From positions 1,589,501 to 1,653,500 of the forward strand of contig NZ_BAABWK010000001.1 of assembly GCF_040362765.1 (NCBI RefSeq): a stretch of 64,000 nt of DNA, given 5' to 3'. Every line of letters starts with the position of its first letter. Position 1 is the stretch's first letter. The position numbers and the translations under genes were made by a program. Source of the DNA: Pyruvatibacter sp. HU-CL02332. GTDB taxonomy: Bacteria; Pseudomonadota; Alphaproteobacteria; CGMCC-115125. The notes below the pieces were generated by a model, which saw nothing but the letters and a program-made list of their open reading frames with translations, had not been told where the DNA came from and searched no databases. Below, piece after piece: positions 1 through 64,000 of the stretch.

Positions 1-1
1 A

Positions 2-703
2 GACGGCCAATGCGTGCGCCTCGTACAGGGCGACATGGACCGCGCCACGGTATTCTCTGACACGCCCGCCGAGCAGGCCAAAGTCTTTGAGTCACAAGGC
101 TTTGAATGGCTGCATCTGGTCGATTTGAACGGTGCCTTTGAAGGCAAGCCGGTGAATGGGGCTGCGGTCGAGGACATTCTCAAAACCGTGTCCCTGCCGG
201 CTCAACTGGGCGGCGGCATCCGCTCGCTCGCACAGATCGAAGCCTGGCTCGACAAGGGCATTGCCCGCGTCATTCTCGGCACCGCAGCCCTGCGCGACCC
301 TGATCTGGTCAAGGAAGCCTGCAAGACATGGCCGGGCAAGATCGCCGTGGGCATTGATGCCAGGGACGGCTTTGTGGCCGTCGAAGGCTGGGCGGAGGTC
401 TCTGACATTCAAGCGCTTGATCTGGCAAAGCAGTTTGAGGACGCAGGCGTCGCCGCCATCATCTACACGGACATCGCCCGCGACGGCGCCATGCAAGGCA
501 TGAATGTCGAGGGCACAGCCCACCTCGCCAACTCAGTTGGCATACCCATCATCGCGTCGGGCGGCGTCACCAATCTGGATGATCTGCATGCCCTCAAGGC
601 CGCCAGGGCGCCGGGCATCGTCGGCGTGATTTCCGGCCGGGCAATCTATGATGGCCGTCTTGACCCGGCCCAGGCGCTTGCCTTGCTGAAGGATGCCGCA
701 TGA
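2..703 (+). CDS. hisA: HisA, phosphoribosyl isomerase (5' end cut by window edge)
   Basis: This is the ProFAR isomerase of histidine biosynthesis, a cytosolic TIM-barrel enzyme that converts ProFAR to PRFAR. The frame stays open to the window edge. Codons from base 2 read D-G-Q-C ahead of [14 protein letters not shown], which matches the usual HisA N-terminus (DLKDGxCVRLxQGD). The GTG at 14 is therefore internal, and roughly ten residues are missing to the left. Conserved stretches include HLVDLNGAF, the phosphate-binding QLGGGIR, and the C-terminal IASGGV. The stop overlaps the hisF start in an ATGA, so the two are translationally coupled. Identification is secure; only the true start is unseen. 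Confidence 0.96.
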
Positions 704-1473
704 GCCTCAAAGCCCGCGTCATTCCCTGTCTGGACGTGAAAGACGGCCGCGTCGTCAAAGGCGTGAACTTTGTCGATCTGCGTGATGCCGGCGACCCGGT
801 AGAGGCGGCAACGGCCTATGACGCCGCCGGTGCGGACGAGCTGTGCTTCCTCGATATCACCGCCAGCCATGAAAAACGCGGCACGCTGATTGACGTGGTG
901 CGTCGGACTGCCGAGCGCTGCTTCATGCCCCTGACCGTCGGCGGTGGTGTGCGAACGGTGGAAGATGTGCGCCAGTTGCTGCTGGCCGGCGCTGACAAGG
1001 TGGCGGTCAACACGGCGGCGGTGACAAATCCCGATTTTATCAAGGAAGCGGCCGAAAAATTCGGCTCCCAGTGCATTGTCGTGGCCATTGATGCCCGGCG
1101 GGTGTCAAAGGAGGGCGAGGCCGACAAATGGGAAATCTTCACCCATGGCGGTCGCACGGAAACCGGCATTGATGCAGTCGAATTTGCGCAGAAAATGGTC
1201 GAGCTGGGGGCAGGGGAGCTGCTCATCACCTCCATGGATCGCGACGGCACGCGCTCAGGCTTCGATGTGGCCCTGACCAGCGCCATTGCGGACAGGGTCC
1301 GCGTACCGGTGATTGCGTCCGGCGGTGTCGGAAATCTGGATCATCTGGTCGAAGGCGTCCGCGATGGACATGCCACAGGCGTGCTGGCGGCGTCGATTTT
1401 TCACTTCGGCGATCACACCGTCAGTGAAGCCAAGGCGCATATGGCGGAGCAAGGCGTCGCAGTACGACCCTGA
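700..1473 (+). CDS. hisF: HisF, imidazole glycerol phosphate synthase cyclase subunit
   Basis: This is the cyclase subunit of IGP synthase. It uses ammonia from HisH to convert PRFAR to IGP and AICAR. The protein is 257 aa, the normal family length. It starts with [16 protein letters not shown], whose Asp12 corresponds to the catalytic Asp11 of the family. The second catalytic Asp lies in VVAIDARR, near residue 130. Phosphate-binding glycines are seen in TVGGGVRT and IASGGVGN. It overlaps hisA by 4 bp. The expected next gene, hisE, comes only about 3.1 kb later. Confidence 0.97.
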
Positions 1474-1515
1474 GCCTGCCCTTGCGTGACCAGAGCCGGC
1501 GCGCCATCTTTGGGC

Positions 1516-3234
1516 ATGTCTTCGGCCCGCAAAAATCCGACAAGTAAAACGTCAAAATCCAGCGCGCGCCAGGAAGCGCCCCGCGAAGCCCCCCGCGAGA
1601 TTGAGCTCGAGCTTGTGGTGGATCCACCAACACTGGCCCGCATTCGCAAGGCCGGGGCACTGTCGCGCCTGCCGATGGTCTTGGGATCAGCGCGCAGCAC
1701 GGTCCACAACCTCACCTCGTTGTACTGGGACACTCAAAATCATGCGCTGGCCCGCACCGGCATGGCGCTGCGCGTGCGGCGCGACGGGGGGCGGGTGGTG
1801 CAGGCCCTCAAGGCGGCGGACAGTCTGGGTCGATCGGGCGGTCTTGTTGCCAATCGGGCAGAAGATGAAGCCATGCGTCCAGCGGCGGATGCGTTTGCCC
1901 CGCCCGATCTGTCCTTGGTGGCGGATGAGCAGCTGCGGGCGCGCGCTGCTGCGGCCATAGGCAATGACGACCTGGTCCCGATTTTCGAAAGCGCCATCTC
2001 CCGCGTGGCGCGGGTGCTCAGAAGCTCTGGCAACGGGTCCTTTGAGGCGGCCCTTGATCTGGGCGAGGTGCGTCTGCCGCCGTCAGAGGATGGAACGCCG
2101 GGCCTGCGAACACCCATCTGCGAGATCGAGCTGGAGCACATCAGCGGGCCTGTCGAGACTCTGTTTGATGTGGCCCGGGCGCTGGCGGACAAGTACCCGA
2201 TCAAGGTCGGAACCGTCTCCAAAGTGGAGCGCGGGTTCGCTCTCGCTGCCCGGCGCAGCGGTCTCGATCATCCGCGCAAGGGCCCCTCGGTCAAGGCGGG
2301 TAGGTCTCCCGTCGAGCCCGGTATGACCACACACACAGCCTATGGTGCATTGCTGGCGCACTGCGCCCGTCAGATGGCAGCCAACCAGTCGGCCATCCTC
2401 ATCGACCAGAATTCGTCCGGCATCCATCAGATGCGGGTCGCCATGCGGCGCCTGAGGTCGGTCCATGCGGCATTCAAGCCGGTGCGGCCACCGTCGGGCA
2501 CCACGGAAGTCATCGAGCAGGTAAAGCGCATGTTCAGGCCGCTGGGAACGGCCCGTGATCTCGATATTTTCTGTACCGAAACAATGCCGACACTCCAAAA
2601 GGAGGCCGCTGGAGTAGGGCCGTCTCTGGTCCCCCTGGCGGCAGCAGCCCAAGAATTGCGCCGTGAGGCCTGGGCGCGCGCCATCCGCATTGTGGATGAC
2701 CGTACCTTCACCCACATGCTGCTGGAACTGGGCCATCTGAGCGCCACGGTGAGTGCACCGGACGACGGTAGTGCCACCTCGCCGGCCGCCACGAAAAAGG
2801 ATGCCTCGCTCGCACAGTTTGCAGTCTCCCGACTGGACCGGCGCTACCGCCAGGTGCTGACGCAGGCACGCGATCTAGAGACCATGGACGACGAGGCGCG
2901 CCATGATCTGCGCAAGCGCCTCAAGAGCCTACGATACGAGGCCGCGTTCTTCGCGCCGCTGTGGCCACGCAACCAGGTGAAGGCATTCATGAAGCCTTTG
3001 AAGCGGCTGCAGGATGAATTCGGGGCGATCAACGATGCCGCCACCGCAGCGTCAGTCGCTCGGCTTGCGGCAGACCGGATTGGCGGTGACCGCGCCCATG
3101 AAGCAGCGGGCTTTGTTGGAGGGTGGTATGCGGCCCGGGCTGATCTGGCTTTTCGGCAGGTGGTCGAAATATGGCCTTTCTTCGAGGAGCTGCCGCGGTT
3201 CTGGCAGACGGATCCGCACATAGACCCGAATTAG
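1516..3234 (+). CDS. CYTH-CHAD domain protein
   Basis: The protein is about 572 aa. An N-terminal CYTH (triphosphate tunnel) domain spans roughly residues 25-230. A C-terminal CHAD domain spans roughly residues 265-560. CHAD helices carry the conserved basic/His motifs IHQMRVAMRRLRS, ARDLDIF and HDLRKRLKSLRYE. CYTH-CHAD proteins are usually inorganic triphosphatases, and CHAD binds polyphosphate; that is family knowledge. In the CYTH signature ExExK, this protein reads EIELE, so the lysine is replaced by Glu, while GMALRVRRDG downstream is intact. I chose the ATG at 1516; an in-frame GTG at 1486 would add ten residues, and neither has a strong ribosome site. The gene sits inside the his cluster. 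Confidence 0.9.
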   Translation: MSSARKNPTSKTSKSSARQEAPREAPREIELELVVDPPTLARIRKAGALSRLPMVLGSARSTVHNLTSLYWDTQNHALARTGMALRVRRDGGRVVQALKAADSLGRSGGLVANRAEDEAMRPAADAFAPPDLSLVADEQLRARAAAAIGNDDLVPIFESAISRVARVLRSSGNGSFEAALDLGEVRLPPSEDGTPGLRTPICEIELEHISGPVETLFDVARALADKYPIKVGTVSKVERGFALAARRSGLDHPRKGPSVKAGRSPVEPGMTTHTAYGALLAHCARQMAANQSAILIDQNSSGIHQMRVAMRRLRSVHAAFKPVRPPSGTTEVIEQVKRMFRPLGTARDLDIFCTETMPTLQKEAAGVGPSLVPLAAAAQELRREAWARAIRIVDDRTFTHMLLELGHLSATVSAPDDGSATSPAATKKDASLAQFAVSRLDRRYRQVLTQARDLETMDDEARHDLRKRLKSLRYEAAFFAPLWPRNQVKAFMKPLKRLQDEFGAINDAATAASVARLAADRIGGDRAHEAAGFVGGWYAARADLAFRQVVEIWPFFEELPRFWQTDPHIDPN

Positions 3235-3278
3235 AGACAATTTGAGTGATTTGATGCGGGCGCATTTAACGCGTGTGG

Positions 3279-4490
3279 ATGCATAAGGAAGGTGACGCGA
3301 TCCCGAAACCTTCCAACTCCGTGGACCCCCACATGGCCGACGCCGCCGCACAGACTGCCACAAACCCGCCGCAGGCCGCCGTAAAGCCAGCGGATCAGGC
3401 TGAAATCTCGGCCGGCGTGGGGGATATGCTGGACTCGCTCACCCACAAGAGCCGGGCTCCGGAAATTGCGCCTGGCACCCGGATTGAGCTGGAGCTTCTC
3501 AAGGCGCTCAATGCGCTGCACATCAAATACATCAATGGCGTGCGCGGTGGCCGCAAGATGATCCTGCGCGCCTGCGACCTGTCAAAACTCGATCTTTCAG
3601 GCATGAACCTGGAGGGCGCCGACCTCATGGGCTGCTCATTTCGTGGCGCGCGCCTTGAAACCACACGGCTATGCCACGCCAATCTTTTCGGAGCCGATTT
3701 CAGCCGCGCAAACCTGACTGATGCAGACTTTGAACGCGCTGACATGCGCGGCGTGTGTCTTGATGAAGCCAATCTGAGCTACGCCAATCTTGCCCAGGCC
3801 GATCTGCGGGCCGGGCGGGTGATTGACGCGGAAGAAGCGGCGGACCGGCCGGATTCCGGCGTTGTTTCGATGATCGGTGCCATGCTGCGCGAAACGGACC
3901 TGACTGAGGTCCGCATGAAAGAAGCAGACCTGACTGAGGCGCGGATTGTGTCTGCGCGCATGGTGCAAACCGACGCTCGGCAGGTATCCTTCAAACGTGC
4001 TCAGCTCAAAGGGGTTGATATGCATGGTGCACAGCTGGCGGATGCCGACTTTGACGGCGCCAGCGTCGACCGCGCCAGTCGAATGAGTGCCAATTTGATG
4101 CGGTCTGGGAACATTGCCGCCCTCCCGTCCAAAAGTCTGATTGATGAAAAGCTGGCGCTCCATGAGCGCTGGGTCAAAAGTGACGGAAAACTGGGAACCC
4201 GAGGTGATTTCACCGGCCAGGACCTGTCCGGAATGAATCTGTCGCGCCGCATGTTGGCCGCCGCCATTCTCAAGGATGCGATCCTTTTGGACGCCAATCT
4301 GATGGGCAGCCGACTTGCCGCTGCAGATCTTTCCGGCGCCAATCTCGGCGGAGCCAAACTTGATAAGGCGGATCTGCGCGGCGCAGACCTGCGTGGTACC
4401 TGCACCCGAGGTGCGGCCATGGGCGACGCCAAATCCGGTGAACTCGTTGGAACCGGCCTGCGGACCCGCACGGCAGAACCAGACGCCTAA
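3279..4490 (+). CDS. Pentapeptide-repeat protein
   Basis: The protein is about 403 aa with no signal peptide. An N-terminal Ala/Pro-rich linker leads to a short helical segment (LELLKALNALHIKYING). Three blocks of A(D/N)LxX pentapeptide repeats follow, roughly residues 95-175, 205-265 and 310-375; examples are LSGMNLEGADLMG and LSGANLGGAKLDKADLRGADLRG. Between blocks two and three lies an ordinary segment, LALHERWVKSDGK. Such repeats form right-handed quadrilateral beta-helices. No specific function can be assigned. The start is uncertain: GTG 3273, ATG 3279 and ATG 3333 are all in frame without a clear ribosome site. It lies between the CYTH-CHAD gene and hisE. Confidence 0.88.
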   Translation: MHKEGDAIPKPSNSVDPHMADAAAQTATNPPQAAVKPADQAEISAGVGDMLDSLTHKSRAPEIAPGTRIELELLKALNALHIKYINGVRGGRKMILRACDLSKLDLSGMNLEGADLMGCSFRGARLETTRLCHANLFGADFSRANLTDADFERADMRGVCLDEANLSYANLAQADLRAGRVIDAEEAADRPDSGVVSMIGAMLRETDLTEVRMKEADLTEARIVSARMVQTDARQVSFKRAQLKGVDMHGAQLADADFDGASVDRASRMSANLMRSGNIAALPSKSLIDEKLALHERWVKSDGKLGTRGDFTGQDLSGMNLSRRMLAAAILKDAILLDANLMGSRLAAADLSGANLGGAKLDKADLRGADLRGTCTRGAAMGDAKSGELVGTGLRTRTAEPDA

Positions 4491-4598
4491 AGCCGCTGTT
4501 TTCTAGGGCCGTAACGGCGAGTTGGCAGCCTATCCGCAAATCTGGTAGGCCTGCGCGGCAGGCAAAAGCCTGTGTCTCGACCCAATACAGGCGTTTGA

Positions 4599-4958
4599 AT
4601 GTCCAATTCCAAACAATCTGCAGGCAACCCGAAGGCAGGAACGGAAGTTCTTGATCGCCTGGCTGCGTCCATTGCCTCCCGCAAGGGTGCGGATGCGTCG
4701 GAGAGCTATACAGCCAAGCTGCTGAGCCGTGGCATTGAAAAATGCGCACAAAAGCTGGGTGAAGAGGCCGTTGAGACGGTCATCGCTGCGGCGTCACGCG
4801 ACAAGCCTGAGGCGGTCAAGGAAAGTGCAGACGTGCTCTATCACCTGCTGGTGCTCTGGGCGGCCCTGGATATTGACCCCAGTGAGGTCTATGGCGAGCT
4901 TGCCAATCGCGAAGGCACGTCGGGCATCGCTGAAAAAGCCAGCCGCAAGAAGTCCTGA
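4599..4958 (+). CDS. hisE: HisE, phosphoribosyl-ATP pyrophosphatase
   Basis: HisE performs the second step of histidine biosynthesis, hydrolysing PR-ATP to PR-AMP and pyrophosphate. The 119-aa product shows the all-alpha MazG-like fold motifs KLGEEAVETVIAA and ESADVLYHLLVLW, which supply the metal-binding acidic residues. The preceding 108 bp contain a small hairpin (GCCTGC/GCAGGC) but no obvious terminator. The HIT gene starts 5 bp downstream, so they are probably cotranscribed. This is a stand-alone HisE, not fused to HisI. Confidence 0.95.
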   Translation: MSNSKQSAGNPKAGTEVLDRLAASIASRKGADASESYTAKLLSRGIEKCAQKLGEEAVETVIAAASRDKPEAVKESADVLYHLLVLWAALDIDPSEVYGELANREGTSGIAEKASRKKS

Positions 4959-4963
4959 CCGCC

Positions 4964-5359
4964 ATGGCTGAGCCCTACGATCACGACAACATCTTCGCCA
5001 AGATCCTGCGCGATGAGATCCCGTGCAAACGTGTCTATGAAGACCCGTTTGCCCTGGCGTTCCATGACATCAACCCGCAGGCACCCGTCCATGTGCTGGT
5101 TATTCCCAAGGCCCCCTATGTGAGCCTTGATGACTTTCTGGCTGAGGCAACCGACCCCCAGATCACCGGTTTCTTTCGGGCTGTGGGAAAGGTTTCACGT
5201 GCTTTGGGACTCGCTGAGAGCGAAGGCGGACAGGGATTTCGCGCCCTGGCCAATGCCGGCGGGGACGCCCATCAGGACGTCCCGCACCTGCATGTGCATC
5301 TGTTCGGCGGCAAGCCACTGGGGCCAATGCTCGCCAAACAGCCGGAATCCCCAAAATGA
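4964..5359 (+). CDS. HIT family (HinT-like) nucleotide hydrolase
   Basis: This is a 131-aa histidine-triad protein. The signature HLHVHLFGG (HxHxHxx) lies near the C-terminus and supplies the nucleophilic histidine for nucleoside phosphoramidate or AMP-lysine hydrolysis. The N-terminal DNIFAKILRDEIPCKRVYED and the central HVLVIPKAPY are typical of the HinT branch. It follows hisE by 5 bp, an arrangement common in Alphaproteobacteria. The physiological substrate cannot be told from sequence. Confidence 0.94.
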   Translation: MAEPYDHDNIFAKILRDEIPCKRVYEDPFALAFHDINPQAPVHVLVIPKAPYVSLDDFLAEATDPQITGFFRAVGKVSRALGLAESEGGQGFRALANAGGDAHQDVPHLHVHLFGGKPLGPMLAKQPESPK

Positions 5360-5495
5360 CTCGCTAATCGCGAAGGCTTACGGGGCCTAAGGATTCACGA
5401 AACCATTCATTCCGGGGCCGGAATTAGCAAGATTCGCGATCTGCTATCGGCGCAGGCCTTGGAAGATTCACAGGCTCTTCTGGTTTGGTGTGAGC

Positions 5496-6488
5496 TTAGA
5501 GCCCTTTTGACGCCACTAGCTCGGCCAAAGCCACTTCCGGACGCGGGCCCATATGCGAAATCACTTCCGAAGCGCAGATCGAGCCCATGCGGCCGCATTC
5601 AACCGGGGACCGACCGGTTGACCAGCCAAACATGAAGCCCGCGGCAAACTGATCACCGGCACCGGTGGTGTCCACCAGCGCAGATGGCTTGTCTGCATCG
5701 ACCACATGAACCTCGCCATCGACCACGATCACTGACCCGGCAGCGGAACGGGTGAGGGCGGCCACCCGGGCCTCGCCACGGACCGCCTGAAGGGCCTCGT
5801 CAAAGGTGTCGACCTGATAGAGCGACATGATCTCGGCTTCATTGGCAAACAGGATGTCCACATTGCCCTTCACCAGATCGCGGAACTCGTCGCGGTAGCG
5901 ATCAACGCAGAAGGAGTCAGACAGCGTGAGAGCAACCTGGCGCTCTGCGTCATGGGCTGCTTTGGCAGCCTTCAGGAAAGCTTCCTTCGCAGCCGGCGGG
6001 TCCCACAGATAGCCTTCGAGATAGGTAATGGCTGACCGGGAGATGACTTCCACGTCCACATCGTCCGGCGTCAGGTCCTGAGCGGCACCCAGATAGGTGC
6101 TCATGGACCGTTCTGCGTCAGGCGACACCACAATCAGGCAACGCCCTGTCGCCGGGCCGCGATCCGCAGCGGATGTGTCAAAAGCGACACCAAGGGAGCG
6201 AATATCGTGGGTAAAGGCCGTGCCCAGCTGGTCATTGCGGACTTTGCCGATGAAAGCAGCCTTGCCGCCCAAAGAGCCGACCCCGGCAATCGTATTGGCA
6301 GCAGAGCCACCTGAAACCTGCACGGTCTGGCCAAGGGCGTCATACAGCTCCGTCGCGCGGGCTTCATCCACCAGCGTCATCGCGCCTTTTTCAATGCCAT
6401 TGGCGACCAGGAACGTGTCTTCTGCATGGGCCAGAACATCGACAATTGCGTTGCCAAGTCCGACAACGTGAAACTCAGGGGCGCTCAT
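5496..6488 (-). CDS. PfkB-family sugar kinase, adenosine-kinase-like
   Basis: The protein is 330 aa and of the ribokinase/PfkB fold. The N-terminal VVGLGNAIVDVLA and the VSGGSAANTIAGV segment match the first PfkB signature. The second signature reads DTTGAGDQFAAGF, with the catalytic base Asp at residue 279 inside the anion-hole GAGD. Overall it resembles the alphaproteobacterial adenosine kinases, which phosphorylate adenosine or a related nucleoside with ATP; the exact substrate is inferred. It converges on the HIT gene, and its upstream region is shared with the divergent EI24 gene. Confidence 0.9.
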   Translation of the reverse strand: MSAPEFHVVGLGNAIVDVLAHAEDTFLVANGIEKGAMTLVDEARATELYDALGQTVQVSGGSAANTIAGVGSLGGKAAFIGKVRNDQLGTAFTHDIRSLGVAFDTSAADRGPATGRCLIVVSPDAERSMSTYLGAAQDLTPDDVDVEVISRSAITYLEGYLWDPPAAKEAFLKAAKAAHDAERQVALTLSDSFCVDRYRDEFRDLVKGNVDILFANEAEIMSLYQVDTFDEALQAVRGEARVAALTRSAAGSVIVVDGEVHVVDADKPSALVDTTGAGDQFAAGFMFGWSTGRSPVECGRMGSICASEVISHMGPRPEVALAELVASKGL

Positions 6489-6671
6489 CAGCCAAACTCA
6501 CTTGTTGCGATAGGTGGGAATACCGGTCTGTCAGAACACCTGCGCCATCGCGCTCGGGCTCTGCATCCAGCAGGTATGAAAGGAGCGCGACTATAGAATC
6601 CGGATCATGCCCGCGCCACCACCAAAAGGCGCGCCTTTTGCCCTGCCTTTTACATGCCCAAAAGATGAGGC

Positions 6672-7370
6672 ATGGTGCGCTTCATGATCGGCGCATTCGG
6701 TAAAACCCTCTCCCAGATTTTCTCCAAACCCTTCCGCAGCATCCTGTGGCGGTCGCTTGGCATGACCCTGCTGTTGCTGGTCACCCTTGGCGCGGTGGGC
6801 CTGTGGGGCACCGGCTACATCCCAAATCTGGGCATCGGCTGGGCCGACACGATCATTGATGTGCTTATAGACGCTGCCGTCATCGTTGGGCTCATCTTTC
6901 TGGTGATCCCGGTGACCGCCATCTTCATCCCGCTATTCCTGGACGAAGTCGGGCAGGCGGTGGAAGAACGGCACTTTCCTGCCAGTATCGGACCCCGAAA
7001 GCAGGGCATCATTGAAGGCCTGTGGCTGGGTATCAAGGGCCTGTTCGTGCTTCTAGCGGTCAACCTGGTGGCGTTGCCGCTTGTCTTCCTGTTGCCAGGC
7101 CTCGGCTTTGTGATCTTTCTGGTCGTGAACGGATTTTTGCTGGGCCGCGAATTTTTCGAAGCAGCTGCGGTCCGCCACTACCCCCCGGCGCAGATCAAGC
7201 AGCTGCGCAAACGCCATTCTGGCCGGGTATTTATCGCCGGCATGGCAGTTGCGGCATTACTTGCCATCCCGATTGTCAATATTCTCGTGCCCCTGTTCGG
7301 TACTGCCTTTATGGTGCACGTGCTTCAGGGGGTGATGACGCGGGACGCGACACTTACGCCCGCCGCCTGA
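6672..7370 (+). CDS. EI24-domain (CysZ-like) membrane protein
   Basis: The 232-aa integral membrane protein has about four to five hydrophobic segments: residues around 28-48, 70-95, 118-150 and 190-220. The layout, with the conserved NGFLLGREFFEAAAVRH stretch, fits the EI24 family (PF07264), which includes the sulfate permease CysZ. I do not assign sulfate transport, since no cys genes are nearby. The ATG at 6672 follows a purine-rich GATGAGG. A lipoprotein gene follows 32 bp later and is likely cotranscribed. Confidence 0.82.
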   Translation: MVRFMIGAFGKTLSQIFSKPFRSILWRSLGMTLLLLVTLGAVGLWGTGYIPNLGIGWADTIIDVLIDAAVIVGLIFLVIPVTAIFIPLFLDEVGQAVEERHFPASIGPRKQGIIEGLWLGIKGLFVLLAVNLVALPLVFLLPGLGFVIFLVVNGFLLGREFFEAAAVRHYPPAQIKQLRKRHSGRVFIAGMAVAALLAIPIVNILVPLFGTAFMVHVLQGVMTRDATLTPAA

Positions 7371-7402
7371 CGGTCAGCCTGACCATCTATTGGGAACAAA
7401 AA

Positions 7403-7816
7403 ATGCGATCCAAACCGCTTACAGCCCCCAAAACCATCAAGTCGCTAGCCGTGGTTCTGCTCACCGCCGGATTTCTGGCGGCCTGCGCTCCGCAACCCGG
7501 TGTCGGGCAATCAACCCTGGTCAGCCCCACACCTCAGCGCACAGTAGTATTACGCCAGGCCCCTGATCCCAAAAGCCTCATCGGTGTAACGCCGCAGGCG
7601 GTGGAGCAGCAGCTGGGTGCTCCCGCCTTCGACGGCAGCGACGGCGAAGCGCGCATCTGGCGCTACTCAGGCAGCAACTGCGCTTTGCTTGTCGTTTTCT
7701 ATCCAGAAGCGGACGGGAGCATAAAATCCACCCACCTGGATGCGCGTCGTCTGCAGGGAGGCTCGACCCCTATCGAGCCGTGCCTGCGTGAAGTGGTCAA
7801 CGCGCCCCGCGCCTAA
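7403..7816 (+). CDS. Small lipoprotein of unknown function
   Basis: The product is 137 aa. A basic N-terminus (MRSKPLTAPKTIK) leads into a hydrophobic stretch and the lipobox FLAAC with the lipidated Cys near residue 25, so it should be exported and lipidated. The mature part has DPKSLIGVTPQAVEQQLGAPAFDGSDGEARIWRYSG, a helix-turn followed by beta-strands reminiscent of the SmpA/BamE fold, though I would not name it so. The start at ATG 7403 is preceded by TGGGAACA. The stop overlaps the nth stop on the other strand by 4 bp. Confidence 0.8.
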   Translation: MRSKPLTAPKTIKSLAVVLLTAGFLAACAPQPGVGQSTLVSPTPQRTVVLRQAPDPKSLIGVTPQAVEQQLGAPAFDGSDGEARIWRYSGSNCALLVVFYPEADGSIKSTHLDARRLQGGSTPIEPCLREVVNAPRA

Positions 7817-8514
7817 GACCCGGCTTTGGGTATTGCCTTGGCTTTAGTTTTCGTCTTGGTTTTTGGCTTTGGTGCAGTTTCAGCTGTCGTCTTGCCTTTG
7901 AAGCTGCACAGATCGGCCACATAGCAGGATGGACATTCCGGTTTGCGCGCCTTGCAGATGTAGCGCCCATGCAGAATGAGCCAGTGATGGGCGTGCTGCA
8001 TGTAGGGTTTGGGAATCCGCTTGAGCAGCTTGAGCTCAACTTCCAGCGGGGTTTTGCCCGGCGCTAGCCCCAGCCGGTTGGACAAACGGAATATGTGCGT
8101 GTCCACGGCCATGGTGTCTTCGCCGAACGCCACATTAAGCACCACATTGGCCGTCTTGCGGCCAACGCCCGGCAACGCCTCCAGCGCCTCCCGGTCCCTG
8201 GGGACTTCGCCCCCATGTTGTGAGATGAGTTGTTGCGACAGGGCGATCACATTCTTGGCCTTGTTGCGATAAAGCCCGATTGTCTTGATGTAGTCGCGCA
8301 CCTTTGCTTCGCCGAGCGCAACGATCTGTTCAGGCGTATCAGCAACCGCAAACAACGGTCCCGTGGCCTTGTTGACGCCGATGTCCGTTGCCTGGGCAGA
8401 CAGCACCACCGCCACCAGCAAGGTGTAGGTGCTGGAGTACTCAAGTTCAGTTTCGGGGTTGGGGCTCTTTTCCTGAAAGCGGCGGAAAAGCTCTTCGCGT
8501 ATGGCTGGTTTCAT
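7813..8514 (-). CDS. nth: Endonuclease III (DNA glycosylase/AP lyase)
   Basis: This is the base-excision repair enzyme for oxidised pyrimidines. With the start at 8514 (MKPAIREELF) the product is 233 aa, and its key residues fall at the E. coli numbers. The helix-hairpin-helix LPGVGRKTA carries catalytic Lys120. Asp138 lies in MAVDTH. The [4Fe-4S] ligands are Cys187, Cys194, Cys197 and Cys203 (C-x6-C-x2-C-x5-C). Upstream in-frame codons to 8577 are not family-like and were not used. A C-terminal tail of about 25 residues, rich in Lys, Thr and Pro (PKPKTKTKTKAK), exceeds the E. coli length and may add nonspecific DNA contact. Confidence 0.96.
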   Translation of the reverse strand: MKPAIREELFRRFQEKSPNPETELEYSSTYTLLVAVVLSAQATDIGVNKATGPLFAVADTPEQIVALGEAKVRDYIKTIGLYRNKAKNVIALSQQLISQHGGEVPRDREALEALPGVGRKTANVVLNVAFGEDTMAVDTHIFRLSNRLGLAPGKTPLEVELKLLKRIPKPYMQHAHHWLILHGRYICKARKPECPSCYVADLCSFKGKTTAETAPKPKTKTKTKAKAIPKAGS

Positions 8515-8618
8515 GGGGCCGGACTTTACCTCATGCCTGCGATGGGACCACGCGCAATTTGCGTCATCTGGCCGCATCGCCTTGGCAGCACCCCGCCTGC
8601 CGCTCTAGCTTCTTACTC

Positions 8619-9131
8619 ATGACCGGTGACCAACAAGAACACGTCTTCTTTGATGCTGTGCTGCATCCCCATCGCTCCCTGCCGCCCAAAGGGTTTCTGG
8701 CGGTAATGGTTGCGATCGGCATCATCAGCTTTGTTGCAGGTGGAGCGTTCCTGCTGATGGGCGCGTGGCCGGTATTTGGGTTCTTCGGTCTTGATGTGGC
8801 GCTGATCTATTTCGCATTCCGCATGAACTATCGCTCCGGGCGTGTGGTCGAGCATGTGCGGCTGACTGACAAGTCCCTGACCATTGAGCGCGTGCACCCG
8901 TCTGGCAAGGCTCAGCACTGGCGGCTGGAGCCCACCTGGGCGCAGGCGCGCATGACGGTGACGGCGCGTGGCCGCACCCTGCGTCTCAAATCCCGGGAGA
9001 CCTGGGTCGAGATCGGCAAGTTCATGCCGGAAGAAGAACGCGAAAGTTTTGCCGACGCGTTCACTGCAGCCCAAGTCCGACGTCGCGACAACATCGGACT
9101 GCTGGGTGCAGAAAACGTGCAGCTCACCTGA
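8619..9131 (+). CDS. DUF2244 membrane protein
   Basis: The protein is 170 aa. Two adjacent hydrophobic segments at about residues 27-47 and 49-68 form a hairpin. A soluble C-terminal part follows, with RVVEHVRLTDKSLTIERV, AQHWRLEPTWAQ and WVEIGKFMPEEER. This matches the DUF2244 family (PF10003), common in Alphaproteobacteria beside nth or cytochrome oxidase genes; its function is not established. The ATG at 8619 is the first Met that gives the family N-terminus. The gene diverges from nth and converges on gpmA, 5 bp away. Confidence 0.85.
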   Translation: MTGDQQEHVFFDAVLHPHRSLPPKGFLAVMVAIGIISFVAGGAFLLMGAWPVFGFFGLDVALIYFAFRMNYRSGRVVEHVRLTDKSLTIERVHPSGKAQHWRLEPTWAQARMTVTARGRTLRLKSRETWVEIGKFMPEEERESFADAFTAAQVRRRDNIGLLGAENVQLT

Positions 9132-9136
9132 GCGGC

Positions 9137-9769
9137 TTAAGAATAAGTGCGGTCCGCCAGGATCTTCTTGGACAGGACCTTGCCGTCGTCATCCAGCTCA
9201 TAGGCAATGGGAACGCCGGTTGCGATATTCACTTCGACGATTTCGTCCGGACCCAGATTATCCAGCTGCATGACAAGCGCCCGCAGTGAATTGCCGTGGG
9301 CTGCTACGAGCACGCGTGTGCCTGCCAGCACCTTGGGCATAATCTCCGCGTCGAAGTAAGGCAGCACACGCTCGGCCGTCATCTTCAGGCTTTCGCCACC
9401 GGGCGGGGGAATGTCGAATGACCGGCGCCAGATATGCACCTGCTCTTCGCCCCATTTTTCGCGGGCGTCATCTTTGTTGAGACCTGCAAGATCGCCATAG
9501 TCGCGCTCGTTCAGGGCTTCATTCTCAATCACCGGAATGTCGCTTTGGCCAAGGGCTTCAAGCGCCAGCTTGTTGGTCTCCTGCGCCCGCTTGAGGCCGG
9601 ATGTGTAGGCCACATCAAACTCAAGGCCGGCAGCCTTCATCAGCACGCCTGCTTCAGCAGCTTCCTTGCGGCCTTGCTCGGTCAGCTCGACATCGCGCCA
9701 GCCTGTGAAAAGGTTCTTTTTGTTCCATTCGCTCTGGCCGTGACGGACCAAAACCAGCGTGTGAGCCAC
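9137..9769 (-). CDS. gpmA: 2,3-bisphosphoglycerate-dependent phosphoglycerate mutase
   Basis: This glycolytic/gluconeogenic enzyme interconverts 3- and 2-phosphoglycerate. At 210 aa it belongs to the shorter alphaproteobacterial dPGM type. The phosphohistidine motif is [10 protein letters not shown], with His10. [10 protein letters not shown] provides the acid/base Glu, and [11 protein letters not shown] the second catalytic His. It lies 34 bp downstream of dapB on the same strand, a conserved pair in Rhizobiales, so cotranscription from dapB is likely. Confidence 0.95.
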
Positions 9770-9803
9770 GATGCGTCTCCTGTTGAGGTATCAAGTGTTG
9801 TTT

Positions 9804-10619
9804 CTAGAAGTCAGACAGGCCGAGTACGTCCAGCATGTCGAAAGTGCCGGGTCCCTTGCCCTGTCCCCATAGCGCTGCCTTGACCGCGCCGCGTGCGAAG
9901 ATCGATCGATCCTCGGCAATATGTGTGAGGACAATGCGCTCTTTTTCAGCTGCAAAAATGGCCGAGTGTTCACCCACCACGGAGCCGCCACGCAGGGCTG
10001 CAAATCCAATGTCGCCCTGCTTGCGCGCGCCGGTCTGTCCATCGCGTCCACGGTCCGACACATCGCTCAGACTGACGCCGCGCCCGGTTGCAGCGGCTTC
10101 GCCAAGCATCAAGGCTGTGCCCGACGGCGCATCCACCTTGTGCCGGTGGTGCATCTCGACGATTTCGATATCCCAGTCCGTATCCAACGCTTGGGCCACC
10201 CGCTTGGTCAGCGCCGTCAGCAGATTGACACCCAAGGACATGTTGCCCGCCCGCACAAGGGTTGCGTGGCGTGACGCCGCTTCAAGGCGCGTGTCGTGTT
10301 CCGGTGCCAATCCAGTCGTGCCGATCACATGGACAATGCGTGCCTGAGCCGCCAGATCCGCAAATTCAACCGTTGCACCCGGCGCGGTGAAATCAAGCAC
10401 CGCATCAACCGACGCGAAAACCTCCAGCGCATCGCTGGTGACAGGAACGCCAATCTCGCCGATGCCTGCCAGCATGCCTGCATCGGCACCGATGTCAGCA
10501 TGGCCGTCGCGCTCGAGTGCGCCGGCTATGGTGCATCCGTCAGTGTCATTGATCGCGTTCAGCAGCGCGCGGCCCATGCGGCCTGCGGCGCCGGTGACTG
10601 CAATGCGTATCGGTGCCAT
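9804..10619 (-). CDS. dapB: 4-hydroxy-tetrahydrodipicolinate reductase
   Basis: DapB reduces HTPA in the diaminopimelate/lysine pathway with NAD(P)H. The 271-aa protein opens with a Rossmann [14 protein letters not shown] dinucleotide-binding motif. The family signature is [19 protein letters not shown], which holds the catalytic His and Lys. Both termini match the usual family length. It is the upstream partner of gpmA on the minus strand. Confidence 0.96.
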
Positions 10620-10875
10620 CAGAAAAGTCCACTCAGATTGGCTGCATCCTATGTACAGCGTATGGGCGTGCAGTATTTGGTACGCGCGGTTGTATCAGCC
10701 AGACCAGCCGCCGCAAAGTACGGACCCTCACACGCCCGCCATGCACTGAAATACAGGCTTAAGTCCTTTCATTCGAGGTTTAATGGTTTGTTGGTGAGAT
10801 TTGGGCATTCTACTAAAACGAGCAATAGATTCCCAAGGCCCCCATAACGTGTTGTCCACATCTCTCCCATTTTCG

Positions 10876-11967
10876 ATGCCGATCAGGCGGGCGACCGGGT
10901 TCATGACCCGGCCGAGGAAAGATGCGCTGATAGCCATTGTCACAGGCATAGGGGGGTTTTTGATATCCGCCAAATATGACCTTGAAGAACGATGGCATGA
11001 GGTTGCGGACCGCTACGAGGGGCATCTGCATCTCAATGAGCTACCCATCGCCTTCTTCCTGGCTGGATTGGGCTTTGCCTGGTTTGCTTGGCGCAGGTGG
11101 TGTGATTTCCAGCGGGCGGCCACCCAGAGACGCGCCACAAATGATGCGTTGTCGCAGCAGCTTGACCGCAATCAGGAAATCATCGCCGAACTCAGCACGG
11201 CCCGCCGGAAGGCCCTGGAGCTTGATCGGACCAAGACCCGGTTTCTGGCCCATATGAGCCATGAACTGCGAACACCTTTGAACGCGATCATGGGTTTTTC
11301 GGAGTTGATGCAGCATCAGGTCTGCGGGCCTTTGGGTGACAAACAATATGAAGAATACGTCTCCACCATTCATGAATCCGGACAGCATCTGCTTGAGCTC
11401 ATAAATGATCTGCTCGACCTGACCCGGATCGAGTCAGGGGACATGACGCCCCAACACGAAATCTGCACCATGCGTGAAGTGGCCCACAGCGCCTGCAAAA
11501 TGTTGCAGGACCAGGCCGCCGAAGCCGGGGTGCACCTCAATCAGGTCAGCTTGGCGGCAGCGGACATATCCGTGAATGTTGACCGACGGATGATCCGTCA
11601 GGTGTTAATCAACCTGATTGCCAACTCAATTCGCCACACACCGCGGACCGGACAGATCAATGTCACCGCATTCAAGGCACCGACCGGGGAAATAGGATTC
11701 TCTGTCACCGACACGGGCGAGGGAATGGACCCGCAGACGGTCAAACGTCTGGATCAGGGCTTTGCGGAAGTCGAGAATGCCTTTCGGCGTGAGCACCATG
11801 GTGCAGGTCTTGGCCTGCCCCTTTCACGTGCCATTGCACAGGCACATGGCGGGTCCTTGATCATCTCAAGCGCATTGGGCGAAGGCACGACCATTGAGCT
11901 TCTTCTGCCCGAAGAAGTCATCGTCGAAACGGCACCGGTGCTTGCAGATCTGCGGCGCGCCAGCTAG
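10876..11967 (+). CDS. Membrane-anchored sensor histidine kinase
   Basis: With the start at 10876 the product is about 363 aa. Two hydrophobic segments ([17 protein letters not shown] and [17 protein letters not shown]) enclose a loop of about 25 residues, too small for a periplasmic sensor domain. A coiled-coil-like linker leads to HisKA with [16 protein letters not shown]; phospho-His is residue 129. HATPase_c follows, with N-box NLIANSIRH and G-boxes DTGEGMD and GAGLGLPL. The H-box resembles the PleC/DivJ group of Alphaproteobacteria. No partner response regulator is adjacent. Start choice is weak: TTG 10801 and ATG 10903 are also in frame. Confidence 0.87.
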
Positions 11968-11973
11968 CTGGCG
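11958..11973. repeat. 16-bp perfect palindrome over two convergent stop codons
   Basis: The 16 bases are self-complementary. The central CTAG supplies TAG for the histidine kinase on one strand and TAG for dnaJ on the other, giving a 4-bp gene overlap. In RNA the palindrome lacks a loop and no T-tract follows, so it is not a standard terminator. Confidence 0.8.
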
Positions 11974-13127
11974 GCACCGTTCAAGAACTCTTTCACCCGC
12001 GAAAAGAAGCCTTCTGACTCCGGGCTGGTCTTGTCCGTCGATTCACCCTGAAACTCTTCCAGCAGCTTCTTCTGCTTCTTTGTGAGGTTCATGGGTGTTT
12101 CCACATTCACCTGAATGTACAGGTCGCCATGCTGCGATGACCGCAGCACCGGCATGCCCTTGCCCTTGAGCCGGAACTGTTTGCCGCTCTGGGTGCCTTC
12201 GGGAACCTTGACCTTTACCCGCGCGCCCTTGAGGGACGGTACTTCAATCTCCCCACCCAGCGCCGCTGTCGGCATGGAGATGGGAACGCGACAGAACAGG
12301 TCCGCGCCATCGCGCTGGAAGAACTGATGCGGCTTGATTGACAGGAAGATGTAAAGATCACCGGGAGGTCCACCGCGGCCGCCCGCTTCGCCTTCGTTGG
12401 AGAGGCGAATGCGCGTGCCATCTTCAACGCCGGACGGAATGTTGACCTGAAGTGTGCGCTCTTTTTCCGTGCGCCCGGCGCCATTGCAGGTATCGCACGG
12501 GTCCTGAATAACTTCGCCACGACCACCACAGGTGGGGCAGGTGCGTTCAACGGTGAAGAAGCCCTGTGACGCACGTACTTTGCCCGCGCCATGACACATG
12601 CCGCAGGTGGAAGGCGATGTGCCAGGCTTTGCACCGGACCCGGAGCATGTCTCACACGAGACAGCCGTCGGCACTTTGATCTGTGCCGTCTTGCCTTCAT
12701 TTGCCTCGTCGAGGCTGATTTCCATGTTGTAGCGCAGGTCCGCACCGCGTGTGCGCCCGCCACCACGACGGCCGCCGCCGCCACCGCGCTGCCCGCCGAC
12801 AAACTCGCCGAACAGATCATCAAAGATGTCGGACATGGAGGACGCAAAGTCCTGCCCGAAACCAGGGCCGCCCTGTCCACCAGGACCACCCGGGCTGCCA
12901 TGCTCAAACGCCTGATGGCCAAAGCGGTCATAGGCTGCCCGGCTCTGCGGGTCCTTGAGGGCGTCATAGGCTTCGTTCAATTCCTTGAACTTGGCTTCCG
13001 CGTCAGGATTGTCCTGGTTCTGGTCCGGGTGATATTTTTTGGCCTGCTTGCGAAAAGCCGACTTCAGCGCCGCATCATCTGCGTCGCGAGGCACACCCAG
13101 AATTTCGTAAAAGTCGCGCTTTGACAT
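11964..13127 (-). CDS. dnaJ: Chaperone DnaJ (Hsp40)
   Basis: DnaJ delivers substrates to DnaK and stimulates its ATPase. The 387-aa protein has a J domain with HPD at residues 33-35 (KKYHPDQNQ) and a Gly-rich linker ([14 protein letters not shown]). Four CxxCxGxG zinc-finger repeats follow ([32 protein letters not shown]), then the C-terminal substrate domain. I start at [10 protein letters not shown] (13127), the canonical N-terminus. The open frame extends 19 codons upstream without family support. It lies 106 bp downstream of dnaK on the same strand. Confidence 0.97.
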
Positions 13128-13233
13128 GGCGTGATATTCCGTAGGCGGAACACTTGCGAAGTCTCCACCTGAAGGCCCCGGCACTGCGGATCACCGCACC
13201 ACCGGGGCGTATCAGGGTAGACCGGCCAGCGTG

Positions 13234-15192
13234 TTAAGCCGCGCCGTCCTTCTTGTTGGCGTCATCGCCAGCGTTGTCATCGACTTCGGTGAAGTCAGCG
13301 TCAACCACATCATCACCAGCCGGATTGTCGGCAGCTTCAGAGGCAGCGTCTGCGGCTGCGTCCTGGCTGGCCTGTTCCGCCTGGCTTGCCGCATACATGG
13401 CTTCGCCCAGCTTCATCGATGCCTGACCCAGCTCTTCAGACTTGGTCTTGATCAGTTCGGGATCAGGATCTTCTGCCTCAAGAGCGGTTTTAACCTCGGC
13501 GATGGCTGCCTCAATGGCACCCTTGGTTTCCGCATCCACCTTGTCGCCGTTTTCTTCCAGCGCTTTTTCAGTGGAGTGAACCAGAGCCTCAGCGCCATTG
13601 CGCGCTTCGACTGTTTCACGACGCTTCTTGTCGTCTTCAGCGTGGCTTTCAGCATCCTTGACCATCGCGTCAATGTCAGCGTCTGACAGACCGGACGATG
13701 CCTGAATGCGGATCGCCTGTTCCTTGCCGGTCGCCTTGTCCTTGGCGGTCACGTTGACGATGCCGTTGGCATCAATATCGAACGCCACTTCCACCTGCGG
13801 CACGCCGCGCGGTGCGGGCGGAATGCCCACAAGGTCAAACTGACCGAGGATCTTGTTGTCCGCCGCCATTTCGCGCTCGCCCTGGAACACGCGGATGGTC
13901 ACCGCGTTCTGATTGTCCTCGGCGGTCGAGAAGGTCTGAGCCTTCTTGGTGGGGATCGTCGTGTTGCGCTCGATGAGGCGTGTGAACACACCACCCAGCG
14001 TTTCAATGCCCAGCGACAGCGGTGTCACGTCCAGAAGCAGCACGTCCTTGACGTCGCCCTGCAGAACGCCGGCCTGAATGGCGGCGCCCATGGCCACAAC
14101 CTCATCCGGGTTCACACCCTTATGCGGCTCCTTGCCAAAGAACTTCTGCACAACTTCCTGGATCTTCGGCATACGTGTCATGCCGCCGACCAGAACAACT
14201 TCGTCGATGTCTGATGCCTTGAGGCCTGCGTCTTCCAGCGCCTTCTTGCACGGGTCAACCGTGCGCTGAACCAGCTTGTCCACCAGCTGTTCCAGCTTGG
14301 CGCGGGTCAGCTTCATGGTCAGGTGCTTGGGACCGGACGCGTCAGCGGTGATGAACGGCAGGTTCACTTCCGTCTGCGTTGCGGAGGACAGCTCGATCTT
14401 GGCTTTTTCAGCGGCTTCTTTCAGACGCTGCAGGGCAAGCTTGTCGCCCTTGAGGTCAATGCCGTTTTCCTTCTTGAACTCTTCAGCCAGGAAATCGACC
14501 AGAATCATGTCGAAGTCTTCACCACCAAGGAAGGTGTCACCATTGGTGGACTTCACTTCAAACACGCCGTCGCCGATCTCGAGGATCGACACGTCAAACG
14601 TACCACCACCAAGGTCATAGACCGCGATGGTCTGACCGTCGGATTTGTCCAGGCCATAGGCGAGGGCGGCCGCGGTGGGCTCGTTGATGATGCGCAGCAC
14701 TTCAAGGCCGGCAATCTTGCCGGCATCCTTGGTGGCCTGACGCTGGGCGTCGTCAAAGTAGGCAGGAACCGTGATCACGGCCTGCTCAACTGTTTCGCCA
14801 AGATAGCTCTCAGCGGTCTCTTTCATCTTTTGCAGAATGAAAGCCGAGACCTGCTGGGGAGAATACTTCTCGCCATGGGCTTCTACCCAGGCCGCGCCAT
14901 TGTCCGCCTCGACGATGGAGTAGGGCACCATGCCCTTGTCCTTTTTGACCGTCGGGTCGTTGATGCGGCGGCCGATGAGGCGCTTGATCGCAAAAAGCGT
15001 GTTTTCAGGGTTGGTGACAGCCTGGCGCTTGGCCGGCTGGCCTGTCAGGCGTTCGCCTTCAGCCGTAAAGGCCACCATGGAAGGCGTCGTGCGTGCGCCT
15101 TCTGAATTCTCAATAACTTTCGGGTTGGACCCGTCCATGACCGCAATGCACGAATTTGTCGTGCCAAGGTCAATGCCGATGACTTTCGCCAT
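13234..15192 (-). CDS. dnaK: Chaperone DnaK (Hsp70)
   Basis: This is the 652-aa ATP-driven chaperone. The nucleotide-binding domain starts with [15 protein letters not shown] and contains [16 protein letters not shown] and the phosphate-2 loop [17 protein letters not shown]. The interdomain linker is [12 protein letters not shown]. The acidic C-terminal lid ends ADFTEVDDN...DGAA. It is upstream of dnaJ in one probable operon. I looked in the region upstream of the start for a convincing RpoH-type promoter and could not call one by eye. Confidence 0.98.
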
Positions 15193-15448
15193 TTACTTCG
15201 TCTCCACGTTACTTTTAGGCGGACCAGGAATGCTGCGGCCTTACTCTTCAAGCACCGAACTGCATCCGTGTTGCGGGACCTATACGCGCCTAAACGGCAA
15301 ACGTCAGGCCCTGCAGGTCCCCTCGTGTTGAACCTACAAAAAAGCGTGTCCAAAAAGACCCGCAACTTCAGAGCGGTATATAAGTAGCGGCAGGGTGCAC
15401 TGCAACAGGCCTGCGACAGTTTTCCAGCGAAAGAGTGTGATTCAGCCA

Positions 15449-16111
15449 ATGGCCCCAGCGTCAGAGCACCAGGCGGCAAAAGTCCCGATTTCCAGCCAAA
15501 AGCTGGAGATTGCGTCCGGGGTCACGCTGCTGTCCGGCGCCTTGGACACAGCCTCACAGACAACCCTGCTGGGCGAAATCCGCAAAATCTCAAGCAAAGC
15601 CCCGCTTTATACCCCCACCATGCCGCGCACCGGCAAGCCGTGGACCGTCCGCATGACCAATTGCGGCCCCCTGGGCTGGGTCTCGGACCGCTCAGGTTAT
15701 CGCTACCAGCCAAATCACCCCGAAACCGGCGATCCATGGCCTGCCATCCCCCAGATGCTGCTGGACCTGTGGGACGAGGTCACCGGCTATCCGGCCCCGC
15801 CCGAATGCTGCCTGGTCAATTTCTATGCTGACAAAGCCCGCATGGGCCTGCACCGAGACGAAGACGAGGAGGCACTGGACGCCCCCGTCCTCTCCGTCTC
15901 GCTGGGCGACACCGCCACCTTCCGCCTCGGCGGGCTGGAACGCAAAGGCAAGACCCAGAGCTTCAAGCTCCACTCCGGCGACGTCCTCCTCATCGGCGGC
16001 GACAACCGCCTCGCCTATCACGGCATTGATCGGGTCTTCCCCAGCACCTCAACGCTGCTCAAGGATGGCGGCCGCATCAACCTCACGCTGCGGCGGGTGA
16101 CAAAGCCCTGA
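15449..16111 (+). CDS. alkB: AlkB-type 2-oxoglutarate/Fe(II) DNA dealkylase
   Basis: The 220-aa protein oxidatively removes alkyl groups from N1-methyladenine and N3-methylcytosine in DNA or RNA. The iron ligands are His135 and Asp137 (GLHRDEDE) and His191 (AYHGIDR). The 2-oxoglutarate-binding arginines are in RINLTLR, residues 209-215, the RxNxTxR signature. CLVNFYADKARMGLH precedes the ligands. I use the ATG at 15449, which follows AAGAGTGTG. The gene stands alone between dnaK (divergent) and the DUF3047 gene, with no ada neighbour. Confidence 0.94.
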   Translation: MAPASEHQAAKVPISSQKLEIASGVTLLSGALDTASQTTLLGEIRKISSKAPLYTPTMPRTGKPWTVRMTNCGPLGWVSDRSGYRYQPNHPETGDPWPAIPQMLLDLWDEVTGYPAPPECCLVNFYADKARMGLHRDEDEEALDAPVLSVSLGDTATFRLGGLERKGKTQSFKLHSGDVLLIGGDNRLAYHGIDRVFPSTSTLLKDGGRINLTLRRVTKP

Positions 16112-16177
16112 CAGCCCTCTGTTTTGGTGCATGCAGCACGGTGCTGGTCTAAGCTCGTCGCAACAACAGCGGGCGGT

Positions 16178-16325
16178 GGGTCACCGCAACGCCGCGTGGA
16201 TTGTCCGGTTAAACCGGACAATGGCGAAATTGGTCTGTTGGTGGTGACCCGCAGCGTGGGCCCTGTCCTGGGGCTCACCAAAGTATCCCCGCCATCCTCC
16301 GGCTTGACCGGGGGATCCATGGCGG
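16178..16325. repeat. Nested intergenic inverted repeats (REP-like element)
   Basis: The 230-bp gap after alkB holds several inverted repeats. An 11-bp perfect pair, 16200-16210 and 16212-16222, surrounds a single base (core GTCCGGTTAAACCGGAC). It is flanked by an outer pair GGGTCACC (16178-16185) and GGTGACCC (16243-16250). A second hairpin pairs CCGCCAT (16289-16295) with ATGGCGG (16319-16325) around CCTCCGG/CCGGGGG. The second hairpin ends two bases before the purine-rich ribosome site of the next gene. It looks like a palindromic intergenic element; no other copy was noticed in this window. Confidence 0.7.
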
Positions 16326-16341
16326 CAAGAGGGGACAAGAG

Positions 16342-17523
16342 ATGGGTGCAGCGCACGATATCGGTGTGGCTTTCAAACGCTGGCGCTATGTCAGCAAACA
16401 CGGCAAGGCCGACGCGCCCATGTCCGGCGACGACTTTCGCGCCCAGGCGCAGCCGCTGATTGATGCCGCAGCGGAACATATTGCCGAAGCAGCCTTCATT
16501 GATCTGCCGCCTTCGCGGATGCCGTGGACATCAACGGACATTGTGCTGGAAGACGGCGACGAGGTGACGTTGCTGTCGGTCGGGCGGCTGTGGCTGAGCC
16601 GGGGCCTGGACATCTGGGTCGGCCCGCAGTTTCAGGTCTGGGGCCGGGTCGGGGAAACAGGCGAGGTCTTCAACGGCACCCGCGAGAGCATGACGGTGAC
16701 CGCGTCGGACACGGGCGCGACGGGTGGCCGCCTTTATCTTGGCGGACAGTTCCCCGGGCAGTTCTCTGAAAAGACCGGCCGCATGATGCCCGACCTCAAT
16801 GCCTATGAGGGCGCTGACGGCGAATTCACCGTGCTGGCCATTCGGTGGCGCGGCTTGGCAGCGGATGGACTTGCGGCCATGGCACAAGCGGGTGACGTGA
16901 ACGGCTTGGTGTCAGGGGAGCAGGATCGCCTTGAAAAACCGAACACGCCGCCGGCCGGCTGGAACCATCTGTGGTTCCTGGGCCAGAATGATATCTATAC
17001 GGAGCAATCTGGCACCAATGGCAGTTCAGACGACCACGCCTGCATCCACTGCCATACCGACAAGAATGTCGGCATCCTGCAAAAGGAAACCCCGTTCGAG
17101 CTGACGCCGGACACGCAGATTTCATGGGACTGGAAAGTAGACGCGATCCCCTCCGCCCTGCCGGAGGATACCGCGGCCAGCCATGACTACATTTCCATCG
17201 CCGTCGAGTTCGAAAACGGCCGCGACATTACGTATTACTGGAGTAACGATTTGCCGATAGGCAAAGCCTATTGGTGCCCCTTGCCGACGTGGAAAGATCG
17301 CGAGTTCCACGTTGTGGTTCGCTCCGGAGAGGGCGACTTGAAAAAATGGCTCAGCGAAAAACGTAATCTGTATACGGATTATGAGCAGTATATGGGCGCA
17401 CCGCCCGAACGGATTGTTCGCGTGTGGTTCATTGCCAACAGCCTGTTCCAGCGTATTCCCGGCACAGCGGATTTTCGCAACATCCAGTTGGTGAACAAAA
17501 GTGACAGCCTGCGGGTGCTTTAG
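16342..17523 (+). CDS. Two-domain protein with C-terminal DUF3047
   Basis: The 393-aa protein has no signal peptide or membrane segment. An N-terminal beta-rich domain, about residues 60-180, contains VLEDGDEVTLLSVGRLWLS and FQVWGRVGETG and resembles a galactose-binding-like sandwich by pattern only. The C-terminal domain, about 205-390, contains ISWDWKVDAIPSALPED and DYISIAVEFENGRDITYYWS, fitting DUF3047 (PF11249). Between them CIHCH, residues 234-238, gives a CxxCH motif. Function is unknown. The ATG follows AGAGGGGACAAGAG, a good ribosome site. The gene ends 20 bp before a strong terminator. Confidence 0.75.
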   Translation: MGAAHDIGVAFKRWRYVSKHGKADAPMSGDDFRAQAQPLIDAAAEHIAEAAFIDLPPSRMPWTSTDIVLEDGDEVTLLSVGRLWLSRGLDIWVGPQFQVWGRVGETGEVFNGTRESMTVTASDTGATGGRLYLGGQFPGQFSEKTGRMMPDLNAYEGADGEFTVLAIRWRGLAADGLAAMAQAGDVNGLVSGEQDRLEKPNTPPAGWNHLWFLGQNDIYTEQSGTNGSSDDHACIHCHTDKNVGILQKETPFELTPDTQISWDWKVDAIPSALPEDTAASHDYISIAVEFENGRDITYYWSNDLPIGKAYWCPLPTWKDREFHVVVRSGEGDLKKWLSEKRNLYTDYEQYMGAPPERIVRVWFIANSLFQRIPGTADFRNIQLVNKSDSLRVL

Positions 17524-17543
17524 CCGCGCATGTGAGGACACAA

Positions 17544-17571
17544 AAAAGGCCAGCTGCGAAGCTGGCCTTTT
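17544..17571. terminator. Bidirectional intrinsic terminator
   Basis: There is an 11-bp perfect stem: 17544-17554 pairs with 17561-17571 around the loop TGCGAA. The A-run on one side and the T-run on the other make it usable on both strands. It lies between the convergent DUF3047 gene (plus) and grpE (minus). Confidence 0.9.
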
Positions 17572-17595
17572 GCGTGTCGTGAAAGGCCGAGAGCC

Positions 17596-18369
17596 TTACG
17601 CTTTGGTGTCGATCTTTGAGCCCGGTGTTGGCTTTTCCGGGTCCGCTGACTCAGGCGCCGGGTCGGCAGGGGCTTCCGGTGCAGCTTCTGCTGCGGGTTG
17701 CGGGGCGACGGCAGGGCCGCCCTTGGAGATGCCGACCATGGCCGGGCGCAGCAGACGATCGCCGATCACATAGCCGGTCGCGACCACTTCCATGACGGTG
17801 CCCGCCGGACGGGTGGGGTCGGGGGCTTCAAACATCGCCTGATGCAGATTGGGGTCAAACTTCTCCCCATGCGGATTGATGGCTTTGACGCCGTGGCGCT
17901 CCATCACGGACAGAAATTCCCTCTCGGTCATTTCCACGCCTTCGATGAGGTTGCGGACCGGCTCGGGCGCGCCCTGGCGATCTTCCTCAGACAGGGTGTC
18001 GATGGCCCGGCGCATATTGTCGCCGACGCTCAGGATATCGCGGGCAAAACTCGTCATGGCGTATTTGCTGGCGTCCTGCTTGTCGCGCTCGGCGCGCTTG
18101 CGGGTATTTTCAGCGTCCGCCACGGCGCGCAGCAAGCGGTCGCGCAGGTCATTCACCTGGGACTCAAGCTCGGCAATCTGGGCTTCGGGCGACAGCAGGG
18201 CATCAGCCGCTGCTTCCAGCGCTTCCTTGGATGTGGGCTCGCCACCTTCCGCCCATGGCGTGTCGCCTGCAGCATCCTGCGCAGCGGCAGCCTCGTCAGC
18301 CGGTGTTTCCGGCGCGCCGTCACTTTCGGGCATGTTCTGGGGGTCTTGCGGGTCTTTGGGGTCACTCAT
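17596..18369 (-). CDS. grpE: GrpE nucleotide exchange factor for DnaK
   Basis: GrpE releases ADP from DnaK. The 257-aa product has an acidic, Ala-rich N-terminal extension (about 75 residues). The dimerising coiled coil begins QIAELESQVNDLRDRLLRAVADAEN. The C-terminal beta-wing domain has GEKFDPNLHQAMFE and VMEVVATGYVIGDRLLRPAMVGIS, the family signature. The Pro/Ala-rich C-tail is not conserved. It lies 149 bp downstream of hrcA on the same strand, separated by a stem-loop. Confidence 0.96.
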   Translation of the reverse strand: MSDPKDPQDPQNMPESDGAPETPADEAAAAQDAAGDTPWAEGGEPTSKEALEAAADALLSPEAQIAELESQVNDLRDRLLRAVADAENTRKRAERDKQDASKYAMTSFARDILSVGDNMRRAIDTLSEEDRQGAPEPVRNLIEGVEMTEREFLSVMERHGVKAINPHGEKFDPNLHQAMFEAPDPTRPAGTVMEVVATGYVIGDRLLRPAMVGISKGGPAVAPQPAAEAAPEAPADPAPESADPEKPTPGSKIDTKA

Positions 18370-18478
18370 CAGAACGTCACCATCTGGAATACGGGGTGGA
18401 ATGCCGGGATGCTGGGGCGCTTGTAAGCCAAGCAGCCGCCCGTGTGAACCATCCCGAAAAAACGATTATGGCAGCTAT

Positions 18479-18522
18479 CTAGGGGCACGGAGGCAATCTG
18501 TGAAGCCCCCATCTGCCCCTAG
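18479..18522 (-). other. Stem-loop between hrcA and grpE
   Basis: On the minus strand CTAGGGGCA and TGCCCCTAG pair over 9 bp, with an inner GGGGGC/GCCTCC pairing (one G-U) and a loop of about ten bases. The outer arm includes the hrcA stop codon. A run of six T on the minus strand follows, but only about 17 bases further on. It could be an attenuator, processing site or weak terminator between hrcA and grpE. Confidence 0.55.
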
Positions 18523-19607
18523 CTCACAAGCTGGGTCACCAGCCGGGCGGTATAGTCCACCATGGGGATGACCCGGGCATAATTGAGCCGCGTGGGACCG
18601 ACCACGCCCAGCACGCCGACAATCTCGTTATCCGCATTTGTGTAAGGCGAGACGATGACCGAAGAGCCCGACAGCGAAAACAGCTTGGTTTCCGAGCCGA
18701 TGAAGATCCGAACCCCGTCGGCATCTTCCGCCATGGTCAAAAGCTCCAGCAGCTCTTCCTTGGTCTCCAGATCATCAAACAGCTTTCGCACACGCTCGAG
18801 ATCATCCAGCGCCTGCACGTCTTCCAGCAGATTGCCGCGTCCGCGCACGATCAGCGATCGTTCAGCGGTGCCGGTGACCGAGTCCGTGCCGGACCACACC
18901 GCCAGACCTGCTTCAACCACCTGGGCGGTCAGGGCATCAAGCTCGGCCTTGCGGGCGGAGATTTCCTGCCGGACCTGCCGCTGGGCATCGCCAAAGCTGC
19001 GGCCTTTGAGGCGCGCATTGAGATAGTTGGAGGCCATGGTGAGTGATGAGGCCGGCATATCCACCGGCGTATCAATGATCCGGTTTTCCACCAGCCCGTC
19101 TTCAAAAACGATCACCGCAAGGGTCTGCCCCGGCGCCACCGGCACAAACTCAAGCTGCTTGAGCCGCGCCTCGCGCTTGGGCGCCACCACAAGTCCCGCA
19201 CACTGGGACAGGCCCGAGAGCGTCTGGGAGACCTGCGCCAGCGCGTCATCCACCGCCTGATTGGAGCCTGTCATCTGGGCTTCAATACCGGCGCGTTCGT
19301 CATCGCTGAGATCGCCCACCTGCAGCAGCGCATCCACAAAAAGCCGCAGCCCGGCCTCGGTCGGCATGCGACCAGCGGAGGTATGCGGGGAGGAGAGCAG
19401 GCCCAGATCCTCAAGATCCGCCATGACATTGCGAATGGAGGCAGGCGACAGGGACGCGCCATTCACCAGTCCGGTCTTGGACAGGGTGCGCGAGCCCACA
19501 GGCCCGCCTGTTTCCAGATAGGTCTCCACAAGCTGGCGGAACACATCCCGCGAGCGTTGATTGAGTTCGAGCAGCGCGTTGGGTCCGTCGGACGTAAAGT
19601 CAGACAT
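18519..19607 (-). CDS. hrcA: Heat-inducible transcription repressor HrcA
   Basis: HrcA represses heat-shock genes by binding CIRCE operators, with GroE activity as the sensed signal (family knowledge). The 362-aa protein has an N-terminal winged helix ([27 protein letters not shown]). [18 protein letters not shown] and [16 protein letters not shown] are the recognition-helix signatures. The C-terminal GAF-like domain ends [25 protein letters not shown] see no CIRCE repeat in its own 212-bp upstream region, which it shares with divergent rph. Confidence 0.96.
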
Positions 19608-19819
19608 AAAGCTGTGTCGTCTCCCAAGGGTGCGGGCGGCCAGGCCCGCAAAATGACCTATCTCTCGTCAAATCTAGGAATGCCGCCGCATTCCGTCAAT
19701 TTCGCGCGCCTCTCATTCCCTGCTTGCCCACAGGCGGTGCGAACGATAGGAAGTGGCCAACTTTGCTGGCCGATCAAGCGCCAGCCTACACGTCTTTTCA
19801 TATAAGCACTGGAGTTCCC

Positions 19820-20533
19820 ATGCGCCCGTCAGGCCGCCGTCCCGATCAAATGCGTTCCGTATCCTTCGAGCCGGGCTTCTCCAAGCACGCGGAAGGCTCC
19901 TGCCTTGTGCGCTTTGGCGACACCCATGTGCTGGTGACCGCCAGCCTTGAAGAGCGTGTGCCGCCTTTCCTGCGCAATTCGGGCCGCGGCTGGGTCACAG
20001 CTGAATACGGCATGCTGCCCCGCGCGACGGGCGATCGCATGCGCCGCGAAGCCTCTGCTGGCAAGCAGTCCGGCCGCACTCAGGAAATCCAGCGTCTCAT
20101 CGGCCGCTCTTTGCGCGCGGTGGTTGACCTTGAAGCCATGGGCGAACGCCAGGTGTCGGTCGATTGCGACGTCATTCAGGCCGATGGCGGCACCCGCACA
20201 GCCTCCATCACCGGCGCATGGGTTGCCCTGCACCAGTGCTTCAGCTGGATGAAAGAGCGCGAGATGATCAAGGAAATCCCCTTGAAAGATCACGTGGCCG
20301 CCATCTCCTGTGGCATCTATCAGGGCACGGGCGTGTCTGATCTTGATTACGCTGAAGATTCAACAGCCGACACCGACGCCAATTTCGTGATGACCGGCTC
20401 CGGCGGCATTGTCGAAATTCAGGGCACAGCCGAAGGCGATCCCTTCACCGAGACACAGTTCAATGAGCTGATGGGTCTGGCCAAGGCCTCGATCCGCGAT
20501 CTGGTGGAAATGCAGAAGCAGACGGTGGCCTGA
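19820..20533 (+). CDS. rph: Ribonuclease PH
   Basis: RNase PH trims the 3' ends of tRNA precursors phosphorolytically. The 237-aa product starts [20 protein letters not shown], the standard N-terminus, at an ATG preceded by TGGAG. Conserved elements are [36 protein letters not shown] and the catalytic-region [19 protein letters not shown]. Codons upstream to 19724 are open but not family-like. It is followed by rdgB 3 bp later, a very common pair. Confidence 0.97.
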
Positions 20534-20536
20534 CCC

Positions 20537-21166
20537 ATGCCGCATCGCCGTTTCGCAGCTGGCAAGCTGGTTGTCGCCAGCCACAATGAAGGCAAGGTCA
20601 AGGAGATCCGCGCCCTGCTCGAACCGTTTGGTGTCGAGACGGTGTCCGCGGCAGAACTTGACCTGCCCGAGCCGGAAGAAACGGAAAAGACCTTCAAGGG
20701 CAACGCGGAACTCAAGGCGCTTGCCGCTGCACGGGCGGCAGACATGCCCGCCCTGTCAGACGATAGCGGGCTTGCGGTGGATATCCTTGACGGCGAGCCC
20801 GGCATCTATTCGGCCCGCTGGGCTGAAACTGGTGAGGGCCGGGACTTCGGCGTTGCCATGACCCGCGTCGAAAAAGAGATGTGCGAGAAGAACGGCGGGC
20901 CGGAAGGCAACCGCAAGGCCCGCTTTATCTGCGCACTCACACTGGCCTGGGCCGACGGCCACGTTGAAACCTTCGAAGGCAGTGTCGCAGGCGCGCTTGT
21001 CTGGCCGGGTCGCGGCACCCGCGGCTTCGGCTATGATCCGGTGTTCCAGCCCGATGGGCACAAGATCACTTTTGGTGAGATGGATCCGGCGGCCAAACAT
21101 GCAATCTCCCACCGCGCCCACGCCTTCGAGCAACTCATCGACGCGTGCTTTGCCCGCAAGAGCTGA
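20537..21166 (+). CDS. rdgB: dITP/XTP pyrophosphatase
   Basis: This house-cleaning enzyme hydrolyses non-canonical purine nucleoside triphosphates to monophosphates. The 209-aa product has the N-terminal [17 protein letters not shown] motif and [13 protein letters not shown]. The metal-binding [25 protein letters not shown] and the C-terminal [12 protein letters not shown]...HAISHRAHA follow. It lies 3 bp after rph. Its last bases overlap the reading frame of hemW. Confidence 0.96.
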
Positions 21167-22331
21167 GCCAGGTTCAGGCCAGAAACGGTCAGGTGAGCAG
21201 CCTTTTGGCGTCTACGTCCATTGGCCGTTCTGTCAGGCCAAATGCCCCTATTGTGATTTCAACAGCCACGTAAAACAGGGCGTTGATCAGGCGCGCTATG
21301 CCAGGGCCCTGATCCGCGAACTGACGACTATGGCGCAACGCATGCCTGGGCGGACGGTCAGCAGCATCTTCTTTGGCGGCGGCACGCCCTCACTGATGGA
21401 TGTGACAACTGTCTCGTCATTGCTGGATGCGATCGGCAGCCTGTGGACAGTTTCTGACGACGTTGAAATTACCCTCGAAGCAAACCCCACCAGCGTCGAA
21501 GCGGATCGCTTTCGCGGCTACCGCACCGCAGGGGTCAATCGTGTGTCGCTGGGCGTCCAGGCCATGGACGACGCGAGCCTCAAGGCGCTTGGCAGATTGC
21601 ATACAGCGCAGGAGGCACTGACGGCGGTGGCGCTGGCCCGTGACACTTTTGAGCGCGTGTCGTTTGACCTCATTTACGCCCGCCCTCACCAGACCATCGA
21701 TGACTGGCGGCGCGAATTGACCGACGCACTTGCCTACACCGCCGGTCACATGTCGCTCTATCAGCTGACCATCGAGGAAGGCACACCCTTTGCGGCGTTG
21801 CACGCAGCTGGCCGACTGGAGACACCGTCTGAGGACGTGGGCGCAGCCATGTACGAAGTGACTCAGGAATTGTGCGAGGCGGCCGGGCTTCGCGCCTACG
21901 AAGTGTCGAACCATGCAAGGCCGGGAGACGAAAGCCGCCACAACCTCGTCTATTGGCAGGGCGACCCCTATGCGGCCGCAGGTCCCGGTGCCCATGGCCG
22001 ATTGCTGGACGATGGCAAATGGATCTCAACCCAGACCCATGATGACCCCATGCGGTGGCTGACCGAAGTTGAGAAAACCGGGTCCGGCCTGGCTGTGGAT
22101 GAACATGTGGATAACCCCGACAGAGCGGTGGAAATCCTCTTGATGGGTCTAAGGCTAACGACCGGCGTGCATCAATCGCAGCTTCCAGCACTTCTGGGTG
22201 ACCTGATTGACAGCCAGGCTGTCAAAGACCTTGCAGCCGAAGGATTGCTGCTCGCCCATGGGGATAACCTGCGGGTGACCAACAAGGGCCGCCCGGTACT
22301 CAACGCCATCCTGCGCGAGATACTGGTCTAG
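21099..22331 (+). CDS. hemW: HemW, radical SAM heme chaperone
   Basis: This is the coproporphyrinogen-III-oxidase-like radical SAM protein that acts in heme handling. The cluster motif CxxxCxxC (CQAKCPYC) lies at 21231-21254, just after FGVYVHWPF. Further motifs are [23 protein letters not shown] and [12 protein letters not shown], plus the C-terminal HemN domain. The start is unsettled. No Met occurs near the family N-terminus: ATG 21099 overlaps rdgB by 68 bp and TTG 21150 overlaps by 17 bp. The stop overlaps the next, convergent gene in a CTAG. Confidence 0.93.
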
Positions 22332-23542
22332 AAAACCGGGCCACCTGTGAGGGACGTTGGGGCCGGGCTTACGACAACAAAGCCGCCCGGGCGCACTTCC
22401 ATGACCGCAAGGCCACGCTCGTTGAGGCCTTCCTGCGTAAACCGGAACACACCGTCGATTCCGGCAAAGCCGTCTTCGGCTGTCAGCTCGCTGACCGTGT
22501 AACGCTGTCCGGGCTGACCGCCCGACAAGGCAATCGACAGGCTCATGGCGTCATAGGCCAGACTTGAAATCCGGTGTGGCTTCGACCCGAACACGCGCTC
22601 GTAGCGATCCTGAAAGGCCTTGCGGGTTTCAGGCGGAGGCGCTGCAAACCAGCCACCAACCAGTGATGGTTCACGCAGCACAGAAGGGTCATCCCACAGA
22701 CCGGTGCCAATGAACTTCACTTGGCGTGGGTCAACATCGTAGTAGGGCAGAAGCGGTGCGAGGCCCTGCAGCTCGGTGCCGCCCGCGGGCAATAGCACAA
22801 CGTCGTAGGTGTCCTTGAGTTTCGCCAGCCGCTCGGCTGGGGCCAGCATGCCGTCCGTTGTGGGGGTGTAGCTTTCTGTTGCCGCCAGTTCAGCACCACG
22901 AGCAATAACCGCCTGGCCAAACTGGTTGCGCACCCGCTGGCCGTACTCGCTTTGCGGCAGCATGGCTGCAAAGCGCTGATGGCCTTCAAGCACCGCAAAA
23001 TCAACAACGCGCTCTATGTCTTCTTCCGGCAGGAAGCTCAGCAGGTAAACCCCGCCGCCAGCCACATTGCGGTCCGTTGAAAACGCAATGACCGGCACGC
23101 CGGCAGATTGGGCAGGACCCGCAACAGCCGCCACGGAGGACGCAAACAACGGCCCCAGAATGATATCGGCGCCCTCGCTGATGGCTTCCCGCGTTGCCTG
23201 GGCCGCCTTGGCGGGATCACCGGACGTGTCCTTTGGAATCAGCAACACATTTGGGTTGTCAAACTCAAACAGCGCCAGCTGCGCGGCGTTGAGCATGGCA
23301 TCGCCGACAGGGGCCGCGCCGCCGGAGAGCGGTAGCAGAATGGCGACGCGCACAGGCTCATTGGCATCCAGATGGCGCGGCTTCAAAAAGCCGCTCGTAT
23401 TGCGGTCAGCGGGGTTCTGCGGCGGCGGGGTAATCGCTACGTCCGGTGTGGTGGGTCGTTGCGGCGGTGGTGTCGGCTGGTTGCCGGAGCTGGTGCAGGC
23501 CACCAGGACCAGAGCCAGGGCACCCACAAGTCCGGTGCGCAT
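22328..23542 (-). CDS. LppC/LpoA-like penicillin-binding protein activator lipoprotein
   Basis: The 404-aa lipoprotein starts MRTGLVGALALVLVAC, with lipobox LVAC at Cys16. A Pro/Thr-rich linker (TPPPQRPTTPDVAITPPPQN) follows. The rest is a periplasmic type-I-like two-lobed domain, e.g. VRVAILLPLSGGAAPVGDAMLNAAQLAL and GADIILGPLFASSVAAVA. This is the LppC family (PF04348) that contains the PBP1A activator LpoA; a role in peptidoglycan synthesis here is inferred. It is divergent from rsmI, the usual arrangement for yraM-like genes. Confidence 0.87.
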   Translation of the reverse strand: MRTGLVGALALVLVACTSSGNQPTPPPQRPTTPDVAITPPPQNPADRNTSGFLKPRHLDANEPVRVAILLPLSGGAAPVGDAMLNAAQLALFEFDNPNVLLIPKDTSGDPAKAAQATREAISEGADIILGPLFASSVAAVAGPAQSAGVPVIAFSTDRNVAGGGVYLLSFLPEEDIERVVDFAVLEGHQRFAAMLPQSEYGQRVRNQFGQAVIARGAELAATESYTPTTDGMLAPAERLAKLKDTYDVVLLPAGGTELQGLAPLLPYYDVDPRQVKFIGTGLWDDPSVLREPSLVGGWFAAPPPETRKAFQDRYERVFGSKPHRISSLAYDAMSLSIALSGGQPGQRYTVSELTAEDGFAGIDGVFRFTQEGLNERGLAVMEVRPGGFVVVSPAPTSLTGGPVF

Positions 23543-23726
23543 TACGTGTTTCGCTGAATTCACCAAATCCGATACTCCAAACCCACATCTTCCAACCCGC
23601 CACATGTATGGCGGCCAGCACCCGATCGCATACTGCCCCGATAACCAGTGCTATGCAGCTATATACGCGTCACTTAACAGATAACAGCTTTCTTGCCAGC
23701 ACTGTCCGCGTACCCTATGGGGCAGC

Positions 23727-24665
23727 ATGACCACGAACAAAGACATATCGTCCGCTTCCGGCAACAATGCGGCAGGAAAGCAGGCGCGTCCCCTCGCGCC
23801 GGGCCTGCATATTGCTGCGACCCCCATCGGCAACGCCCGGGATGTCAGCCTGCGGCTGCTTGATGCCCTCGCCGGGGCGGATCTCGTTTTGTGCGAAGAC
23901 ACCCGCGAAACGGCGAAACTGCTGAACATTCATGGCATCTCAGCCAAGCTTGAGAGCTATCACGAGCACAATGCGGAGCGTATGCGGCCGCGCATTCTGG
24001 CCCGCCTTGCGGATGGCGCCGCCATTCTTTTGGTCAGCGATGCAGGCACGCCTTTGGTGTCAGACCCCGGCTACAAGCTGGTGCGCGATGTCATTGCAGA
24101 AGACCATCCGGTGACCGCATTGCCCGGACCGTCCTCGGTTCTCGCCGCCCTGTGCGTGGCCGGACTGCCCACGGACCGGTTCTTTTTTCAGGGTTTTTTG
24201 CCTGCCAAACAGGGCGCCCGCGCCCGCACCATCGCCGAACTGGCACCGGTGCCGGCAACGCTTGTCATTCTCGAAGCCGCCAAACGTATTGAACCGACGC
24301 TCGCTGCGCTGGCGGAGGGGCTGGGCCCCCGGGAAGCAGCGGTCACCCGCGAACTGACAAAGCGGTTTGAGGAGGTGCGACGCGGCACGCTGCCGGATTT
24401 GGCAGAGCACTACGCCGCTGAAGGCCCGCCGCGCGGCGAGGTGGTTCTCGTCATTGCGCCTCCGCAAGAGCTGGAGGCCGACGACAACGCGCTTGATGCA
24501 GCCCTGAAGGATGCCATGCGCTCCCAAAGCGCCAGCCGCGCAGCGGCAGAGGTTGCAAAGGCACTCAACATGCCGCGCAAACGCGCCTATGCCCGCGCGC
24601 TGGAGTTGTCTGCGGTGGATGACGCCACCGAAGATGAAGCTCCCGGACATGAAGATGGCGAATGA
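23727..24665 (+). CDS. rsmI: 16S rRNA 2'-O-methyltransferase RsmI
   Basis: RsmI methylates C1402 of 16S rRNA at the ribose. The 312-aa protein carries the tetrapyrrole-methylase-type SAM fold. Motifs are GLHIAATPIGNARDVSLRLLDAL, VLCEDTRETAKLL, LLVSDAGTPLVSDPGYKLV and the signature TALPGPSSVLAALCVAGLPTDRF. A charged C-terminal tail of about 70 residues extends past the core. The ATG follows GGGGCAGC. It overlaps yraN by 4 bp (ATGA), so the two are coupled. Confidence 0.96.
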   Translation: MTTNKDISSASGNNAAGKQARPLAPGLHIAATPIGNARDVSLRLLDALAGADLVLCEDTRETAKLLNIHGISAKLESYHEHNAERMRPRILARLADGAAILLVSDAGTPLVSDPGYKLVRDVIAEDHPVTALPGPSSVLAALCVAGLPTDRFFFQGFLPAKQGARARTIAELAPVPATLVILEAAKRIEPTLAALAEGLGPREAAVTRELTKRFEEVRRGTLPDLAEHYAAEGPPRGEVVLVIAPPQELEADDNALDAALKDAMRSQSASRAAAEVAKALNMPRKRAYARALELSAVDDATEDEAPGHEDGE

Positions 24666-25024
24666 ACAGTAAGCGTCAGGCCGCAGAAGCCCGCGGCCGC
24701 CGCGCTGAAACCCTTGCCGCCTGGATGCTGCGGCTCAAGGGATACCGCATTGTTGCCACGCGGTTGCGCACACCTCTGGGCGAGATCGACCTTGTTGCCA
24801 AACGGGGCAAGTTGCTTGTCATCGTCGAAGTGAAGACCCGCGCCAGTGCTGACGAGGCCATTGCCTCGGTCTCCGCGCGGCAGCAGCAACGCCTTGCCGC
24901 GGCCGCCGGCTGGGTGCCGTCATGGAGGCCTGGTTTGGCCGACTGCGATATCCGGTTTGACGTGGTGGCAATGGCACCGGGCCGATGGCCCCAACACATC
25001 CAGAACGCGTGGATTTCCAACTAA
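24662..25024 (+). CDS. YraN/UPF0102 nuclease-fold protein
   Basis: The 120-aa protein is of the UPF0102 family. It shows the endonuclease-like core: RRAETLAAWMLRLKGYRIVATRLRTPLGEIDLVAKRGKLLVIVEVKTRAS. The EID...EVK residues correspond to the PD-(D/E)xK active-site pattern. Its physiological role is not established. It begins within the rsmI stop codon. Confidence 0.92.
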   Translation: MNSKRQAAEARGRRAETLAAWMLRLKGYRIVATRLRTPLGEIDLVAKRGKLLVIVEVKTRASADEAIASVSARQQQRLAAAAGWVPSWRPGLADCDIRFDVVAMAPGRWPQHIQNAWISN

Positions 25025-25383
25025 CGTTTCGCCCCCGTGCTGCGATCTGGTATGAAGGGTTTGTCCAAAACGAATCAGTTGCATGAAGATGCTGCTGAAA
25101 GACATGGTCCCGTAACACCTCGCGAACAGAAGGTGGGGGCCGGTCAGTCGGGACATCCGCCCTCAAGAAAAGCAGGGCACGCCACAACAGACAAAAGTCT
25201 GGGGCACCTCGGCCAAGGATGGCCATCCAATAGGGACGTCATTATCCGGCAACCACTTGTCCGCGCGCGGCCATCGCGAGCGGGTTCACTGCCGCATGTC
25301 ACTTCGCTGTTTGCGGGTCGGCGTGCGGTGATCCGTGGTTGAGGCACTCACCCAGTGCCTCCTGTCTGCAGGTGACATGTCTC
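25025..25383. other. 359-bp gene-free region with a leader hairpin
   Basis: No convincing gene is present on either strand. Near the right end is a perfect 8-bp stem: GAGGCACT (25341-25348) pairs with AGTGCCTC (25354-25361) around CACCC. CAGGTGAC, a good ribosome site, then lies seven bases before the BON lipoprotein ATG. The hairpin is thus in the 5' leader of that gene. I see no recognisable riboswitch. Confidence 0.5.
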
Positions 25384-26313
25384 ATGACCAAGTCAATCAA
25401 CATGACCCGCTTCTTCCCCGTCTTCGCCATTGGTGCAGCGCTGGCCATGGCCGCGTGCTCACCCATCGGCATGGCGGTTGGTGCCGGAGCGACCGCTGGC
25501 ATCGCAGCCTTTCAGGAGCGTCCCATCGGCGAGGCGCTGGATGACACGGAAATCAAGCTCGGCCTGATGGACCGGCTGATAAAAAGCGACAACGGGCTGT
25601 TCTCCGATGTGACGACCAATGTCATGGAAGGCCGCGTCATGCTGACAGGCCTTGTGCAGCACCCTGAAGACCGCGCGGAAGCAGGCAAGATTGCCTGGAC
25701 GGTGCCCGGCGTCCGCGAAGTGATCAATGAAGTCGAGATTGCCGATCGCTCGACTTTTGAAGCCCTGCCAGCGGATGGCTGGATCGGCACCAAGCTGACA
25801 GCCCGGCTGCTGACGGATTTCAGCATTTCAGACATCAACTACGAAACCGATGTCACCAACGGCTCGGTCTACATTCTGGGCATTGGTCAGGACGCCGCCG
25901 AGATTGACCGCGTCGCAGCCCATGCGCGCGACATCAATGGCGTCAAACGCGTCGTGATGCACGCCATCACGGTAGACGATCATCGCCGCATGGCGGACGC
26001 CCGGCCACCCAGCGCTCCGGCGGTACAGCCATTTGAACGCCAACCGTCTGGCGATCGGCAGGGCCATACCCTGTCTGAAAGCAATGAAACAGCGGATCTG
26101 CTCACCGGCCAGCCGCCGCTGCGCACGGACATGTCGGCCTATGAGGATGCTGCGGCCATCGAAACCGCCAGTACCCAGCCCTCTTACTACTCAGCGCCTG
26201 CGCGCGAGCCGTATTATGAGCCCGCATACAGCCAGCCCGCCTCGTCCGGCCCGGTATCCCTCTCTCCGCAAAATCGCGGCATTGAGAGTCGCGACTTAGC
26301 GCCAATCAGATGA
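25384..26313 (+). CDS. BON-domain outer-envelope lipoprotein
   Basis: The product is 309 aa from ATG 25384. The signal segment FFPVFAIGAALAMAAC ends in a lipobox with Cys near residue 23. Two BON domains follow, about residues 55-125 and 133-200 (VEGRVMLTG-type and NGSVYILGIG cores). This is the OsmY/DolP-like architecture that binds anionic phospholipids. The last 110 residues are low-complexity and rich in Pro, Ser, Tyr and Ala, probably disordered. Role in envelope integrity is inferred from the DolP analogy. The ribosome site AGGTGAC decides this start over the upstream in-frame codon. Confidence 0.88.
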   Translation: MTKSINMTRFFPVFAIGAALAMAACSPIGMAVGAGATAGIAAFQERPIGEALDDTEIKLGLMDRLIKSDNGLFSDVTTNVMEGRVMLTGLVQHPEDRAEAGKIAWTVPGVREVINEVEIADRSTFEALPADGWIGTKLTARLLTDFSISDINYETDVTNGSVYILGIGQDAAEIDRVAAHARDINGVKRVVMHAITVDDHRRMADARPPSAPAVQPFERQPSGDRQGHTLSESNETADLLTGQPPLRTDMSAYEDAAAIETASTQPSYYSAPAREPYYEPAYSQPASSGPVSLSPQNRGIESRDLAPIR

Positions 26314-26384
26314 GGGCGCTATCATACACCCGTCGTGGTGACGTCGAGGCCCGGCGGCACCAGTTCTCTGCGGGAAAGCAATCC

Positions 26385-27296
26385 ATGACGCCTGAGCTTG
26401 ATCGCATTCTGCGCGCTGCCGGTGAGGCGGCTGACGATGCCCTGGACCTGGCGCACACAGCGCTGGCCCTTGGCGCTGCCGACATGCCTGACCTGGTGCT
26501 GGACCCCTATCACGCCCATCTCGCCCGCATCGTCAGCGACGTGGCGGCGCGCGCCAAAGCCCTTGAGACACCCGACGCCCAGTCGGCTGATCCCACACGG
26601 CGCGAGGCCGCCCGCACCCGCGCGCAGGCACAGGCTCTGGCAGACGTGATCGCCGGTGACTTTGGCTATGACGGCGACCGCGTGACCTATGACGACATGG
26701 CGAATGCCAATCTGGTGCGGGTGATTGATCGCAAGCGCGGCCTGCCGGTGGCGTTGGGTCTGCTCTACATCCATGCCGGGCGCGCCAATGGCTGGGCTGT
26801 GTCCGGCGTCAATTTCCCCGGTCATTTCCTGGTGCGCCTCAATGGCGTCGTGCAGGGTGGTCCGCCGCCTGTGATGATCGACCCGTTCTCCGGCGGGCAG
26901 GTGCTGGACGAGGACGCCATCACCTCGTTGCTGGCCCGGGTTCAGGGTCTTGAGGATGATCAGGACGACCCGAGCATGGCCGATCTTGAGCGCGCTTTGG
27001 CGCCTGTCTCAGCGCGCGCCGTTTTGTTACGGCTCCAAAACAATATCTATTCCCGCGCCTCTCAGGCCCGCGATCTCACCCGGGCCGACGCCATCCTGTC
27101 CCGCATGACCGCCATTGCGCCACGTGATCCGGCGCTGTGGCTGGAGCGCGGCAGCCTTGATGGCGAGACGGGCAGTTTGATGTCCGCCCGCAAAGCCTAT
27201 GCGCGCGCCGCCGAGCTGGCGCTGGCAGAGGGCCGTGGCCAGATTGCCCGCGAGGCCAAGTCCCGCGCCGACAAACTGCGTATGAGCCTGAACTAG
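26385..27296 (+). CDS. SirB1-type transglutaminase-like protein with TPR
   Basis: The 303-aa protein combines a SirB1 transglutaminase-like domain (about residues 30-190) with a C-terminal tetratricopeptide-like region (about 225-300). Recognisable segments are DDMANANLVRVIDRKRGLPVALGLLYIHAGRANGW and the His-containing VNFPGHFLVRL. The cysteine of a classical transglutaminase triad is not evident, as in many SirB1 proteins. The start at 26385 follows GCGGGAAAG. Function is unknown beyond the family. Confidence 0.86.
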   Translation: MTPELDRILRAAGEAADDALDLAHTALALGAADMPDLVLDPYHAHLARIVSDVAARAKALETPDAQSADPTRREAARTRAQAQALADVIAGDFGYDGDRVTYDDMANANLVRVIDRKRGLPVALGLLYIHAGRANGWAVSGVNFPGHFLVRLNGVVQGGPPPVMIDPFSGGQVLDEDAITSLLARVQGLEDDQDDPSMADLERALAPVSARAVLLRLQNNIYSRASQARDLTRADAILSRMTAIAPRDPALWLERGSLDGETGSLMSARKAYARAAELALAEGRGQIAREAKSRADKLRMSLN

Positions 27297-27471
27297 TCTT
27301 CCAACGGGTCCCGAAACCGATGTTTGGCAGCGCATGCACAACGTTGCCCATTGACCTTGGGGGGCCGCACCCCGACATTCCGCCCGAACCAGAACACAAC
27401 GCAAAATCTGGCCGGGCTTGAACCGGCCCCAGAAGAACCGGCCCAAGACAACCGGTGGAGCAGGGCGGCAT

Positions 27472-28413
27472 ATGACTCTCAAAGTAGCAATTCAGACGGA
27501 CCCGGTAGCAGCCTTCGACATTCAGGGGGACTCAACCTTCCGCCTCGCGCTGGAAGCCCAGGCCCGCGGCCATGAGCTTTCTTATTATCTGCCACGTGAC
27601 CTGTCGCTGCACGACGGCAAGGTGCTCGCCCACACACGACCGCTTGAGGTGCGTGACACGCAGGGTGATCATTTCACCCACGGCAACTCAGTTGTCACTG
27701 ACATGCGCGATGTCGATGTGGTGCTCATGCGGCAGGATCCGCCCTTCGACATGAGCTACATCACCGCCACCCACATTCTGGATCACATCCACCCCCATAC
27801 TCTGGTGGTGAACGACCCGACCCATGTCCGCAACGCACCGGAAAAGCTGTTTGTCACCGAGTTTGACGGTGTGATGCCACCGACCCTGATCTCGTCAAAC
27901 GAGCAGGATATCAAGGCTTTCCGAGCAGAACATGGCGATATCATCCTCAAACCGCTCTACGGCAATGGCGGTGCGGGCGTCTTTCGCGTCAAAAAGGACG
28001 ACGAGAACATGGCGTCGCTCCTTGAGATGTTCACCCAGATGTACCGTGAGCCATTGATCGCGCAGGCCTATCTGCCAGCCGTGCGCGCGGGCGACAAACG
28101 CATCATTCTGGTGGACGGCGAAATTGCCGGTGCAATCAACCGGGTCCCGGCTGCCGGTGAAAGCCGCTCCAACATGCATGTGGGTGGACGCCCAGAAGCA
28201 ACCAAGTTGACAGATCGCGAGCGCGAGATCTGCGCCATCATCGGACCGGAGCTCAAACGGCGCGGTCTGATCTTTGTCGGCATTGATGTCATTGGCGACT
28301 ACATGACCGAAATCAACGTCACCTCACCGACGGGGCTGCGCGAGATCGAACGCTTCGACGGCACCAATATCGCCGCCATGATCTGGGATGTCATCGAAGC
28401 CAAGCGGGCCTGA
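27472..28413 (+). CDS. gshB: Glutathione synthetase
   Basis: GshB joins glycine to gamma-glutamylcysteine with ATP. The 313-aa product starts [23 protein letters not shown], the family N-terminus, after a GGAGCAGGG ribosome site. The ATP-grasp core includes [36 protein letters not shown] and the metal-binding C-terminal [14 protein letters not shown]. The frame is open for 18 codons upstream, without family support. It stands alone between the SirB1 gene and comM. Confidence 0.96.
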
Positions 28414-28502
28414 GGCACCGTCTGACACGCCCTTAAGGCTGCCCAATTTCGTTCCATTCGTTAACGCCAAAGGTTAACATACTCCCATCAAGAAGAACGT
28501 GC

Positions 28503-28517
28503 GTTCCTATAATGTTC
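28503..28517 (+). promoter_or_regulatory. Candidate LexA (SOS) box upstream of comM/yifB
   Basis: The sequence is GTTC-CTATAAT-GTTC, an exact match to the direct-repeat LexA box GTTC(N7)GTTC of Alphaproteobacteria. Its spacer contains a perfect TATAAT (28508-28513), which could be a -10 hexamer; no good -35 is seen 16-18 bases upstream. It is 140 bp before the comM start. Confidence 0.6.
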
Positions 28518-28656
28518 GTGTTACGGTCCATTTTACAGAAGTGGATTGGGGATAATCCTACTCGGTTGTCAAGTTGACCTCGACTTGCGGAACATTTGCA
28601 GGCGACGTCTCAACGAGGCAGCTCGGCATTTAAATCCTGGGTGCGAGGGCAGGACG

Positions 28657-30189
28657 ATGGTGGCGCGGATCAATACTGTCGCCTTTGAAGGCGTTGAGGC
28701 ACGAGATGTAGGTGTCCAGGTCCAGATTTCGCCTGGCGTCCCCGCTTTCACCGTTGTGGGCCTGGGTGACAAGGCAGTTGCCGAAAGCCGCGAACGGGTA
28801 CGCGCCGCTCTCACCGCCATCGGTCTGGCGCTGCCGCCCAAGCGCATCACCGTCAATCTGGCGCCCGCCGACCTTCCCAAGGAAGGCAGCCATTATGATC
28901 TGCCCATCGCCCTTGCCCTGATGACCGCTCTGGGCGTTATCCCGCAGGACGCCATGGATGGGTTGTGTGTGCTCGGCGAGCTTGGTCTGGACGGCAGCAT
29001 TGCGCCGGTCACTGGTGCCTTGCCAGCCGCGATTGCTGCCAATGCAGCTGATCGCGGCCTTGTCTGTCCCGAGACCTGCGGGCCGGAAGCGGCCTGGGCC
29101 GGGGACATTGAGATCATTGCGCCCGCAACGCTTCTTGAGTTCGTCAATCACATCAAGGGTGTTCAGGTCCTGCCTGTGCCACGGCCCGGCACGCCGCCGC
29201 AGGTGGGCACGGTGCCAGACATGGCGGACATCAAGGGCCAGGAAACCGCCAAGCGTGCGCTCGAAGTGGCCGCCGCCGGGGCGCACAATCTGCTGTTCGT
29301 TGGCCCTCCGGGCGCGGGCAAGTCGATGCTGGCCAGCCGGTTGCCCGGCATTCTGCCGCCCATGACCCCCAAAGAGATGCTGGACGTCGCCATGGTGGCG
29401 TCCGTTGCCGGTGTTTTGGAAGGTGGAGCCCTCAGTCCCGATCGGCCTTTTAGGGCACCGCATCATTCAGCGTCCATGGCCGCCCTTGTGGGCGGTGGCA
29501 TCAAGGCCAAGCCCGGCGAAGTCTCGTTGGCCCATAACGGCGTGCTGTTTCTCGATGAATTGGCCGAATTTGCCCGCCCGGTGCTTGATGCCTTGCGGCA
29601 ACCCCTGGAAACAGGCTCTGCCGTCATCGCCCGGGCCAACCACCATGTGAGCTATCCGGCCCGCGTGCAGCTGGTCGCTGCCATGAATCCCTGCCGCTGC
29701 GGCTTTGCCAGTGAGCCCGGCTTGGCCTGCGGGCGCCTGCCGCGCTGTGCTCAGGACTATCAAACGAGGGTCTCAGGCCCGCTGATGGACCGAATTGACA
29801 TCCAGCTTGACGTGCCACCGGTTTCCGCTGCCGACATGCGCCATGGGGTGGCCGGTGAACCAAGCGCTGCCATTGCGGCACGGGTCAAAGCCGCCCGCGA
29901 AATCCAGACACAGCGATATGCTGAGCTGACAGACGGACAGAACATCATCACCAACGCTCAGGCGGACGGTCGGGTGTTGGAAAAAGTTGTTCAACTGGAT
30001 ACGGCGGGCCTTGATCTGATGGACAAGGCAGCGGAGTCCATGCGCCTGTCCGCGCGCGGATATGTGCGCGTATTGCGTGTGGCCCGCACCCTTTGTGATC
30101 TTGAAGGTGGTGGTCCCGTGACCCGGGCCCATCTGGCTGAAGCCCTGAGTTTCCGCCGGGCGCCCGCGCAGACCATTGTTGCTGCGTGA
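28657..30189 (+). CDS. comM: ComM/YifB family Mg-chelatase-like AAA+ ATPase
   Basis: The 510-aa protein is a YifB/ComM AAA+ ATPase, known in Vibrio as a hexameric branch-migration helicase for integrating foreign DNA. The N-terminal ChlI-like domain (VQVQISPGVPAFTVVGLGDKAV) precedes Walker A GPPGAGKS at residues 216-223 and Walker B VLFLDELAEF. FRAPHHSASMAALVGGG and the cysteine-rich MNPCRCG...CGRLPRC zinc-type segment are typical. Start ATG 28657 follows AGGGCAGGA. A candidate SOS box lies upstream. Whether it acts in recombination here is inferred. Confidence 0.93.
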   Translation: MVARINTVAFEGVEARDVGVQVQISPGVPAFTVVGLGDKAVAESRERVRAALTAIGLALPPKRITVNLAPADLPKEGSHYDLPIALALMTALGVIPQDAMDGLCVLGELGLDGSIAPVTGALPAAIAANAADRGLVCPETCGPEAAWAGDIEIIAPATLLEFVNHIKGVQVLPVPRPGTPPQVGTVPDMADIKGQETAKRALEVAAAGAHNLLFVGPPGAGKSMLASRLPGILPPMTPKEMLDVAMVASVAGVLEGGALSPDRPFRAPHHSASMAALVGGGIKAKPGEVSLAHNGVLFLDELAEFARPVLDALRQPLETGSAVIARANHHVSYPARVQLVAAMNPCRCGFASEPGLACGRLPRCAQDYQTRVSGPLMDRIDIQLDVPPVSAADMRHGVAGEPSAAIAARVKAAREIQTQRYAELTDGQNIITNAQADGRVLEKVVQLDTAGLDLMDKAAESMRLSARGYVRVLRVARTLCDLEGGGPVTRAHLAEALSFRRAPAQTIVAA

Positions 30190-30335
30190 GGCCGGTTGAG
30201 TGACCCAATTTGGCAAAAACGGCAGAATTGCTACGAATTTCGCTCCGAGTTAACGCGATCTTCAGGGGCCCATGACAATTCTAGGCAGATCGTCCGGACG
30301 CCGTTTTAGCGGCGGGTTTCAGGAGCTGCCGATTT

Positions 30336-32519
30336 ATGCCTTTTGGCCTTCCCTCCAAATCTGGCCAGACACCGTCACGCCAGCACATGCCGGGTCGGCG
30401 TGGGACTGTGGCGCGCGCGTGGCTGGGCTCGCTTGGGGAAAGAACCAAAGCGTTGATCCGCAAGGCAACGGGCCTTGAAGGCGAGTATCGTGAACTCGTG
30501 TCCCTGCGCAGCGAAGCGCACCTGCTGCGCGGGCTTCTGGCTGGTCAGGCAGACATCATCTTCAGGCGCAATACCAGAGGCCAGCTGACATTCGTCAACG
30601 ATGTGTTTTGCGATACGTTCGGCGTGACGCGCGAACAGGTCCTGGGCCGTCCATTCACCCCCCATGTAGATGCCAGCACCGGCGAAGGCCTCCTCGGCAA
30701 GGCGCCAACGGTTGAAGCTGCTCAGGGGGCCGGTGGCGCACAAAAGTTCCGCATCCGAACTGATCAGCGCATCAAGACGCTAGGCGGCTGGCGGTGGATT
30801 GGCTGGGAAGAGCTTCCGATCCGCGACGACAATGGCCGCCTGGTCGAAATTCAGTGCGCGGGCCGTGACATCACCGAGCGCAAGAACACCGAACGCGACC
30901 TCGCCCGGGCCCGCGATGAAGCTGAACAGGCCAATCAGGGCAAGTCCGCCTTCCTTGCCACCATCAGCCACGAAATCCGCACGCCGATGAACGGCATCAT
31001 CGGCATCTCGGCATTGCTAAGCGAAACAACCCTGTCGCCGGAGCAGGCCAACTATGTGCAGGCCGTGCGGCGCTCCGGCCGTGCCTTGCTCCGCCTGATT
31101 GACGACATTCTTGATTTTTCAAAAGTAGAAGCAGGCCATCTGGAGCTGGAGCAACATCCCTTCTCCCTAGAGGAGATGGCGCAGGGCCTTGCGGAGCTTC
31201 TTGCGCCGCGCGCCCAGCAACGCGGCATCAGCCTGTCCACGGTTCTGGACCCCACCTTGCCCATGCAGGTCATTGGCGATCAGGGCCGCCTGCATCAGGT
31301 GTTTGCAAATCTCGTCGGCAACGCCATCAAATTCACCGACAAGGGCGGCGTCACGCTCGTGCTGCGGCGCGGACAGTCCCCGTCATCGGATGGCCAGACG
31401 GCCATTCTCGAAGCGCAGGTCATCGATACCGGCATCGGTATGGGTGAAGAAGACCAGCGCATCGTGTTTGAAGAATTCCAGCAGGCGCGGGCGGCTGCTG
31501 CCCAGCGCCGCGGCGGCACCGGGCTTGGTCTGGCAATTTCGCGCCGCCTTGTCAGCACCATGAACGGCACGATCTCTTTGAAGAGCGCACCTGGCCGTGG
31601 CACCACTTTCTCGGTGTCCATTCCCATGCCGATTGCTGACGCAGAACCGCTCGGAGATGACACGAGCCTCGCAGACATAACTTGCACTGTGGCGATTGAA
31701 GGCCACGAGGCGGAAGCTGTTGCCGAAGTCATCCGCCAGCACGGCGGCACGCCGAATATGGTTGCGGACACGCTCCCGATCCGCGACCAGATTGCCAACA
31801 CCGAGGTTCTGATCGCCGATGCGGCACTCCTGACCGAAGACGGCGTTGAGACGTTGCGCGGCGCCAATCCCAACCTGCGCATCCTTGCCGCTTCTCTGGC
31901 GGGCGATCGGGCGCAGGCTTTGGCCGTGACGACGCGGGCCGACTTCTCGGTAGACGGATATGTTCTGTTGCCTGCGCGCCGTCAGACACTGATTGCTGTC
32001 ATCCGTGATGACGCAAGCCTTAGTGATGGCGCTGGCGAGCACACTGCGTCACACCTCACAGGCGATGAAGACCCCGACATACTGGTTCCCGATGGCTCTG
32101 CCGGCAGCGGTGAGCCGACCGGCCGCCGGGTGCTGTTGGCGGAAGACAATGACGTCAACGCATTGCTGACGGTGAGTGTTCTTGAACGCGACGGCCATGA
32201 AGTCATCCGCGTCCTCAATGGGCGGGAAGCAGTTGAGGCCCTCAACACCCAGGCCCGGTTCGACATTGTTCTCATGGACATGCATATGCCGGAGATGGAT
32301 GGCGTCGAAGCGACCCGTGCCCTGCGCGATCATGGCCATGGCGTGCATGTAGTGGCGCTTACGGCAAACGCCTATTCAGAAGACCGTCAGATGTGTCTGG
32401 ATGCCGGAATGGACGACTACCTCTCCAAACCTGTCGAGCCTGAAGCCCTTCGCGATATCCTGATCAACCTCGAGGCGGTGGACGTCACCGCAGACGAGAG
32501 CCTGCCAAAAGCCGGCTGA
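30336..32519 (+). CDS. Hybrid PAS sensor histidine kinase with receiver domains
   Basis: The 727-aa soluble protein has no membrane segment. PAS/PAC spans about residues 65-190, ending CAGRDITERKNTE. HisKA has ISHEIRTPMNGI with phospho-His212. HATPase_c has NLVGNAIKF, DTGIGMG and GGTGLGLAIS. A region at about 445-560 looks like a degenerate receiver without an obvious phospho-acceptor. A full receiver follows (about 598-715), with AEDND, acceptor Asp648 in LMDMHMP and a conserved KP near its end. This is the BarA/hybrid kinase layout; its target is unknown. AGGAG sits ten bases before the ATG. Confidence 0.92.
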   Translation: MPFGLPSKSGQTPSRQHMPGRRGTVARAWLGSLGERTKALIRKATGLEGEYRELVSLRSEAHLLRGLLAGQADIIFRRNTRGQLTFVNDVFCDTFGVTREQVLGRPFTPHVDASTGEGLLGKAPTVEAAQGAGGAQKFRIRTDQRIKTLGGWRWIGWEELPIRDDNGRLVEIQCAGRDITERKNTERDLARARDEAEQANQGKSAFLATISHEIRTPMNGIIGISALLSETTLSPEQANYVQAVRRSGRALLRLIDDILDFSKVEAGHLELEQHPFSLEEMAQGLAELLAPRAQQRGISLSTVLDPTLPMQVIGDQGRLHQVFANLVGNAIKFTDKGGVTLVLRRGQSPSSDGQTAILEAQVIDTGIGMGEEDQRIVFEEFQQARAAAAQRRGGTGLGLAISRRLVSTMNGTISLKSAPGRGTTFSVSIPMPIADAEPLGDDTSLADITCTVAIEGHEAEAVAEVIRQHGGTPNMVADTLPIRDQIANTEVLIADAALLTEDGVETLRGANPNLRILAASLAGDRAQALAVTTRADFSVDGYVLLPARRQTLIAVIRDDASLSDGAGEHTASHLTGDEDPDILVPDGSAGSGEPTGRRVLLAEDNDVNALLTVSVLERDGHEVIRVLNGREAVEALNTQARFDIVLMDMHMPEMDGVEATRALRDHGHGVHVVALTANAYSEDRQMCLDAGMDDYLSKPVEPEALRDILINLEAVDVTADESLPKAG

Positions 32520-32859
32520 CAGCGCTTTTGCGCCTCTTTGACGCCCGCAACCCTTTACCCGTAGCCGGCGGAAATCCCAAGAAAACTGACAATAAATTCA
32601 ATCTGTTAGGCCCTCGGAGCCAACGGTGATAGAATTGTGGGGTCGATTTTGACCGGCAATCGCGCCTGTCAGAGTGACACCGTGGCGTCACATTGACGTG
32701 GCAATGCCATCACCGGCTTCAGATATTGAATGTTTTGGTGTCGTTGCCGTGTGCGCGCACAGGCTAATAGGGCTGGACAACGGCCCGAATTCTGCTGACA
32801 AGCAGAGAGCAGCACCGGGCGGGAATAATCACCTCCGGGCGCAACAGGGAGTACCGGGT
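32520..32859. other. 340-bp gene-free region before the OlsB-like gene
   Basis: No gene is supported here. There are short inverted repeats around GTGACACCGTGGCGTCAC. At the right end, CAGGGAG lies about eight bases before the TTG start I prefer for the next gene. The plus-strand frame of that gene stays open leftwards to 32674, but codon use there is unlike its body. No terminator with a T-tract follows the upstream kinase. Confidence 0.4.
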
Positions 32860-34044
32860 TTGTTCAAGCAGCTTGCCGTGGCCGGACTGCGCCGAGGATT
32901 TGGTGCCGTCAAAGCCCTGCGCTCCCGCTATACCCGCCGCCGACGCATGCGCACGCGCAGCTTGCTGCGGTTGACCCGTGGCTTTGTTGCCCGCAGCCGC
33001 TATGGCCATCACCTTGGTATGTCCCAGCATGCGCGTACGCCCAAGACACGTCGTGTCTTCTGGGGCTTTGAACCCCGCCACATGAGACCTTCCCAGAATC
33101 CGGCTCTTGCCAAACTCTCCGGCAAGCCCGTCAACCGCGCTGCGCGCTACTCGGGCAAATATGGCCCGCCGCCGCGTCCCCTGGCTCGCCGTAAATCTCT
33201 GGAAGTGCGCGTCGCGGAAACAGAAGCTGAAGTCCGCGCTGCCCAGCGCCTGCGCTACAAGGTCTTCTATGAAGAGATGTCCGCTCAGGCGAGCCCGCGC
33301 ATGGCCGCAGAGCGCCGCGACTTTGATCACTTCGATGCCTTTGCAGACCACCTGCTGGTGATCGACCACTCCCGCATCCCCGAGGACTACTCAGGCCGTG
33401 GCGTTCCCGAAGATGCCATCGTCGGCACCTATCGGCTGATGCGCCAGGAAGTGGCCGAGGCAAATGGCGGGTTTTACACCGCCAATGAATTCGACATTGA
33501 GCCATGGGTTACCGCTGCGGGACCCGACACCCGCTTCTTGGAACTTGGCCGGTCGTGCGTGCACATCGACCACCGCTCGCGGCCGACGCTTGAGCTGATG
33601 TGGCATGCCATCATCAGCTATCTGGTGCACTACGAACTCGACATCATGTTTGGCTGCGCAAGTCTTGAGGGCACCAACCCGGACGAGCTGGCGCTGCCCC
33701 TGTCCTTCATGCACCACTATTGCCGCGGCGATGTGGAAACCACCCCGCCCGTGCGTGCACGCGACGAACTGTTTGTCGATATGAACCGCATGCCCAAGGA
33801 CGACGTGGAAGCCAGAAAAGGCCTGCGTGCCCTGCCGCCCCTCATCAAGGGTTATCTGCGGGCCGGTGCCACCATCGGCGACGGCGCGGTGGTTGATGAG
33901 CAGTTCGGTACAACCGACGTGCTCATTGTGTTCCCAGCCAACCAGATCAGCGACCGCTACCGCGACAAGTTCGGCAAGGGCGACATGCGCAACGACGGTC
34001 TGCCAGCCGACGACAGCCAGACCAGCAAATCGGCCAGTCTCTAG
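32860..34044 (+). CDS. OlsB-like GNAT N-acyltransferase
   Basis: The core, from about LEVRVAETEAEVRAAQRLRYKVFYEEM to VLIVFPANQI, matches the OlsB/hemolysin-type GNAT acyltransferases (PF13444). These transfer a 3-hydroxyacyl group from acyl-ACP to ornithine for ornithine lipids. LELGRSCVHIDHRSRPTLELMW and FGCASLEGTNP are characteristic. Before the core lie about 110 extra residues, very rich in Arg, whose codon use looks genuine back to TTG 32860 (394 aa). Shorter starts at ATG 32947, 33019 and 33082 are possible. No olsA is adjacent, though plsC lies 19 kb away; substrate is inferred. Confidence 0.82.
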   Translation: MFKQLAVAGLRRGFGAVKALRSRYTRRRRMRTRSLLRLTRGFVARSRYGHHLGMSQHARTPKTRRVFWGFEPRHMRPSQNPALAKLSGKPVNRAARYSGKYGPPPRPLARRKSLEVRVAETEAEVRAAQRLRYKVFYEEMSAQASPRMAAERRDFDHFDAFADHLLVIDHSRIPEDYSGRGVPEDAIVGTYRLMRQEVAEANGGFYTANEFDIEPWVTAAGPDTRFLELGRSCVHIDHRSRPTLELMWHAIISYLVHYELDIMFGCASLEGTNPDELALPLSFMHHYCRGDVETTPPVRARDELFVDMNRMPKDDVEARKGLRALPPLIKGYLRAGATIGDGAVVDEQFGTTDVLIVFPANQISDRYRDKFGKGDMRNDGLPADDSQTSKSASL

Positions 34045-34175
34045 ACAGGCATAACCCCGGTGATACTCCCTACCTGCGGACCACAATTGGCGTAATGCTT
34101 CAATAGTCAACGAGCAGCAACAGGCAGTCTGAGGGCGTAACCCCCCTGTGTCTGATCGAGCCGTCTGGAGCTGCC

Positions 34176-34667
34176 ATGTCCCCCCGCTTATGCATCACTT
34201 CCATATCATTTACCTGCCTGTTGACTGCGTGCACCACGCTGAAGGAAATCGATACAAGCATTGATATCGATGCGCCGCCATGCACGGTCTATGCAACGCT
34301 GGCGGACTTTGGGAACTACGCGCTTTGGAATCCCTATCACGTACGTGTCGCGGGCAGCGGCGTTGTCGGAGAAGGTCTGGAGGTGCGTGTTTCGCGCCCG
34401 GATGGCGTGGTGGTGGATGTCCCACACGTCCGGTTGCTCGAGGCAGAGCCCTGTCAGTCTTTGGCCTGGGGTGGTGGGATCAACGGCATCTTTGCCGGGG
34501 AACATCGCTTCGATCTTGAGCAGCGTGAAGATGGCAATACCCATCTGTCACATACAGAGGTTTTCAGTGGTCTGTTCATTGGCTTTGCCGATTTGCCGGT
34601 GCCGGTTCTGACCGAAGGCTACGAGAGAATGAATGAAGCCTTGCGTCGCGAGGTTGAGGGAAAATAG
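34176..34667 (+). CDS. SRPBCC (START-like) lipoprotein
   Basis: The 163-aa product has a short N-terminus MSPR, a hydrophobic stretch and the lipobox LLTAC with Cys19, which predicts a lipid anchor. The rest is an SRPBCC/polyketide-cyclase-like domain: SIDIDAPPCTVYATLADFGNYALWNPY, then a beta-rich body and C-terminal helix. This fold usually occurs in cytosolic ligand-binding proteins, so export is unusual. It converges on an AraC gene with heptamer repeats in between. Ligand unknown. Confidence 0.78.
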   Translation: MSPRLCITSISFTCLLTACTTLKEIDTSIDIDAPPCTVYATLADFGNYALWNPYHVRVAGSGVVGEGLEVRVSRPDGVVVDVPHVRLLEAEPCQSLAWGGGINGIFAGEHRFDLEQREDGNTHLSHTEVFSGLFIGFADLPVPVLTEGYERMNEALRREVEGK

Positions 34668-34708
34668 CCACTCGCCACTAGCCACTCGCCACTCGCCACT
34701 CGCCAGTC
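34667..34708. repeat. Six-copy 7-bp tandem repeat
   Basis: Six tandem heptamers read GCCACTC, GCCACTA, GCCACTC, GCCACTC, GCCACTC and GCCAGTC. They begin at the last base of the SRPBCC stop codon and end 8 bp before the stop of the convergent AraC gene. They carry no coding information on either strand. Confidence 0.9.
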
Positions 34709-34716
34709 ATTGCGCG

Positions 34717-35643
34717 TCAGCCGGTAGTTGTCTGCGACATATGCCGGAACGCTTGGGGCGTTACATTCGCAGAGCGCAGGAAATCCCGCTGGAAGTGAGC
34801 CTGGTCCGCGTAGCCACAACAGTATCCGATTTCTGCTAACCCTATTTCAGTATGCGTAAGGTGACGGGTCGCCACACGAATACGCGCCCGCCGGAGCACG
34901 GTCGAGAATGTCCGGTGCTCCGCCAAGAGTCGCCGTTGCAAGGTACGCGGCGACAGTGCCATGCAGTGCGCGGCGTCAGCGACTTTCCAGCTGCGCCCAA
35001 TGTCAGCAGCCAGCACATCAGTCAGGCGGTCACTGAATGGAACAGTGATGGCCGCATCCTGAGGCGGTTGCACACGATACCTGCTGCTGCTCCAGCAGAT
35101 TCGGAAATGCGAAAGAGCTTGGTTGCTTGGCAGGTTCAACTGGCGAAGCGTCTCGGGCTTGTGGGTCTTTCCATCCACTTCCAAGCATACTTCCTGCAGG
35201 CCGATCAAACCCGCAAGGCCGACAAGCACACCAGCGATAAGGCAGTTTTCTCCGACGGTCGTAGGCGCCTTGGCGCTCTCACTCTCGCGCGTACAATTCC
35301 ATGCAGCGCTCCCCTCACAGACAATCCGTGTGCGGTGCGCATGGTGGTAGTAGCGCTCCATCCGCATCCACTTGTCTGCCAGTGTTGCTGCCTGCTGAGG
35401 TTGCCTCAGGATTGCCAGGGTGGGTGTTTCATCCGCCAGGCCCAGGTGTTGCCCAACGTCCAGCAACAGACCGGTCCCCTGTTCATGTACAGCGCGCTGG
35501 ATCAGCCGCCGTTTCAGATCATCATCTAAAGTCGCTCGGTCAAAGGGATCTGGCCTCACCAGATCAACCACAAGATCCGGCATCTGGTGTTCAAGAACCC
35601 CGATCAAAAGGCTTACAAGGCCCGTATGTGTAAAACTAGCCAT
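34717..35643 (-). CDS. AraC-family transcriptional regulator
   Basis: The 308-aa protein has a C-terminal double helix-turn-helix, about residues 215-300: VADAAHCMALSPRTLQRRLLAEHRTF, then IGLAEIGYCCGYADQAHFQRDFLRSANVTPQAFR. The N-terminal 190 residues resemble the arabinose-binding-like domain found in OruR/ArgR-type AraC proteins; the effector is unknown. It starts 50 bp downstream of the DUF4386 gene on the same strand, so the two are probably cotranscribed and it may regulate that gene. Confidence 0.88.
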   Translation of the reverse strand: MASFTHTGLVSLLIGVLEHQMPDLVVDLVRPDPFDRATLDDDLKRRLIQRAVHEQGTGLLLDVGQHLGLADETPTLAILRQPQQAATLADKWMRMERYYHHAHRTRIVCEGSAAWNCTRESESAKAPTTVGENCLIAGVLVGLAGLIGLQEVCLEVDGKTHKPETLRQLNLPSNQALSHFRICWSSSRYRVQPPQDAAITVPFSDRLTDVLAADIGRSWKVADAAHCMALSPRTLQRRLLAEHRTFSTVLRRARIRVATRHLTHTEIGLAEIGYCCGYADQAHFQRDFLRSANVTPQAFRHMSQTTTG

Positions 35644-35693
35644 CAGCCCATGCTGACCCCGGCCTGTTCAATAATGTCGTTTCCCCAAAGTGG

Positions 35694-36470
35694 TTATAGA
35701 ATGGCCGGCACCGTCATGCCCGCAAAAAGCAGGACGCCGATGCTGGCCACGTACGCACCCATCCCTGGAAAGCTGGCGGCATCGTTTCGGCGCCACAGCA
35801 TGATTGCCAGTAGAATATGCCAGGCTCCCAGCAGCGGGAAGCCAAATGCCACCAGCACATCAAGCACGTCTCCGGATACGCCAATTTGCTCTCCGGCAAG
35901 CAGCAGCATCAAGGCAGAAAGCACCAGACCACACCACCCGAATCCAGCGCTTAGACCGGGCATTTTGCGGAGGATGAGGCTGGTGGCCGCAAGCCAGACC
36001 GCCCAGCATAAATTGGCAATGTGCTCTCCCACCAACATGCCCGCATAGTGGTTGAAGGCCCCCTCCAACATGGCGGCCATTGCGGCTTTGTCCGGGTCCG
36101 CTGCCTCAGAAACCAGCCACGGAATAAGAATGACCCATCGTCCAAAACCCAAAGCCTGACAGAGCCCGGCCAGAGTGCCGAATACAAGCAGGAGAAGAGC
36201 CCGGGTTGGGGCATGCGGCTGAAGCAGTTGATGCAGAAGCACCGAAAGCAGGATTTGTGTCAGCCCGGTCATGGTGAGTGCCCAATAGGTCGGGCGGATC
36301 ACGTCCGAATTGGCTGAGAACAGAGCAAAGCGTTCAGCTGCGGGGTATCGCAACACCTCGGGAAAATCGAATGCAGGTCCAAGGATGGAAAACCCTGCAA
36401 ACATGATGACGATATGAAGACCGAGAAAGAGCGCGGTGGTGCGGTCAAGACGGCGAGAGGGGCTGTGCAT
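35694..36470 (-). CDS. DUF4386-like multi-pass membrane protein
   Basis: The 258-aa protein is highly hydrophobic, with about six or seven membrane segments: TALFLGLHIVIMFAGFSIL, a TM around 60-82, ALLLLVFGTLAGLCQALGF, one around 150-165, and two to three C-terminal segments. The overall pattern, with an internal WVILIPWLVSEAADPDKAAM loop, suggests the DUF4386 family, whose function is unknown. I am only moderately sure of the family. It is the upstream member of a pair with the AraC regulator. Confidence 0.68.
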   Translation of the reverse strand: MHSPSRRLDRTTALFLGLHIVIMFAGFSILGPAFDFPEVLRYPAAERFALFSANSDVIRPTYWALTMTGLTQILLSVLLHQLLQPHAPTRALLLLVFGTLAGLCQALGFGRWVILIPWLVSEAADPDKAAMAAMLEGAFNHYAGMLVGEHIANLCWAVWLAATSLILRKMPGLSAGFGWCGLVLSALMLLLAGEQIGVSGDVLDVLVAFGFPLLGAWHILLAIMLWRRNDAASFPGMGAYVASIGVLLFAGMTVPAIL

Positions 36471-36652
36471 CGGGTGCTCCTAAGAACAATGGTCCCGATA
36501 GGGTGCCCGCTTAGGCCGCACAGATATTGAAAGATCGCGCCACCCGTCGCGTCTCGCACCAGACATTTTTTGCCCGTAGTCGCACCCCGGTGGCCTTCAA
36601 TCGACCGGACTTGAGGGTGCTCATCCGCCTCGTACGGAGATTGCCGTTTTAA

Positions 36653-38926
36653 TTAAGTATCCAGGCCGTAAGCGGCGATTGCTGCAAGGTTCACCAGATC
36701 TGAAACCGCAGCCCCCATGGGTGCAATCTGCACGGACTTTTCAAGTCCCACCAGCAGTGGCCCGATGATCGACGCGCCGCCCAGCTCCGACAGCATTTTT
36801 GTGGAAATCGATGCCGAGTGGATGGCCGGCATCACCAGCACATTTGCAGGTTCGGTCAGCCGGCAGAACGGATACATGCTCATGGCGTCGCGGTTAAGCG
36901 CCACGTCCGCAGACATTTCACCGTCATACTCAAAGTCACGCTGCTTCTGATCCAGGATCTCCACTGCTTCGCGTACACGCTCGGAGCGCTCGCCCATCGG
37001 GTGACCGAATGTGGAATAGGCCAGCAGGGCCACGCGCGGCTCATAGCCAAGACGGCGGGCAACATCCGCACTCTCGATGGCAATGTCGGCGAGTTCTTGA
37101 GCTGTCGGCATGTCATGCACATTGGTGTCCGCCACCAGTACCGTGCGCCCGCGCGCAACCACCATGGACATGCCCATGGCGCGCTTGCCTGGCGCATCGT
37201 CAATGACACGACGTACGTCACCAAGCGCAACGGAGTAGGAGCGTGTCACACCGGTAATCAAGGCATCCGCATCGCCGGCAGAGACCATGGACGCTGCAAA
37301 GATGTTGCGGTCGTTGAACACCATGCGCGTACAGTCACGCGCGAGGTAGCCACGCCGCTGCAGCTTGTCATAAAGCGCGTCCGCATAGTCAGGTGCCGCA
37401 TCAGACGTGCGCTGGTTGATGATCTCGATGCCCGTCTCGTCTTCAAGCCCGACATCTTTCATCTGTCCACGGATGATTTCCTCGCGGCCCAGTAGAATGG
37501 GTGTACCCAGTCCCTGGTCGCGGAACGCGATGGCTGCCCGCACGACCTTGCTTTCTTCGCCTTCCGCAAAGACAACGCGCTTTGGTTCGCGGCGCACACG
37601 CTCGACGATAAAGCCAAGCGACGCCGCCGTCGGGTCAAGGCGCACAGTCAGCTCATGGATATAGCTTTCCATATCGATGATCGGACGCTGGGCAACACCG
37701 GATTCCATCGCGGCTTTTGCAACCGCTGTCGGCACCGTCGTGATGAGGCGCGGATCAAACGGCACGGGAATGATGTAATCCTTGCCGTAACGAGGCCGCA
37801 TGCCGTGATAGGCCGCAGCCACTTCGTCCGGCACGTCTTCGCGCGCCAGGGTGGCCAGCGCTTCAGCAGCTGCAATCTTCATGGCGTCATTGATGGTGGA
37901 TGCCCGCACATCCAGTGCACCGCGGAAGATGTAGGGGAACCCAAGAACGTTGTTCACCTGATTGGGGTAGTCCGAGCGGCCTGTCGCCATGATGACGTCA
38001 TCACGCACTTCATGAGCTTCTTCCGGTGTAATCTCCGGGTCCGGATTGGCCATGGCAAAAATGATCGGGCTGGGGGCCATGGAGGCAACCATGTCCGGTG
38101 TCAGCGCGCCTTTGACGGACACGCCAAAGAACGCATCCGCGCCGTCCATCGCTTCTTCAAGCGTGCGTTTGTCGGTGGGGGCAGCGTGCGCTGACTTCCA
38201 CTGGTTCATGCCCTCCTGGCGGCCCTGATAGATCACACCCTTGGTGTCGCACAAAAGCGCGTTTTCAGTTTTGACGCCCATGGCTTTGACGAGCTCAAGG
38301 CAGGCAATGCCCGCCGAGCCTGCGCCGTTGACCACGAGTTTCATGTCTTCAAATTTGCGGCCTGTCAGATGACAGGCATTGATGAGACCCGCAGCTGCAA
38401 TGATGGCAGTGCCGTGCTGGTCATCATGGAACACGGGAATGTCCATGAGTTCGCGCAGGCGCTCTTCCACCATGAAGCACTCAGGCGCCTTGATGTCTTC
38501 AAGGTTGATGCCGCCAAAGGATGGTCCCAGATAGCGCACCGCATTGATGAATGCGTCCGCGTCGTCGGTATCGACTTCAAGGTCGATTGAATCCACATCC
38601 GCAAACCGCTTGAAAAGAACCGCCTTGCCTTCCATCACCGGTTTGGACGCCAGCGCCCCCAGATTGCCCAGGCCCAGAATGGCCGTGCCGTTCGAGATCA
38701 CGGCAACAAGGTTGCCCTTGGCGGTGTAATCGTAGGCAGTCGCAGGATTGTCAGCGATGGCGCGCACGGGCGCGGCCACGCCCGGCGAATAGGCCAGCGA
38801 CAGGTCGCGCTGACTGGCCATCGGCTTGGTTGGTGTGATTTCCAGCTTGCCCGGACGGCCTTCGGAGTGAAACAGCAGGGCTTCTTCGTCTGTGTAGCGG
38901 CGGCGGCCGCCGGAGCCTTCGGTCAT
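36653..38926 (-). CDS. maeB: NADP-dependent malic enzyme with C-terminal phosphotransacetylase domain
   Basis: The enzyme decarboxylates malate to pyruvate with NADP, feeding gluconeogenesis and NADPH supply. The 757-aa length is that of MaeB-type hybrid enzymes. The catalytic half, residues 1-430, has [50 protein letters not shown] and the nucleotide-binding [15 protein letters not shown]. The second half, about 440-757, is homologous to phosphate acetyltransferase ([31 protein letters not shown]); in this family it is thought regulatory rather than active. Divergent from mutS. Confidence 0.96.
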
Positions 38927-39186
38927 GGGTCAAGAAGCCTTGTGTTGGAGGCCGCGCCAATGCTGGCAGCGGTCGCATAAATCAGTGTTGTTTGACGCAG
39001 GGGCAGCAAAGGATGGACGCCATCCACGCATGTGCCGGGGCAGGTGGTGTAGCCGAGGGGTGAAGCTATAGGCAAGCCCGCCTTAGGCCACAAGCTTTAC
39101 GCCCCTCACAATGGGTCAAATATGCACCCCTCAGCGTGTGACGGAGGCTCGCGGTCAGGCCCGCCGCCTGATAGTCTCCGCCGGCT

Positions 39187-41994
39187 ATGACCCCGCCCGT
39201 AATCAAAGAAACAGCGCCCGCCGCCCCGCTCAAATCTGAGCCGGTGACGGCGGCTGCCCGCGCTGCTGCGCCCCAGGCCACGCCGATGATGGCGCAATAT
39301 ATGGAGATCAAGCAGGCCCATGAGGACTGCGTCCTGTTCTACCGGATGGGCGATTTCTATGAGTTGTTCTTTGACGATGCGGTCAAAGCGTCAGCGGCAC
39401 TCGATATTGCGCTGACCAAACGCGGCAAGCATCTGGGTGAGGACATTCCCATGTGCGGCGTGCCGGTGCATGCAGCGGACGCCTATCTCTCCCGGCTGAT
39501 CCGCAAGGGGTTCCGGGTCGCGGTCTGTGAGCAGACGGAAGATCCCGCAGAGGCCAAGAAGCGTGGCTCCAAATCCGTTGTGGCCCGCGCCGTGGTTCGA
39601 ATTGTCACACCGGGCACCCTGACCGAAGACGCCCTGCTGGATGCCCGCGATACGAACCTCCTCGCAGCCCTTGCTCGGGTGCGCGCGGATGGCAGCCAGA
39701 CGCTTGGTCTGGCCTACGCGGATGTATCAACCGGCTCCTTTCATGTGGAAGCGGTTGAGGCGACGGCCCTGGCGGCAGCCTTGGCCCGCCTGAGCCCCAG
39801 CGAACTTGTGATGCATGATGGCCTGCTGGCGGATGAGCTGATCGCTGACGCTATTCAGGGTGTGGGCACCCCTCTGACACCTCTGCGGGCCTCGGCGTTT
39901 GACAGTGACAATGCCCGGCGTCGCCTTGAGACGCTGTTTGGCGTCAAAGCTCTTGAAGGCTTTGGTGATTTCAGCCGGGCGGAAATCGCCGCCGCCGGCG
40001 CGCTGGTGGATTATGTGACGCTGACCCAGGCAGGCGCCGCGCCTGCGCTATCGCCCCCCAAAACCACCAGCGAACAAGGGCTGATGGCGATTGATGCTGC
40101 CACCCGCCAAAGCCTTGAGCTGACCCGGGGCCCCGACGGCGGCCGTGACGGCAGCCTGCTCGCCATCATGGATGCAACGGTGACAGCCGCAGGTGCGCGC
40201 GCCCTCAAGCAGCGGGTTGCCGCTCCGCTTGCGGACCCGGCCCCGATCAACAAGCGACTGGCGGCTGTGATGCTGTTTGCAGAGCAGACCCGGTTGCGCG
40301 CGGATATGCGCGACTGCCTGCGCGGCGTGCCTGATCTTGAGCGCGCCTTGTCCCGGCTTGCATTGGGCCGTGGCGGCCCGCGTGATCTAGGGGCCGTCGC
40401 TGCAGCCATCAAAGGCGGTGCGGATGTTGCCGCACTGCTTGACCCACAGGCGGGCAGGGCACCCGATTTTCCGCCCTTGCCTGAAGATGTCAGCGCGGCG
40501 GCAACGCGTCTGGAGACGACGCGGACAGGATCAGCTTCTGCACTCGGCGTTCTGCTGGGCCGGGCGCTGGTGGACGAGCCGCCGCTGCTGGTCCGCGATG
40601 GAGGGTTCATCGCGCCGGGCTATGACGCAGACCTCGATGAGCTGATTTCCCTGCGCGATGGCAGCCGCAAGGTCATTGCCGGGCTTGAGGCGCGCTATCG
40701 CGACGAAACAGGCATCAAGACCCTGAAAGTGCGCCACAACAATGTGCTGGGCTATTTCATCGAGGTGTCTGCCACCCAGGCAGACCGGATGATGGAAGGC
40801 GAGCTGCAGGAGACCTTCCGCCATCGTCAGACCCTTGCCAGTGCTATGCGATTTTCAACGGTTGAGCTGGCAGAGCTGGATGCAAAAGTCTCGCGGGCTG
40901 GCGACGGTGCGCTGGGCCGCGAAAAAGAGCTGTTTGATCAGCTCACCGCAGAAATCAAAGCGATCCCAGATCTGCCGGACATCGCATCTGCGCTGGCGGA
41001 ACTCGATGTGGCGGCCGCCCTGGCCGATGCCGCGCAGGGCAATAACTGGGCCTGCCCCAAAATCGACGAGTCACTTGCCTTCCATATTGATGCGGGGCGG
41101 CACCCGGTGGTTGAGGCCGCGCTCAAACGCCAGGGCAGCGGGGCGTTTATTCCCAATGACTGCAATCTGTCCGGTGATGGCGCAACCGATGAAAAAACCG
41201 GAGAGCCCGCGCGGCCTGTATGGCTGCTCACGGGCCCCAACATGGCCGGTAAATCAACATTCCTGCGCCAAAACGCCCTTATTGCGGTGATGGCCCAGGC
41301 AGGCAGCTTCGTGCCCGCGGCTGGAGCCCATATTGGCGTTGTGGACCGGCTGTTTTCCCGCGTCGGCGCGTCGGACGATCTGGCCAGGGGCCGCTCGACA
41401 TTCATGGTCGAAATGGTGGAAACCGCCGCCATTCTCAACCGCGCGACCGACAAATCGCTCGTCATTCTGGATGAGATCGGCCGGGGTACCGCTACCTATG
41501 ACGGACTTTCCATTGCCTGGGCAACGCTTGAACATCTGCACGAGGTCAATCGCGCCCGCACGCTCTTTGCCACCCACTATCATGAGCTGACAGCGCTTAC
41601 CTCCACGCTGGACCGGCTGGCCAACGCCACCATGCGCGTGGCCGAGCACGGTCAGGACATCGTGTTTCTGCACGAAGTAGCACCCGGCGCCGCAGACCGC
41701 TCCTACGGCATCCATGTGGCCCGTTTGGCCGGGTTGCCGGACGCGGCTTTGGCGCGGGCCGAAGAGGTCCTCAAAGCTTTGGAAGAGGGGGACACAGGCG
41801 GGTCTTCAAAGGGCGATCTTGCCGCCGATCTGCCGCTGTTTGCGGCGGCCCCCCGTCCCAAATCCGCCGGTCACGCGCCATCGGGACCAGACCCCATCCG
41901 CGAAACCCTGAGCGAAGCAGCTCCTGACGAAATGACCCCGCGTGATGCGCTGGACCTGATTTACGCCCTGCGTCGCAAGCTGAGCGACGATTAA
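39187..41994 (+). CDS. mutS: DNA mismatch repair protein MutS
   Basis: MutS recognises mismatches and starts methyl-directed-type repair. The 935-aa protein has a roughly 35-residue Ala/Pro-rich N-terminal extension before [28 protein letters not shown]. The mismatch-reading FxE is Phe57/Glu59. Walker A is GPNMAGKST, residues 683-691. The ATPase continues with [38 protein letters not shown] and LFATHYHEL. The C-terminal beta-clamp/tetramer region is divergent. No mutL is adjacent. glnD follows 153 bp later. Confidence 0.97.
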
Positions 41995-42147
41995 TCCTGA
42001 CCCGGACGAAACGCCCCAGGCAGCGCCTTATCAAAGCGTTATATGGTTAATCCTCACAAATTGGTTTAACGTCGAAATATCTCCTGACGCGCCAATTTCT
42101 CGGTAGAGCCCGCGCATTCTGCCGGCGAAAGCGCTATATGTGATCAT

Positions 42148-45102
42148 ATGAGTACAGCCAAAAAATCAGTATCCGCTGCCGTAACCCTCTCCCCCGACAA
42201 GATCGTCGATGGAGATGCATTGCGCGTTGCCCTGACCGCCTCATTCCGCGAGCACGCGGGCAATGACATGGAGCAGCGGGCCGCTGTTCTGGAGCTGCTG
42301 AAAACAACTATGGCTGATGGCCGTGCGGTGATACGCGAGGCGTTGGAAGCCGGCATGAAGGGCATCAAGACGGCCCAGTGCCTGTGCTACCTGCAGGATG
42401 TCATCATCCAGGCCCTCTACGACTACTGTCGGGTGCACGCATTCCCGTCCGCACACCACACCGAGGCGGAGAACATCTGCATCGTGGCCGTGGGTGGTTA
42501 CGGGCGCGGCACGCTGGCGCCTCAGTCAGATATCGACCTGCTGTTCGTGTTGCCGCACAAGCAGACGCCCTGGGGCGAGAGCGTGGTCGAATACATGCTC
42601 TACATGCTGTGGGATCTGGGCCTCAAAGTCGGCCACGCGACGCGCTCCGTGAACGAGTGCATTCGCCTGTCGCGCGAAGACATCACCATCCGCACGACCA
42701 TTCTTGAAGCCCGTTATCTGTGGGGCCATGAGCCTCTGTTTGACGATCTGATGGACGCGTTCTGGAACCAGCTTGTGCCCGGCACGGGCCGCGAGTTTGT
42801 GCGCCTCAAGCTTGAAGAGCGCGACGAACGCCACGCCCGCGCCGGCCAGTCCCGCTATCTGGTGGAACCCAACATCAAGGAGAGCAAGGGCGGTCTGCGC
42901 GACCTGCAGACGCTGTTCTGGATCGGCAAATATCTCTACGGCGTGCAGGACCCACGTGACCTCGTGAAGAAGGGTGTATTCCGCCAGAGCGAAATGCGCA
43001 CCTTCATGAAGGCGGACGAGTTTTTATGGGCCGTACGATGCCATCTGCACTTCGTCACCGGCCGTCCTGAAGACCGTCTGAGCTTCGACATCCAGATCGA
43101 GATGGCGCGACGGCTAGGCTACACCAGCCATGGCGGCATGAAGGATGTGGAACGCTTCATGAAGCACTACTTCCTTGTCGCCAAGGACGTAGGTGATCTC
43201 ACCCGCATCTTCTGCGCCACCCTGGAAGACCAGCAGCGCAAGGCGGCACCCGCCTCCAACGCCGCCAACCGTCTGCGCAACCGGCTAGAGCCGTTGATGC
43301 AGGCCGTCGGCTTTGGCGCCAAGGTCCGCCGCGGGGCAGCACCCCTGCCGCCGGGCTTTGTGCTTGATGGCGCGCGCATTAATGCGGATACGGAGGATCT
43401 GTTCTCCAGCGACCCCGTCAACATCATTCGCCTGTTTCATACGGCAGAAATGAACGGCACGCATATTCACCCTGATGCGCTGCGCCTTGTGCGCCGGTCG
43501 CTCAAGCTGGTGGATGCAAGCCTGCGCAAGGACGAGGAAGCCAACCGGCTGTTCTGCGAAATTCTGGTCTCGGAACACACGCCGGACATTGCCCTGCGCC
43601 GCATGAACGAAGCAGGCGTGCTGGGCCGCTTCGTGCTCGACTTTGGCCGCATCGTCGCGCTGATGCAGTTCAACATGTATCACCACTACACGGCCGACGA
43701 GCATCTGATCTACGCGATCCACATTCTCTCCGGCATTGAAAAGGGCGTCGATGCCGACCAGCACAGGCTGGCCAATGACCTGATGCAGAAAGTACAGTCG
43801 CGCAAGGTGATCTATCTCGCCATGTTCCTGCACGACATTGCCAAGGGTCGCCCGGAGGACCACTCCATTGCCGGTGCCAAGATCGCCCGCAAGCTCGGCC
43901 CCCGCCTGGGTTTGACGCCGGCGGAGACAGACACTGTTGAATGGCTGGTCCTCGAACACCTGATAATGTCCGACGTCGCCCAGACCCGTGACATCTCCGA
44001 CCCGCGCACGGTGAAGGACTTTGCCGACAAAGTGCAAAGCCCCGAACGCCTGAAGCTGCTGACCATCCTCACCACAGCGGACATCAAGGCCGTGGGCCCC
44101 GGTGTGTGGAACGGCTGGAAGGCGCAGCTGATCGAGCAGCTCTATGATGAAACCCTGCCGCTCCTGTCCGGCAAGAACAAGGCTTTGAGCCGCACCAGCC
44201 GCGTCGATGCTGCCAAGGATGCCTTCCGTATACGGATGGCCGATCTTGGTGCACAGCAGGTCGAAGCGCTCATTGCACGCCAGACACCCAGTTACTGGCT
44301 GGTGGTGGACCCGGACACCCAGGAACGCCATGCGCGGCTGATGGCCGGTGCAGATGAATCAGGCGGCCCTGAAAGCGTGCTTGAAATCGGCGTGACGCCG
44401 CTACCGGACAATGAAGCCACAGAGATCACCGTGCTGACGCCGGACCATGCAGGTCTGTTCTCGCGCATTGCGGGCGCTGTAGACATGACCGGTGCCAACA
44501 TCGTTGACGCCAAGATTTTCACCACGACGGACGGCATGGCGCTCGATACCTTCTGGGTCCAGTCCGACAATTCCAAGGTGGTGGACGAGGAACGCCGGGT
44601 GGCGCGCCTCAAGGAGCTGATCGAGAAAAACCTGCGCGGTCAGACGGTGCCCAAGGACACGATCGCCCGCGAGCGCAAGCGCACCCGCCGTCAGCAGGCC
44701 TTTGAAATTGAGCCGCAGGTCATCATCGACAACACGGCGTCGGAGCGTTTCACGCTGATTGAAGTGAATGCCCTGGACCGTCCGGGCATCCTCTATGACC
44801 TGACCCGCGCCCTGTTCCACCTGAACCTCACCATCACCTCCGCCCACATCGCCACCTATGGCGAGCGCATCGTTGATGTGTTCTACGTGAAGGACGTGAC
44901 CGGCGGCAAAGTTGTCCAGGACGGCAAGAAGGAAGCGGTGACCACCGGCCTCATCTCAGCCATCAACTCCCGCCTCAGCCCGCAACCCAAAGACGTCAAG
45001 GACCGCGTCCAAAAACGCACCGAACGCCGCGAAGCCGCCCGCGAAACGGGCAAGAAGGCCCGCGCGGCACGGACCAAACGACTCAAGGGTGCGGCTGAAT
45101 AA
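42148..45102 (+). CDS. glnD: GlnD, PII uridylyltransferase/uridylyl-removing enzyme
   Basis: GlnD is the cell's glutamine sensor and modifies the PII proteins. Domains in order are a nucleotidyltransferase (GGYGRGTLAPQSDIDLLF, about residues 115-135), the GlnD linker helices, an HD hydrolase with MFLHDIAKGRPEDHS (His562/Asp563), and two ACT domains (about 750-830 and 865-940) starting ITVLTPDHAGLFSRIAGAV and LIEVNALDRPGILYDLTRALF. The 984-aa length is somewhat long, with a basic C-tail of about 30 residues. It precedes murJ by 41 bp, and the order mutS-glnD-murJ-trpS is conserved in Rhizobiales. Confidence 0.97.
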   Translation: MSTAKKSVSAAVTLSPDKIVDGDALRVALTASFREHAGNDMEQRAAVLELLKTTMADGRAVIREALEAGMKGIKTAQCLCYLQDVIIQALYDYCRVHAFPSAHHTEAENICIVAVGGYGRGTLAPQSDIDLLFVLPHKQTPWGESVVEYMLYMLWDLGLKVGHATRSVNECIRLSREDITIRTTILEARYLWGHEPLFDDLMDAFWNQLVPGTGREFVRLKLEERDERHARAGQSRYLVEPNIKESKGGLRDLQTLFWIGKYLYGVQDPRDLVKKGVFRQSEMRTFMKADEFLWAVRCHLHFVTGRPEDRLSFDIQIEMARRLGYTSHGGMKDVERFMKHYFLVAKDVGDLTRIFCATLEDQQRKAAPASNAANRLRNRLEPLMQAVGFGAKVRRGAAPLPPGFVLDGARINADTEDLFSSDPVNIIRLFHTAEMNGTHIHPDALRLVRRSLKLVDASLRKDEEANRLFCEILVSEHTPDIALRRMNEAGVLGRFVLDFGRIVALMQFNMYHHYTADEHLIYAIHILSGIEKGVDADQHRLANDLMQKVQSRKVIYLAMFLHDIAKGRPEDHSIAGAKIARKLGPRLGLTPAETDTVEWLVLEHLIMSDVAQTRDISDPRTVKDFADKVQSPERLKLLTILTTADIKAVGPGVWNGWKAQLIEQLYDETLPLLSGKNKALSRTSRVDAAKDAFRIRMADLGAQQVEALIARQTPSYWLVVDPDTQERHARLMAGADESGGPESVLEIGVTPLPDNEATEITVLTPDHAGLFSRIAGAVDMTGANIVDAKIFTTTDGMALDTFWVQSDNSKVVDEERRVARLKELIEKNLRGQTVPKDTIARERKRTRRQQAFEIEPQVIIDNTASERFTLIEVNALDRPGILYDLTRALFHLNLTITSAHIATYGERIVDVFYVKDVTGGKVVQDGKKEAVTTGLISAINSRLSPQPKDVKDRVQKRTERREAARETGKKARAARTKRLKGAAE

Positions 45103-45143
45103 CGGCCTTGCCTTCGCCCACAAACACCCGCAAGCCTTAGCCC

Positions 45144-46703
45144 ATGAACCTGCTCAAATCCTTCGCCACGGTTGGTGGCATGACCATGATGAGCCGGGTG
45201 CTTGGCTTTGTGCGCGATATATTGATCGCGGCGGTGCTGGGCACCGGGCCGGTGGCGGACGCGTTTTTTGTGGCGTTCAAGTTTCCCAATCTGTTTCGGC
45301 GCCTGTTTGCGGAAGGGGCGTTCAACTCGGCCTTTGTGCCGCTTTTCGCCAAGCGGCTGGAAGGCGAGGGGGAAAAGTCGGCGCGGCAGTTTGCCGAAGA
45401 AGCTTTTGCCGTCCTGCTGACGGTGCTGATTGTCTTTACCGCCATCGCCCAGCTCGCCATGCCCTGGCTGATGTACGGGATTGCGCCGGGCTTTTCCGAC
45501 ACGCCTGACAAGTTCGACATGGCGGTGGTGTTCACCCAGATCGCCTTTCCCTATCTGCTGTTCATGTCGCTGGTAGCGCTTCTCTCCGGTGTGCTGAACT
45601 CTCTTGGCAAGTTTGCCGCCGCCGCCTTTGCGCCGGTGCTGCTCAACATCATCCTCATTTCAACGCTGCTGTTTGCAGCGCCCTATTTCGAGAATGCCGG
45701 TCTCGCGCTCGTCTGGGGCGTGTCGGCAGCGGGTGTCGCGCAGCTGGCCATGCTCATGTGGGCCGCCCATCGCGCAGGCTTCATGCCGCGCCTGCGGATG
45801 CCGAAAATGACGCCCGGCGTAAAGCGCCTCATTGTGCTGGGCATTCCCGGTGTCATCGCTGGCGGCATTGCACAGATCAATCTGCTGATCGGGACGATCA
45901 TCGCCTCGCTTCAGGACGGGGCCGTCTCGTGGCTCTATTACGCGGACCGGGTCTATCAGCTGCCGCTGGGTGTCATCGGCATCGCCATTGGCATTGTGCT
46001 GCTGCCGGATCTGGCGCGGCGGCTGCGGGCGGACGATGAGGGCGGGGCCATGTGGTCCCAGAACCGTGCCATGGAGTTTTCCATGCTGCTGACGCTGCCA
46101 GCTGCGGCAGCGCTGATCGCCATTCCCGGTCCCATCATCGAGACCTTGTTCGAGCGCGGTGCGTTTGACGCCGCCGACACCCTCAAGACGCAGATGGCGC
46201 TGGCCGCCTTCGCCGTGGGCCTGCCTGCCTTCGTGCTCATCAAGGTGTTTTCGCCTGGCTTCTTTGCGCGGGAGAACACCGTGACGCCCATGCGCTTTGC
46301 GGCAGCCGGCATCGCCGTCAACATCGCGGGCTCGTTGATCCTGTTCTACCAGATTGGTTTTGTCGGCATTGCCATCGCCACCTCCATGGCCGCCTGGGTT
46401 AATGCCGGGCTGCTGTGGTCCCGGCTTGCCGCCAATGGTCACTACGCGGCCGATGAACGCCTGAAAAAGCGCCTGCCGATGATCCTGATCGCCAGCGCTG
46501 CCATGGGGGGACTGCTCTGGGCCACGGCCACCTATGCCGGGCCAACGGCTGCCGCCATGATGCCCGGCGGCTGGACGGCCGAGGCGCTGGGCATTCTGGC
46601 GCTCGGCGGTCTCGTGGCAGGCGGCGGGCTGGTTTATGCGCTGCTGTGTCAGATCACCGGGGCGGCACGGCTCTCCGACCTCAAGCAGGCCTTGCGGCGC
46701 TAG
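45144..46703 (+). CDS. murJ: MurJ, lipid II flippase
   Basis: MurJ moves the peptidoglycan precursor lipid II across the inner membrane. The 519-aa MATE-like (MVF) protein has about 14 predicted membrane helices. The N-terminus MNLLKSFATVGGMTMMSRVLGFVRDILIAAVLG and FFVAFKFPNLFRRLFAEGAFNSAFVPLF are highly characteristic. GKFAAAAFAPVLLN and VLIKVFSPGFFARENTVTP are later conserved segments. The GlnD and TrpS genes flank it on the same strand. Confidence 0.97.
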   Translation: MNLLKSFATVGGMTMMSRVLGFVRDILIAAVLGTGPVADAFFVAFKFPNLFRRLFAEGAFNSAFVPLFAKRLEGEGEKSARQFAEEAFAVLLTVLIVFTAIAQLAMPWLMYGIAPGFSDTPDKFDMAVVFTQIAFPYLLFMSLVALLSGVLNSLGKFAAAAFAPVLLNIILISTLLFAAPYFENAGLALVWGVSAAGVAQLAMLMWAAHRAGFMPRLRMPKMTPGVKRLIVLGIPGVIAGGIAQINLLIGTIIASLQDGAVSWLYYADRVYQLPLGVIGIAIGIVLLPDLARRLRADDEGGAMWSQNRAMEFSMLLTLPAAAALIAIPGPIIETLFERGAFDAADTLKTQMALAAFAVGLPAFVLIKVFSPGFFARENTVTPMRFAAAGIAVNIAGSLILFYQIGFVGIAIATSMAAWVNAGLLWSRLAANGHYAADERLKKRLPMILIASAAMGGLLWATATYAGPTAAAMMPGGWTAEALGILALGGLVAGGGLVYALLCQITGAARLSDLKQALRR

Positions 46704-46785
46704 GCTTCGCGCGCCATAAGACGCGCCTCCCCTGAAATATGGGGCCCGGTGTCCACATCCGGGGTTGAAGCAGCAAGGTCATAAA

Positions 46786-47820
46786 ATGTCTTTCCCAGAA
46801 CGCGTGTTTTCCGGTGTGCAGCCCACAGGCACACTCACCCTTGGCAACTATCTCGGCGCGCTCAGCCGCTTTTCTGATTATCAGGACAAGTATGAATGCC
46901 TGTATTGCGTGGTGGACATGCACGCCATCACCATGTGGCAGGACCCCAAGGAACTGCACGCCAACACCCTGGGCGTGACGGCGGCCTATCTGGCCTCAGG
47001 CCTCGACCCGGCCAAGAACATCATCTTCAACCAGAGCCAGGTGCCCGCCCACGCTGAAATGGCATGGGTGTTCAACTGCGTGACGCGCATCGGCTGGTTG
47101 AACCGCATGACCCAGTTCAAGGAAAAGGCAGGCAAGAACCGCGAAAACGCGTCTGCCGGCCTTTACGTGTATCCAAGCCTCATGGCGGCAGACATTCTGG
47201 TGTACCGGGCAACCCATGTGCCCGTCGGCGATGACCAGAAGCAGCACCTGGAACTTGCCCGCGACATCGCGCAGAAGTTCAACCATGACTACGCGGATGC
47301 CATCCGTACACAGACGAATGCGGAAGAATTCTTCCCGCAACCCGAGCCGCTGATCGAAGGCCCGGCCATGCGTGTGATGAGCCTGCGCGACGGCACCAAG
47401 AAAATGTCCAAGTCGGACCCGTCCGACAACAGCCGCATCAACATGGATGATGACGCGGACACGATTGCCCAAAAGATCCGCAAGGCAAAGACGGACCCCG
47501 AACCGCTTCCCGGCGAGGCAGAAGGCTTTGAGGGTCGTCCGGAGGCGGACAATCTGGTGGGCATTTACGCAGCATTGGCGCAGGAGCCAAAGCTGGCGGT
47601 GGTGGACCGGTTCGCCGGCGCGCAGTTCTCCGAGTTCAAGAAGGACCTGACAGAACTGGCCGTGACGGCTCTGGCTCCTGTCTCTGACGAGCTGCGGCGC
47701 TTGAAGGCGGATCCGGCCTATCTTGAGAGTGTTCTCAAGGCAGGCTCCGAGCGGGCGGCGGAAATTGCAGAGCCGATCATGAAGGAAACCAAGGCAATTG
47801 TGGGCTTTGTCGCCTCCTGA
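46786..47820 (+). CDS. trpS: Tryptophanyl-tRNA synthetase
   Basis: This class I aminoacyl-tRNA synthetase is 344 aa from ATG 46786, which follows AAGGTCATAAA. An in-frame TTG at 46765 is less likely. The HIGH-like motif is [13 protein letters not shown] after VFSGVQPTG. The KMSKS motif is [37 protein letters not shown] is the typical tryptophan/ATP site segment. It is the last gene of a probable glnD-murJ-trpS run. Confidence 0.97.
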
Positions 47821-47926
47821 ACGGGGCAGCAGGTCTCACTCACTTGATCCAAATACCGGCGTTCTTATGTAGAAGTGGACCCGATACAAGGTCCCTGACA
47901 CCAACCAAAGAGGCCTAGCCACCTAA

Positions 47927-48967
47927 ATGGGCATGCTCGACAAGGCGCGCGACAGCGCGCAATCCCTGCGCAACAAATGGGCGTATCGCGATACCGGCAG
48001 CACGGTGGGGACACCGGCGGGCAAATCGGGCCGGTCCTGGGTGCCCAATATTGAAGGCGTGTGGCTGCGCCGTATTGCCATCGCCCTGGCGATCCTGCTC
48101 ATCGTCTATTACCCGCTGGGGGCCTGGTGGACCCACAAGGTCGACGACAATCTCAATTTTGAAATTCAGACCGAAGTGCTGCCCGGCCAGAGCCGAGCGG
48201 TGGCCATCACCGCTGACCTGATCGACCGGGAGGTCAATCAAAACAACTGGGTCGCCAACAACCCGTTCTTCCTGCCCGCTTCCATTCTCGACAACATGCC
48301 CAACTTCCAGAAGGGTGTGGTGGCAGCCCTGGCCCGCTTCTCCTTTGAACTGACGGACCAGCTGGGCCGTACCCGTGGCTCCAGCGAGGCGGACTCAGAC
48401 CTGCAGTCTGCAGCTGGCCTCCTGCAATATCCCGGTGACGTATGGGTGTGGGACCCGACCGTCTCCCTTGCACCCACGGCCACGTCCGAGGCGCAATACC
48501 GCCAGGCCATGCGCAAGCTGCGCACCTACAATTCCCGTCTGGCGGCAGGCGATGCCACCTTCCAGAAGCGCGCTGACAATCTGCTGGCCACGCTTGACCG
48601 CATTGCGCTGGACATCGGGTCCACATCTGCCGTGCTCGACCGTCACGTGCTGGAGCGCTCCGGCTTTGCGCTGGATTCGCAGGCAGACGATGTCTTCTAT
48701 TTCACCAAGGGGCAGGTCTATGGCTACGCCCTGATCCTGCGCGAGCTGCGCCGGGACTTTGATGCGCTCATCGTTGAGCGTGAGTTGGGGGATGCATGGG
48801 ATGAGCTGACGCTGTCCATGGAGCAGACTGTAGACCTCAACCCCTGGGTCATCATCGACGGGGCTCCGGATTCGCAATTTGTGCCCAGTCACCTGTCAGC
48901 GCAGGGCTTTTATCTCCTGCGCGCCCGGACCCAGCTGCGTGAAATCACCAATATTCTCTTGAAATAG
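47927..48967 (+). CDS. DUF2333 inner-membrane protein
   Basis: The 346-aa protein has a cytoplasmic N-terminal segment of about 45 residues, one membrane helix (IAIALAILLIVYYPLGAWW) and a large periplasmic part. That part contains NNWVANNPFFLPASILDNMPNFQKGVVAALARFSFEL and VYGYALILRELRRDFDALI. This agrees with DUF2333 (PF10095), a family of unknown function. The start at 47927 fits the hydrophobic-segment spacing. The universal stress gene follows 52 bp later. Confidence 0.85.
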   Translation: MGMLDKARDSAQSLRNKWAYRDTGSTVGTPAGKSGRSWVPNIEGVWLRRIAIALAILLIVYYPLGAWWTHKVDDNLNFEIQTEVLPGQSRAVAITADLIDREVNQNNWVANNPFFLPASILDNMPNFQKGVVAALARFSFELTDQLGRTRGSSEADSDLQSAAGLLQYPGDVWVWDPTVSLAPTATSEAQYRQAMRKLRTYNSRLAAGDATFQKRADNLLATLDRIALDIGSTSAVLDRHVLERSGFALDSQADDVFYFTKGQVYGYALILRELRRDFDALIVERELGDAWDELTLSMEQTVDLNPWVIIDGAPDSQFVPSHLSAQGFYLLRARTQLREITNILLK

Positions 48968-49019
48968 TCATTAATCTTGCCGCTTGCGGAGGACGGCCAT
49001 CCTCGGGCAGCCTTGGGGC

Positions 49020-49553
49020 ATGAACGCAAAGTCAAAAACCGAGTGGTCCGAGCCTATGCCGGATAACCCGGCGCCCAAGGCGCCGCCTGCCCGTAAACGC
49101 AAGTTTCTGGTCATTGCCGACGGCTCCGAGGAAGCAACCAAGGCGTTGCACTTTGCCGCCCTGCGCGCAGCCCACACTGGCGGTGCTGTCACCCTGCTGG
49201 CTGTGCTCAGCCCGGCGGATTTCCAGCACTGGCTCGGCGTTGAAAACATCATGCGCGAAGAAGCCCGTGCGGAAGCCGAGCATGTGCTGCATAAGCTGGC
49301 CGCCCAGGCCTATGACCATTGCGGCGTGCAGGCGGAGTTGATCGTCCGCGAGGGCAAGCTGCGTGAACAAATGGCCCAGCTGATATCCGAAGACCCTGAC
49401 ATTGCGGTCATGGTGCTGGGCGCTGGCACCAGCAAGGAAGGCCCCGGCCCGCTGGTCTCCTCTATCGCAAGCGACGCAGCAGGCGGATTTGGCATCCCGG
49501 TCACCATCGTCCCCGGCGATTTGTCCGACGACCAGATCGACCTCCTCGCCTAG
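49020..49553 (+). CDS. Universal stress protein (UspA family)
   Basis: The 177-aa product has a Usp domain after a Pro-rich N-terminus of about 35 residues. FLVIADGSEEATKALHFAALRAAHTGGAVTLLAV is the first beta-alpha unit. The ATP-binding type Gly motif appears as VMVLGAGTSKEGPGPLVSSIA, close to GxxGxxxxxxGS/T. The ATG at 49020 is chosen over an upstream in-frame codon at 48984 that gives no family sequence. The function is general stress tolerance; specifics are unknown. It precedes the nfu gene on the same strand. Confidence 0.88.
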   Translation: MNAKSKTEWSEPMPDNPAPKAPPARKRKFLVIADGSEEATKALHFAALRAAHTGGAVTLLAVLSPADFQHWLGVENIMREEARAEAEHVLHKLAAQAYDHCGVQAELIVREGKLREQMAQLISEDPDIAVMVLGAGTSKEGPGPLVSSIASDAAGGFGIPVTIVPGDLSDDQIDLLA

Positions 49554-49641
49554 CATCCCTAAATCCATGTTTTGCTCATGGTTGAAGATGCGCCCCTTTT
49601 GGGCCATCTAAGGGATAACCAACGCCATTAGTCAGGTATTT

Positions 49642-49677
49642 GCCGCCATTTCCTGAGATTTTTCAGGTCGAGGCGGC
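49642..49677 (+). other. Stem-loop in the nfu leader
   Basis: GCCGCC (49642-49647) can pair with GGCGGC (49672-49677), enclosing a second small stem CCTGA/TCAGG. It ends 18 bases before the nfu ATG, just upstream of GTGGAG, so it could affect translation. It has no T-tract and is not a terminator. Confidence 0.4.
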
Positions 49678-49695
49678 CAAGTGGAGTGTCCGCGT

Positions 49696-50253
49696 ATGTT
49701 TATCCAGACCGAGTCGACCCCTAATCCCGCCACCATGAAGTTCCTGCCCGGGCAGGACGTCATGCCATCCGGCACAGCTGATTTCACTGACGCAGAGGGC
49801 GCCAAAGCATCCCCCCTGGCGGACCGGCTGTTTGGACTGGGCGATATTGAAGGCGTCTTCTTCGGCAGTGATTTTGTGACCGTCACCAAGGCGGACGCTG
49901 TGGAATGGAACCACATTCGCCCGTCTGTGCTCGGCGCGATCATGGATCACTTCACCTCCGGTGCACCGCTGATGGCGGAAGGCGCTGAGAACGCGACCGG
50001 TCATGCCGCCCCGGCAGACGACGATGATCCGCTGGTGGTCCAGATCAAGGACATCCTCGACACCCGCGTTCGCCCGGCAGTGGCACAGGACGGCGGCGAC
50101 ATCGTTTTCCATGGCTTTGAAGAAGGCGTCGTCTATCTCAACATGATCGGCGCCTGTGCCGGCTGCCCGGCCTCGACCGCTACCCTCAAGAACGGTGTTG
50201 AAAACCTGCTCAAGCACTTTGTGCCCGAAGTTCAGGAAGTGCGCGCCGTTTAG
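49696..50253 (+). CDS. nfuA: Nfu-type iron-sulfur cluster carrier
   Basis: The 185-aa scaffold/carrier protein delivers Fe-S clusters. The N-terminal Nfu domain starts MFIQTESTPNPATMKFLPGQDV. The C-terminal NifU-like domain has RPAVAQDGGDIVFHGFEEGVVYL and the cluster-binding CxxC at Cys154 and Cys157 (GACAGCPASTATLKNGVENLL). The start at ATG 49696 is preceded by GTGGAG. The frame opens five codons further upstream at 49681. The gene symbol is by family resemblance. Confidence 0.93.
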   Translation: MFIQTESTPNPATMKFLPGQDVMPSGTADFTDAEGAKASPLADRLFGLGDIEGVFFGSDFVTVTKADAVEWNHIRPSVLGAIMDHFTSGAPLMAEGAENATGHAAPADDDDPLVVQIKDILDTRVRPAVAQDGGDIVFHGFEEGVVYLNMIGACAGCPASTATLKNGVENLLKHFVPEVQEVRAV

Positions 50254-50388
50254 GCCCGCCTGCCACACCAATCGGTAAGTTCCTGAGTGGCCTGGCCGTC
50301 TCAGACTTCTTTGCGACAAGGCCTATGCGGACGGCATTTTATCGCTAGGTTACGCAACAGACGCCTGAGCCGAGCTGGAGGACACACC

Positions 50389-50982
50389 ATGGCTGCCAAA
50401 ATCAACACCGCTGCGATCGACCAGATTTTCATGGACGCGCGCACACACAATTTCTGGCTCGACAAGCCGGTGAGCGAAGAAACGATTGCCGAGCTCTATG
50501 CCATGATGCGCATGGGGCCAACCTCGGCCAATTGCTCACCTGCCCGTATTGTGTTCGTGCAGTCGGATGAAGCGAAAGCCAAGCTCAAGCCGTTGCTGAT
50601 GGAAGGCAATCAGGAAAAGACCATGGCCGCGCCAGTCTGCGCCATCATCGGTCATGACGTTGAGTTCTACGAAAAAATTCCCGAACTGTTTCCCCATAAC
50701 CCGGACGCTAAGAGCTGGTTCAACTGGTCGCCGGAATTTGCCGAGCAGACAGCCTTTCGCAACGGCTCACTGCAGGGTGCGTATTTCATGATCGCGGCCC
50801 GCGCGCTGGGCCTTGATTGCGGGCCCATGTCCGGCTTCGACCAGGACGGCGTCAACGAAGCATTCTTTGGCGGCACGACGGTTAAATCCAATTTCCTGTG
50901 CAATATCGGCTATGGCAACGACGCCAAGCTTGATCCGCGCTCGCCGCGTCTTGCCTTCGGCGACGCCTGCCAGATCGTCTGA
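50389..50982 (+). CDS. Nitroreductase family protein, RutE-like
   Basis: The 197-aa flavin-dependent oxidoreductase resembles the RutE/HadB branch (malonic semialdehyde reductase-like). Segments are [73 protein letters not shown] and the C-terminal [17 protein letters not shown]. The start at 50389 follows TGGAGGACACACC, a strong ribosome site, so the extra upstream codons to 50287 are not used. No rut genes are nearby, so the substrate is undetermined. tsaB begins 14 bp downstream. Confidence 0.9.
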
Positions 50983-50996
50983 ATACGGAACACTTA

Positions 50997-51734
50997 GTGA
51001 CCACACCTCCCAGCTCACCACCGAACGACGTTTTCGTTCTTGGATTTGATACCGCCATGGATGCCTGTCAGGTGGCCATCGTGTCACGCACGGGCCACAT
51101 CGTGGCCAAGGCCCATGAAGAGATGAAGCGCGGCCATGCCGAAGCGCTGATCCCGATGATCGGGGCGGTGCTGGAGGCGGCTGAACTTGGTCTTGAAGAC
51201 CTGACGCGCATTGGCGTCACCGTCGGGCCGGGCACATTTGCGGGGCTGCGCGTTGGCTTGTCTGCGGCGCGTAGCTTTGGTCTCTCGCACGACATTCCCA
51301 TTGTTGGCGTCTCGACCCTGGAAGCGGTGGCCGTGACTTTACCGGAGCCTGAAGCCGACCAGCCCTTGCGGGCAGGCGTCATCGCGTTTGATGCGCGCAA
51401 CGACGAAGTCTATCTGCAGATCGTGGACCCGCTGGGCACACTCGTGGTGGCGCCTTCAGTTGTTGATCTTAAGACCGCCGCCGAAGCAGTGCCGGAAGGT
51501 CTGGTGAATTTGTCCGGGTCCGGCGCACCCAAACTGGCGGAAGCGCTGGCGGCCCTTGAGCGCAGTAGCGATGTTGCCGTGGTGGACGAAAGCCTGTGGG
51601 CACCCCAGGCAGAGTGGATTGCGCGGCTGGCGCTCGTCGCGCCGGATGATCGCGTAGGCCCGCCGTCACCGCTCTATCTCAGGCCACCGGACGCCAAGGA
51701 ACCAGAAAATGGCGGAGCGCTTCCCCATGCCTGA
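50997..51734 (+). CDS. tsaB: TsaB, tRNA threonylcarbamoyladenosine scaffold protein
   Basis: TsaB partners TsaD and TsaE to make t6A37 in ANN-decoding tRNAs. The 245-aa product starts at GTG 50997. VLGFDTAMDACQVAIV is the ASKHA phosphate-1 motif. GHAEALIPMI and GVTVGPGTFAGLRVGLSAARSFGLSHDIPIVGVSTLEA are the strong family signature. It overlaps the rimI start by 26 bp. tsaB-rimI is a common gene pair. Confidence 0.95.
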   Translation: MTTPPSSPPNDVFVLGFDTAMDACQVAIVSRTGHIVAKAHEEMKRGHAEALIPMIGAVLEAAELGLEDLTRIGVTVGPGTFAGLRVGLSAARSFGLSHDIPIVGVSTLEAVAVTLPEPEADQPLRAGVIAFDARNDEVYLQIVDPLGTLVVAPSVVDLKTAAEAVPEGLVNLSGSGAPKLAEALAALERSSDVAVVDESLWAPQAEWIARLALVAPDDRVGPPSPLYLRPPDAKEPENGGALPHA

Positions 51735-52227
51735 TGGCGCAAGCTGGTCACCACAGGTGCGCCCCGGCGAAGCACAGGATGTGCCTGCCATGGCGCATAT
51801 CCATGCATCGGCCTTTGACGAAAAATCTGCCTGGAGTGCGCCGTCGCTGCTGCATCTGGTTGAAACACCCAATGTGTTTTCGCTGATGGCCGAGCGTGAC
51901 AGCACCCCGGCAGGCTTCGTGTTGATGCGGGTGGCGGCCAATGAAGCCGAAGTTCTGACCATTGCTGTAGATCCCGCTTTCCATCGCCGGGGCATGGCCC
52001 GCGCTTTGGTCATGGCGGGGCTGACAGCGGCCCTTGCGGTTGAGTGCGATACGGTGTTTCTCGAGGTTGCGACCGACAATGAGCCCGCAAAAGCCCTTTA
52101 TCAGAGCATGGGTTTTGATATTGCCGGTGAACGCAAAGCCTATTATGCCCGCCCGTCGGGACCCGCAGTGGATGCCTTGATCCTGCGCTGGACAGCTCAG
52201 GAAAGCGATGCATCCGCAAAAGGATGA
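51709..52227 (+). CDS. rimI: RimI-like GNAT N-acetyltransferase
   Basis: This 172-aa GNAT enzyme is of the type that acetylates the N-terminus of ribosomal protein S18. The acetyl-CoA motif is EVLTIAVDPAFHRRGMARALVMAGL (V-x-P-x-x-R-x-x-G). VFLEVATDNEPAKALYQSMGFDIAGERKAYY is the C-terminal RimI signature. ATG 51709 has AAGGA seven bases upstream; ATG 51727 with GGAG is the alternative. The tsaB overlap supports the assignment. The true protein target is inferred. Confidence 0.9.
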   Translation: MAERFPMPDGASWSPQVRPGEAQDVPAMAHIHASAFDEKSAWSAPSLLHLVETPNVFSLMAERDSTPAGFVLMRVAANEAEVLTIAVDPAFHRRGMARALVMAGLTAALAVECDTVFLEVATDNEPAKALYQSMGFDIAGERKAYYARPSGPAVDALILRWTAQESDASAKG

Positions 52228-52297
52228 CGTGGCGCGCCCAAAAGACTAGATTGCTATCAACCAACGTAGTTAGGCCGTTTAAGACCGGAAGACGAAT

Positions 52298-52723
52298 ATG
52301 GACAGGCTAGAAACTCTCTGCATCGAAAAAGGCATGCGCATGACTGAGCAGCGCCGCGTTATCGCGCGTGTTCTGTCAGCAGCCGACGATCATCCGGATG
52401 TGGAGGAGCTGTACCGGCGGGCGTCGGAGGTGGATTCCAACATCTCGATAGCAACCGTGTACCGGACCGTTCGGCTGTTTGAGGAAGCAGGCATCCTCGA
52501 ACGCCATGACTTCCGCGACGGGCGCTCGCGCTACGAACCGGCGACGGATGACCACCACGACCATCTCATCAATGTGCAGACGGGCGATGTCATTGAATTC
52601 AACAATGACGAAATTGAACGCCTGCAGGAAATTGTCGCCCGTGAACTTGGCTTCAAGCTGGTGGATCACCGTCTTGAGCTCTACGGCGTGCCTCTGGAAA
52701 AGAAGAACACCGCAACCGGCTGA
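52298..52723 (+). CDS. fur: Fur-family metal-responsive repressor (Fur/Mur type)
   Basis: The 141-aa regulator has an N-terminal winged helix with GMRMTEQRRVIARVL, HPDVEELYRRA and ISIATVYRTVRLFEEAGILERHDF. The metal site DDHHDHLI follows. Overall this is the alphaproteobacterial Fur, which in several Rhizobiales is the manganese regulator Mur rather than an iron regulator; sequence alone does not decide. It lacks the C-terminal CxxC zinc pair. GGAAG precedes the ATG. I see no evident Fur box in the 70 bp upstream. Confidence 0.92.
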   Translation: MDRLETLCIEKGMRMTEQRRVIARVLSAADDHPDVEELYRRASEVDSNISIATVYRTVRLFEEAGILERHDFRDGRSRYEPATDDHHDHLINVQTGDVIEFNNDEIERLQEIVARELGFKLVDHRLELYGVPLEKKNTATG

Positions 52724-52756
52724 CGGTCGGCATAAAGGGCGGGAAAGGCGATACGA

Positions 52757-53560
52757 ATGGGCACCTGGCGCGCCATCCTGCGGGTAGCAGGCTTTGTGGG
52801 AATGACCCTGGCAATCATGCCCGTTCAATGGGTGCTGATGCGGTTCAAGCTGCCCGGCTCCTACGCGCTGCCGCTCTACTATCACCGCACCCTGTGCAAA
52901 CTCATCGGCATCAAAGTCACTGTCAAAGGCACGCCGGTGACAGACAAGCCGGTGCTGATCTGCGCCAATCACACCTCCTATCTTGATATCCCGATCATGA
53001 GCACGGTCTTTCCCGTGTCGTTCATTGCCAAGAGCGAAGTGGCGACCTGGCCGTTCTTCGGCCAGATGGCCAAACTCCAGCGCACGGTGTTTGTCGAGCG
53101 CGAGCGCCGCACAAAGACTCGTGAACATCGCAACCAGATCCACGGGCGGATCGTTGAAGGCGACACGCTGATCCTTTTTCCTGAAGGCACGTCCAACAAC
53201 GGCAACTGGGTTTTGCCCTTCAAGAGCGCGTTGATGTCCGTCGCTCAGATGAGCGTGGTGGGGGACGACGGGGCACTAGACGACATGGTGATGGTACAGC
53301 CGGTGTCGGTCGCCTATACGCGCCTGCATGGCCTGCCCATGGGGCGGCATTTTAGGCCCTTCTTTGCCTGGTATGGCGACATGGAGCTGGTGCCCCATCT
53401 TTGGGAAGTCTTCCAGCTCGGACCGTTTGACGTGGTGATGGAGTTCCATGAGCCCGTCTCCATCACCCAGGCCGGCACTCGCAAGGCCCTGGCGGTCTAT
53501 TGCGAGGACAAAGTGGCCAACGGTGTGGCCCGTGCCATTTCCGGCCGCGACGCCGCCTGA
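52757..53560 (+). CDS. plsC: 1-acyl-sn-glycerol-3-phosphate acyltransferase
   Basis: PlsC acylates lysophosphatidic acid to phosphatidic acid at the inner membrane. The 267-aa product has an N-terminal hydrophobic segment (VAGFVGMTLAIMPVQWVLM). The catalytic H(x)4D motif is in CANHTSYLDIPIM. The substrate-binding motif is LILFPEGTSNNGN. FIAKSEVATWPFFGQMAKLQRTVFVER is also typical. It lies 33 bp after fur. The 3' end is followed by a tandem copy of its last bases. Confidence 0.94.
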   Translation: MGTWRAILRVAGFVGMTLAIMPVQWVLMRFKLPGSYALPLYYHRTLCKLIGIKVTVKGTPVTDKPVLICANHTSYLDIPIMSTVFPVSFIAKSEVATWPFFGQMAKLQRTVFVERERRTKTREHRNQIHGRIVEGDTLILFPEGTSNNGNWVLPFKSALMSVAQMSVVGDDGALDDMVMVQPVSVAYTRLHGLPMGRHFRPFFAWYGDMELVPHLWEVFQLGPFDVVMEFHEPVSITQAGTRKALAVYCEDKVANGVARAISGRDAA

Positions 53561-53580
53561 CCCCCCCGCCGCCTGACCCC
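53551..53580. repeat. 14-bp direct repeat at the plsC stop
   Basis: CGCCGCCTGACCCC occurs at 53551-53564 and again at 53567-53580. The first copy contains the plsC stop codon TGA. A shorter ACGCCTGAC follows directly. This looks like a local tandem duplication of the gene end. Confidence 0.8.
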
Positions 53581-53582
53581 AC

Positions 53583-53602
53583 GCCTGACTTTGGGCTTTT
53601 TT
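53583..53602 (+). terminator. Weak candidate terminator after plsC
   Basis: A four-pair stem GCCT/GGGC (one G-U pair) with a six-base loop is followed by six T (53597-53602). The stem is short, so efficiency is doubtful, but the position downstream of plsC and before miaB is sensible. Confidence 0.3.
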
Positions 53603-53792
53603 CACAAATCTCCTGCCTGTCATCGCACTGCCATGTCCCCGTGATCATGCTGGTGGCGGGTTTTGGTCAGTTGCTGCCAGGGCACGCATATCTGCCCATT
53701 AACGGTGTGAGTTGAGCCAGTGACCAAACCGGCGCATAAATGATGCAGGAACAACCGCTTACATGCATTTCCAAGAGAGATAGACGCTCACT

Positions 53793-55214
53793 TTGCCGGA
53801 CGACCGCACACCAGATTCAGCGCCAGAAAACGACAAGCCGCAGCTTTTCATCAAGACCTATGGTTGCCAGATGAATGTCTATGACAGCGACCGCATGTCA
53901 GACGCTCTGGCCCCCAAGGGCTACGAAACCGCAAAGGCGCCGGACGCCGCCGACGTCGTGATCCTGAACACCTGCCACATCCGTGAGAATGCAGCCGCCA
54001 AGGTCTATTCAGAACTTGGCCGCCTGCGCATTCTCAAAGAAGCCCGCCTCAAGCAGGGCCGTCCCCTGACCATTGGCGTGGCGGGCTGCGTGGCGCAAGC
54101 GGAAGGGCAGGAAATGCTCGACCGTGCGCCGGTGGTGGATTTTGTTGTCGGGTCGCAGGCCTATCACAGGCTGCCGCAGCTCGTCGAGCGCGCCAAGGAT
54201 GGTGAGCGTCTGGTCGAAACAGATTTTCCCACCGAAGACAAATTCGAACACCTGCCGCAGCCATCGAAAAAGGTAACCCTGGGCCGGGGCCCGGCCGCGT
54301 TCCTGACGGTGCAGGAAGGCTGTGACAAGTTTTGTACGTTCTGCGTCGTGCCCTATACGCGCGGCTCTGAAGTCTCGCGGCCCATGAGCCAGCTGCTCGA
54401 TGAAGCGCGCGGCCTTGTGGATGCTGGTGTGCGTGAAATCACGCTGCTGGGTCAAAACGTCAATGCATGGCATGGAAATGGTTTGGGCGATGCCGCCTCC
54501 AATCTGGGACGGCTGCTGTTTGCCCTGGCTGAGATCGATGGACTGGAGCGCCTGCGCTACACGACCAGCCATCCACGCGACATGCACGATGATCTGTTTG
54601 CGGCCCATCGCGATCTGGACAAGCTGATGCCCTATCTGCATCTGCCGGTGCAGGCGGGCTCCGACAAAATTCTCAAGGCGATGAATCGTCAGCATACGGC
54701 GCAAGACTATTTGCAGCTGATCGACAAGCTGCGGGAGGCGCGCCCTGACATTTCGTTGTCCGGTGATTTCATTGTCGGCTTCCCCGGTGAGACCGATGAA
54801 GATTTTGAAGCAACCATGCAGCTGGTCCGCGACGTGGGCTATGCGCAGGCCTATTCCTTCAAATACTCCCAGCGCCCGGGAACTCCGGCCGCCATTCACG
54901 AAACGCAGGTGCCCGAGGATGTGAAGGTTGAGCGTCTGGCGCGCCTGCAGGCCTTGCTGAACGAGCAATCACGGGATTTCAACGCAGCCTCCGTCGGCAA
55001 GACCATGTCGGTGCTGCTGGACCGGGTGGGCAAGCGTGACGGCCAGCTGGCCGGGCGTTCGCCGTATCTGCAGGCCGTTCATCTTGATGCACCAATGCAT
55101 CTACGCGGCGAAATCGTGCCGGTTGTCATTGAAGCCGCGCACGCGAACAGTCTTTCAGGTAAGCTTGCGGATATATCGGCGACGGACAGTCTTGTTAAAG
55201 GAGACGCTGCTTGA
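53793..55214 (+). CDS. miaB: MiaB, tRNA-2-methylthio-N6-isopentenyladenosine synthase
   Basis: MiaB methylthiolates i6A37 of tRNA. The 473-aa product has N-terminal cluster cysteines Cys25 (KTYGCQMN), Cys61 (NTCHIRE) and Cys99 (GVAGCVAQ). The radical-SAM cluster is Cys177, Cys181 and Cys184 ([17 protein letters not shown]). A C-terminal TRAM domain follows. The TTG at 53793 is the only possible start: no other start codon lies in frame between the preceding stop and the essential [10 protein letters not shown]. The stop overlaps the phoH start. Confidence 0.97.
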
Positions 55215-56317
55215 GCGTTGGAACCAGTGCTTCTGCTCCCGTTGGAGCCTCATCATCGGCGCAAAGCGCCGCAAACCAGGCCGCACAGCCCGAGGCATTG
55301 AAAGCCCAGGGTGTGAGGGCACAGGGCGGACCACGGCCTGATGTTGTGGTGCTCGACTTTGACGACAACCATTTGATGAGCGGACTGGCCGGCGTTGCCG
55401 ACTGCAACCTTGCCCGCATAGAGCAATTGCTCGGCGTCGCCCTGACACCGCGCGGCAATCGCATTGCCATCCGTGGTGCTGACGATGCACGCGGGAACGC
55501 TGCGCAGGCCCTTGGCGACCTCTACGGCAAACTCAAACGTGGCCAGGAAGTGGTCATGGCCGACGTGGATGGAGCGGTGCGCATGGCATCCAGTGCGCTG
55601 CCCGAAGGCCAGAAGGGCTCCTCCAGCGTGCAGATTGTGACCAAGCAGCGGGTCATTGAGCCCCGCTCGGCCAATCAGGCGCTCTACATGAAACAGCTCC
55701 AGACCAATGAGCTTGTCTTTGGTATGGGGCCTGCGGGCACCGGCAAGACGTACCTTGCGGTGGCAGCTGCCGTGTCCCTGTTCATCAAGGGGCAGGTGGA
55801 TCGGATCATACTATCGCGCCCCGCGGTGGAAGCGGGCGAGCGTCTTGGGTTCCTGCCTGGCGACCTGCGCGAGAAGATCGACCCCTATCTGCGTCCGCTC
55901 TATGACGCGCTCTACGACACGCTGCCTGCCGAGCAGGTGGCCCGCAGCCTTGAGTCCGGTGAAATCGAAGTGGCACCGCTGGCGTTCATGCGCGGCCGTA
56001 CCTTGTCCAATGCCTATGTCATTCTCGATGAAGCGCAGAACTGCTCATCCGTGCAGATGAAGATGTTCCTGACGCGGTTGGGCGAAAACTCACGCATGGC
56101 TATCACCGGTGACCCGACGCAGGTCGACCTGCCCATGGGCTCAAAGTCCGGCCTCAGGGAGGCGCGCGACGTGTTGCGCAATGTGAAGGGCGTCGCGGTC
56201 ACGGAGTTTGCCAATGTGGATGTGGTGCGCCACCCGCTTGTGACCCGCATCGTGCACGCCTACTCCGAAGCGGAGGGCAAGTTGCTGCCGAACAAGGACA
56301 AGGGCGGCAATGCCTGA
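55211..56317 (+). CDS. phoH: PhoH-like ATPase
   Basis: The 368-aa product has an N-terminal domain of about 120 residues ([30 protein letters not shown]). The PhoH P-loop follows, with Walker A GPAGTGKT at residues 173-180. [36 protein letters not shown] and [12 protein letters not shown] are diagnostic. It probably acts in RNA metabolism with YbeY; that is inferred from the conserved neighbourhood. The TTG start, within the TTGA overlap with miaB, is supported by AAAGGAGA upstream. Confidence 0.95.
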
Positions 56318-56837
56318 CCCGGCATCAAAGCCTGACCCGGATCGAGCCAGCCTGCTTCAGATCGATATCCTTCGCGAAAATGGCGACTGGGACACTCTGG
56401 ATGACGTGGAGAAGTTGATCCGTACAGCAGTCCGGGCGGCTTTTCAGCCATCAGTGGGCAGCGCAGCAGATCAGGTGATCGAGGTCAGCATTTTGCTGGA
56501 AAACGACGCGGCCCTTCAGGCCCTGAACAAGCAGTGGCGCAACAAAGACAAGCCCACCAATGTGCTGTCCTTTCCAGCGCCCCCCCTTCCAGATGCCATG
56601 CTTGCCATGCAGACAGAGCGACACCTGGGGGATATTGCCCTGAGCTTCGACACGCTGGCGGCTGAAGCGCGCACTGAAAACAAGGCATTGTCTGATCACC
56701 TGCAGCACCTGGTTGTCCACGGCATGCTGCATCTGCAGGGACATGACCACCAAACGCCTGACGAAGCAGACGAAATGGAAGATCTGGAGCGCAGGATTCT
56801 CGCAGACCTTGGCATTGGTGATCCTTACGCATCCTGA
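56310..56837 (+). CDS. ybeY: YbeY endoribonuclease
   Basis: YbeY is a zinc-dependent RNase for 16S rRNA 3'-end maturation and ribosome quality control. The 175-aa product has NKQWRNKDKPTNVLSFP and the zinc motif HGMLHLQGHDH (H-x3-H-x5-H). The N-terminal extension of about 20 residues is not conserved. It overlaps the phoH end by 8 bp. phoH-ybeY-corC-lnt is a widely conserved string. Confidence 0.95.
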   Translation: MPDPASKPDPDRASLLQIDILRENGDWDTLDDVEKLIRTAVRAAFQPSVGSAADQVIEVSILLENDAALQALNKQWRNKDKPTNVLSFPAPPLPDAMLAMQTERHLGDIALSFDTLAAEARTENKALSDHLQHLVVHGMLHLQGHDHQTPDEADEMEDLERRILADLGIGDPYAS

Positions 56838-56975
56838 GCACAGCAGGGCCCGGCAGCCTGTGCATGTGGCGCACGGGTTGAGGGTTCTGTAATGATGGCG
56901 ATGCAATGTAGATTGCCCGAATGAAAATGTGCCTCCCCGGCAGGCCGAACCGCCGGGAAACAGGAGCCCCAGACG

Positions 56976-57956
56976 ATGGCCTTGGCCAACGACACGACCG
57001 ACAAGAGTTCACCCGGCGACAGACCGGCCTCAGCTGCCCTTGCACCGGGCCAGCCGCTGACACAACGCCTCGCGCGTGCCTGGCGCTATGTGCGTGGCGG
57101 TGCAGAAGCCAGTTCCCTGGGGGCCTCCCTTGACGCTGTTCTGGCAGAGGAGCGTGACGGAGCGTCGGGACTGTCGGCGGCAGAGCAGGACATGTTCGTC
57201 AACCTGCTGGGCTTCAATGAGCTGCGCACTGAAGACGTGATGGTTCCGCGTCCCGACATTGTGGCGGTCGAGGAAGGCACGTCTCTTGATGAGCTTGTGA
57301 AAGCCTTCCGTGAGGCCAATCATTCGCGCCTTCCGGTCTTCAGCGAAACACTGGATGACCCGCGCGGCATGGTGCACATCAAGGATCTGCTCGGCTGGAT
57401 GGCTGACAACCGCACCGGCGGGGAGACAGATGACAAATTCGACCTGGCCACCATTCGGCGGGATCTCGTTTATGTGCCGCCATCCATGCCAGCGATCGAT
57501 CTGCTCCTTAAAATGCAGGCAAGCCGTGTCCACATGGCGCTGGTGATTGATGAGTATGGCGGGACAGACGGCCTCGTTACCATTGAAGATCTGGTCGAAG
57601 AGATCGTCGGCGAAATCGAAGACGAGCATGATGAGGCTGAACGCCCTGATCTTGTGCGCCTTCCCGGTGGGTTGATTGATGCCACAGCGCGCGCCGAGAT
57701 AGGCGACCTTGAAGAGATGCTCAACGTCACATTGATGCCTGAAGAGCGTGAAGATGATCTGGACACCTTGGGTGGCCTCGTATTCGACATGCTGGGCCGC
57801 GTCCCACAACGCGGCGAAGTCGTAGTGCATGAAACCGGCATAGAGTTTGAGATTGCAGATGCTGATCCACGCCGCATCAAACGGCTGGTCGTGCATCCTG
57901 GGGCAACGTCGGAAAATCCGGCCAAAGACAAGTCGGACAGTCCGACCACTGATTAA
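56976..57956 (+). CDS. corC: CorC/HlyC-type CBS-domain protein
   Basis: The 326-aa cytosolic protein has two CBS domains (about residues 85-205: VMVPRPDIVAVEEGTSLDELVKAFREANHSRLPVF, and the VYVPPSMPAIDLL...VIDEYGGTDGLVTIEDLVEEIVGEI block). A C-terminal CorC_HlyC transporter-associated domain follows (about 225-310). No membrane DUF21 domain is attached. CorC-like proteins are linked to Mg/Co efflux; the role here is inferred. A 138-bp gap after ybeY and 15 bp to lnt. Confidence 0.93.
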   Translation: MALANDTTDKSSPGDRPASAALAPGQPLTQRLARAWRYVRGGAEASSLGASLDAVLAEERDGASGLSAAEQDMFVNLLGFNELRTEDVMVPRPDIVAVEEGTSLDELVKAFREANHSRLPVFSETLDDPRGMVHIKDLLGWMADNRTGGETDDKFDLATIRRDLVYVPPSMPAIDLLLKMQASRVHMALVIDEYGGTDGLVTIEDLVEEIVGEIEDEHDEAERPDLVRLPGGLIDATARAEIGDLEEMLNVTLMPEEREDDLDTLGGLVFDMLGRVPQRGEVVVHETGIEFEIADADPRRIKRLVVHPGATSENPAKDKSDSPTTD

Positions 57957-57971
57957 CGACAGGCAGGGCGC

Positions 57972-59597
57972 ATGCAGGGGATTGTTGGGGGAGTAACCCG
58001 GCTGGCGGATTGGCTGGCGGGGCGATCAGGCTGGCAGAGGCTTGGTCTGGCAGCCATTGCAGGTGCGCTCACAGTGTTTGCCATGCCGCCCTTTGGGCTG
58101 TGGCCATTGCTGCTTGTCACCTACCCGGCGCTGCTTTGGCTGTTGGACGGTATTGAGCCTGAAGCTGAACATCGCTTTGCAGGTTGGCGATCCGCGGCCT
58201 TAACAGCGTGGGCTTTTGGCTTTGGCTTCTTTCTGGCCGGGCTTTACTGGATAGGCTCTGCCTTTCTTGTGGAAGCAGATCAGTTCGCATGGATGCTGCC
58301 CTTTGTGGCGCTCATCATGCCTGGCGGTCTGGCCTTGTTTTTTGCAGGCACCGCGGTTGCCGCTCGTGCCGTATCCCGAACCGGCGCCACGCGCGTTCTG
58401 ACCTTTGTTGTCGCCTTTGCGCTCGCCGAATGGTTGCGCGGTCATGTGTTGACGGGCTTTCCCTGGAACAGCCTTGGGTATGGGTTCTCCGTCTCGGACA
58501 CGCTCGTGCAGGCCACGTCCTTGTGGGGCCTTTACGGACACACCCTTCTGGCGGCGCTTGTTGCAACCGCGCCCGCGTTGCTGGCAGGCCCGGGCATTAG
58601 CGTGACGCGCAGTCGGGCCGCCGCATTCGTGTGTTTCGCCGGCGTTCTGCCTCTGGCGCTTTTCGGGTTTGGTCTGTGGCGGCTGTCATTGCCCACACCC
58701 GCTGATGTGGCCGACGTCAAACTTCGGATTGTGCAGCCGAACATTGCCCAGAAAGACAAATGGCGACCAGAGCTGCGGGCGGTCAACTTTTCGCGCCTTT
58801 TGCGCCTCAGCCGGGCGCAGGACAATCTGGACGGCATCACCCACGTCATCTGGCCGGAAAGCGCGCCGCCCTTTTTGCTGGCTGACAATCCTGATGCGCG
58901 TGCGCTTGTCGCCGACATGCTGCCCGATGGCGTACACCTCATCACAGGCGCGGTGCGCGCCGAGCCATTGCCCCAGACCATGCCTGATGGACGATGGGCG
59001 CGCTTCTTCAATTCGGTGATGGTGCTGGATGCCAACGCCACCATTACAGCCACCTATGACAAGGCTCATCTGGTGCCGTTCGGAGAGTATCTGCCTGCGC
59101 AAAAACTCTTGAATGCCATTGGATTGCAGCAACTGACCCGACAACGCGGAGGATATAGCAGTGGTCCAGGTCCGCAGTCTGTAAATGTGCCCGGAATGCC
59201 ACAGATGGGCCCACTGGTCTGCTACGAAGTCATCTTCCCGGGAAATTCCGTAGGGGTACAAAGGCCCGGATGGCTTCTCAACGCCACCAATGATGCTTGG
59301 TTTGGTGATTCGATTGGCCCACGGCAGCATTTTTTCCAGGCAAGAATGCGCGCAGTCGAACAGGGACTTCCACTTATCCGTGCAGCTAATACTGGAATAT
59401 CTGCCGTAGTTGGTCCTCGCGGCCAGATACGGGCCCATCTGCGTTTGGGGGAGGCCGGAGTATTAGACCAGAACTTACCGGGAAAAATCGATCCCACCAT
59501 TTATTCTAGAAGTGGCGGTCTATTATTCTGGATTGGATGCTTAGTTCTAGTATTAACTATACTGTATTCAAAAATGGCTAAACACAGACAACACTGA
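57972..59597 (+). CDS. lnt: Apolipoprotein N-acyltransferase
   Basis: Lnt adds the third acyl chain to lipoproteins in the inner membrane. The 541-aa protein has about six N-terminal membrane helices and a periplasmic nitrilase domain. The catalytic triad is Glu296 (VIWPESAPP), Lys364 (TYDKAHLVPFGEYLP) and Cys417 (LVCYEVIFPG). A last hydrophobic segment near the C-terminus restores the anchor. From about 59140 on the codons turn AT-rich, with TTA, CTA and ATA, yet the frame remains intact and family-like to the stop. Confidence 0.96.
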   Translation: MQGIVGGVTRLADWLAGRSGWQRLGLAAIAGALTVFAMPPFGLWPLLLVTYPALLWLLDGIEPEAEHRFAGWRSAALTAWAFGFGFFLAGLYWIGSAFLVEADQFAWMLPFVALIMPGGLALFFAGTAVAARAVSRTGATRVLTFVVAFALAEWLRGHVLTGFPWNSLGYGFSVSDTLVQATSLWGLYGHTLLAALVATAPALLAGPGISVTRSRAAAFVCFAGVLPLALFGFGLWRLSLPTPADVADVKLRIVQPNIAQKDKWRPELRAVNFSRLLRLSRAQDNLDGITHVIWPESAPPFLLADNPDARALVADMLPDGVHLITGAVRAEPLPQTMPDGRWARFFNSVMVLDANATITATYDKAHLVPFGEYLPAQKLLNAIGLQQLTRQRGGYSSGPGPQSVNVPGMPQMGPLVCYEVIFPGNSVGVQRPGWLLNATNDAWFGDSIGPRQHFFQARMRAVEQGLPLIRAANTGISAVVGPRGQIRAHLRLGEAGVLDQNLPGKIDPTIYSRSGGLLFWIGCLVLVLTILYSKMAKHRQH

Positions 59598-59679
59598 CAC
59601 ACCTAATTGCAACCCATGGTTGTATAATACATTATTGCCGAATATTTTGACATGCCTCATGTTGACGTGCACATCACTC

Positions 59680-59711
59680 ATTTGCACTCATAGGTTAGTG
59701 CTAGTGCAAAT
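59680..59711. promoter_or_regulatory. 9-bp inverted repeat, candidate operator of the XRE gene
   Basis: ATTTGCACT (59680-59688) and AGTGCAAAT (59703-59711) are perfect inverted repeats with a 14-base spacer. The centre-to-centre distance of 23 bp places the two half-sites on nearly the same DNA face. They lie 42 bp before the regulator start. A TTGACA occurs at 59647-59652 and TTGACG at 59662-59667, but no clear -10. Confidence 0.5.
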
Positions 59712-59752
59712 AGCCACGAAGACAGACGTGGTTTTTGCTAGGGGAGATGTGG

Positions 59753-60181
59753 GTGGCTAGGAAAGAACCAAATCCGATTGACGTGCATGTGGGTAGCCGG
59801 GTCCGGCTGCGTCGATTGCTCGTCGGGATGAGTCAGGAAAAGCTGGGTGAGCAACTCGGGCTGACTTTCCAGCAGGTTCAGAAATACGAGAAGGGTACAA
59901 ACCGTATTGGCGCCAGCCGCCTGTATGAGGTGTCGCGTATTCTCAATGTGCCGGTGCAGTATTTCTACGAAGAAATGGCTGACAATGATGCCCACGCTCC
60001 CGGCGGAGAACAGGCATTTGCAGAAGGCGACAGCGCGCCGTTTGTAATGGACTTTGTGTCCAGTTCAGAAGGCCTTCAGCTCAACCGGGCTTTTGTTGAA
60101 ATCCGCGACCCGGCCGTTCGCCGCGGCATTGTGGATATGCTCAAGGCACTGGCGAAATCTCAGAGCCCAGTTCCTGAATAA
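59753..60181 (+). CDS. XRE-family helix-turn-helix regulator
   Basis: The product is 142 aa, with an N-terminal Cro/CI-type HTH at about residues 14-70: HVGSRVRLRRLLVGMSQEKLGEQLGLTFQQVQKYEKGTNRIGASRLYEVSRILNV in the genome frame. An acidic linker and a C-terminal helix (IRDPAVRRGIVDMLKALAKS) follow. The arrangement lnt-HTH-metK-trmB is conserved in Alphaproteobacteria. I use GTG 59753: AGGGGAG lies 7 bases before it but only 1 base before ATG 59747. Target genes are unknown; autoregulation via the inverted repeat is possible. Confidence 0.88.
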   Translation: MARKEPNPIDVHVGSRVRLRRLLVGMSQEKLGEQLGLTFQQVQKYEKGTNRIGASRLYEVSRILNVPVQYFYEEMADNDAHAPGGEQAFAEGDSAPFVMDFVSSSEGLQLNRAFVEIRDPAVRRGIVDMLKALAKSQSPVPE

Positions 60182-60497
60182 AGCACCTGAGGCGGGACGC
60201 GGCTGCTGCGGCAAGTCTGCACTTTGCGCAATAGCTGATCATTGCGTTGAGAACGCTCCCTAATCTGGAGCGCATACCCGCTCGGCCCTTCCTGAGCCTT
60301 GACGGGTTCCGCCAAACCCGGCAAGAACCCCGCATTCTTTTTCGCCGGTCCCACAAGGCCGGTATCTTTCACCGTTCATATGCAGCGTCTGCGGCTCATT
60401 GGCTGCGCACCGTATGTGATCGACTGCCAGTCGCCTGGGCGTTTTCGGCAAGGGGCCGCAACCGCATTTCCGGGCTTACATGGGGAGACCACCTGCC
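60182..60497. other. 316-bp metK leader region
   Basis: No gene is supported. A segment at 60303-60330 can fold two ways. CGGGTT (60303-60308) pairs with AACCCG (60315-60320), or GGGTTC (60304-60309) pairs with GAACCC (60325-60330). A T-rich TTCTTTTT follows about five bases later. GGGGAG at 60482-60487 serves the GTG start of metK. I do not recognise any known SAM riboswitch class. Confidence 0.45.
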
Positions 60498-61709
60498 GTG
60501 GCACGTTCCAGCTATCTGTTTACCAGTGAGTCCGTTTCTGAAGGCCATCCTGACAAGGTCTGCGACCGGGTTTCCGACGAAATCGTGGACCTGATTTTCC
60601 GGACCGCTGAAAAGGAAGGCATGGACGCCTCCCAGGTGCGTGTTGCCGCTGAAACGCTGACCACAACAAACAAAGTGGTGATCGCCGGGGAAGTGCGCGT
60701 ACCCGAAAGTCTTCTGGGAGACGGCGACCGCGTCACACCAGCGCCATTTGAAGAAGTTGCCCGTGCCGCCATCAAGGACATCGGCTACGAGCAGGACGGC
60801 TTCCACTGGAAGAACGCTGACGTTGACGTGTTGTTGCACGCCCAGTCCGCCGATATTGCCCAGGGTGTGGATGCTGCAGGTAACAAGGACGAAGGCGCCG
60901 GCGACCAGGGCATTATGTTCGGCTACGCCTGCCGCGAAACAGACGTGCTGATGCCAGCACCAATCGTGTTCTCGCACCGCATTCTGAAATCACTGGCTGA
61001 CGCCCGCCACGGCGATGCCAACTCAGGCCTCGGCCCGGACTCAAAGAGCCAGGTCACCCTGAAATATGAAAACGGTAAGCCCGTTGGTGCGACATCCGTT
61101 GTTGTGTCCACCCAGCATGCTGAAGGCCTCACCACCGACCAGGTCCGCGAAATTGTTCGCCCGCATGTTCTCGACGTGCTGCCCGATGGCTGGATGTGCC
61201 CGGAAGACGAATTCTACGTAAACCCCACAGGCATCTTTGTGATTGGTGGCCCGGACGGTGACGCAGGCCTCACAGGCCGCAAGATCATCGTGGACACCTA
61301 TGGCGGCGCAGCGCCCCACGGTGGCGGCGCATTCTCCGGCAAGGACCCCACCAAGGTGGACCGTTCTGCTGCTTATGCTTCCCGCTACGTGGCCAAGAAT
61401 GTTGTGGCTGCCGGTTTTGCTGACAAGTGCACCATCCAGCTGGCTTACGCCATTGGCGTCTCCAAGCCGCTGTCCGTTTATGTGGACCTGCACGGCACAG
61501 GCAATGTGGATGAAGCCAAGCTTGAAGGCGCGATCCAGGAAGCCATGGATCTGAGCCCGCGCGGCATCCGTGAGCACCTGAACCTCAACAAGGCGATCTA
61601 TGCCCGCTCCGCTGCCTATGGCCACTTTGGCCGTGACGCAGACGCAGAGGGCGGCTTCTCCTGGGAGAAGACGGATCTCGTTGAGCCGCTCAAAGCAGCC
61701 ATCAGCTAG
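60498..61709 (+). CDS. metK: S-adenosylmethionine synthetase
   Basis: MetK makes SAM from methionine and ATP. The 403-aa product reads [26 protein letters not shown] from the start. The family signatures are [12 protein letters not shown] and the P-loop-like [22 protein letters not shown] 60498 gives the canonical N-terminus and has GGGGAG about ten bases upstream. ATG 60480 would add six unconserved residues and leave the Shine-Dalgarno inside the gene. trmB follows 27 bp later. Confidence 0.96.
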
Positions 61710-61736
61710 ACACTTTGAAAAACGAAGCCTGTATTC

Positions 61737-62441
61737 ATGGCTGATCGACACAAAGATGAGGGGCAGCCGTTTACGCGGCGGCCCCTTATTTATGGCCGCG
61801 CCAAAGGCAAGGCACTGTCACCGCGCCAGCAAAAACTGTTTGCGGATGTTCTGCCGCGCATTGCGGTTCCGACCGACACACCACTTGATCCGTACACGTT
61901 GTTTTCTGACGTGAGCCAAGTGCATGTGGAAATCGGCTTTGGCGGTGGTGAGCATCTGATCGCCCGGGCAGCGCAGAACCCCGACATCGGTTTCATCGGC
62001 TGCGAACCGTTTCTCAATGGTGTTGCCAAGACCCTGGCCGCCATTGAAGAACAAGAGCTGCCCAACATCCGCCTGCACCATGGGGATGCCCGCGACGTGC
62101 TGGACGCGCTCAAGCCCGATACGCTGGACCGGGTCTATCTGCTCTATCCAGATCCTTGGCCCAAATCGCGCCAGAACAAGCGGCGCTTCGTCGGCGGTGA
62201 CACGCTCACAAGCCTCGCCCGCGTGATCCGCCCCGGCAAGATCCTGCAGGTCGCAAGCGACATCCCCGACTACATCCAGTGGACCCTGCGCGAAATTGCC
62301 GACAACGGGCAATTCACCCAGACCGCTCAAAGCCTGGCGGACCACGACACGCCACCCCCCGGCTGGCCCGGCACCCGCTACGAGGCCAAAGCCATCCGCG
62401 AAGGCCGCACGCCCTGCTATCTGGAGTTTGAGCGGCTATAA
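61737..62441 (+). CDS. trmB: tRNA (guanine-N7-)-methyltransferase
   Basis: TrmB makes m7G46 in tRNA using SAM. The 234-aa product has a basic N-terminus (FTRRPLIYGRAKGKALSPRQQ). VHVEIGFGGGEHLIARAAQNP is the SAM-binding motif, and FIGCEPFLNGVAK and RVYLLYPDPWPKSRQNKRRFV are the family signatures. The C-terminus ends in WPGTRYEAKAIREGRTPCYLEFERL, also typical. It is coupled with metK, its SAM supplier. Confidence 0.97.
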   Translation: MADRHKDEGQPFTRRPLIYGRAKGKALSPRQQKLFADVLPRIAVPTDTPLDPYTLFSDVSQVHVEIGFGGGEHLIARAAQNPDIGFIGCEPFLNGVAKTLAAIEEQELPNIRLHHGDARDVLDALKPDTLDRVYLLYPDPWPKSRQNKRRFVGGDTLTSLARVIRPGKILQVASDIPDYIQWTLREIADNGQFTQTAQSLADHDTPPPGWPGTRYEAKAIREGRTPCYLEFERL

Positions 62442-62536
62442 CCTCAGGTTATGTGCGTTATCTCCAAATGCCATTTCTTCAATCCGTCGGCAGTCCCTAG
62501 CTACAGGGCATAACGCTCTGGAGGCAGGAGGGATTC

Positions 62537-63010
62537 ATGGCATCCACTCAAGAAGAAAAGACCATCACGTTTTACAAGCGCGTCAACGGCACGACCGGAC
62601 CGATCGCGCTGACCCGTGCCCATTGGCTGACCCGTCGCATCGCGCGGTTCCTGGCAGCCTTCACCTGGCGAAAGAAGAATGGCTCCCCGCAGGACACCGT
62701 GGCAGCCATGGCTAAGGAGTGGCGGCGGCTGTTTGGTCTGGAGCGGTTCTGGAAAATCGACCGGGTGGAGGACGAGACCGCCTACGCGGAAATTCATTTC
62801 CCCTGTTCGCTGGAAGGCACAGGCGATGTGGCTGCATGCCACCGGCTGATGGAGTATGACCGCGCGTTGTTGAAAAAGATGGGTGGTGACTTGATCGTGC
62901 TGGAAAGCCGGGCTGACCCGCGCGTCAAAGGCTGCTGCAAGGTCGCCATCAGAAAGCATGGAGATGCCCGCACCGATCTTGTGCCTGCCCATGAGACGGC
63001 GGCCTCCTGA
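62537..63010 (+). CDS. Hypothetical protein, unrecognised
   Basis: I do not recognise this 157-aa protein. The ATG follows GGAGGCAGGAGGGATTC, an unusually good ribosome site, and codon use matches its neighbours, so it is a real gene. It has no signal peptide or membrane helix. The notable segment is AYAEIHFPCSLEGTGDVAACHRLMEYDRALLKKMGGDLIVLESRADPRVKGCCKVAIRK. It contains Cys and His residues in a C...CH...CC spread that could bind metal; a weak likeness to small 4-vinyl-reductase/ATC-hydrolase-type domains is not enough for a name. It lies between trmB and a LysR gene. Confidence 0.78.
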   Translation: MASTQEEKTITFYKRVNGTTGPIALTRAHWLTRRIARFLAAFTWRKKNGSPQDTVAAMAKEWRRLFGLERFWKIDRVEDETAYAEIHFPCSLEGTGDVAACHRLMEYDRALLKKMGGDLIVLESRADPRVKGCCKVAIRKHGDARTDLVPAHETAAS

Positions 63011-63054
63011 ACAACAGTCTGGATATTCCCGGCCATGCGGCGGACACTTGCTCA

Positions 63055-63963
63055 ATGATCCGACTGGACCGAAAACATCTCGCACTGGTGTGTGCCATTG
63101 CCCGCGAGGGCACTATGACCGCTGCCGCAAATGCGCTCGCCGTCTCGCAACCTGCCCTCAGCAAGCAGCTGACGCAGCTGGAGGAGATGCTCGGCACGCC
63201 CCTGTTTGAGCGCACCGGCAAGAGCACATCCACCGGCCAGACGACAATGCGCCTGACCCGTCCCGGCCGCGCGTTCGAACAACGTGCCCGCAGCTTGCTG
63301 GAAGAGTTTCAGGCCTTCGAGACCACGCTCAATACCCGGGTGGGCGGCGCATCGGGCCGCCTGCGCATTGCCACGGACGTCATTCACAACGATGCAGCCC
63401 TTGCCCGCGCCATGCGTGCCTTTGCCAGCGACCACCCCGGCATCGAACTTGATGCAGGCCCCGAAATCGCGCCTCTGGATGCGCTGACGGCGGAGAAGGT
63501 GGACGTGGCCATCGTCGGTGAGGCGCCGACACTGTCCGGCGTCGCGTACACCCAGCTGGAGCCCGATGAGCTGGTAGCGGTCATGCGCGCAGACCATGGC
63601 CTGGCCGCAAAGGCACATGTCGCGCCTGACGACCTCGAAGGTCAGGAAGTCATCTATCACCTGGAACTCGAACGCTCGATCCTCCACAGACGGTATCTCA
63701 AGCCCGCGGGCATCCGCATCGCGGGCTTCCATCGCATCGAGAGCCCCGCAGGCATCCTGGCGGCCGTGGCAGATAGTGACGCCGTCAGTGTGTTGCCAAG
63801 GCGGGTGGCAGCAGCCTCGCCCCAGGCCGCGTCGCTGGCGCTGCGGCCCATTGGGGAGGACGGATACTGGTTCCACTGGCATGCAGCCCGCCGGCGGACC
63901 GATAGCCGGGCGGAGATCGCGAGTCTGATTGCCCGGCTGGCAGCTTCGGGTGCGGCCGGTTAG
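63055..63963 (+). CDS. LysR-family regulator, MetR-like
   Basis: The 302-aa protein has an N-terminal winged HTH (LALVCAIAREGTMTAAANALAVSQPALSKQLTQLEEMLGTPLFER). A LysR substrate-binding domain follows (about residues 95-290). VAPDDLEGQEVIYHLELERSILHRRYLKPAGIRI lines up by eye with the MetR region LTPEDL...VQRSRLDVWRHFLQPAGV, so it may sense homocysteine or a related thiol. metK lies 1.3 kb upstream, which fits. The MetR-like label is inference. It starts at ATG 63055; the remaining 37 bp of the window hold nothing I can identify. Confidence 0.85.
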   Translation: MIRLDRKHLALVCAIAREGTMTAAANALAVSQPALSKQLTQLEEMLGTPLFERTGKSTSTGQTTMRLTRPGRAFEQRARSLLEEFQAFETTLNTRVGGASGRLRIATDVIHNDAALARAMRAFASDHPGIELDAGPEIAPLDALTAEKVDVAIVGEAPTLSGVAYTQLEPDELVAVMRADHGLAAKAHVAPDDLEGQEVIYHLELERSILHRRYLKPAGIRIAGFHRIESPAGILAAVADSDAVSVLPRRVAAASPQAASLALRPIGEDGYWFHWHAARRRTDSRAEIASLIARLAASGAAG

Positions 63964-64000
63964 GCCGGCGGGATATGCGTTAAAATCCGCTTCAAGACAG

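Follow-up and report, generated by a model that had tools for sequence, protein, structure and literature searches.

Does LexA control comM/yifB in Pyruvatibacter sp. HU-CL02332, or is the LexA-type repeat upstream of this gene a fortuitous match? The gene (28657..30189, + strand, in the 64,000-nucleotide stretch of DNA that was analyzed, hereafter the window) encodes a 510-aa putative branch-migration helicase with ChlI, Mg_chelatase, and Mg_chelatase_C Pfam domains. Its most likely start is the ATG at 28657, based on homology and on a gagggcagg just 5′ of it, and a glutathione synthetase gene precedes it on the same strand. ComM has been described as the canonical helicase for branch migration during the transformation of Gram-negative bacteria (PMC11612176). 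ComEC and DprA are also encoded in the genome, and lexA, with a box of its own, lies near comEC on the opposite strand (G000:C2:475906-478468). The initial annotation had proposed SOS control of comM on seeing an exact GTTC(N7)GTTC about 140 bp before the gene. This box, GTTCCTATAATGTTC, is indeed present at 28503..28517 (+ strand), 139 bp from the likely ATG. From comparative sequence evidence, we consider it highly probable that the box functions as an operator through which LexA would repress comM until DNA damage occurs.

Parts of the predicted operator and candidate promoters

The order is represented here by four genomes, all from one genus, and in each of the four species an exact box is found 5′ of comM at the same place and on the same strand. 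The half-sites of these boxes (GTTCCTATAATGTTC, GTTCCTGTAATGTTC, GTTCCCGCAATGTTC, and GTTCATTTAATGTTC) are constant while the spacer changes. A near-palindrome, GAACGTGCGTTC (GAAC-N4-GTTC, 28495..28506, unstranded), overlaps the first operator half and is genus-invariant, and the stretch AGAACGTGCGTTC (28494-28506) is wholly invariant in the four species. The near-palindrome and a pair of GTTAAC palindromes (28460-28465 and 28473-28478, unstranded) had both been described previously, and both are where they were reported. The GTTAAC pair occurs only in this genome and in G001, whose ComM is 97% identical, and is absent from the comM promoters of G002 and G003. Because the pair is not conserved in the genus, a role for it is unsupported, and it is probably not part of the comM switch.

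The operator spacer contains a perfect TATAAT hexamer at 28508-28513, which the initial annotation took to be a -10 element covered by the operator. The hexamer is as described; its use as a -10 is harder to sustain. LexA could bind the box and control a -10 lying inside it, an arrangement that the perfect hexamer favors, but the three congeners have TGTAAT, CGCAAT, and TTTAAT at this position, a promoter scan found no -35 at 16-18 bp, and in more distant relatives the same type of spacer (NNNTAAT) sits upstream of the -35. We rejected TATAAT as the -10 because it is not kept in the genus and has no -35 at the right distance, and we regard control through it as unlikely. A better candidate is the probable extended -10 TGTTACGGT at 28519..28527 (+ strand), whose pattern, TGNTAYGGT, is invariant in the four species. 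With this element, the box would span approximately positions -31 to -17 relative to a transcription start near 28534. The comM promoter is not certain because its -35 is weak or absent.

The comM box against chance

A chance match, with comM outside damage regulation in this species, would fit the abundance of the motif. Exact GTTCN7GTTC is not enriched genome-wide, with 63 copies versus 88 of a reversed control, and 2 copies are found in the window versus 1.69 expected. The bare exact motif is therefore at chance frequency and carries little information in this genome. Against a chance origin, the half-sites are conserved in four species despite the changing spacer, and the same element recurs in front of comM in 47 of the 77 distant loci (see below), so that we judge such an origin to be very improbable.

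What sets real sites apart is an AT-rich spacer together with the neighboring gene. A spacer with at least 5/7 A/T is found in 13 exact sites, 9 of which flank repair/SOS-type genes: lexA, imuA (assigned by eye from its sequence, without a Pfam match), ssb, dnaE, uvrD, comM, a C5 methylase beside uvrB, an exonuclease/helicase pair, and a radical-SAM gene. Among the remaining 50 exact sites, recA, which also carries a box, is the sole neighbor of this type (Fisher p = 3e-7 for AT-rich spacer versus repair/SOS neighbor, the gene classes having been assigned after the list was seen). The comM box ranks third among the 63 exact sites with a matrix derived from 48 boxes that precede comM in relatives, and 10th with an own-genome SOS matrix, for which eight SOS-type boxes apart from that of comM were used. 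The sites above it in the latter ranking are seven of the matrix-building boxes, uvrD, and L050, a box described below. No other site in the window reaches its own-genome SOS score, and six Markov-simulated 64-kb sequences contained no site as high by this matrix. By this score, and by conservation in the genus and in distant comM promoters, the comM copy is above chance.

Several other boxes in the genome are recorded here in their own right. One lies 214 bp before mraZ (L005:2001-2015; G000:C1:386463-386477), which usually opens the cluster of division and cell-wall genes, and G001 and G002 also keep an exact box there, though its spacer differs; our literature search found no paper linking LexA to mraZ in this group. 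High-scoring boxes are also found before the C5 cytosine DNA methylase gene (L006:2001-2015; G000:C1:464917-464931), which comes after an apparent uvrB, between genes for an HTH regulator and a DUF6456 protein (L050:6912-6926; G000:C2:888920-888934), and 26 bp before the radical-SAM gene (L052:2001-2015; G000:C2:1081587-1081601). An SOS-regulated splB-like radical-SAM gene has been predicted in this class (PMC3323433).

The comM box across Alphaproteobacteria

A scan of related Alphaproteobacteria for the box upstream of comM/yifB had been proposed as a check. Besides the four genus loci, an exact box lies on the coding strand in 47 of the 77 named alphaproteobacterial comM loci outside the genus with 200 bp upstream. 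When the own genus is included (81 loci), control motifs are rare (reversed, 3; N6, 3; N8, 1; N5 and N9, 0 each), and none of 588 windows inside comM itself contains a box. The named set is skewed to close matches, largely Hyphomicrobiales; an even class-wide draw, in which 67 loci were scanned and three misplaced ones left out, gave a box in 6 of the 64 correctly placed comM loci. On the ComM tree, the box label takes 15 changes versus 37 in shuffles, and at least 9 of the 15 are forced by supported branches. The association of box and comM is therefore phylogenetically clustered but has been gained or lost several times. The LexA-comM link, as predicted from these boxes, is frequent among the sampled Hyphomicrobiales and patchy across Alphaproteobacteria. 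SOS (LexA) control of comM, as suggested for this locus, is strongly supported by conservation.

The boxes of the relatives are located mostly 56-86 bases 5′ of the start codon, and up to 153; our box stands farther from the start codon than in most relatives, which counts against the operator reading, as does the lack of a box in many alphaproteobacterial lineages. In the relatives, a TTG directly follows the box on its 3′ side (the last two bases of TTG in 49/50 rows), and TANNNT is found 17 bases past the TTG hexamer, giving a TTGNNN-N17-TANNNT promoter in which the predicted operator touches the -35. We dismissed a GTTC-like sequence 11 bp downstream as a third half-site, since in relatives that stretch corresponds mostly to the conserved TTG of their -35. 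The least credible reading makes the GTTAAC pair a CtrA site that places comM under cell-cycle/competence control, in line with the CtrA sites predicted at Com genes of Dinoroseobacter shibae (PMC6473078), but its spacing is TTAA-N9-TTAA, not N7, the full TTAA-N7-TTAA site occurs nowhere in the window, and the pair is missing from G002 and G003.

A conserved leader block between the probable operator and the gene

A 64-bp block, GATTGGGGATAAT..CTC.GTTGTCAA.TTGAC...GAACATTTGYAGGC (28544..28607, unstranded), is conserved in the four species. It occurs once in the genome, which rules out a repeat, and the operator-plus-leader stretch has no match in any other genus among 289 genomes. The block includes a GTCAA-N-TTGAC element and a GAACATT mirroring the second half of the operator. 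A known RNA was discounted for want of an Rfam match, and the stems drawn by RNAalifold consist mostly of invariant pairs and so are nearly without covariation support. An N-terminal extension of ComM was also rejected, as the G003 open frame is only 511 aa. A DnaA-box-like TTATCCCCA is located in the block at +44 from the start of the LexA box, and a perfect TTATCCACA stands at the same +44 offset in two related Caulobacteraceae MAGs; none was seen in the class-wide sample. Dual control of the genus comM, by LexA and by a second, undescribed regulator (possibly DnaA) acting at 28544-28607, is conceivable, and we rate it as doubtful. If true, DnaA at the leader block would tie comM expression to the replication state.

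Proposed regulation and comparison with known systems

The features expected of a LexA operator are found together at the comM box: a direct repeat, an SOS-like spacer and score, conservation at orthologues, and a genome that encodes both RecA and a LexA with S24 peptidase and DNA-binding domains. In this genome, similar boxes lie 5′ of lexA, imuA, ssb, dnaE, and uvrD, and that of lexA is conserved in the genus. It is very likely that LexA represses comM; its binding, and the repression and induction that would follow, are predicted from sequence. In undamaged cells, a LexA dimer would sit just upstream of the comM promoter, probably overlapping it, and would keep transcription low, the promoter under LexA most likely being the extended -10 at 28519-28527. 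DNA damage would activate RecA and bring about LexA self-cleavage. Expression of comM would then rise along with that of lexA, imuA, ssb, dnaE, and uvrD, and the cell would gain a branch-migration helicase for use in recombinational repair.

The same gene is linked to another global regulator in D. shibae, where comM has a predicted CtrA site (PMC6473078), whereas here it has a LexA box and the window lacks a full CtrA site. The closer parallel is Caulobacter crescentus. The initial annotation knew of no settled report of comM in the LexA regulon; one exists, as PMC3323433 includes comM among the C. crescentus genes for which SOS regulation had been reported earlier, with Erill 2004 and da Rocha 2008 as its sources. 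The present case is therefore a well-supported new example, not a new idea. The C. crescentus system, as cited there, and the present one share the gene, the GTTCN7GTTC motif, and a repression that is inferred, and two Caulobacteraceae MAGs examined here carry a comM box. They differ in that Pyruvatibacter belongs to another order, its box lies ∼139 bp rather than ∼55 bp 5′ of the start codon, and an extra conserved leader block is present here between the two. LexA control of comM would thereby extend from Caulobacter to another order, a pattern suggesting that ComM serves damage repair there, besides the uptake of foreign DNA.
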